The notes under the pieces: generated by a model
What the model was told of the DNA's origin: nothing
Seen by the model: only the letters and a program-made list of their open reading frames with translations
Database searches by the model: none
Translations under genes and position numbers: made by a program
Shown: piece after piece, positions 1 to 40,970 of the stretch
Position numbering within the stretch: the stretch's first letter is position 1
How the letters are laid out: the number at the start of each line of letters is the position of its first letter
From: Candidatus Dojkabacteria bacterium
GTDB taxonomy: Bacteria > Patescibacteriota > Dojkabacteria > SC72 > JAFGCJ01
Direction: 5' to 3'
Length of the DNA: 40,970 nucleotides
Assembly: GCA_016932785.1 (NCBI GenBank)
Contig: JAFGCJ010000003.1
Location: 1-40,970, forward strand

Positions 1-2645
<2,645 letters not shown>

Positions 2646-2746
2646 GTGTGTTCTATTCAGTTATGAATGTGCAAATTCTGGAACACCATCCCCATACATT
2701 AAAAAACAAATGGCCTAACCCAATGTACGGTTCAAAGATGTACCTA

Positions 2747-2810
2747 TGGAGCCGAACGGATTCGAACCGCTCCTAGTTCTGCCCAGACCGAAGTCCGCAG
2801 AAGGCCCCCA
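2747..2810 (-). ncRNA. tRNA-like element with T-arm and acceptor stem but no recognisable anticodon arm
   Basis: Minus: TGGGGGCCTTCTGCGGACTTCGGTCTGGGCAGAACTAGGAGCGGTTCGAATCCGTTCGGCTCCA. Acceptor GGGGCC/GGCUCC + A; T-arm AGCGG-UUCGAAU-CCGUU; a UUCUGC...GCAGAA hairpin with an inner GAC-UUCG-GUC replaces the D/anticodon region. Confidence 0.65.
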
Positions 2811-2827
2811 TTTTATAAAGATCTTTC

Positions 2828-2901
2828 TGGAGCTGGGTGGACTCGAACCACCTACCTCTTCATTGCAAATGAAGTGTTCTAGCCTGATGAACTACAGCCC
2901 C
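2828..2901 (-). tRNA. tRNA-Ala(TGC)
   Basis: Minus: GGGGCTGTAGTTCATCAGGCTAGAACACTTCATTTGCAATGAAGAGGTAGGTGGTTCGAGTCCACCCAGCTCCA; anticodon loop TTTGCAA, G3:U70 pair; CCA not encoded. Confidence 0.95.
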
Positions 2902-2950
2902 ATCTTATTAATCTACCTGCACATATCCTTTTCCTGCATAGAAAAACAAA

Positions 2951-3027
2951 TGGTGGGCGCACCTAGAGTCGAACTAGGGACCTCAGTCTTATCAGGACTG
3001 CGCTCTAACCAACTGAGCTATGCGCCC
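2951..3027 (-). tRNA. tRNA-Ile(GAT)
   Basis: Minus: GGGCGCATAGCTCAGTTGGTTAGAGCGCAGTCCTGATAAGACTGAGGTCCCTAGTTCGACTCTAGGTGCGCCCACCA; anticodon loop CTGATAA; CCA encoded. Confidence 0.96.
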
Positions 3028-3210
3028 GCATCGGAAATCCCGCCGTCCAATTCAGACTTAGACCTTTTCCCGTCCGACTATCCAGGGCAATATATAAGTC
3101 CACCTTCAATTAACACTTCACTATAAAAAGAGCAATCGCGCGATCAAAGTATATCTCAACAACATGCTCCTTGATCTCCAAAAAGTGGTAGTTAGTAGAT
3201 CACTCCTTAG

Positions 3211-4777
<1,567 letters not shown>

Positions 4778-5064
4778 ATTGTCACACTGGAACTAACTCA
4801 CGTTAGATCCAGGATTTATTACAACGTTTGTACGTTATAAGGCCGAAAACAGATAAATCTGTAATCGGAATTTTTGGGTTAAAACTACATAACTACCACT
4901 TTTTGACTTTCAAGGAGCAATCTTTACCACAAGCTCGCTTATATCATACAGCCCAAACAGAGTCAATAGAAACATGCCCGGAAAGCAGTTTCCCACCATT
5001 TCAAGTTTTAAAATCTGGAATAAAATCACAAGTGAAAACCTGTGAATCTCCCATCCCAATAACT

Positions 5065-5094
5065 ATTATATCACATAGAACAGCGCCTTTTCAA
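5065..5094 (-). promoter_or_regulatory. Putative sigma70-like promoter for the rRNA operon
   Basis: Minus: TTGAAA-N18-TATAAT, about 290 nt upstream of 16S. Confidence 0.55.
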
Positions 5095-5134
5095 ACGCCT
5101 AAACATATATTTCCAAGTTCTAAATATCTACCTT

Positions 5135-5560
5135 CTATCTCTTTCTTTGCATAGACTTAACTCTTTCAATTTCTTCCTCATTCAACCTTCCCAGGAGCTC
5201 CCTCACATCACATATTCTGGAGATTAATTCATTATTCAGTTCTAAATTTTCTGTCAACTCGGGAAGTTTTTCGTTAGCAATAGAGACTGCAAGGTCCTGA
5301 CACCAGTTCGTCACAGTACAGAACACGTTTACCCATGAATAACACACCAGCGCCTGGGGTAAACCTTCATCTCCAAGCATTTCTAACTTTTCAATCATAG
5401 CATGATCATTCCCCGAGATCCTATAATCAGCGGCTATCTCATAAAGAATTCCCCCCGACCTGGCTTCTCTGGCAACAATATCTAAGCATTCAATCTGAAT
5501 CGAGAGAACTTCCTGATGGGTTTCGCCATTCTTTATAACATCTCCGCAACTCATAGACAT
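5135..5560 (-). CDS. Hypothetical protein
   Basis: 141-aa ORF with no competing long ORF; no family recognised. Confidence 0.6.
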   Translation of the reverse strand: MSMSCGDVIKNGETHQEVLSIQIECLDIVAREARSGGILYEIAADYRISGNDHAMIEKLEMLGDEGLPQALVCYSWVNVFCTVTNWCQDLAVSIANEKLPELTENLELNNELISRICDVRELLGRLNEEEIERVKSMQRKR

Positions 5561-5610
5561 AGTCCTAAACTTAATTCAAAAAACACACTTCAAAAAATGA
5601 AGAGATTATA

Positions 5611-6636
5611 CTAATGTTGCAGCTTTTTAACACCTCTAAGCATAAACCCCCTACCCTTAAGAGTAATAAGATGACAATACGGAGGCTTATCCCTTAATTT
5701 TTTCCGTATCCTAGAAATAGCTTGAGAAATTGCCCAATCAGAATATTTTGCTCCGTAGTCTTCCTTCCATAGAATTCGTCCAATATTTTCCCTCGTAGTA
5801 ACTTTAAAATTATTTTCGACCATGAATTTTAAAAGGTCTAGTTCGGCAACCGAAAGTGTCTCTTGCACCCTTTTCCCATCGTGATAAATTTCCCCGGTAC
5901 TGAAATCTACCTCAACTCCAGAATCTCGAACCACCACACTATTATTCCCCAGATCTTCTACTTCAGAGAGGCTTGTCAAAATATCTTCCATTTCCTTACT
6001 ATCACTTTTCTTTTTTCCAGGTTTCAGGTCGACTACTCGTTGAGAAAATACAAACAGCTTGCGAACTGCCTTACACTTTTTCTTTAGTCCGTCAACAAGT
6101 TCTATTGCCACAAGATTCTCCAAAAAGAGATCTGAAACTTTCTTTATGAAATTAATATCAGACTTCGTAAACTTCACCTTCTTTTTACCCACCATAATCA
6201 TTGCATATAGAGTTTCGTCATAGAAAACGGGAAAAGACAGGAACTCACGAAAGCCAAAGATCTTAGCCATCCTAATAAATGCCTTATGCACACTCTTACC
6301 ATGCAATGATTCTGGATTTGCAAGACAACACAAAAGATCATCTGTAATTACATATTTCTTGGTCTTGTAGCTTTTAGCAAAAAGATGCTCCCCCTGAACA
6401 AGATCATACGTGAGAGAATCCATAGGTTCATTAACAATTCTCATAAAATCAGAAATCACACGAGAGGGTCCATACAAACGAGGATTAACGAGAAATCCAC
6501 CCTCAGTATCAAAAATTACTACAGCAAGAAAATTATCCCAAGACGTAAGAAGTCCTCCCGCAAGATCTATCACCTTGTTCTTATTACCAAATTGACTATC
6601 CTGACTTCCAGCTATTTTGGGGGTACCTTTACTCAT
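5611..6636 (-). CDS. GAF-like sensor plus OmpR/PhoB-type winged-helix DNA-binding protein
   Basis: C-terminal VDFSTGEIYHDGKRVQETLSVAELDLLKFMVENNFKVTTRENIGRILW...AISQAISRIRKKLRDKPPYCHLITLKGRGFML matches the OmpR-type wHTH pattern; the N-terminus looks GAF-like. Confidence 0.75.
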   Translation of the reverse strand: MSKGTPKIAGSQDSQFGNKNKVIDLAGGLLTSWDNFLAVVIFDTEGGFLVNPRLYGPSRVISDFMRIVNEPMDSLTYDLVQGEHLFAKSYKTKKYVITDDLLCCLANPESLHGKSVHKAFIRMAKIFGFREFLSFPVFYDETLYAMIMVGKKKVKFTKSDINFIKKVSDLFLENLVAIELVDGLKKKCKAVRKLFVFSQRVVDLKPGKKKSDSKEMEDILTSLSEVEDLGNNSVVVRDSGVEVDFSTGEIYHDGKRVQETLSVAELDLLKFMVENNFKVTTRENIGRILWKEDYGAKYSDWAISQAISRIRKKLRDKPPYCHLITLKGRGFMLRGVKKLQH

Positions 6637-6671
6637 GAATTAATAATAAATGATAAATTCAGTAACAGACT

Positions 6672-8498
6672 CTACTTCTGTTCATCATACATTTCGGTTA
6701 TCTCTTTAACACTCGTGGCATCCTCCGGCTGCTTATCCCTTTTCCACACCTTAAGTCGAGGAAACCTAAGAGCAAATCCCGTCTCATCTCTACCCGCTCC
6801 AGCGGTATGGATTGGGCTCTTAGTAATCTCATCTGCCTCAATAGTAGACACAATCTGAGGATAAACCCACTGATCAGGAACAAGAGATTTTTCCACATTT
6901 ACCCTCTTCGGCTTGGAATTTGATTTTATATCATCAAGATCCTTCTTAATTTCACGCCATTGATCATCAGTAATCCCAGTCCCCACTTTGGCTATACTAA
7001 CAAATTCATCGCTTGAGGAATCATATACTGCTCCCAAAAGAGCACCGATACCAAAATCTGCCTGACGACCTCTTCCGAAATAATACCCTAGAATAACAAT
7101 ATCAATTGAATCTGCTAGATGCCCCTCAAAGGCTCTCTTCATCTTGATCCAGTCAAAGCCCCGTTTCCCGGGCTTATAGTAAGAGTTTGGGTCTTTAATT
7201 ATTACACCCTCAAGGCCTTGTGATATATTCTGTTGAAAGATTTCTTCAAGCCCTTTGGCACTCTCCACCTTGTAGCTGCTAGACTCGATGATTGTATCCT
7301 CTTTTCCAACAATATCAGACAGTGTACCAATCCTTTCTTGATTGCCTTCATGCATAAGGGTCCTACCATTAAGGTATAGTAAATCAAAAACAAAAGCCTT
7401 CACCGGAACACGCTCTGCCGCACCCTTAATATCATACTTCCTCTTCCTAATCATCGTCTCCTGAAATGGGGAAAACTCTCCGGTAGAGTCATCGTATCCA
7501 ATAACCTCAGAGTCGAGAACAGCGGATTCTACCTTAAGCTTACCCGCCGCATCGACCACTTCAGGAAACATATCTGTCATATCTTCAAGATTTCTTGAAA
7601 ACAACCTTACCCGTTTTTCTTTTATACTATCGGCAAACATCCCCTGCTGATCAGATTCTCTTTTACCCCAATATTTCCACCAAACCCTATTTTCAAAAAG
7701 ATTGTTCGACTCTTTACCAATATGTATCTGGCATCTCAATCCATCGAACTTGGGTTGCACAATTGCCTCAGGAAATCTATTCATAATTGACTCCGCATCT
7801 TTCTCCCTCTCAACAAGCATTGAAGCCACAGGAACCCCAGGTATTATATCGACACTCCTGAGCCCGGAGATTCCCTTTTTAAGATATAGGGAAACAACAT
7901 GCCCAAGGTCTGAACTTACACCATAAGCTCTTTCAATCTCATCTCTGTCACTTTTATCCCCTTTTATAGCAACAGAAACGGCATCCAATACGGTCTTACT
8001 GCTACACCCAAGCCTGAGTTTTTGGGCAAGAATTCTTGCTACATATTTTGCTTCAACAGGAGACAGACCAACAAATAACTTGTGCATCTTCTGATTGCGT
8101 ATATCCACAGACCCTACTCCCTCAACAAGTGCCACCCCCCAAAGAGAATCATACACCTCCTTAATACTCATACCCTTACCTCTACTCACTGCTTTCCCCA
8201 TCAACTCAGAAGCTACAAGACCCAAGTCTCCACTTTCATTAAAGATATCCTTTGCGGATTTACGCAATCCAGCAGAAATACGGATCCCATCAAGAACCTT
8301 CAAAAGGAGCTTATTGGCAACGTTAAACTCTACCGGTACAAACATAGGAACGACCCGACCCACAAGTAAGTAAGAGACAATTGCCGACTCTTCAGACGAG
8401 CAATGACCATATAGGTCGGCAAGAATATCCGTCATTTCTAGACGCGAAGCGGTAGCTTCTATTTTTTCGAAAAAGCCTCCCAGCTCTTTAAATTTCAT
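6672..8498 (-). CDS. ATP-dependent DNA ligase (archaeal/eukaryal-type)
   Basis: Motif I QPKFDGLRCQIH (KxDGxR), VLDSEVIGYD, GLEGVIIKD, WIKMKR; 608 aa. Confidence 0.93.
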   Translation of the reverse strand: MKFKELGGFFEKIEATASRLEMTDILADLYGHCSSEESAIVSYLLVGRVVPMFVPVEFNVANKLLLKVLDGIRISAGLRKSAKDIFNESGDLGLVASELMGKAVSRGKGMSIKEVYDSLWGVALVEGVGSVDIRNQKMHKLFVGLSPVEAKYVARILAQKLRLGCSSKTVLDAVSVAIKGDKSDRDEIERAYGVSSDLGHVVSLYLKKGISGLRSVDIIPGVPVASMLVEREKDAESIMNRFPEAIVQPKFDGLRCQIHIGKESNNLFENRVWWKYWGKRESDQQGMFADSIKEKRVRLFSRNLEDMTDMFPEVVDAAGKLKVESAVLDSEVIGYDDSTGEFSPFQETMIRKRKYDIKGAAERVPVKAFVFDLLYLNGRTLMHEGNQERIGTLSDIVGKEDTIIESSSYKVESAKGLEEIFQQNISQGLEGVIIKDPNSYYKPGKRGFDWIKMKRAFEGHLADSIDIVILGYYFGRGRQADFGIGALLGAVYDSSSDEFVSIAKVGTGITDDQWREIKKDLDDIKSNSKPKRVNVEKSLVPDQWVYPQIVSTIEADEITKSPIHTAGAGRDETGFALRFPRLKVWKRDKQPEDATSVKEITEMYDEQK

Positions 8499-8502
8499 GA
8501 GA

Positions 8503-8940
8503 CTAAATTCTGAAGTATTCTGTAGCTCGAGTAGAACCCTTCCTTCTAATTAATCCTTTCTTCTCAAGCTTAACCATATCTCTTCTCAATGTCCGTGTTG
8601 ATACACCAGATATGGTTTTCAGCAGATCAGATATTGAAGTTGGAGAATCCTTACCTAACATCGAGATTATTTCCTTCTGTCTCGCAGTAAGATCCGAAGT
8701 ACCTGACACAGGTGAAGATTCTTCAACAGATAACGTTTTAAGATTGACCCTTCTATCCTTTTTTCTACCACCGTCATTCGAATCCCGCCCAGTCTTTCCA
8801 TTTTTCAACCTATCTTTCACCTCGCGGCCAGATTTGGTAAGTTTAAGAAAAACATAATAACCACCAAGAAGAAAAACGGCAGCCCAAATAAACGTCGAAA
8901 TCACAATTCTAAAAACTCCCCTAGCTTTCTTTTCCATCAC
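8503..8940 (-). CDS. Membrane-anchored DeoR-like HTH protein
   Basis: N-terminal TM segment (VISTFIWAAVFLLGGYYVFLKL) and C-terminal ARQKEIISMLGKDSPTSISDLLKTISGVSTRTLRRDMVKLEKKGLIRRKGSTRATEYF; 4 nt upstream of the ligase ORF. Confidence 0.75.
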   Translation of the reverse strand: MMEKKARGVFRIVISTFIWAAVFLLGGYYVFLKLTKSGREVKDRLKNGKTGRDSNDGGRKKDRRVNLKTLSVEESSPVSGTSDLTARQKEIISMLGKDSPTSISDLLKTISGVSTRTLRRDMVKLEKKGLIRRKGSTRATEYFRI

Positions 8941-9127
8941 TCACATTATACTGAACCACGATCTGACATTCAAGAAAAGACCCTGGTCTGTTACCACCGC
9001 GTGACATAACGTAGGTGTTTCACGAGAATTGTCTTTTGTGGATAAGTTTTGCTTTCACAATACCTCTATATTGCATTATACTCGGTTCGGAATTATACAC
9101 GGTTACGCAATTTCGGAATAGCAAGGA

Positions 9128-9300
9128 AAAATTTGAGAACCCGCTGGAAGATGAAGATGGCTGTGCCCCACAACCCTTCAATCTTTACATCTATGTGCAC
9201 CAATTCTAAACAATCACATTATTTGATTGGTGCTAATCCCTAGCGACCAGCGGGTCTCAAGAAGGAGGAGGAAACTCAAACATGAGTTCCCAGCGCAATA
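9128..9300 (-). ncRNA. Candidate structured non-coding RNA, no known family recognised
   Basis: 12-bp closing helix (9135-9147 with 9245-9258, one bulged A), an inner compound helix at 9148-9185, a second hairpin at 9197-9233 and an outer hairpin at about 9270-9290. On the minus strand the closing helix is followed by AAATTTTT. Confidence 0.5.
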
Positions 9301-9352
9301 GTACTATAGGATGAAGATAAATACAATCGTAGAATATGTTAAAAATGTGTTC

Positions 9353-12127
9353 CTATTTTGCTTTTACCAAAGACTTTCCTTTACCTATCTCAATTTCCAA
9401 CGGCACACTTAGATCTACTACATTGCACATTATTTCCTTAACGGCATCTACAACCTTTCCTGCATCGCCAGCACTACTTTCAAATACCAACTCATCATGT
9501 ATTTGAAGAAGTAAACTTGCATTAATCTCATTCTCAAAAAGCCATCTGTTAATCTCAACCATGGCTATTCTCATAATATCCGCCGCAGTTCCCTGCATGG
9601 GAAGATTGATTGCCTCACGTTCAGAGGCCTCCCGAACAATCCTGTTTCCAGACTTAACCCCGGGTATGTATCTTCGGCGGCCCAAGAGAGTCTCAACATA
9701 GCCATTCTTTCTCACAAAAGAGACTATACCTTCCATAAAATCCTTAACACCAACATATTTTTCGAAATACTCATTAATATAAGTTGATGCATCTTCACGC
9801 CCGATCCCAAGCTGCTCAGACAATCCAAACGGTGATAAACCGTACAAAACCCCAAAATTAATTGTTTTAGCAAGCCTCCGGTCATCGATATCAACATCTT
9901 TTTCATCTTTACCTAGAATTCTTGCGGCGGTAGAAGAGTGAAAATCCTTACCACTCTCAAAGTCCTCCATCATTAATTTATCCTTAGAAAAATGCGCCAA
10001 AATTCTAAGTTCTATCTGAGAATAATCTGCAGAGATAAGAGTCTTTCCCTTTGGAGCGATAAACATTCCCTTTATCTCCTTCCCAAGATCTGTTCGTGTC
10101 GGAATGTTCTGTAAATTCGGATCCTGGGAGGAAAGCCTTCCCGTAGTAGTAACTGTTTGCTTAAATGTAGAATGAATTCTCCCATCAGATGATTCCCTCG
10201 AATACTTCAAAAGGGGTTCTACATACGTACTATTTAACTTCACCATTTCACGATATTTCAATACACTTTTCACACATGGATGTAGATCTTTAAGCTTCTC
10301 TAAAACAGAAACGTCAGTTGAGTAGCCTGTCTTCGTCTTTTTTTGAACAGGTAGCCCTAATTCCTCGAAAAGCACATCCCCCAACTGCCTAGTCGAGCTT
10401 ATATTGAACTCATGACCCACACTGTCATAAATTTCTTTCTCCGCCTTGGAAATCTCAGAGTCGAGATCCTTCTTTTTTGTCTCAAGCATGTGGCTGTCAA
10501 TCAAAATACCAACCTTACTCATCTCTGCCAATACTACCGTCAAAGGGGTATCATACTTTCTAATACATTCCAATCCTACAGGCTTACCTAATGGATCTCT
10601 TATTAACCTTATAGTTTCTAACTGCTCTCCCAGTTTTTTTCTGAGCGATTCTTGCGTTGCCCAAATCGCATCCAAACAAGAAGCACAGTAGTCCTCAGAC
10701 CCAAGATCCTGATCGGGCAATACAACCGATGCCTCAGAAAATGCTAGGGACCTAATAGAATAATCCCGCTGACCAGTAGATAAATAATACGAGATCAGCC
10801 CAATATCGAGAATTTTCTCTTTCGAAAAATCAAAAATGCCTTTTTTCTCCTTGCGATCCAAGTCGATAACTGAAAAAAGTAACTGGCAATAATCTTCCCA
10901 CCCGTAAGCCGAAGCCTCACAATCAAGACCTCGAAGAAAATCCCAAGTCTTTTTCAGAACTTCACCATCACCAGAATCCTTGCCAAAAAAATACTTTATA
11001 TTTTTGCCATCGTCCACTCCAACCATACAAGCAGCAGAATCTGCTAAAAAAGCAAAAGCTGCTCTCTTAGCTTGCTTTCCTAATTCGGACATTTCGGACA
11101 TTGCAGGCTCGGTTATTGACAATACAACGTTTTTAATTGGATCCGAGGCCTTTACACCATTAGTATTTGCCTCTTCTACACCTGACCCAAACATGCCCAT
11201 CTGCACACCCCCTTCATCTCCTCTGATACTCTCTGGAATTCTCTTCAAGAGAGACCTGAACTCGAATTCCTGGAATTTTTTGACCACCAGACTGTAATCA
11301 AAGTCCCTTAGTAGACAGTCTTCAAGATCGAGATCCAGATCGAGATTTGAGACTATAACAGCTAAATGCTTGCTCATTTTTGCCTGCTCTTTACCCTCCG
11401 ATAAAAGTTTCTTTTGCCTCTCAGTCAGCGATTCAAGATTCTTATAAATATCCTCTATATGTCCATATTTTTTCACAAGTTCCGTTGCAGTCTTTTTTCC
11501 AACACCCTTAACCCCAGGTATATTATCCGACGAATCACCAACTAATGCCTTGAAGTCAGGAATAAACTCAGGTTCAAACCCAAGTAATTTTTTAACCTCA
11601 TCCCTATCAAACATAACAGTATTCTTAAATGATCCTCTCGGCAGCCACACTCTTGTATTCATATCGACCATCTGAAGAAGATCTTTATCTCCAGTAACAA
11701 TAACCTGCTCGAGACCTTGAGATTTCCATTTACCCCTGTCTGTCAACTCTGCGAGAGTACCTAAAATATCATCTGCCTCGTAACCTTCAACCTCAAGAAT
11801 CGGTACATTAAAGGCCTTAAGAACTTCTTTTACCATAGGAATTTGCGCTATCAGCGTTTTATCGGGAGGTTTCCTCTGAGCTTTATACCCGGAAAATTCT
11901 TCATGTCTAAACGTAGGTTTTCCTAGATCAAACGCACATACCAAATACTTTGGCTTCAACTCCTCCAACACACGCATCAACATTAGGGTAAAACCATATA
12001 CAGCGTTCACCTGTACTCCATTAGAAGTCGCAAGTTGAGCAGGAAAGGCATGGAAAGCCCTGTGAATAAGAGAATTAGAATCTATTGCAACAAACCTTTT
12101 CGGATGTGGCTTAACTTTGCTTGGCAC
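9353..12127 (-). CDS. polA: DNA polymerase I
   Basis: 5' nuclease motifs (GYEADDILGTLA, VTGDKDLLQMV) and polymerase motifs (SADYSQIELRILAH, RRLAKTINFGVLYGLS, QIHDELVFE); the middle 3'-5' exo domain looks degenerate. Confidence 0.97.
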   Translation of the reverse strand: MPSKVKPHPKRFVAIDSNSLIHRAFHAFPAQLATSNGVQVNAVYGFTLMLMRVLEELKPKYLVCAFDLGKPTFRHEEFSGYKAQRKPPDKTLIAQIPMVKEVLKAFNVPILEVEGYEADDILGTLAELTDRGKWKSQGLEQVIVTGDKDLLQMVDMNTRVWLPRGSFKNTVMFDRDEVKKLLGFEPEFIPDFKALVGDSSDNIPGVKGVGKKTATELVKKYGHIEDIYKNLESLTERQKKLLSEGKEQAKMSKHLAVIVSNLDLDLDLEDCLLRDFDYSLVVKKFQEFEFRSLLKRIPESIRGDEGGVQMGMFGSGVEEANTNGVKASDPIKNVVLSITEPAMSEMSELGKQAKRAAFAFLADSAACMVGVDDGKNIKYFFGKDSGDGEVLKKTWDFLRGLDCEASAYGWEDYCQLLFSVIDLDRKEKKGIFDFSKEKILDIGLISYYLSTGQRDYSIRSLAFSEASVVLPDQDLGSEDYCASCLDAIWATQESLRKKLGEQLETIRLIRDPLGKPVGLECIRKYDTPLTVVLAEMSKVGILIDSHMLETKKKDLDSEISKAEKEIYDSVGHEFNISSTRQLGDVLFEELGLPVQKKTKTGYSTDVSVLEKLKDLHPCVKSVLKYREMVKLNSTYVEPLLKYSRESSDGRIHSTFKQTVTTTGRLSSQDPNLQNIPTRTDLGKEIKGMFIAPKGKTLISADYSQIELRILAHFSKDKLMMEDFESGKDFHSSTAARILGKDEKDVDIDDRRLAKTINFGVLYGLSPFGLSEQLGIGREDASTYINEYFEKYVGVKDFMEGIVSFVRKNGYVETLLGRRRYIPGVKSGNRIVREASEREAINLPMQGTAADIMRIAMVEINRWLFENEINASLLLQIHDELVFESSAGDAGKVVDAVKEIMCNVVDLSVPLEIEIGKGKSLVKAK

Positions 12128-12156
12128 CTATTTTACGCTGACTACCTATTAGAATT

Positions 12157-14076
12157 TTATTTCTTAACGTCGGGATCTGAACTATTTCCACTGGAGGAAC
12201 TACCCTTGAAGAACGCCTCGAACTCCTCAGCGTCAATTACCTCTTTTTCGAGAAGCAATTCTGCTAGTCCATCCAATTCATCCTTATGCTCAGTCAATAT
12301 GTTTTCAACCTTTTCCTGTTCTTCATCAATAATCCTTTTTACTTCAAGATCAATATCCCTAGCTGTTTCTTCACTATACTCCTTTTTCGTATAGCCATAC
12401 CCCAAATATTTCATTTCATCAAGATCCTCATACTGGACAAATCCTATCTTATCACTCATGCCATACTTGGTAACCATATCCCTTGCCTCCTCGGTTGCAA
12501 CCTTAATATCCTGGGACGCACCTGTTGTTATATCTTTGAACTTTATCTTCTCAGCAACACGACCACCAACAGTTACCGCAATGAATGCCTCCATCTGATT
12601 CCTTGTCCTGTTCTCTCTATCTTTCTTTGGTAAAAGCATTGTCATCCCGCCTGAAATACCTCTCGAGATTATGCTTACACCGTCGACTGGATCTGCATGT
12701 TTCATGTATTTTGCGACCAACGCGTGACCCGCTTCATGATAGGCGGTCATTTTAATATCTTCACTCTCACGTTTTTTACTTTTCCGCTCCGGCCCGTATC
12801 TTACCTTCAGAGCAGACTCCTCTATATCCTTGGATTCTATCTGCTTCTTATCTTCCTTTGCAGCAAGAATAGCCGCCTCATTAAGGGCATTCTCCAGATC
12901 AGCACCGGAAAAACCCACCGTGCGCCGCGCAATCTTGGCCAAGTCCACGTCCTCCGCAAGCTTCTTGTTCTTAGAATGTATCTCCAGTATCTGCTCACGT
13001 TCATGAACATCCGGAAGAGTCAGAACAATATTCCTATCAAACCTCCCCGGGCGCAGTATCGCGGGATCCAAAACGTCTGGCCTGTTCGTAGCGGCAACAA
13101 CAATAACATTAGTTCTGGGCTCCAAACCATCCATCTCCACAAGTATCTGATTCAATGTCTGTTCTGTATTACCACTGTGAAGTGTCGTACCACGTTTCTT
13201 AGCAACAGCATCGATCTCATCTATAAAAATGATGCAAGGAGCCGCCCTTCTTGCCTTTTTGAAAAGGTCTCTTACCCTCGAGGCTCCAGCGCCTACAAGC
13301 ATCTCCTCAAATTCTGATCCAGATGTATGGAAAAACGGAACCCCAGCCTCCCCCGCTACAGCACGCGCAAGAAGCGTCTTGCCCGAACCCGGAGGCCCTA
13401 CTAGAAGAACCCCTTTCGGTATCCTCGCCCCCAGCTTCGTAAACTTACGAGGATTCTTAAGAAATTGAACAACTTCAATCAACTCCTCCTTAGACTCTTT
13501 TATACCTGCAACATCTTTAAATCCAACATCAGACTTCCTTCCCCAGATCAATCTTGCCTTACTTTGACCAAAATCTAATAACTTCCCTCCTGAATTTTGC
13601 ATGCTTCTAACAAAGAGAAATACTCCTACAGCAAGTAGCGCCATAAGAGCAATCGAAACAACATCTACCCAATTTACTTTTGTTACAGGCTCAACGGTAA
13701 CGTTGGCGTCGATATCCGATAGTTTTAAACCTTCCTGTTGAAGACTTTCAATAAAATCTGCTCCTTCAGGAATATATGCAAAAAACTTTTTCCCTTCACC
13801 TATTTCCGATTCATCATCTGTCTCGATGAACACTCTATCCTCCCTTATAGTAACATCCTCTACATTGTCATCCTTAATTTCTTCAATAATATCGGAGATG
13901 CTAACCTTTTCTGCTGATTCGCCCATTGAGCGAAGATAGATATACCCACTAATTAGCATAACAGCAACCAAAACTGCCGAAATCAAGGCACCACTAATGT
14001 TACTACGACGGACTTTCTTGGAGATTACACTAGATTTAGAGACATCTCCCTTATTATTTTTTGAATTTTCTTCCAA
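12157..14076 (-). CDS. ftsH: ATP-dependent zinc metalloprotease FtsH
   Basis: [28 protein letters not shown] region, HEAGH zinc motif, two N-terminal TM segments. Confidence 0.97.
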
Positions 14077-14186
14077 TGCGAAATAAGAAAAATTTATCTA
14101 TTTATTAGAGAGTATATCACCCTCTACAATATTTTCCGGCCTTCATTAAAGGCAAATAGAATGTACAAATTAAGATCACGCCACTC

Positions 14187-14260
14187 TGGTGATGGAGAGA
14201 TTCGAACTCTCGACCCCAGGTTTATGAATCCTGTGCTCTAGCCAACTGAGCTACATCACC
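14187..14260 (-). tRNA. tRNA-Met(CAT), elongator type (Ile2 not excluded)
   Basis: Minus: GGTGATGTAGCTCAGTTGGCTAGAGCACAGGATTCATAAACCTGGGGTCGAGAGTTCGAATCTCTCCATCACCA. Confidence 0.9.
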
Positions 14261-14383
14261 AGGCTGACGTGACTTCACAGATGATATCTAAAAAGAACCG
14301 AACTGATATTACCAAAAAACCAAAAGAATATGAATATCTCGCTATTTTTCTTAGTAAACTACCGGAAAGGCAAGGAACAGAAA

Positions 14384-14458
14384 TGGTTGCGGGGGCTCGA
14401 TTCGAACGAGCGACCTTCAGGTTATGAGCCTGACGAGCTGCCACTGCTCCACCCCGCG
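14384..14458 (-). tRNA. Initiator tRNA-fMet(CAT)
   Basis: Minus: CGCGGGGTGGAGCAGTGGCAGCTCGTCAGGCTCATAACCTGAAGGTCGCTCGTTCGAATCGAGCCCCCGCAACCA; C1xA72 mismatch, CCA encoded. Confidence 0.95.
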
Positions 14459-14539
14459 TATCTTAAAATAAAGAAATGTGTGAAGTTTACAATATTAACA
14501 AGGAAATATCAATCTCGGAACAACACAATCAAGAAGATA

Positions 14540-14947
14540 TTACACACCTTTAATCAGAAACTGCCACCAGGATTTCCACTCTCCATCCTTATCTTCAACA
14601 GTATCTTCATCTTCGCTTACAACTCCCTGAACATCAGCAGTATCAGGCAGAACAGCAACTATTTCACCGTCTTTAGCATAATAAAGTCTATCCCTTGCCT
14701 CCTTTTCGACATAGTCATCACCAATAATCTCTTCCTTCCTACTCACAAGTTCAAGATTTCTCACCCTAAGCTCATCTACCTCTCCGCTGGCCTGATCTAA
14801 AAGTTCCATACGATTGTATGCAGCCCGAAGAGACTTCACTGAATTCACAACAAGAACCGCTGATAATCCAGTAAATACAGCTGCTAGCAAAAAAGAGAAT
14901 ACTCTAGAACTACTCTTATTTTTCTTTTTTTCCTCTAGACGATTCAT
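14540..14947 (-). CDS. Septum formation initiator FtsB/DivIC-like
   Basis: Short cytoplasmic N-terminus, one TM, a short coiled coil, then the DDYVEKEARDRLYYAKDGEIVAVLPD signature. Confidence 0.8.
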   Translation of the reverse strand: MNRLEEKKKNKSSSRVFSFLLAAVFTGLSAVLVVNSVKSLRAAYNRMELLDQASGEVDELRVRNLELVSRKEEIIGDDYVEKEARDRLYYAKDGEIVAVLPDTADVQGVVSEDEDTVEDKDGEWKSWWQFLIKGV

Positions 14948-15056
14948 TAGGCAGTAACATCAATATCTACTAAAAGAAGTATAAACATAAAACTGCTTAA
15001 AAATCCAGTATAATTTGGTAACAAGTCGTGACATCCATTCCTATAGTTAAACATTA

Positions 15057-15086
15057 TTGACCCCAGTGTCAGTTTGTTGATATAAT
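15057..15086 (+). promoter_or_regulatory. Putative promoter upstream of the Xer-like gene
   Basis: TTGACC-N18-TATAAT. Confidence 0.6.
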
Positions 15087-15141
15087 CAAAAAGATTTCGG
15101 AAAAATGAGCATTTTTATAAATTATATCGGGGAATTCGATC

Positions 15142-16023
15142 ATGGCAGCGTCTAGTTTAAATCAACTTCATAGTGACTTTATAGAAGACCTAAAATCCAA
15201 AGGTAGATCTCAATCAACTATCATTGCTTATGGCAAGGACCTCGAGCAAGTTATTGAGTTTCTGGGAAACAAGAGCAAGACTGCTCCAACAGAAGTTGCC
15301 TTAGAAGATCTTGAAGAATTTAAAGCTGACCTCGGAAAACAGGACTACACTCCGAAAAGTATTTCTAGAAAAATTAACAGCATTAGAACATTTTTTAAGT
15401 ATCTCTACGGACAAAACATGATCAGCGAAAATCCAGCAGAGAAGCTTTCACATCCAAAATTCGAAACAAAACCTCCCAGAGTTCTAACAGAAATGGAATA
15501 TCGTGCACTCAGGGACGTAAGCAGAACAGATGTACGACTTTACTCAATCGTTGAGCTTCTATTACAGACTGGTATAAGAATCGGAGAACTCACAAGATTG
15601 AAGATTGATGATGTCAAAACAACAAAGGACGGCAAGCTAAAATACCTCGATATTGAGGCTTTCGGAAGCCATCCTGAGAGGAAGGTTCCACTTAATCAGT
15701 CAGCAAATAAGGCACTCGATGAATATCTAAAGGTCAGACCTAAAGCTAACGACAATACAATTTTCGTTACCAAAACCGGAAATCCTCTTCTTGTAAGAAA
15801 TATTAGAACATCAATCGATAGAGCTTTTGAGAAGGCTGGGATTAAGAACGCGAAAGTCAACGATCTTAGAAATACTTTCATTGCTCATCACCTTGCAAAC
15901 GGTGTCAGCCTTGTTACCGTTTCCAAGCTGGTTGGTCACAAGAGACTCTCAACCACAGAGAAATACCTGGACCTTATCAAGAAGGAGGAAAATGGCACCC
16001 AGCAAAAGCTGGAGGCCCTCTAG
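15142..16023 (+). CDS. Tyrosine recombinase, XerC/XerD-like
   Basis: SAM-like N-terminal domain, TGIRIGELTRL, NDLRNTFIAHHLANG, LVGHKRLSTTEKYLDL. Confidence 0.88.
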   Translation: MAASSLNQLHSDFIEDLKSKGRSQSTIIAYGKDLEQVIEFLGNKSKTAPTEVALEDLEEFKADLGKQDYTPKSISRKINSIRTFFKYLYGQNMISENPAEKLSHPKFETKPPRVLTEMEYRALRDVSRTDVRLYSIVELLLQTGIRIGELTRLKIDDVKTTKDGKLKYLDIEAFGSHPERKVPLNQSANKALDEYLKVRPKANDNTIFVTKTGNPLLVRNIRTSIDRAFEKAGIKNAKVNDLRNTFIAHHLANGVSLVTVSKLVGHKRLSTTEKYLDLIKKEENGTQQKLEAL

Positions 16024-16176
16024 CCGCTAACCTATAGATCCGTCGTTGCACAAAAATCCCTATTCTGAAAGGATAATTTACACAATTACCCCCAATCTTA
16101 TAGTAGAGCCAGACCCTAAAAACGATATCATACACACCTTGCCAATCGCCTATTAAGAATCTACAATCACCTCACT

Positions 16177-17250
16177 ATGACAATTCTTGCAATAGACACA
16201 TCCTGCGACGAAACAGCAGCCGCTGTAATCAGAAACAACCGTGTCATATCAAACGTAATATCCTCCCAAGTAGAACTACACAAAAAATGGGGAGGAGTCG
16301 TTCCAGACATCGCAAGAAGAGCACATGCAGAAAGAATTGACGCTGTTGTTAATGAAGCCTTGAAGCGTTCGAGAGTTAAACTAGACGATATAGACTATTT
16401 TGCCGTTACATACGGCCCAGGGCTTGCTATAGCTCTTGAAATAGGAGTGAAAAAGGCAAAAGAAATGGCTTTAAAACAAAATAAACCTCTAGTGTCAGTA
16501 GACCATATGGAGGGTCACCTCCTCTCATCTTTCGCTAAAAATTCTTTAGGAAGGAACCCAAAAGGTCCTACCCTAACCGACCTCCCAGCAATGGGTTTAC
16601 TTGTCTCCGGAGGACATACTGAACTCGTTCTAATGAAAGACTTCGGCGACTACAAGATCGTTGGAGAAACACTAGACGATGCAGCCGGCGAAGCCTTCGA
16701 CAAGGTTGCAAAAATGCTCAACCTGGGGTATCCGGGAGGACCTATCGTGACAGAATTTGCGGAAAAAGGGACTCCAGGTAGCTTCGATTTACCTATCCCT
16801 ATGGAGAATTCTGGAGACTTAAATTTCAGTTTCTCAGGACTTAAAACCGCATGCCTTTATAAGATTAAAGACCTTAAAAAATCAGGAAAATTCAAGGATC
16901 AAAAACTCTGGATTCACAACTTCTGTGCCGATTTTCAAAACTCGGTTATCAAATCCCTGGTTATTAAGCTCCAACAGGCAATCGCCGAATACAAGGTCAA
17001 ATCCGTCTTTCTCGGAGGAGGAGTAATAGCAAATGTCCCTCTCCGCCGAGCAGTAAGATCTGCCATGAAAAAATCCCGCGTAAAAGTCTATCAGCCTTAC
17101 TCTCCCAAATTATTCGGTGACAATGCAGCGATGATTGGGGTTTGCGCCTATTACCAGATAAAGCGAAACGACAATATGGTACTTCACGACAAAAACAGAA
17201 TCCGAGAACTCGATCGAGATCCCGTATTACAGATTAGAACCAAGGACTAA
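16177..17250 (+). CDS. tsaD: tRNA N6-adenosine threonylcarbamoyltransferase
   Basis: MTILAIDTSCDETAAAVI, VDHMEGHLLSSF, LVSGGHTELVLM, FLGGGVIANVPLR. Confidence 0.96.
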   Translation: MTILAIDTSCDETAAAVIRNNRVISNVISSQVELHKKWGGVVPDIARRAHAERIDAVVNEALKRSRVKLDDIDYFAVTYGPGLAIALEIGVKKAKEMALKQNKPLVSVDHMEGHLLSSFAKNSLGRNPKGPTLTDLPAMGLLVSGGHTELVLMKDFGDYKIVGETLDDAAGEAFDKVAKMLNLGYPGGPIVTEFAEKGTPGSFDLPIPMENSGDLNFSFSGLKTACLYKIKDLKKSGKFKDQKLWIHNFCADFQNSVIKSLVIKLQQAIAEYKVKSVFLGGGVIANVPLRRAVRSAMKKSRVKVYQPYSPKLFGDNAAMIGVCAYYQIKRNDNMVLHDKNRIRELDRDPVLQIRTKD

Positions 17251-17268
17251 TGACTATGGGCTAAAGAT

Positions 17269-17335
17269 TTAAGCCTGTGCCCTACTGTTTATCCTGTCCC
17301 AAAAGGCAAAAATCAGTCCCAAGGATTCAATATTC
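17269..17335 (-). pseudogene. Remnant of the 3' end of an MFS transporter gene
   Basis: Minus translation ...ESLGLIFAFWDRINSRAQA* resembles the C-terminus of the intact MFS protein (GSLGLVFAFWDRTNDKTV*). 21 identical nt (tcctgtcccaaaaggcaaaaa) at 17292 and 19093. Confidence 0.65.
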
Positions 17336-17355
17336 ACAAATTGATATAATAAAGC

Positions 17356-19068
17356 ATGAGAAAGAGATCAAAAAGGATAAAACTCCAAAAGATACTATTC
17401 CCCGTATTCGTAATACTGGTAATTATTCCTACGTTTTTCATCGATGGCAATAATTATGAACCCACCACTCAAAGTTACCCAAACGCTGAGACCCATAAAG
17501 ATGAAGAGCAATCATCGGATCATACTAACACCAACGTACTACAAAATAGTGATGCTGATACAACACCTTCAGACGAAACAAGTATAGCTACTTCAAATCG
17601 TCAAACCATCTTACTTTCTGACCCCAAAGTTGAAACCCGGAGACTCACTGCCGGTACTATTTACTCCCTTAGTACAGATAGACTACAAAAAGATACTATT
17701 TACACTATAGACATATCGAATTACGAATTTTCAGATTTCGCTCTAGTTTGGCCGTCAGGAGATCTAAAATACTCTCTCACAAACTCCAACTCAGAAAACG
17801 AATTCCACTCCGTTCCGATCGATGACGACATTCAGGAATTTGAAGAAAACATTACCTCAAACCTAATCTCCGTTGATGAGAAATCCTACAATTTCATAAA
17901 CATCATAAGCAATAGCGATCTCCTAACATTGCGTATAGATCTTATTAACCCGACACCATCCGATACACTTTCATCAAGTAGGAATGTAAGTGCGACAGGT
18001 ACATATAATCGTGATTCAGGAGCAAAATATACAACCCTCAATATCATAAGCAGAGACCAGTGGGGAGCCTCCTTCTCACCAGATATTGACGATCCCTCTA
18101 GATTCACCTGGGAGCCGGCTTATCATCCTGTATCGAGAATCGTGGTTCATCATACCGCAGGTTCAAACTACCCATCAGATCCTGCTGCAGTGGTCAGATC
18201 AATCTACCTTTACCACGCAGAGACACGTGGATGGGGGGATATAGGATATAACTATCTGATAGACCACAGAGGAAACATCTACGAAGGTAAAGCCGGAGGG
18301 GACGAGGTTTTTGCATATCACGCCTTTACTGAAGCCAATGCTATGAGTATAGGCATTTCATTGCTTGGAGACTTTACTTATTACAACCCAACATACGCGG
18401 CCCAAAGTTCTCTTATTAAACTTATGGCCGAGAAGGCTGCCTTCTACAACTTCGATCTGAAATACTCAAACGGAAATCTAGGAAAGTGGTTAGATTCCAG
18501 TTACACTGTTTTTGGCCATAGAGACACATGGTTCTGGTGCTACGAAGGGCATTCCTCCGATTACAGATGTCCTAGCGGTGACCAATGGATCATCAATGCT
18601 ACAGCTTGTCCGGGAGACAAGCTACGGAACTTACTTAGCTCCACCCTGACATACCAGGCTCAGAGCTACAAGAATTCTCATTTCTCAACAATGAAGAGCG
18701 TTATTAGCAAAGTCGAAAGCAAGATGAGCAATCCTCATGAACAGGACAAAATTCTTGTCGTGTTTGACCTTCCAGAAACCGCAACAGAAAACGAAGTCCT
18801 TTCTCTTATCCCAAGCTATTCAGGTATAACAGATATATACATCGAAAAAAACCGGGCCACCATACTAGTCAGAGATTGGAACAACGGAGGTATTATTCCC
18901 CCATCGGGTTGGGATGGTTATAATGCACCTGGTACATTCTTCCCGGTTGCGGAAGGTACTGACGACAGACTGGAAACTCTATTAAAATTATTCGTACTCG
19001 ATCCAAAGATCAAATCTGCCGATCTAAACTACTACAAAGATCTCCGGAAATATGAAAATTCTCAGTAA
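17356..19068 (+). CDS. N-acetylmuramoyl-L-alanine amidase / PGRP-domain exported protein
   Basis: N-terminal TM/signal; RIVVHHTAGSNYPSDPAAVVRSIYLYHAETRGWGDIGYNYLIDHRGNIYEG, GHRDTW, TACPGDKL. Confidence 0.9.
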   Translation: MRKRSKRIKLQKILFPVFVILVIIPTFFIDGNNYEPTTQSYPNAETHKDEEQSSDHTNTNVLQNSDADTTPSDETSIATSNRQTILLSDPKVETRRLTAGTIYSLSTDRLQKDTIYTIDISNYEFSDFALVWPSGDLKYSLTNSNSENEFHSVPIDDDIQEFEENITSNLISVDEKSYNFINIISNSDLLTLRIDLINPTPSDTLSSSRNVSATGTYNRDSGAKYTTLNIISRDQWGASFSPDIDDPSRFTWEPAYHPVSRIVVHHTAGSNYPSDPAAVVRSIYLYHAETRGWGDIGYNYLIDHRGNIYEGKAGGDEVFAYHAFTEANAMSIGISLLGDFTYYNPTYAAQSSLIKLMAEKAAFYNFDLKYSNGNLGKWLDSSYTVFGHRDTWFWCYEGHSSDYRCPSGDQWIINATACPGDKLRNLLSSTLTYQAQSYKNSHFSTMKSVISKVESKMSNPHEQDKILVVFDLPETATENEVLSLIPSYSGITDIYIEKNRATILVRDWNNGGIIPPSGWDGYNAPGTFFPVAEGTDDRLETLLKLFVLDPKIKSADLNYYKDLRKYENSQ

Positions 19069-19072
19069 ATAA

Positions 19073-20206
19073 TTAAACAGTCTTGTCATTTGTCCTGTCC
19101 CAAAAGGCAAAAACCAGCCCCAATGACCCAAGCACAACGGCTATACATATTCCAACAATCCCAACACCATAATTATCCAGAACAAACCCTATACCCAATA
19201 ACATACCGGAACTAGCAAGTCTCGAAAGGAGACTCTGAAACGAGATCACACTTGCGCGTACTGTATCCTTGACCCTAGTATTAATCTCGTATTCAAAAAA
19301 GGTTGACGATAATCCCCTCATAAAGTGCCCTCCCATAAGACCCAAGATCACAATTACTGGAATTCCAAAAATAGACATCATCACTGAAGAAATAACTACC
19401 ATCAAGACAATAAACATGGAACCAAATTTGGGTAACCTGGGATATACCTTACTTCCGACAGCAACCAGGAAAGTCGCAAACCCAGCCAGTATTCCCCACC
19501 AGACGACTTTCAGACCCATCTCATCAAAAATTGGGTTATACAGCCATTTATAGCTCAAAAATAAGCCTCCCAGCAGCCCATATAGCAACGTTAGAGATAG
19601 AAGTTTTTTATCACTATATATTGATTTAACTCCTACTACAGCCCGCGAAAATATATTTCCTTGGATTTTCTTATTGCTTTCAACATTCAAACTCAGCAAT
19701 ATGGGTACTCCAACAGCAAAAGCCACCGAACTAAGCCAAATAGGAATCCTGAGATCTACATCAGCCAGAAAACCTCCTACAGCGGTAGACAGCATACCCC
19801 ATATAACAGTCCAGAAGCCTATATCTGCATTATCCTTTTTGAAATTCCCAGAAACACTATACAATAATGCCGTAATACTACCAGTAATCAAAGACTGTCC
19901 AAGGGCAAGAAGAATCAGAGCCACAATATAGAAACCAGTCGGTCCGGATAAAGAAATCAAAAACATTGAAACCGCATTTAGGCTAAACCCAAAAATCACC
20001 GACAATCTATGTGAAAAGTGATCACCTATAACACCGGTAGGATACTCTAGTAGAACTATTGCTATTGAATATAAGCTCAAAAGCTTATATCCAAGATCAT
20101 AGTCAATACCCCTACTCTTCCAATACAGAAGAGATATTGAAATCCAGAAAAGTGACGACCCCAGTAGACATACCAATTTTACTCTGAAAAGCTTGGACAT
20201 CCACAC
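19073..20206 (-). CDS. Major facilitator superfamily transporter
   Basis: About 12 hydrophobic segments; EYPTGVIGDHFSHRLSVIFGF resembles the MFS motif A region. Confidence 0.8.
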   Translation of the reverse strand: MWMSKLFRVKLVCLLGSSLFWISISLLYWKSRGIDYDLGYKLLSLYSIAIVLLEYPTGVIGDHFSHRLSVIFGFSLNAVSMFLISLSGPTGFYIVALILLALGQSLITGSITALLYSVSGNFKKDNADIGFWTVIWGMLSTAVGGFLADVDLRIPIWLSSVAFAVGVPILLSLNVESNKKIQGNIFSRAVVGVKSIYSDKKLLSLTLLYGLLGGLFLSYKWLYNPIFDEMGLKVVWWGILAGFATFLVAVGSKVYPRLPKFGSMFIVLMVVISSVMMSIFGIPVIVILGLMGGHFMRGLSSTFFEYEINTRVKDTVRASVISFQSLLSRLASSGMLLGIGFVLDNYGVGIVGICIAVVLGSLGLVFAFWDRTNDKTV

Positions 20207-20216
20207 CGACTACAAG

Positions 20217-20759
20217 TTAGCTACGTGCACCTTTGCTTGTTTTTATAGCCTTAAGAATCTCACCCCCATGATCAGTATAAATCACGAGATACCTGTTCTT
20301 AAACCGTAGATTATTATCATCATCAGCCTCTACTTCAACATCGTCCAAAGGGAGACTCTCTTTTATAAGAAACGTTGCAAATGGCCCCAAGCGTCCTGCA
20401 ATAATAAACCTCCTATTCGTCACGATAATCCGTGTAACAAACCACCTCAGTAATCGACGAATCTTGGTATTTATGAGAATAAATAAAACTTTTTCTTTCT
20501 TCTGAAGAATACCTTCTGGAACTTCTGGACTATTGAATGTTCTTTTTACCAAGAAATTCAAAGGAATAGAAAGTACAAAAAGGGCAATAAGGCCTATACC
20601 AATAACCTTTAATGTCTCTGATGGAATGTTCGGAATAACACCCTTCAAAAGAAAATACCAGATGATAACCACAAATATGAACCCGACAACCTCAACATAC
20701 CAAGGGAAATATCTCGCTTTTCTCGAACCAGAAAGGATTTTGTATGGATACTTTGACAT
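20217..20759 (-). CDS. Membrane protein with PH-like domain
   Basis: Two TM segments, then ITNRRFIIAGRLGPFATFLIKESLPLDDVEVEADDDNNLRFKNRYLVI. Confidence 0.5.
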   Translation of the reverse strand: MSKYPYKILSGSRKARYFPWYVEVVGFIFVVIIWYFLLKGVIPNIPSETLKVIGIGLIALFVLSIPLNFLVKRTFNSPEVPEGILQKKEKVLFILINTKIRRLLRWFVTRIIVTNRRFIIAGRLGPFATFLIKESLPLDDVEVEADDDNNLRFKNRYLVIYTDHGGEILKAIKTSKGARS

Positions 20760-20854
20760 AGCAGATTATACTATTAAATAGCATGTTTTTTCAATATGCC
20801 TAACTCAAGTTCTGACAATAATCAATTACCAAATTCATTCCCTGTATATTGCTC

Positions 20855-21244
20855 CTACTCCTCTATACCTACGGTATCAAGAAATTCACAACAAATATCT
20901 TCAGAAAGACTTTGAAGGCCTACCTTCTGTTCCTCAGTTAAAACAGGTATCAATCGTTTTACATAATCCTCAATCTCTTTTCGAATTATCTGCGCCAATA
21001 CAGTCTCGAATTTGCCTTCACCAAAAGTTTCTCTTAGCAAGAGCAGCATATCCTCAGATGAATCGATTATATTCAACATTCTCAAAATTTCATCCCTCTT
21101 GCCCTCAGGCGCTACACGAGAGAGCTCCAGCAGTGCCTTACTATAACAATTGTTCATAAACCTCTTATAGAAATCCTCCCGGTCACCCTTATACTCAACA
21201 ATACTAAGAATTTTCATGAAGGTTTCCTTGGCTGTCTCAATCAT
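20855..21244 (-). CDS. Hypothetical protein
   Basis: 129-aa ORF, no family recognised. Confidence 0.55.
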   Translation of the reverse strand: MIETAKETFMKILSIVEYKGDREDFYKRFMNNCYSKALLELSRVAPEGKRDEILRMLNIIDSSEDMLLLLRETFGEGKFETVLAQIIRKEIEDYVKRLIPVLTEEQKVGLQSLSEDICCEFLDTVGIEE

Positions 21245-21292
21245 TTCATTATTTTATAGGTAGAGAAAAGATAAAATCAGGCAGATTCCTTT

Positions 21293-21751
21293 TTATACTT
21301 GCTTCTGTCTCCGCTTATCTCTTTGTTCCATATATTTACTTACCGCTCCAATAGTCGCTAGACCTGTAAATCCCGCAGGAACAAGAAGCCCACTTACGGC
21401 AAATCCCGCTGTAGCAACACCAAACAATACTCCCCAAAAAGCAGCATCTCTCATCTTGTACTCAGGAGATTTGACCCACGTTCCTGCATCTTCCTCAGAC
21501 ATACCCGTGTTCACCATGTCACGAACATCCCATTTTTCCATAATTCTTGAACATAGAGCGTCAAAACGATCAAGTACTGTATTAACCAGTGAAAGCGATG
21601 AACGAAAAAGTTCACCCGCAAGGTTGAGTACTTCAGTGGCAGAATCTACCACAAACGAATCTGAAACTGCGGTGACCTCTGAAGAGCCTCCCGCCTCTAC
21701 AATATCTACTCCTGGGGAGTCTATATTATCTCTATTTCCACCACCCATCAA
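21293..21751 (-). CDS. Hypothetical membrane protein
   Basis: 152-aa ORF with a hydrophobic segment near the C-terminus. Confidence 0.55.
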   Translation of the reverse strand: MMGGGNRDNIDSPGVDIVEAGGSSEVTAVSDSFVVDSATEVLNLAGELFRSSLSLVNTVLDRFDALCSRIMEKWDVRDMVNTGMSEEDAGTWVKSPEYKMRDAAFWGVLFGVATAGFAVSGLLVPAGFTGLATIGAVSKYMEQRDKRRQKQV

Positions 21752-22021
21752 GAACAGTACCTAAAGTTAGCTACTAGCTGAAATATATCGAATTATACCA
21801 TTAAATAAGGATTTATTCAAAAAACAATATATTGTTCAAATCGTACAAAACACAAGGTGCAAGGGAAAAATGGTTGAGACTTCATTACCATCCAAAGAAA
21901 CAGCCTTCACCCTATAGCGTTACTTCCGCTGTCTCTCCCCGTTTTACTTACTGTAGAGAAACAAACTCTACAAGATCTTTGACAACCCTATACCCAGAAT
22001 TCACTGAAAGGATAACCTAAA

Positions 22022-22900
22022 ATGAACAAGAGACTTATCCCATTCCTTATCGTAGTGGCAGTATTTGTTTTGGTCTTAATCGCATTACTGACACTAGCCT
22101 CTCCACCCAGCAATGAGTTGGTGTGGGAGTGCAGCACTGGTGAAATGATTCTACCTAATGGTCTTCCAGACTTTGAACGTAAGACCGTCACGCCAGATAC
22201 GGTGTTCGAAACTCACGATTTTTCGACTGAGGATCACGCACTGGTGATTTATACCGTAGGTAAGGTGGATCCTGAACTAGTTGAAGTATCTCGATATTTC
22301 TTCGAGAGGTACATGGAGTTTCTATACTCTATGTACAACAAGCATGGCCTCAGCACTGAAAATATTGCACAGTGGGAAACACCTGATATAGCGGTAACCT
22401 TATGGGAGGAAACACTCTCGGCTAGACCGATGTTCGAGGATGATAGTGGCATTATGCCTCTGAATCCGGACATGAGAGTCCCAGATCAAAATGGGTTCCC
22501 AGTAGAAATTACCGATGGAGAAACCCTCCTTGCAGCAAAGGATATCTTCTGGGACTACATTCAGGGAAACGTTCTAGCAATTGGTGCCGTCTCTATCGAA
22601 GGCGACATGGTCGGCATTGCAGTAGATCTACAAGGATGCCGACATCCTGCTGTCAAGTACGCGATAGAAAACCCCAGCGACGTGTTCATCCTGGAATCGA
22701 ACCTCATCAACGAGGTTTCCGGGACATACAATGTCTGGGCCAGGCTGAACGATAAGGAGAACTATCATGTGATTGCTGACGATCTACTGGAAAAACATGG
22801 GTTCACAGAGACCTGTGGAACCCCAGAACATCTTATGGATGGAATATATCAGACGAGGCCTTCACCACGGCTATGCAAAAGGAGTATGAAGCATGGCTAG
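22022..22900 (+). CDS. Hypothetical exported/membrane-anchored protein
   Basis: N-terminal TM (LIPFLIVVAVFVLVLIALLTLA), 292 aa, followed by a terminator hairpin. Confidence 0.65.
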   Translation: MNKRLIPFLIVVAVFVLVLIALLTLASPPSNELVWECSTGEMILPNGLPDFERKTVTPDTVFETHDFSTEDHALVIYTVGKVDPELVEVSRYFFERYMEFLYSMYNKHGLSTENIAQWETPDIAVTLWEETLSARPMFEDDSGIMPLNPDMRVPDQNGFPVEITDGETLLAAKDIFWDYIQGNVLAIGAVSIEGDMVGIAVDLQGCRHPAVKYAIENPSDVFILESNLINEVSGTYNVWARLNDKENYHVIADDLLEKHGFTETCGTPEHLMDGIYQTRPSPRLCKRSMKHG

Positions 22901-22950
22901 CGGAGACTTCGGAAAATTAAACACCCCAGGTATAGGAAATGTCAAAAGAG

Positions 22951-22990
22951 GCGCACGTTTTCATTGTGAAATGCTGACGTGCGCTTTTTT
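22951..22990 (+). terminator. Rho-independent terminator
   Basis: GCGCACGT (22951-22958) / ACGTGCGC (22977-22984), then TTTTTT. Confidence 0.85.
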
Positions 22991-23019
22991 CTTTAACTCA
23001 CATTAAGTCAACATCACGG

Positions 23020-23160
23020 AAAAAATGGGCGCAGGTGGACGATGTTGGAAAATGGTTGAGATTCAATATTTATATTATTAAATTAAGGTTTGAGAGTGGT
23101 TCAAACGTTCTACATACTATAGGGCTTCAGATTCAATTGTGGTAAGTGGCCCGTCAGAAA
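23020..23160 (+). repeat. Repeat A: att-like copy (TGGGCGCAGGTGGAC...) plus diverged element end
   Basis: 26-nt identity TGGGCGCAGGTGGACGATGTTGGAAA with repeat B, then a gap-free diverged open frame. The first 15 nt match the 3' end of tRNA-Ile(UAU) at 31182. Confidence 0.75.
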
Positions 23161-23264
23161 TCATCATTCCTTATTATTTTTATAACCGGATGTCGTCGCT
23201 TATTGATACCATTTCTTCGGCGTGCTATAATACTATAGGACTTGCACAATAGGGTGCACTTACC

Positions 23265-23313
23265 TTCAAACCGGTCAATATGCCGAGAGGCTATTCCGGT
23301 TTGAAAGCTTTTT
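23265..23313 (+). promoter_or_regulatory. Leader hairpin with U-tract (possible attenuator)
   Basis: TTCAAACCGG (23265-23274) / CCGGTTTGAA (23296-23305), GAGA apical loop, AGC-TTTTT after; lies between TATAAT (23226-23231) and the ATG at 23350. Confidence 0.55.
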
Positions 23314-23349
23314 AACAGCTGAATAACGAAATACAAAAGGAGAAAAGCG

Positions 23350-23964
23350 ATGAAAAACAGAGCACTAATACTAATTGGAGTTGTTTTGGTAGCAATTTTA
23401 GCGATATGGGGTGTCTTATCAATAATCCAGAATCCATCAGGAACCACGGCATCTCTATCTCAGGAACCGGTACATCTAGAAAGCGGAGAAGTTTACACAT
23501 GGACATCTCCGAGTGAAATACAGGTGGTATTCGTCTCAGAAGTTGGGGTTACCTTATACCCCGACAACTTTGACCACCTCGAGTTTACAGACCAGAATCC
23601 TGAGATAGACATAATATACGTCTATCTCAAAGACTCCTATGGCTTCATGGGAAACGAGGAGGTACCCTATCCAAACGGGCACCTCGGAGTGACCATGTAT
23701 GACAGGTACAACGGAGTCTTGCAAAACATCGAAGTCAGGATCGCAGTAAGTGCATTCACGTCGTTCCCCCAATTGTACACAAGGCTGGACGATGTGACCG
23801 AGGTCACACCACTTGTGGACTTGAATGCAGTGCTGATTGAAGAGCTATGGCACAGCTTTAGGGGAGACCATTACGAAGGAGACGACGAGCTAAGTATGAA
23901 AGTGAACCTTGCATACGCGCAAAATCCAGACTTCATAATAATAAGACCCGACAGTTTACAATGA
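23350..23964 (+). CDS. Hypothetical exported/membrane-anchored protein
   Basis: 204 aa, N-terminal TM (LILIGVVLVAILAIWGVLSII); SD AAAAGGAG before the ATG. Confidence 0.7.
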   Translation: MKNRALILIGVVLVAILAIWGVLSIIQNPSGTTASLSQEPVHLESGEVYTWTSPSEIQVVFVSEVGVTLYPDNFDHLEFTDQNPEIDIIYVYLKDSYGFMGNEEVPYPNGHLGVTMYDRYNGVLQNIEVRIAVSAFTSFPQLYTRLDDVTEVTPLVDLNAVLIEELWHSFRGDHYEGDDELSMKVNLAYAQNPDFIIIRPDSLQ

Positions 23965-23976
23965 ACATCTCTCTGT

Positions 23977-24015
23977 GGGGCCACCCTCCATCCAGATCAC
24001 CAGGAGGGTGGCCCC
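23977..24015. terminator. Strong GC-rich hairpin after the 204-aa gene
   Basis: GGGGCCACCCTCC (23977-23989) / GGAGGGTGGCCCC (24003-24015), 13 bp perfect; no U-tract on either strand. Confidence 0.6.
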
Positions 24016-24089
24016 CCCCGAAATTTCGTTATTCAGCTCATCTTTAGGAAACAAATTTCCTATTATTATAATATTCAGAATCCTCATCA

Positions 24090-24536
24090 CTATACTGACT
24101 TCTTTATACTGACTGAATCAGAAACTATTTCCAGAATTTTACTGGAGAGAGAAGACAAATCTTTCGTCTTCACTTTTTTTCCAAAATCAGTATAGAAATA
24201 CTCGTGGTATTTATTAGAATACTTAATGTTTACGGAATTAAGAAGATTAAAATCTCTTTTGTTAAGAGCAGGAAATGAATACTCCAATTTTGAATATTTA
24301 TATAACTGCTCAAGATCATGACCAAACTCTTTCAACTTTTTTTCATCTTTTATACCAAATTCCCAGAGATACACCTTAAAAGCAAGCTCGATTGAATGAC
24401 AATACAAGTACTGAATAACCGAAAGATGACCTGCTTTACCTAATCTTAGAAATTCTGCTGAGCTATAAAATCCTCTTGCCCTCTTTAGCATCCCCTTACT
24501 GGAAATTCTCCCAAGTGTATAAATAACAGCTCCCAT
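24090..24536 (-). CDS. HEPN-like domain protein
   Basis: KRARGFYSSAEFLRLGKAGHLSVIQYLYCHSIELAFKVYLWEFGIKDEKKLKEFGHDLEQLYKYSKL. Start trimmed to the internal Met at 24536, because the longer ORF runs into repeat B. Confidence 0.55.
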   Translation of the reverse strand: MGAVIYTLGRISSKGMLKRARGFYSSAEFLRLGKAGHLSVIQYLYCHSIELAFKVYLWEFGIKDEKKLKEFGHDLEQLYKYSKLEYSFPALNKRDFNLLNSVNIKYSNKYHEYFYTDFGKKVKTKDLSSLSSKILEIVSDSVSIKKSV

Positions 24537-24554
24537 CTGAAAGTGTTTCTGATT

Positions 24555-24700
24555 AAAAAATGGGCGCAGGTGGACGATGTTGGAAAGTTTTTTAAATTCA
24601 ATATTTGTACTGTTATACCAGTGTTTCAAAGCAATCATATGAGACCATGTACTATAGGATAGTGGCATAAATTGGGATAAGTAGCCACTTTATAATATCC
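24555..24700 (+). repeat. Repeat B: att-like copy plus diverged element end
   Basis: TGGGCGCAGGTGGACGATGTTGGAAA at 24561-24586, aligned to repeat A without gaps in reading frame over about 33 codons. Confidence 0.75.
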
Positions 24701-24721
24701 AGTTCTGATATAATTTGTTTA

Positions 24722-25489
24722 ATGGGAAAAGACTCCAAAATTAAAGTAATTGTCGAGAAATTCTCCAAGTTGGCAACGAGCCAGTTTATGGTTGGAATTA
24801 TCCTAGGAGCTCTATCTTCTATTCTTGTCAACTTTTTCACGGTACAATATGAGAAATATACTTCCTTTTCCTCATACAGAAATGCTCTAGTATCAGAGAT
24901 CAACTCAAACCTTGAAATTATTAACAAAGGTGATAATGAGGAACTAACATTCCGAGGCAATTTTCTAGATGATACATGGCACGCCGGTCTTCAAACTGGT
25001 CAGGTATATCTCCTCGAAGACAATACAATATTAGCATTACAGGATTTATATTCCGAAATAGGTAGAGAAAACGACTTCAGGCAAATTCAAAACGAAAACG
25101 TATGGGGGATGTTCTTTGATGGATTTAAAGATGCTGGACATGTCACCTACTATGAAGAAGCTCTGGATAGTAAGAAATTATCTCCAACTGAACAAGAAGA
25201 ATACAAAGAAAAACTTTATCTGTATGACGAGGAATCTGATATAACCTTACGAACGATTGATGAAGCAAACAATGCTTTTCTAGGTCACTACAGTTCGAAT
25301 AATACTCTTCTAGAAGAAAAGCTTAAAGCCACCAAAAGAATCATCCTAGATGACAGAAGAACCGAAATTAGTATTCTGAAAATTATTGTATTACCTATCC
25401 TAATTCTTATTTTAACGGCATTTACAATATTAATAGCAAGGGCTTCTCTCACAATACTAAGACATAAAAATGCAAATCAAGTAATTTAG
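24722..25489 (+). CDS. Hypothetical protein with two TM segments
   Basis: 255 aa, hydrophobic FMVGIILGALSSILVNFF and IIVLPILILILTAFTILIA; TATAAT 7 nt before the ATG. Confidence 0.65.
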   Translation: MGKDSKIKVIVEKFSKLATSQFMVGIILGALSSILVNFFTVQYEKYTSFSSYRNALVSEINSNLEIINKGDNEELTFRGNFLDDTWHAGLQTGQVYLLEDNTILALQDLYSEIGRENDFRQIQNENVWGMFFDGFKDAGHVTYYEEALDSKKLSPTEQEEYKEKLYLYDEESDITLRTIDEANNAFLGHYSSNNTLLEEKLKATKRIILDDRRTEISILKIIVLPILILILTAFTILIARASLTILRHKNANQVI

Positions 25490-25517
25490 GTGACGTCACT
25501 CTTCAGTCACAGGAAAT

Positions 25518-26150
25518 CTAATAAATACTATCCCCATCATTGGACTTAAGGCCATCCTTAAATGCCTTTAGCCAGACCTTATCTTTTTCCTTGAAAATCT
25601 TCTCTCTCCAGAAATTTAATAACTCGACAAAATCCTCAAAATAATCCTTGTAAGCCATTCCTAAACGTCCGTCCTTTAGCTGCCCAATGGCAATTGACCC
25701 TTCACCAACAGTATCTCTAGCAATGACAGAACCCAGCTTCAGCTCCGTTCTTCCATCAGTCATTAACAGAGCAGGTTTAACAAAGTACTCATGAACAATG
25801 CCACAACGAAACACTGAATATATATCGTTCTTTTTACCAAAAAGAGAAATTAGCATATCATTAAAAAGTCTATACCTAAATGATGGACGATCCATTCGGC
25901 ACAGAAATCTCATGAATCTATCTCTACAAGAATCTCTATCAGTATGGTCTGATAGTATTGGCATCAACTTCCCAAGAAACTCGGTGCCACACATGAGTCC
26001 GAGAGGCACAAGATACTTAGCCTCCGCATCAATCCCTTTCACTAAATCAGCATAGATAATCCCTCCCTCAATACCGTCATAGATAACTCCATCAAAAAAA
26101 TCTTCAACCGACATGTTAAGACACGGTTCTTGATTAATAGTTTTATTCAT
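25518..26150 (-). CDS. Hypothetical protein
   Basis: ORF open to 26213; Met at 26150 (MNKTINQEPCLNMSVEDFF) taken as the more plausible start. Confidence 0.6.
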   Translation of the reverse strand: MNKTINQEPCLNMSVEDFFDGVIYDGIEGGIIYADLVKGIDAEAKYLVPLGLMCGTEFLGKLMPILSDHTDRDSCRDRFMRFLCRMDRPSFRYRLFNDMLISLFGKKNDIYSVFRCGIVHEYFVKPALLMTDGRTELKLGSVIARDTVGEGSIAIGQLKDGRLGMAYKDYFEDFVELLNFWREKIFKEKDKVWLKAFKDGLKSNDGDSIY

Positions 26151-26231
26151 ATTCCCTATAAACCTCAAAATTAATACCTGTAGAAAAATACAAGTCCTAC
26201 AAAGTAAGAACACATTTATTCCTACCTTTTC

Positions 26232-26897
26232 CTAGGACTTTTCATCAGGATCAAAAAGCTGAATTTTCCTTTCAAAAAGCTTAGGAAACGCATCTGGTCT
26301 GTAATCTAGAGGAATACAACCGTTTAACTCAACAAGATAATCCACAACACATTTTTGTTCCTTATTTAAAGAGTTGCTATTTACTCTGTTCCTTACCGCA
26401 CCAGTAATAACATCAGAGATCTGTAATCCCGATATGACATGAGATACACCTTGATCACAAAAATCAAGATCAAAATAAAACTTCTTATCTTTGGGTGCCT
26501 CCTCCTTAACCTTTTTTATAATTTCCTCTCTTCCAAAACTGGAATCATTATCAAAAAGAACATAAAACGGCTCATCTACAAAATTCTCTTCATTGTATAT
26601 TTTCCACACAACTGTACGAATAAGATAATACGCAATATTATATTTATACTTTTCAATTCTATAACATACTGAATGATAAGTAACTTCTTTATCAGCAAGA
26701 GTATCTCCAAGAAGAGCAATATATGACTCATAATTCTTATCGATGTTAGTCCACTTTACTTCTCCAAAAATCTTTGTCTCAATCCGTCTTTTTGTAAATA
26801 ATCTTTCAAATTCCGGGACCTTGTTAAAGGGTACCAAAATACCGCCCAAGACACTTATGCCTTTAGAATCTTTGGATTCATCAAGAAACAAAAACAT
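26232..26897 (-). CDS. DUF3800-like protein
   Basis: N-terminal MFLFLDESKDSKGISVLGGILVPF and KIFGEVKWTNIDKNYESYIALLGDTL resemble DUF3800. Confidence 0.7.
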   Translation of the reverse strand: MFLFLDESKDSKGISVLGGILVPFNKVPEFERLFTKRRIETKIFGEVKWTNIDKNYESYIALLGDTLADKEVTYHSVCYRIEKYKYNIAYYLIRTVVWKIYNEENFVDEPFYVLFDNDSSFGREEIIKKVKEEAPKDKKFYFDLDFCDQGVSHVISGLQISDVITGAVRNRVNSNSLNKEQKCVVDYLVELNGCIPLDYRPDAFPKLFERKIQLFDPDEKS

Positions 26898-27104
26898 TTA
26901 TTCTTGTTCTACTTTCTTCTTTATACTTTCAACTAATAAATACTCTCTTTTGACACCATCTGGAAGATCGTTCTTTGACCTGGGAAAGGGTATCATTATC
27001 TTAACAATCTGAGACTCCAGAAGACCACTCAAATAGTCTTTCTCATTTTTTGTAATCTCTATTTTTCGTATTTTTTCTTCTTTACCGCCAGAATCTTTTT
27101 TCAT
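26898..27104 (-). CDS. Small charged hypothetical protein, directly upstream of the DUF3800-like gene
   Basis: 68 aa; its stop codon abuts the next ATG. Confidence 0.5.
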   Translation of the reverse strand: MKKDSGGKEEKIRKIEITKNEKDYLSGLLESQIVKIMIPFPRSKNDLPDGVKREYLLVESIKKKVEQE

Positions 27105-27284
27105 CTTTATTCAAACTAATAATTTATTACACCACAGTATCATATTATCACAATTTGAAATATTTATACTTAATCAAGAATTTTATTCTCAATTTCGGCT
27201 GTCTATGGGGTGCCCTGTACAAAGAAACGTTAAGGCTGAACTCAGTGTTATAATAAGCACACTTACATTCATCTACAAAACCTC

Positions 27285-27608
27285 ATGCTTAAAAGAGAAT
27301 ATAAAAACACAAGTAAGCACGGCACAGGAGGACAAACTCTTAAATCTCTTTCTAATGAAGTTTTTTTCTCCTTTTTCGATAAAGAAAAAATTGAAAAGGT
27401 TTGTCAGGTCATGTACAAGAAAGCTCTTGATGGTGATATTAGAGCTTGTAAGGACATTCTTAATCGGGCGCTTGGTAAACCTACAGAACAAACCGAATCC
27501 TTTTCGGAAACGACATTCAGAGATGTCACAATCTCCTCGTACCTTGATAAGTTCAAGAAGCTACCACTGGAAGAACAAATCGAAATAGCCGGAAGTCCCG
27601 CATCATAA
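27285..27608 (+). CDS. Hypothetical protein
   Basis: 107 aa; VMYKKALDGDIRACKDILNRALGKPTEQ resembles small DNA-binding/packaging-associated proteins, family not assigned; TATAAT about 30 nt upstream. Confidence 0.55.
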   Translation: MLKREYKNTSKHGTGGQTLKSLSNEVFFSFFDKEKIEKVCQVMYKKALDGDIRACKDILNRALGKPTEQTESFSETTFRDVTISSYLDKFKKLPLEEQIEIAGSPAS

Positions 27609-27641
27609 AAAACTGATTCTGCTATAATTGGTTTAGTAACT

Positions 27642-27691
27642 TAACAGGGCCAAATCACCCACGTTTGCGGTCCTGTTAGCGTGGGTGGTTT
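27642..27691 (+). promoter_or_regulatory. Crossed inverted-repeat leader element (pseudoknot or bistable switch)
   Basis: Stem 1 27642-27651/27669-27678 (10 bp); stem 2 27652-27663/27680-27691 (12 bp); strands interleave A-B-A'-B'. TATAAT at 27623-27628. Confidence 0.7.
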
Positions 27692-27701
27692 CTTAGCAGC
27701 A

Positions 27702-28433
27702 ATGAGGAAAAAGCATCTCAAGATAGAAATAAGACTGGTAGGCTATGATATTACCAAAAGCAAGAAACTTAAAGAGCATATTGATAAAGATTTTATTTCC
27801 CAAATACACGCTCTAGAAGTAACTGATTCCTTTGTTCAGGAAATACTTAAACTAAGGAAAAAACACGATATACCCATTGACGGATACTCCTTTGAGGAAT
27901 ATCAGAAAAACAAAGGTCAACTACTAGATAAAATTGCAGAGCTTACAGCAGATATTCACATCAACTTTCCTAAAAAATTCCTAATAAACGAAACAATTAA
28001 AAACCGTATCCCCGATATCGTTTTAGCTAACTTTATATATGCTCCAGGACAGGCCATTTATATTGAGTCAAAAGGATTACCCCTCCCGACTCAAAGATCT
28101 AGGTCACGTTACAATGTAAAAATTATCATCGAGAAGAGAGTAAGCCCATATCAAATACAAAAGTTTATAAAAGAAAACAGTGAAATTATAAGATCAGCAA
28201 TAGAAAATAGCATCCCCGACACTCCAAATCTTTTTATATCTGAACGAGATTATAAGATAATAGATCTAAGGGACAACAAAAAGAAAAAATTTCGTGAAAT
28301 AGCGGAGGAACTAGATAATTCCCATCCCGACCCTAAAACGTATAAAGGTGATACCAATGAGGATTCCACGAAAACAGCCTACCACGATGCGAAGAAACGA
28401 TTGAAAAATATTATTCAAAAAGAAAAAACGTAA
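27702..28433 (+). CDS. Hypothetical protein
   Basis: ORF open from 27681; ATG at 27702 (MRKKHLKIEIRLVGYD) preferred. Confidence 0.65.
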   Translation: MRKKHLKIEIRLVGYDITKSKKLKEHIDKDFISQIHALEVTDSFVQEILKLRKKHDIPIDGYSFEEYQKNKGQLLDKIAELTADIHINFPKKFLINETIKNRIPDIVLANFIYAPGQAIYIESKGLPLPTQRSRSRYNVKIIIEKRVSPYQIQKFIKENSEIIRSAIENSIPDTPNLFISERDYKIIDLRDNKKKKFREIAEELDNSHPDPKTYKGDTNEDSTKTAYHDAKKRLKNIIQKEKT

Positions 28434-28462
28434 GAAAATGTCAATGTAAGTTTTCTTACGTT
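28427..28462. terminator. Terminator-like hairpin
   Basis: AACGTAAGAAAA (28427-28438) / TTTTCTTACGTT (28451-28462), 12 bp perfect. Confidence 0.55.
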
Positions 28463-28496
28463 GACTCATAGTCACAGACATCCTATTCCTTTCGTG

Positions 28497-28534
28497 AAAA
28501 AATAGAACTGAGTATAAATTTGGTTCTATTTTTT
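28497..28534 (+). promoter_or_regulatory. Hairpin ending directly at a start codon
   Basis: AAAAAATAGAAC (28497-28508) / GTTCTATTTTTT (28523-28534), then ATG at 28535. Confidence 0.55.
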
Positions 28535-28855
28535 ATGAACGAATCTCTAGCAAACCTCAATCGATATCTTAATGGGAAATTTGGAAGATCACCGAATTTT
28601 AGACTATCTTCCATCTATAGGAATCTATTGAAAGATAGCCGAACAAGTTCCTTCGGCGACTTTCCAGTACTTGCATACCTGGTCAGTTTCGCAAATGCAA
28701 ATAGTCGAAACTTTTCCAGAAATGAAATACTTCACGCCCTTAACCAGTCTCAGGAACTTTCCAAACTCCGAAAGAAGATCAAAACCGTCCTTCTAGACCA
28801 GCTACAGAGCTATCAACAGAACGATCCAAACATATCAACAATTCCTCTCAAGTAA
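28535..28855 (+). CDS. Hypothetical protein
   Basis: ORF open from 28520; ATG at 28535 (MNESLANLNRYLNGKFG). Confidence 0.5.
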   Translation: MNESLANLNRYLNGKFGRSPNFRLSSIYRNLLKDSRTSSFGDFPVLAYLVSFANANSRNFSRNEILHALNQSQELSKLRKKIKTVLLDQLQSYQQNDPNISTIPLK

Positions 28856-29037
28856 TGAAACAACAAAACAGGACCACAAACACATCAAAACAAAAGAGTC
28901 ACAAAATTCAAGAGTTTCATTCCTCTCCTGAAACCCAAAAAAATCTCGAACTTTTTTGCGACGTACTCATTTCCCAATTCAAAAGGTTAGAAAAAAACGG
29001 CCTAACTTTTAATAAGTCGCCGAATGATCCCTCATAG
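28855..29037 (+). CDS. Small hypothetical protein
   Basis: 60 aa, one-base overlap with the preceding stop (TAATGA). Confidence 0.4.
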   Translation: MKQQNRTTNTSKQKSHKIQEFHSSPETQKNLELFCDVLISQFKRLEKNGLTFNKSPNDPS

Positions 29038-29080
29038 AAATCAAAAACAAGCGGCCCCCACCAGAATCAGAGGACCGCCT

Positions 29081-29115
29081 ATACAAAACAACAACTGCCG
29101 TTTTGTATTTAATTT
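29081..29115 (+). terminator. Terminator-like hairpin
   Basis: ATACAAAAC (29081-29089) / GTTTTGTAT (29100-29108), then TTTAATTT. Confidence 0.5.
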
Positions 29116-29128
29116 ATTATATCACAGC

Positions 29129-29485
29129 ATGTTAGTAGAAGAATTTAGCATAGACGACATAGATGTAAAGATCTGGATTAATTCGAAGGGATTCATGCTC
29201 GCTCAGGCTTCAGTAACATACTTCGGTCTTGTTCAGGTTCATGGATACAGGGTAATGCAATCCAAACATGAAGAAGATATTTTTGTCGACCCACCGAGAA
29301 TACCTGTTACTTGTAAACCATCTGTTTACATAACAAACCCCGTTATATGGAAAGATGTTGTTGAGAAAATAAAGATGTCATACTGGCAAGTGGTCGATCA
29401 AAACAAAGCAAACGATCAGAAACAAACTGATGAGCTGACAGACAAAGACTATGAAGAAATCGAAAAAATGCAAAGAAAGAAGTAG
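29129..29485 (+). CDS. SpoVG-like protein
   Basis: VKIWINSKGFMLAQASVTYFGLVQVHGYRVMQSKHEEDIFVDPPRI resembles the SpoVG fold pattern; weak match by eye. Confidence 0.45.
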   Translation: MLVEEFSIDDIDVKIWINSKGFMLAQASVTYFGLVQVHGYRVMQSKHEEDIFVDPPRIPVTCKPSVYITNPVIWKDVVEKIKMSYWQVVDQNKANDQKQTDELTDKDYEEIEKMQRKK

Positions 29486-29551
29486 TTACAGTAACAATAT
29501 ATTAATAAATATATTTACTATATATGTGCTTATAAGATGTAACTATATCTA

Positions 29552-29580
29552 TTGATATAGAACCTTTATATAAATATAAT
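29552..29580 (+). promoter_or_regulatory. Promoter for the recombinase leader
   Basis: TTGATA (29552-29557)-N17-TATAAT (29575-29580). Confidence 0.75.
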
Positions 29581-29586
29581 GAAATT

Positions 29587-29670
29587 GGAGTGCTACAACA
29601 AGAAGAACGTATTTAAATAGGCGTCCCCGCTGCAGAATACGTTCTGTAGCACTCCAGGGGGCGCCTATTT
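29587..29670 (+). promoter_or_regulatory. Crossed inverted-repeat leader before the serine recombinase
   Basis: Stem A: 29587-29596/29646-29655 plus 29604-29613/29636-29645 (20 bp); stem B: 29615-29628/29657-29670 (14 bp). Interleaved; begins at the predicted start site. Confidence 0.85.
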
Positions 29671-29690
29671 AGTTGTAAAAAGTATTAAAT

Positions 29691-31244
29691 ATGAAATATC
29701 TCGCATATTGCAGAAAAAGCTCAGAAAGCTCCGAGGCTCAAGCTCTCTCACTACCAGCTCAGGAACGAGAAATGAAAGAGCTCGCAATACGTGAAAACCT
29801 TGGTCTAAAGGCCATTCTTCAAGAAAGTAAGTCGGCAAGGATACCAGGAAAAAGACCCGTATTTACAAAAATGCTAGAAGAAATTCGAAGTGGCTCAGCT
29901 CAAGGGATTCTTTGTTGGCATGTAAACAGGCTTGCACGAAACTGGAAGGACGCCGGAGAACTTATGCAAATGCTTACTGACAACATCCTCAAAGAAATCA
30001 TTACACCAGAAAGAAGAATTACAAGTAGCAATACGAACGATATCCTTCTAGGCGTAGAGTTCGGACAGTCCTCGCAATACTCGAAGGAGCTAAGTCAAAA
30101 CGTTAAAAGAGGAATCAGAGAAAAGATAGCCAGAGGCCAATTCTGTGGAAGAGCCCCATACTTCTACATCAACACAGGCACAAGCAAAATGAACAAAAAC
30201 ATCGGACCCGATCCTAAAACCGCACACTACTACGAAGAATGGATCGACTTCGTAATAAAAACAAAAGCTAGCTACAGAAAAGCAACCAAGTGGCTAAATG
30301 ACAAGGGATTAAGAACCCGAAAAGGAAAAAAATTTCTAAAGAGCACAGTACAGAAAATGCTCAACAACAGCACCTACTGTGGAATACAGCGATTTGGCAA
30401 CTTTCCAGAGAACCACGGAACTTGGAAGCCACTCATCAGCAAGAAAAAATTCCAAGAGCTTCAGGAGATACTTGGTGAAAAGAGAAAACCAAGATTTTAC
30501 TCACACACAAAAGGCTACAAAGGCCTAATGAAATGCGCTCACTGCGGTTGTGCAATAACAAGTACACACAAGATCAAGAATGGAAAAAGCTACATATACT
30601 ACCACTGCACAGGAAGACGAGGTAAGTGTCCACAACCTTACATAACTGAGGAAGAGCTTGAAAATCAGATATTTGAGAACATAACACAAATCGAAATTGA
30701 CAAAGAGACTCTCGATTACTGCATGAAATTAATCAAGGAAAAAGTTGCGGACGAAAACGATAGCTATGAAAAAAGGCGCTCTGATACCAATAAAGAACTT
30801 ACCAAAATCCAAAATATGCTAAACGAACTCCTTGATATGAGACTTAAAAAGGAAATGTCACAAGATGATTATGAGACAAAGAAACAAGAACTAATGGACA
30901 GCAAGGAAGAAATAGCATCAAAACAAAACGACAACGAGTTCAACCAAGAGCGATGGATAGAGAACTTAGAGAGTTTCATCAACACCTGTTTCAAGATCGA
31001 AAAAATATTTAATCAGGGTACTATCGACGAGCGGTCAGAACTGGTAAAGGCCGTCGGTCAGAACCTCACACTAGAAGACGGAAGACTAAACTGGACCTTT
31101 AAGAAACCTTGGTCTTACATGCTAATCGAGCAACCAGAAGAATTTGAAGACATGAACTCTGAAGAAAAGCGGACACTATGGTGGGCGCAGGTGGACTCGA
31201 ACCACCGACCCCGGCTTTATAAGAACCGTGCTCTAACCGGCTGA
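29691..31244 (+). CDS. Large serine recombinase (resolvase + recombinase + zinc ribbon)
   Basis: YLAYCRKSSESSEAQALSLPAQE, CWHVNRLARNWKDAGEL, zinc ribbon CAHCGCAITSTHKIKNGKSYIYYHCTGRRGKCPQPYI; last residues WAQVDSNHRPRLYKNRALTG are antisense to the tRNA. Confidence 0.93.
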   Translation: MKYLAYCRKSSESSEAQALSLPAQEREMKELAIRENLGLKAILQESKSARIPGKRPVFTKMLEEIRSGSAQGILCWHVNRLARNWKDAGELMQMLTDNILKEIITPERRITSSNTNDILLGVEFGQSSQYSKELSQNVKRGIREKIARGQFCGRAPYFYINTGTSKMNKNIGPDPKTAHYYEEWIDFVIKTKASYRKATKWLNDKGLRTRKGKKFLKSTVQKMLNNSTYCGIQRFGNFPENHGTWKPLISKKKFQELQEILGEKRKPRFYSHTKGYKGLMKCAHCGCAITSTHKIKNGKSYIYYHCTGRRGKCPQPYITEEELENQIFENITQIEIDKETLDYCMKLIKEKVADENDSYEKRRSDTNKELTKIQNMLNELLDMRLKKEMSQDDYETKKQELMDSKEEIASKQNDNEFNQERWIENLESFINTCFKIEKIFNQGTIDERSELVKAVGQNLTLEDGRLNWTFKKPWSYMLIEQPEEFEDMNSEEKRTLWWAQVDSNHRPRLYKNRALTG

Positions 31245-31255
31245 GCTATGCGCCC
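31179..31255 (-). tRNA. tRNA-Ile(TAT)
   Basis: Minus: GGGCGCATAGCTCAGCCGGTTAGAGCACGGTTCTTATAAAGCCGGGGTCGGTGGTTCGAGTCCACCTGCGCCCACCA; anticodon loop CTTATAA; CCA encoded. Confidence 0.93.
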
Positions 31256-31402
31256 TATCAACCAAACTAGTCGCTATTGTACAACATAGCCTAACAAAAC
31301 TTAAGCGGTTTCAGTCCCAAGCACTCACTCCTATAGGCCGAAAAAAAACACTCCAAAACAACAAAACTTCTGTTACAACAAGGAAAAACCAGTCCTAAGG
31401 AC

Positions 31403-33946
31403 TTACCCCATGGGCAACGACGGTGGTGCCGGTAATTTCTTTTCAACCCCCTCAGCAGCCTTTGCCGCCAACTGAGCTCTTTCAGTAATTTCAGACTCAA
31501 CCACCTCTCGGTCCCTACCGTATTTCAACCTCGAGATCTTCTTTACTAGCTCAGTAACCTTCTCGAACTTCGGATACCTGTCACTCTCATATCTAGTGTC
31601 CATCGAAAACGGCGGGGGGTATTTTCCATCAACCAACAGCTTAATACAGGCATGTATGTTTGGCTGATTAATAAGGTCATTAGCAGTAAAAACAGGTTCG
31701 TACTGTGTCTCAAGATACTTACCGTCATCAGGTCCTACACGCATTGTCACAAGAGTACCTACATTGCCGAAAACGGCATCTTTAACCTGATCAGACATCT
31801 GACCGATGTACTGATTTCCTACGTTTAAACTAAGTCTATACTTTCGAGCCTCAGAAAGAATCTGAGCAAAGTCAGGTGTAGCAAAGTTCTGAAACTCGTC
31901 CACATAGAGAAAGAAATCCTTTCTATCTTCCTCTGGTACATTCTCACGGCTCAGAGCAGCAGAGAGAATCTTTGGAACGAGCAAGAGGCCAAGAAACTGC
32001 GCATTTTCCTCACCTATTAAACCTTTAGACAGGTTCACAATAAGAATTTTCTCATCATCCATAACCTTACGAACATCAAACGAGGATTCACTCTGACCAA
32101 TTATATTCCTCATTGCTATATTAGTCACAAAGCGATCAAACTTAGAAACTATATAGCCAAGAATTTCAGATTTATGGAAATCACTAGTCTTAGCAATCTG
32201 GTCAGTCCAGTATCTCCTAACCATGTCATCTTTCAAAATCGGAAGCCACTCCTCCTTCACCCATTTATCATCAGTGAGAATCCTTACTACCTCAATCAAG
32301 GTACTGCCTTTCTTAGACATTGCTGTAAGCATAGCGTTTCTGACCGCCTGTTCAAAACGGGGACCGGTTATACCTTGTCCCTGCGGATCAAACATCTTGG
32401 TCAATAACCCAAGAAAACCATTCACCACCCGATGCTTATCCTGTTCATCATAATAGTCCATTATGTTAAAACCAAGAGGTCTGTCGTAATCAGATGGGTT
32501 GAAATAGATTACATCCTCAGCCCGTTCATGCGGGATTCTTTGAATTACATATTCAGCCAACGATCCATGCGGATCAATTATGGCAACACCGTTTCCTGCA
32601 TAGATATCCTGCAAAGCCATGCTCTGTAAAAGCCATGATTTACCAGAACCTGTTTGACCAACTACATAAATATGTCGCATTCTATCTTCATCTTTGATAT
32701 AGACATCCTTTGATTGGCCACGGAATTTAGCTGTACCAAGCCATGTACCTGAAGTCGGTACCATCGCTGCTGCAGGGGCCTCACGAGATAATAGCCAGTT
32801 AATATGAGGGGTTTGAACCTCCTTATTCGGAAAATGGTAAAAGGTTGCAAGTTCCTCCACGTTCAAAACAAGCTCTGGTTTCATAGCAGGCTGGCGATAC
32901 ATAAAATTCTTCATAAATTCGCGTTCCGCAAGAGGGCTAATCTTTTTCCTCTTAAGCTCATTCATACCAGGACTAGAGAACTGATCATATGCACCGACAA
33001 TATTATCCAGATGCATTTTTGCCGTTGCATCATCCTTCGCCACAGTGACAACACGTAATGCACAGGAAAATCCTGCTTTAGAGCATTTCTTCGAAATAGC
33101 CTGAGTCTGTTCCTGGCTTACATTTATACGTTTTTTCTCCGGATCGGCGTTATTCTCCTCAACCTTATTCACGAATTTTTGGCCTGCTTTCTGCCATTTC
33201 CCAGCCGAAGGACTTATAACCAGCTGAATAACAGCACCTTCTCCGCTCTCAATCTTACTTAGAGCACTGGTCACATGTGCCATGGTGTCACCCTCAAAGT
33301 CCTGATAGGTCTTAAACGGATTGTAAGGCTCATCGCTCATTATCAAGCTGGCAAAAGCCACCCTACCGTCCTCCCGAAATATATTGTGCTCAGGTGCCTC
33401 GGTAAATTCTGCGTCCTGATAAGAGCCGAGCACTTGTTTTTCTACCCAGCTTGCAAGTTTTCTCGGACAATATATATAGAAATTAATACTTTCAGGCAGA
33501 CCCACAATCTCAAAACTGACTGAGTTATGAACAGTTATGTACTTACCAAGAAAGCCCTTTCCTCCCCCACCAATTCCCGAAAGGTTTGCAAAAAGCTGCT
33601 CTGCAACACCAACCTCAATCTCATTTTCCTTAGGTACTCGAATCTCATAGAGGTTCCAGTCTTTTGATTTTTCCTCTCTATCCTTGTATTTCAGGTATCT
33701 AACTGTTAGATATACTATTACTGCAATAACAGCCACAACAATAAGTCCCAAGAAAATTCCCAGCCAATCTATCTGAGAAAAGAACGCAGACCCACTACCC
33801 GACTCAGATTGAGTGTCAGGAGTCACAACCTCCTGCTCCGTATCAGACTCCGAAGGCTCAACCATCTGAGAAACAATTGTATAATTTCCCTCATCTATAA
33901 TAGAAATTGAGGTTTGATCAGCCATTGAGCAGTTGTGGTATACCAA
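31403..33946 (-). CDS. VirD4/TraG/HerA-type ATPase with N-terminal TM
   Basis: VVGQTGSGKSWLLQSMALQD (Walker A), AIIDPHGSLAEYVI, KDFFLYVDEFQNFATPDFAQILSEARKYRLSL (Walker B). Confidence 0.85.
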   Translation of the reverse strand: MVYHNCSMADQTSISIIDEGNYTIVSQMVEPSESDTEQEVVTPDTQSESGSGSAFFSQIDWLGIFLGLIVVAVIAVIVYLTVRYLKYKDREEKSKDWNLYEIRVPKENEIEVGVAEQLFANLSGIGGGGKGFLGKYITVHNSVSFEIVGLPESINFYIYCPRKLASWVEKQVLGSYQDAEFTEAPEHNIFREDGRVAFASLIMSDEPYNPFKTYQDFEGDTMAHVTSALSKIESGEGAVIQLVISPSAGKWQKAGQKFVNKVEENNADPEKKRINVSQEQTQAISKKCSKAGFSCALRVVTVAKDDATAKMHLDNIVGAYDQFSSPGMNELKRKKISPLAEREFMKNFMYRQPAMKPELVLNVEELATFYHFPNKEVQTPHINWLLSREAPAAAMVPTSGTWLGTAKFRGQSKDVYIKDEDRMRHIYVVGQTGSGKSWLLQSMALQDIYAGNGVAIIDPHGSLAEYVIQRIPHERAEDVIYFNPSDYDRPLGFNIMDYYDEQDKHRVVNGFLGLLTKMFDPQGQGITGPRFEQAVRNAMLTAMSKKGSTLIEVVRILTDDKWVKEEWLPILKDDMVRRYWTDQIAKTSDFHKSEILGYIVSKFDRFVTNIAMRNIIGQSESSFDVRKVMDDEKILIVNLSKGLIGEENAQFLGLLLVPKILSAALSRENVPEEDRKDFFLYVDEFQNFATPDFAQILSEARKYRLSLNVGNQYIGQMSDQVKDAVFGNVGTLVTMRVGPDDGKYLETQYEPVFTANDLINQPNIHACIKLLVDGKYPPPFSMDTRYESDRYPKFEKVTELVKKISRLKYGRDREVVESEITERAQLAAKAAEGVEKKLPAPPSLPMG

Positions 33947-34049
33947 AAATAATATGCTACGATTCTACCACAGAATGCTGTTGTTGCTAATTGAAAAGTG
34001 AAAATCACATCTAAAAAAGTAGACACCAGAAACATAAAGACGGGCAAAA

Positions 34050-34682
34050 CTAGGATGTAAAAAGGCCTTTAAACGTACCCCACATTTCCCACAAGCGCTG
34101 GAGAAGTGCTGCCTGCCATGTTTTTGCAGCCTTTACGTCACCCTTCTCGGCAATGGAAAATGCATTCTCAGCGACTTGCTGCGACGGGGCATACCCAGTA
34201 ACACCAAGAGATGCTCTTGTTGCAACCCCCTGAGTATAGTCCGCCGTTGCGCTTGTTGTGGTCTGCTCTTTTCCCTCAGCGGTCTGTGCTGCTCTTTCAG
34301 GACGGGATTCCGGCCCTTCCACAGCAGCTTCAGGAGCCTTCTCAACTGTACCGAATTCCTCTTTAATCTTGGCCATTCTTTCCTTAGCACTGAGAACTCC
34401 GACATCGACGGATCCTTCTATCTTGGCACCGGATTTCTCAACGGCCGCTGGAGACACATCCGAAACAGGAGACACCTCAGTAGCTGCAACCTCTCCGGTC
34501 TCTTTACGTATAAGCTGTTTAACAGCAATTGGAACATCCTTATTATTCAAAAGATATTCATCAATCTTGGCGGGAGGAACTCCCTCCTCAAGTGCGCGCT
34601 TCCTGAATTCGACAATCTGCGTCTCAGGAGAACCTTCGGGTACTTCAAGTTCAATTTTCGAATAATTCTGGTCTAACGGCAT
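34050..34682 (-). CDS. Hypothetical protein
   Basis: 210 aa, same strand, just upstream of the VirD4-like gene. Confidence 0.6.
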   Translation of the reverse strand: MPLDQNYSKIELEVPEGSPETQIVEFRKRALEEGVPPAKIDEYLLNNKDVPIAVKQLIRKETGEVAATEVSPVSDVSPAAVEKSGAKIEGSVDVGVLSAKERMAKIKEEFGTVEKAPEAAVEGPESRPERAAQTAEGKEQTTTSATADYTQGVATRASLGVTGYAPSQQVAENAFSIAEKGDVKAAKTWQAALLQRLWEMWGTFKGLFTS

Positions 34683-34718
34683 TTATTAGTTACTTTTATC
34701 ATATTTATCCACAGAGGA

Positions 34719-35231
34719 TTATACCATATACTTTCTTTTTATTTCATGCATTTCCTTGTTTAACATACGCTCTTTTTCCTTTTGCTTTTTCTCGTACTTT
34801 TTCTTACCTCTACACAAACCTATTTCCACCTTTATTTTACCTCGCACAGCATAGAGTCTAATCGGAATCAGGGTCATACCCTTTTCCCGTGATTTTCCTC
34901 CCAATTGGGTAATCTCTTTCTTATTGAGTAAAAGTTTTCTCTTTCTGATCGGATCGTAGTTCATATCTCCCGAGTAAATCCATTGACCAATATGACAGTT
35001 CCAAAGCCATACCTCTCCCTTTTCAACCTGAATAAAACTCTCAGCCAGACTCACATTCCCGGACTTTATAGACTTGACCTCAGCCCCTGTGAGAACAATT
35101 CCCGCCTCATACCTATCAATAACCTCATAATTATAGAAGGCTTTCCTATTTCTCGCGAAGATTTTCACACCTCGGGAAGGTTTCGATGAGGACTTTGCTG
35201 CCGTTTTTTTAGAATATTTTTTTCTAGTCAT
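34719..35231 (-). CDS. smpB: SsrA-binding protein SmpB
   Basis: KIFARNRKAFYNYEVIDRYEAGIVLTGAEVKSIKSGNVSLAESFIQVEKGEVWLWNCHI, RKRKLLLNKKEI. Confidence 0.96.
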   Translation of the reverse strand: MTRKKYSKKTAAKSSSKPSRGVKIFARNRKAFYNYEVIDRYEAGIVLTGAEVKSIKSGNVSLAESFIQVEKGEVWLWNCHIGQWIYSGDMNYDPIRKRKLLLNKKEITQLGGKSREKGMTLIPIRLYAVRGKIKVEIGLCRGKKKYEKKQKEKERMLNKEMHEIKRKYMV

Positions 35232-37437
35232 AATCCAATGATATCTTCAAAACCCTTGACCCATCAAGAACGTAAAGATATTTTCCATCAGTATCCGCAG
35301 TAATCTCCTTAACATTCTTGAAGATATCACCCCGGTTTCCTCTGTACACAAATTGTGTAAGCATAATCCCTACGCCCGGATGTTTCTCAGGAGTCCCTTT
35401 CTCAATTGCCACCACTCTACGATTATCTTTGTCAAAAACATATAACGGCTTATCACCGTAAAGATTGGTGAAACCACAGCAGACCTCACCCAGTGGCTTA
35501 TCAAAACCCGAAAGGCTAAAACTATCTGGTCTGCCGGTAAAGAACTTGTAAAGCTTCTGCTCATCATTGGTAAGTATGTATATGTTTCCATCAATTAAGA
35601 GATCCACAAGGTCACTATCCGATGACAATTGGAAATATTCCATGGGATAACTAAACCCTTCGCCAGCAGGAAGAGACTTCATAAGCTTGTTGCCGTCACT
35701 TGTAAGAATATAGAGATTTCCACCAAAAGACGACATCTCCACTACATTACCTATTGATCTGATTGACAACTCAGGCATCTGTGCAAATTCACGCCCACTT
35801 ACCGATTCTTTATCAAGCGAAACAACACCTAATTTTTTATCGTAAACAAAAATATACTCCTCTGTTACCACCACAATCTCGGGCTCTTTAAGGATTTCCT
35901 TACTATTTGCCACTTCTTCAACAGCCCCTCCGTCTAGCTTATAGCGATACAAAGTGTGCTGTGCCTTATCGACAAGATAAATTTCCTGGCCGTACTTAGC
36001 AATATCTACAATCTCCGAAGATTCTCCTACTTTTAAGTAGGTATCAAGTACTATTTCAAAATTTCCATTCTGCTCTGACACAACAGTTACACGGTGTACC
36101 CTGTCACTTAAGCTCTGGGCACCAATTTCTACAGAGCTCAACCTATCCTTTTGCTCATCACTGAGACTCATCTCTTGAAGCTCAGATATAGAAGCACGAA
36201 TTCCATCAATAGAAGCGTTTGCTTCATCGTCATTTTTGTTGGTCTCCCACGCAGCCTGAGCCTGACTCAAGTCCTCCTCTAACAATATTATCTCAGAGTT
36301 TATTGCAGTCTCATAAACATTCTTCCTGTACACACTGTACCCGATTATTCCCAACATAACAGCAAGAATCACTCCACCAATAATAATCATATTTTTCTTG
36401 CTCATTCCTGAGCCTATACCTTTGACACCAGCCTTGGTTATAAATATCTTTCTATCCCTGCCGCCACCGACCTTAAATGAAGAAACCGTAGACCCTAGTT
36501 TACGTTTGATTACTGACATATTAAGATTCTCTGCCGTCCATTCCTTAACCTTCTGAAAGCTCAATCCAGAAAGCTTCGATTTTAATTTTGTCCATAATTC
36601 TGAAAGTTTCAATTTGCTGGCCACACCAGAGAGTGTTCCTGAAACGCCGCCCAAAATTCCGGGCTCCATACTTTTCTCTTTTCTCACGCCACCCTCCAAT
36701 ACCGCCGACTCGTTGATGTTATCAAGCTTTTCCCCCTTCTCTATAGCATCAGCTCCCTCTTTAACCGATACCCCAATCAACCACATGTATTGATTTCCAG
36801 CCATATTGTCAGCAAAAAGCTCAACTTCACTTGTAAGCCTTGACCAATCTGAAAGCACCTCCCTCATAGACTCATCGTCAAAAACCTTAAAGAAAGAATC
36901 CACCAACTGAGGTGAGGAAAGAATAAACGTGTCATTCTCCTTGAGTTCAAATGACCCAACAGAAACATCAGAGGAATAACCTATTCCATCATAGGCCGGA
37001 AGCATATCATTGATGCTGTGTGCCTCTTCATTACGAACCAGCCACACCTCAGGAGATCCAATTATTGAAAAATGTGCTTTCCCGTCAATCACTCCAAAAC
37101 CGCAAAGATGTAGATCCACTCCCTGTTCCGAGACGATTTCATCATTTTCTATTAGCACCACAAGTCTTTTCTTCGCAGCCTTTACAGCGGCCTTAAGGGC
37201 TAAGACTGCTGTTCCCTGAAATTCATAATACTCTTCACGAAAACTATCCCAGATAAACTTGGCCGCCCTCTCTCCATCTAGATCTCCAGGACCGGATAAT
37301 GATACAAAAAGCCCTATACAACCCTTTTCCTCAAGTAAATCCTCTTCATGAGGCTCATACCAATAAGATAGGGTTATATTAGCTCCTCCAACACCCTTCG
37401 GGAAATACGTTTTGAACGATAATGGCAGTTTATCCAT
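35224..37437 (-). CDS. Transmembrane protein with PP2C-like N-terminal region and beta-propeller-like C-terminal region
   Basis: GFGVIDGKAHFSIIGSPEVWLVRNEEAHSIND resembles a degenerate PP2C domain; central TM (NMIIIGGVILAVMLGIIGYSVY); repeated YLVDK/YILTSDGNKL-type strands after it. Confidence 0.55.
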   Translation of the reverse strand: MDKLPLSFKTYFPKGVGGANITLSYWYEPHEEDLLEEKGCIGLFVSLSGPGDLDGERAAKFIWDSFREEYYEFQGTAVLALKAAVKAAKKRLVVLIENDEIVSEQGVDLHLCGFGVIDGKAHFSIIGSPEVWLVRNEEAHSINDMLPAYDGIGYSSDVSVGSFELKENDTFILSSPQLVDSFFKVFDDESMREVLSDWSRLTSEVELFADNMAGNQYMWLIGVSVKEGADAIEKGEKLDNINESAVLEGGVRKEKSMEPGILGGVSGTLSGVASKLKLSELWTKLKSKLSGLSFQKVKEWTAENLNMSVIKRKLGSTVSSFKVGGGRDRKIFITKAGVKGIGSGMSKKNMIIIGGVILAVMLGIIGYSVYRKNVYETAINSEIILLEEDLSQAQAAWETNKNDDEANASIDGIRASISELQEMSLSDEQKDRLSSVEIGAQSLSDRVHRVTVVSEQNGNFEIVLDTYLKVGESSEIVDIAKYGQEIYLVDKAQHTLYRYKLDGGAVEEVANSKEILKEPEIVVVTEEYIFVYDKKLGVVSLDKESVSGREFAQMPELSIRSIGNVVEMSSFGGNLYILTSDGNKLMKSLPAGEGFSYPMEYFQLSSDSDLVDLLIDGNIYILTNDEQKLYKFFTGRPDSFSLSGFDKPLGEVCCGFTNLYGDKPLYVFDKDNRRVVAIEKGTPEKHPGVGIMLTQFVYRGNRGDIFKNVKEITADTDGKYLYVLDGSRVLKISLDYD

Positions 37438-37443
37438 AATACA

Positions 37444-37671
37444 CTAAAACAATACCAGAATACTGACAATAATGCTACCAACCACAACAACAAGAGCATG
37501 TATCTGAGCAAGAAGATTTATAAACCAACTCTTATCTGTTTTCAAGGTCTGCGCTAAAATCCTCACCCTCAAAAGAAGAAAAAAGGAAAAAATACAGTAA
37601 CCAAACAACATAACCAGAATAACAAGCCTTAATGTATTGCGAACTGTTAACATATCAAAAAACTCTGTCAT
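37444..37671 (-). CDS. Small membrane protein
   Basis: 75 aa, two hydrophobic segments; overlaps the upstream gene by 4 nt. Confidence 0.6.
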   Translation of the reverse strand: MTEFFDMLTVRNTLRLVILVMLFGYCIFSFFLLLRVRILAQTLKTDKSWFINLLAQIHALVVVVGSIIVSILVLF

Positions 37672-38297
37672 GATGGTGTTTGTTTCAACTCAAGTAGATC
37701 CAAAATAGTGTCTTGAACATCTCTAGGTCTGGGAACATTATCAAACTCAAATTCCCTTTTTTCTCCGGCAGTCTGAACAAAAACTGTTCCAAAATCAAAG
37801 AACGCAGCCCAAATACCCGCAGTAGTATGCGAAACATCCTCTATTTTCTCAAGTTGACACTCAGAAACATTATGTGAAAACAGCTTCGAGAAATCTATAT
37901 CAACAATTCTCTCCGTAGTTACGATATTAACCGTGAAAAACCACATAAAAAGGTTAAGAAAACCAAAGCTTATAACCATCAACGTCCACATCAGAGCCAC
38001 CCCAATACCAAAAATAACATCTTTTCCAGTAATCTCGATCCCACTTGCCGACACCAATAACACAATAACCATTGGTAAAAGAATGCCCCCCATAACAATA
38101 ATAAGCTTCTCTAGAAGTACCGCCGGATGCTGTCTAACAAGAAGAATAATATTCTCACCTCTATCCTGACCTTCGAATTTGACCCTATCTGGGAAAGCTG
38201 CAAATGCCGCCAATGTACCAGCCTGTTTGGCATCAGAGATCTTTGCTATAAAACTACCAGGTTTTCTTCTTGTCGATGACTCAGATGAAGTAGGCAT
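37668..38297 (-). CDS. PH-domain-like membrane protein
   Basis: Two TM segments, then IVTTERIVDIDFSKLFSHNVSECQLEKIEDVSHTTAGIWAAFFDFGTVFVQTAGEKREFEFDNVPRP. Confidence 0.65.
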   Translation of the reverse strand: MPTSSESSTRRKPGSFIAKISDAKQAGTLAAFAAFPDRVKFEGQDRGENIILLVRQHPAVLLEKLIIVMGGILLPMVIVLLVSASGIEITGKDVIFGIGVALMWTLMVISFGFLNLFMWFFTVNIVTTERIVDIDFSKLFSHNVSECQLEKIEDVSHTTAGIWAAFFDFGTVFVQTAGEKREFEFDNVPRPRDVQDTILDLLELKQTPS

Positions 38298-38377
38298 ATA
38301 GTAATATTATACCTCAAAAATGTTGATTTCACAACGAGTTGTGCTATTCATACAACGGTACACAACACCTGACCGAT

Positions 38378-40492
38378 TTACCTTTTAACAATCTTCCACG
38401 TCTGTCCTGATTCCCCGGACGTAACTTTATTCCCATCAGCATAAATATCAAACGACTTATTGGAGGAAACAATCGTTGTAGGACCACCAACTTTTGTTAA
38501 ACCTACACGAAAGATTGATGGTGGCGAAAAGCTTTTTAATGTCGTGCCGCGATAATAGTGAGCAAGTATTGCTGAATAACTCTGTCCTGCATTTGCCCTA
38601 CCCTGAGCACCATATTGACACATTCCAACCCTGTGGGGATAGCCTCTGGTATAAAAGTTCCAAAGACCACTTTCTTTTTTCACAGTCCAAAAGTTCGAGT
38701 AGAAAATATGAGCAGTTCCCGGAGCACGAACATTAAAAACAAGCCAAAATGACGCCCCATCGACATCATAGGTACCATTAGACCCCGTAACTCTTACCTT
38801 TTCTGTCTTTCTAGAATTGGAGTTTATCGAAGTACTTCCACCATTATAAATACTTTGAACGTTTTGAAGCATCCCTACCTTATCTGTTATTGTATTCCCA
38901 GAACCAAGTTTGCTTACAATCTGAGACGGGCTTAAACCGCCAAGATCCTGCCTTCTTACCTCACTCTGTCTGGTGCTTGAATTCGGATCTGCAGAAAGAT
39001 AAATCGCAGCATTAAGAAGATCTATAACAGAATCGTCGTTGATGTTTTCAGCAGATGTACACGAACTGGACGAGCCGCCGCACCATCTCTTATATGACCA
39101 CGGAGATGCTGAATCATAACTTTTCCACCCTCCAGAGTTGTACCAATCGCTCTCGGCCTGTGCGTATGATCTGCTCCCCCCCCACACCTCCTGACTCGAC
39201 AAGGTGTGTCCACCACAAGTAGAGTGGTAGTATGCAGCAATTATAGAAGAGCCGGAATACAACACCTTCGATTCCGTTGCTCCTACTGCGGAAACCCAAC
39301 GATCTCCTCCACTGGCAATTTCTTTACTATAGCCAACGTAGTTCTGATCATAGACATCATCTCTGAGGTTGTAGCCATAGCTGGACCTCTTATTCCAATT
39401 TGCTGCGGCATAGGTCCTACCAGCTACCGATTGAGCCTTGAGAGTCTCCATATGCCAACTCGAAGGGACCTCTCCCAACCCTCTAAGATAAAGCTCAAAA
39501 TCAATTTCATTAATTACATAAACATTTGTATCTGCTCTCATCTCGAGAATTCCACGGTATTTGCCAATTCCTCCATCAATACTGAAATATCCGCCGGAGG
39601 CGGGAACGATTCTAACTGGCCCACTTACATTAGATGCAATTTTGGTACTGCCTCTGTATACATCATATTTACCGGGATCACCCATCGGCTGCTGCGGAGA
39701 AGTACCGCCTCCCGTTTCACCTCCACCCCCATCAGGAACCTCATATCCCCCACCTTTATCCTTCATAGCTTCCTGGGCTTCAGTACTAAGCTGATCTATA
39801 TCGCTGACTATCGATGCTATCTCATTCACAAGCTGCCCCTGTTTAGATGCTTCAGCTGCAGCCATCTGCTCATAAAGGCGTTTCTGGTTCTCAAGGGCAA
39901 TCTGATCTTCCTCAAGTTTTTCCCGTTTCCTCTCAAGTTCTAAACGAGATTCAGATAAATCATTGTAACTTGCAGCAACCTCTGACAGTTCCTCCTGATA
40001 ATCACGAAGTTCTGAAACAAGCCCCCCCGCCCCAAATTTAATAAATCCTATTCTAGCTGCAAGCTCAGAGATATTCTCTGCAGAAAGTATTATTTCAACA
40101 ACATTTATCCGGGATATCTTATAAAGAGACTTTGAAACCTTGGCCACCTTTTCTTCGCTTTCTTTTTTCTTTTCTTCCTTCTTCTTGAGATCTGCCTCTA
40201 TTTCCTTCAATTCTTCTTCGCTTGATGAAATATCTTCCTCAATTCCCTTAAGATCTTTGCTCAATGCCGAAATTCTTTCTGATATACTAAGCCCTTCTTT
40301 TTGATAGGAGTATTCCAGTTGCTCACTTTCTTCAAGCTCCGATTCCTTGTCAGATTTTTCATTCTCCTTTTGCTTTATTTCTTCATCATAATCAGTCTCA
40401 GCAAAAACGTACCCCATATGTGGGGAAGAAACTACCACAACCAAAGATACCAGGAAAAACAAAAGCAGTTTTGTAGGATATTTGATCCTCAT
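38378..40492 (-). CDS. Exported coiled-coil protein with SpoIID/LytB domain
   Basis: Signal-like N-terminus, coiled coil, YLRGLGEVPSSWHMETLKAQSVAGRTYAA and YHSTCGGHTLSSQEVWGG, HRVGMCQYGAQGRANAGQSY. Confidence 0.88.
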   Translation of the reverse strand: MRIKYPTKLLLFFLVSLVVVVSSPHMGYVFAETDYDEEIKQKENEKSDKESELEESEQLEYSYQKEGLSISERISALSKDLKGIEEDISSSEEELKEIEADLKKKEEKKKESEEKVAKVSKSLYKISRINVVEIILSAENISELAARIGFIKFGAGGLVSELRDYQEELSEVAASYNDLSESRLELERKREKLEEDQIALENQKRLYEQMAAAEASKQGQLVNEIASIVSDIDQLSTEAQEAMKDKGGGYEVPDGGGGETGGGTSPQQPMGDPGKYDVYRGSTKIASNVSGPVRIVPASGGYFSIDGGIGKYRGILEMRADTNVYVINEIDFELYLRGLGEVPSSWHMETLKAQSVAGRTYAAANWNKRSSYGYNLRDDVYDQNYVGYSKEIASGGDRWVSAVGATESKVLYSGSSIIAAYYHSTCGGHTLSSQEVWGGSRSYAQAESDWYNSGGWKSYDSASPWSYKRWCGGSSSSCTSAENINDDSVIDLLNAAIYLSADPNSSTRQSEVRRQDLGGLSPSQIVSKLGSGNTITDKVGMLQNVQSIYNGGSTSINSNSRKTEKVRVTGSNGTYDVDGASFWLVFNVRAPGTAHIFYSNFWTVKKESGLWNFYTRGYPHRVGMCQYGAQGRANAGQSYSAILAHYYRGTTLKSFSPPSIFRVGLTKVGGPTTIVSSNKSFDIYADGNKVTSGESGQTWKIVKR

Positions 40493-40564
40493 GTCCTAAT
40501 TATACGTATATGAAAAACCAAAAACAACACAGACCTGCAACCACCAAAAGGTCAAACGAAAAAA

Positions 40565-40876
40565 CTAGAAGCTAAATTCACCAAAGGGGCCGAAACCAGT
40601 CTCAAGTCCTAACACACGCTCCAGAAGCGCCATAATAGCCATAACCAGAGCTACAACAACAGTGCCAATGACCGCCCATAAAAGAGTTCCCTGTGCCTTT
40701 GCAAGCTTCTGAGGATCTCCTGACGACATAAGCCACATTGCTCCACCGTAGATGAACATGAAGAGCAGGATAACTCCAACAAAAGGCCACAGGCTATTTA
40801 CCACCCCAACAACCATGTCTGGGAGATCAGAAAGCTGTCGAGCAGCAGCATATGCAGGAGAAACTAACCTATACAC
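40565..40876 (-). CDS. Small VirB2/TrbC-like membrane protein
   Basis: 103 aa, VNSLWPFVGVILLFMFIYGGAMWLMSSGDPQKLAKAQGTLLWAVIGTVVVALVMAIMALL; typical two-TM layout. Confidence 0.55.
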   Translation of the reverse strand: MYRLVSPAYAAARQLSDLPDMVVGVVNSLWPFVGVILLFMFIYGGAMWLMSSGDPQKLAKAQGTLLWAVIGTVVVALVMAIMALLERVLGLETGFGPFGEFSF

Positions 40877-40970
40877 AAGAATAGTAACTTCCTAAATTAT
40901 CTCTAAAAACTATGCAAATAGCATCATTCTCATGCTCTCAATATCCTCTTGATTGACCCCAAGTCTTCCG

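What the first reader, a model, noticed from the sequence alone, without database searches (positions are those of the whole stretch)
29587..29670. Crossed double-stem leader directly in front of the serine recombinase
Seen: stem A pairs 29587-29596 with 29646-29655 and 29604-29613 with 29636-29645 (20 bp in all). Its loop holds AAATAGGCGTCCCC, which pairs over 14 bp with GGGGGCGCCTATTT right after stem A. When B forms, GCUGCAGAA-UACG-UUCUGUAGC can fold inside it. The connecting loops are too short for both full stems to coexist as a simple pseudoknot, so this looks like a bistable RNA switch. A TTGATA-N17-TATAAT promoter places the RNA 5' end at the first base of stem A. It may gate expression of the recombinase, or act as a DNA cruciform/recombinase site.
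Basis: partly seen in the sequence, partly recalled or inferred. Interest (0 to 1): 0.78.

Follow-up and report, generated by a model that had tools for sequence, protein, structure and literature searches.

The report
Pseudoknot RNA leader controlling tRNA-targeting integrases
In front of the DNA-integrating enzyme of a mobile element lies an RNA leader with two long crossing stems, and the same hinged, crossed fold recurs with quite different sequences in dozens of distantly related tiny (Patescibacteria) bacteria, so it is a real, apparently undescribed RNA that probably controls how much integrase is made.

Summary
Window 29586-29671 contains a hinged hairpin (A 12 bp, 5' bulge, C 10 bp) whose apical loop (B1) pairs over 15 bp with the sequence directly after the hairpin (B2). 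A TTGATA-N17-TATAAT promoter places +1 at the first base of A. The layout recurs in 60-odd serine-recombinase leaders across Patescibacteria. Stem sequences differ almost completely but pair; A and B both covary on alignments made without structure (0/500 shuffles). B2 abuts A2 (gap 0 in 46 of 69), the -10 box keeps a fixed distance from A1, and B2 ends in a U-tract a median 15 nt before the start codon. Of 34 covariance-model hits in 384 genomes, 30 lie directly before a serine recombinase. Rfam has no match and I found no paper on it. Best reading: a cis-acting pseudoknot leader in which docking of the apical loop on B2 lowers integrase expression, by attenuation and/or blocked ribosome access. 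Structure, association and promoter phasing are shown; the direction of control is inferred. 'Loops too short to coexist' is only partly right: a rigid-helix model lets 8 to all of the B pairs form with the hairpin intact. A DNA cruciform or recombination site is unlikely.

The parts
29552..29580 (+). promoter: TTGATA (29552-29557), 17-nt spacer, TATAAT (29575-29580); predicted +1 about 29587
   Evidence: 11 of 12 consensus matches; the -10 box lies 11-12 nt before A1 in relatives. A promoter match alone is expected about once in shuffles of the region, so the phasing in relatives is the real evidence.
29586..29597 (+). A1, 5' arm of the outer stem; its first bases are the predicted 5' end of the RNA
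   Evidence: 12-bp perfect inverted repeat with 29645-29656; A covaries in relatives
29598..29603 (+). 5' bulge between A and C, the proposed hinge
   Evidence: bulge of 7 nt on the 5' side and 0 on the 3' side in the fold; same 5' asymmetry in 64 of 65 leaders
29604..29613 (+).
   Evidence: 10-bp perfect inverted repeat with 29636-29645; the C stem has 3 double-changed pairs in the close group L234/L235/L237/L240
29614..29628 (+). B1, in the apical loop
   Evidence: 15 nt complementary to 29657-29671, 93%; B covaries in relatives
29636..29645 (+). C2, 3' arm of the upper stem
29645..29656 (+). A2, 3' arm of the outer stem
29657..29671 (+). B2, directly abutting A2, 19 nt before the start codon; followed only by a weak U-rich stretch in this member
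   Evidence: gap 0 in 46 of 69 leaders; start-codon distance median 15 nt
29629..29650 (+). alternative inner hairpin GCUGCAGAA-UACG-UUCUGUAGC, formed only if A and C open
   Evidence: part of the nested minimum-energy fold
29691..31244 (+). large serine recombinase (integrase), 517 aa
   Evidence: Pfam Resolvase, Recombinase and Zn_ribbon_recom, all above cut-off
31179..31255 (-). tRNA-Ile(TAT), antisense over the 3' end of the recombinase gene; presumed attachment end
   Evidence: ARAGORN and Rfam; same arrangement in 39 leader-bearing loci

Best explanation
The element is the 5' leader of the integrase mRNA, a conserved structured RNA. Transcription starts at the first base of A1. As A2 emerges, the leader folds into a hairpin of two roughly one-turn arms, A and C (compact form; larger forms add a third arm), separated by a 5' bulge that lets it bend, with B1 exposed in the apical loop. 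B2 follows A2 without a gap, so the loop can dock on it and B can form stacked on A, giving a pseudoknot, or, in the compact members, a rearranged B-only state of similar energy. B2 is a GC core usually followed by a U-tract and lies about 15 nt before the start codon. Docked B is proposed to lower expression, by attenuating transcription at the U-tract and/or keeping ribosomes off the start; undocked B permits expression. The role would be to hold integrase at a low or conditional level in an element integrated antisense across a tRNA gene. Shown: structure, covariation, promoter phasing, zero gap, U-tract, start-codon distance, association with integrases. Inferred: coexistence of A and B in the cell, direction of control, trigger.
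For: Covariation of A and B on a plain MAFFT alignment: 90.7% of cells paired against 73.4% in shuffles, covariation 0.537 against 0.204, 0 of 500, slid controls at most 0.14; double changes in A, C and B within four near-identical leaders. The -10 box is phased to A1. Gap A2-B2 is 0 in 46 of 69 although -3 to 15 was searched. T-run of 4 or more after the B2 core in 47 of 65. Median 15 nt from B2 to the start of an ORF over 150 aa. 30 of 34 model hits in 384 genomes lie directly before a serine recombinase. The conserved unit runs from the -10 box to the U-tract while the flanks are unrelated. The rigid-helix model allows docking, and a crude pseudoknot energy is lowest in 37 of 69, window included.
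Against: No expression or probing data. The window member has a poor U-tract (CUAUUUAG). In L080 and L075 the B2 end is not followed by a U-tract and a separate terminator follows, and five copies precede or neighbour other genes (L080, L075, L233, L239, L243). The B loop of 26-60 nt is long for an intrinsic terminator. No trigger is known. Many related integrases lack the leader. The pseudoknot energy and geometry are rough.
Confidence: 0.5

Rival explanations
1. Strict bistable timer: nascent RNA folds A/C, which permits expression, then refolds slowly to B alone, which shuts each message off, as in kinetically trapped leaders such as hok or the MS2 maturation gene (analogy from general knowledge).
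For: Nested A and B states nearly isoenergetic in the compact group, window included; stepwise folding of the window keeps A/C until about 29667 and then favours B.
Against: In the larger group the B-only state is often 8-17 kcal/mol less stable than the A state, yet B covaries there. A and B do not share a strand, and the strict zero gap is unexplained.
Confidence: 0.18
2. The leader is released as a discrete RNA that acts in trans, on the integrase protein or on another RNA.
For: The conserved unit looks like a promoter-to-U-tract transcription unit. L242 has an intact element separated from the recombinase by a convergent gene; L080 and L075 have their own terminator.
Against: Nearly all copies directly precede a gene with a start codon a median 15 nt away. 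No target complementarity to the tRNA site (own score 7.64 against 7.41 swapped, permutation p 0.10).
Confidence: 0.12
3. mRNA stability element: the blunt 5' stem stacked on B shields the 5' end from decay enzymes.
For: The 5' end is the first base of A1 and lies at the A/B junction.
Against: Does not by itself explain the U-tract or the closeness of B2 to the start codon.
Confidence: 0.1
4. DNA-level site: cruciform or recombinase binding site.
For: Long inverted repeats next to a recombinase gene.
Against: Fixed phase to a promoter and start site, little sequence conserved in the stems, far from the tRNA attachment end, absent from a second integrase in the same genome, present before non-integrase genes.
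Confidence: 0.04

Closest known systems
Transcription attenuators (terminator/antiterminator leaders)
   Same: 5' leader with competing or conditional stems; GC stem followed by a U-tract just before the gene
   Different: A and B use separate strands instead of sharing one; B encloses 26-60 nt; the U-tract is not universal
Pseudoknot-controlled replication genes of IncI/IncB plasmids (general knowledge)
   Same: Apical loop of a leader hairpin pairs with sequence just upstream of a start codon
   Different: There the pseudoknot is short, activates translation and is countered by an antisense RNA; no antisense promoter was established here
STAXI motif (Weinberg 2010, PMC2864571)
   Same: Pseudoknot RNA near integrases and other DNA-handling genes
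   Different: STAXI is a small pseudoknot repeated two or three times; here a single long hinged hairpin with a long B stem, and no Rfam match
IS110 bridge RNA (general knowledge)
   Same: Structured RNA encoded next to a recombinase
   Different: Different recombinase family; no target-specific complementarity found

Membership tests
Structured RNA (conserved secondary structure) | Compensatory base changes in the proposed stems beyond shuffled and slid controls | tested here: met
Any Rfam 15 family | Match to a covariance model | tested here: not met
   no match at gathering score or at E up to 1, other than tRNA, rRNA and tmRNA nearby
Intrinsic terminator / attenuator | GC stem directly followed by a U-tract | tested here: inconclusive
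   47 of 65 have a T-run of 4 or more; the window's is weak; some copies have a separate terminator
Intrinsic terminator / attenuator | Mutually exclusive stems that share a strand | tested here: not met
   A1, A2, B1 and B2 are separate stretches
Loop-tail pseudoknot | Crossing stems that can exist in one molecule | tested here: inconclusive
   geometry allows 8 to all B pairs with the hairpin intact; crude energy favours it in 37 of 69; no probing
Riboswitch | Binds a small ligand | not testable with these tools
   No binding assay available
RNA guide for recombination (bridge-RNA-like) | Complementarity to its own target site above that to swapped targets | tested here: not met
   39 leaders against 39 tRNA sites: own 7.64, swapped 7.41, permutation p 0.10

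The most novel reading that the evidence does not exclude
The leader is released as a discrete pseudoknotted RNA that works with the serine integrase itself, for example as an RNA directionality or activity factor, which would make integration in these elements RNA-controlled.
Probability: 0.08. Interest if true: 0.95.

Novelty: new variant of a known kind. Interest (0 to 1): 0.76.

Why it matters
It appears to be an undescribed RNA family spread over one of the largest and least cultivated bacterial groups, tied to tRNA-targeting serine integrases. How mobile elements control integrase expression in these tiny genomes is, as far as I could find, unknown; this gives a concrete, testable control element. 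The architecture (hinged hairpin of two nearly equal arms, loop docking on the adjoining 3' flank, 5' end at the junction) is a clear case for structural work.

Tried and rejected
RNA guide for the tRNA target: not supported. DNA cruciform or recombinase site: disfavoured. Known RNA family: no Rfam hit. B as a universal terminator: rejected, since the tail varies and some copies have a separate terminator. A widespread stand-alone form like L080/L075: a DNA search of 384 genomes gave only two short matches that show no sign of the element, and a pattern scan of viral contigs gave none. Correlation of lower- and upper-arm lengths over the whole set is not interpretable, because the choice of hinge in two-hinge leaders fixes it. 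Single-protein search of viral contigs found nothing. Literature searches found no description.

Full report
Observation. The promoter TTGATA-N17-TATAAT ends at 29580, so +1 is about 29587. The leader folds far more stably than shuffles (z -6.1), and the crossed arrangement scores well above shuffled sequence.

Relatives. The gene is a 517-aa large serine recombinase whose 3' end runs antisense into tRNA-Ile(TAT). Its closest recombinase relative found, 54% identical, is in a Dojkabacteria genome (L025); what looks like the same contig (same length) was returned as 'same class' by the genome search (L145), so the window is probably from Dojkabacteria. Searching upstream of homologues with a finder for A1-B1-A2-B2 showed the same layout with different sequences in dozens of leaders from Dojkabacteria, Falkowbacteria, Woesebacteria, Uhrbacteria, Moraniibacteriota, Kerfeldbacteria, Staskawiczbacteria and other Patescibacteria. 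Scanning both strands (about 2 million strand-bases), most high scores were integrase leaders; scores below about 33 include chance matches.

Covariation. The finder demands perfect helices, so its own pairing counts are circular; the swap test only shows that arms from different loci pair poorly (39-56%). Independent evidence comes from a plain MAFFT alignment of 15 leaders: 90.7% of cells paired against 73.4% in shuffles, covariation 0.537 against 0.204, no shuffle reaching it, slid controls at most 0.14; 10 of 11 A pairs and 11 of 15 B pairs have double changes. At close range, four leaders before divergent integrases (L234, L235, L237, L240) are highly similar from the -10 box to the U-tract and unrelated outside; they have double changes in A, C and B.

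Anatomy. The -10 box lies 11-12 nt before A1 (32 of 51 match 5 of 6 or better at one of these two offsets). B2 follows A2 with gap 0 in 46 of 69 leaders although -3 to 15 was allowed. The main internal loop between the arms has more unpaired bases on its 5' side in 64 of 65. Counting by hand in that list, 23 leaders with essentially one main hinge have arms averaging 11.4 and 11.6 bp, about one helical turn each. After the GC core of B2 a T-run of 4 or more follows in 47 of 65. An ORF of more than 150 aa starts a median 15 nt after B2 (n = 62). Larger members add a third stem and more sequence conservation.

Can A and B coexist? A rigid-helix tether model with A2-B2 stacked end to end allows 8 to all of the B pairs with A and C intact (10 of 14 in the window), and in 10 of 11 tested leaders full B with C open. 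Some tether lengths were set by hand (for the window 3 nt was used between C and B1, about 1 in the sequence), so this shows possibility only. A crude pseudoknot energy (helix sums plus 9.6, minus 2 for stacking) puts A+B below the nested A state in 37 of 69, window included (-45.7 against -34.8). Stepwise folding keeps the window in A/C until about 29667 and then favours B. Nested A and B states are nearly isoenergetic in many compact leaders but not in most larger ones.

Association. A covariance model of 15 leaders (A stem only) searched against 384 Patescibacteria genomes gave 34 hits at E <= 0.001; 30 lie directly before a serine recombinase. Six of the 15 training leaders come from these genomes, so 24 of 28 is the independent figure. 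The other four: L242, a recombinase about 0.5 kb downstream with a convergent gene between; L233, HTH and IrrE-like protease; L239, N6/N4 DNA methylase; L243, small protein and DUF4145. Leaders can stay alike while integrases differ: L005 and L016 have similar leaders and 25% identical proteins. Carriage is not universal: many related integrases, including a second one in this genome, have none; roughly half or a little more of the strongest homologues carry it (counted by eye).

Mechanism. Cis-acting leader is the best reading: fixed start site, B2 next to the start codon, U-tract, integrase directly downstream. Docking of the apical loop on B2 is proposed to turn expression down. Direction and trigger are inference. 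Rivals: refolding timer, trans-acting RNA, stability element, DNA site.

Novelty. No Rfam family matches and searches of the held paper library found no description; STAXI is the nearest published motif by context and differs in architecture. Most subscription papers are not in that library, so prior description cannot be excluded.

Noticed in passing
window 31179-31255: The recombinase's last residues (about WWAQVDSNHRPRLYKNRALTG) are encoded by the antisense strand of tRNA-Ile(TAT); the same overlap is common in relatives (39 leader-bearing loci with an antisense tRNA), so integrase mRNA would carry antisense tRNA sequence.
   Followed up: partly
L145 about 2965-3463 (-): The Dojkabacteria relative with the closest recombinase ends at a tmRNA gene instead of a tRNA.
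   Followed up: no
L014 (own genome, G000:C3:261441-262967): A second integrase, 43% identical, ends at a tRNA-His and has no crossed leader; its upstream region is AT-rich with short palindromic repeats.
   Followed up: partly
L070 2642-2998, L076 and L082 upstream of the recombinase: A small predicted membrane protein lies between the crossed leader and the recombinase; L080(-) and L243 also have a small ORF directly after the element.
   Followed up: partly
L080 5990-6121 and L075 6539-6668 (reverse-strand coordinates): Stand-alone copies of the element with conserved tail ACTCAAGCGGAAC and their own terminator, next to other genes of an integrase-bearing locus.
   Followed up: partly
L191 about 1340-1464 (-): Variant leader in which a further helix (AGACTTTAATC/GATTATAAAGTCT) and B both cross the first hairpin.
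   Followed up: no
L233 and L239: The element precedes an HTH/IrrE-like pair and an N6/N4 DNA methylase, so it is not strictly confined to integrases.
   Followed up: partly
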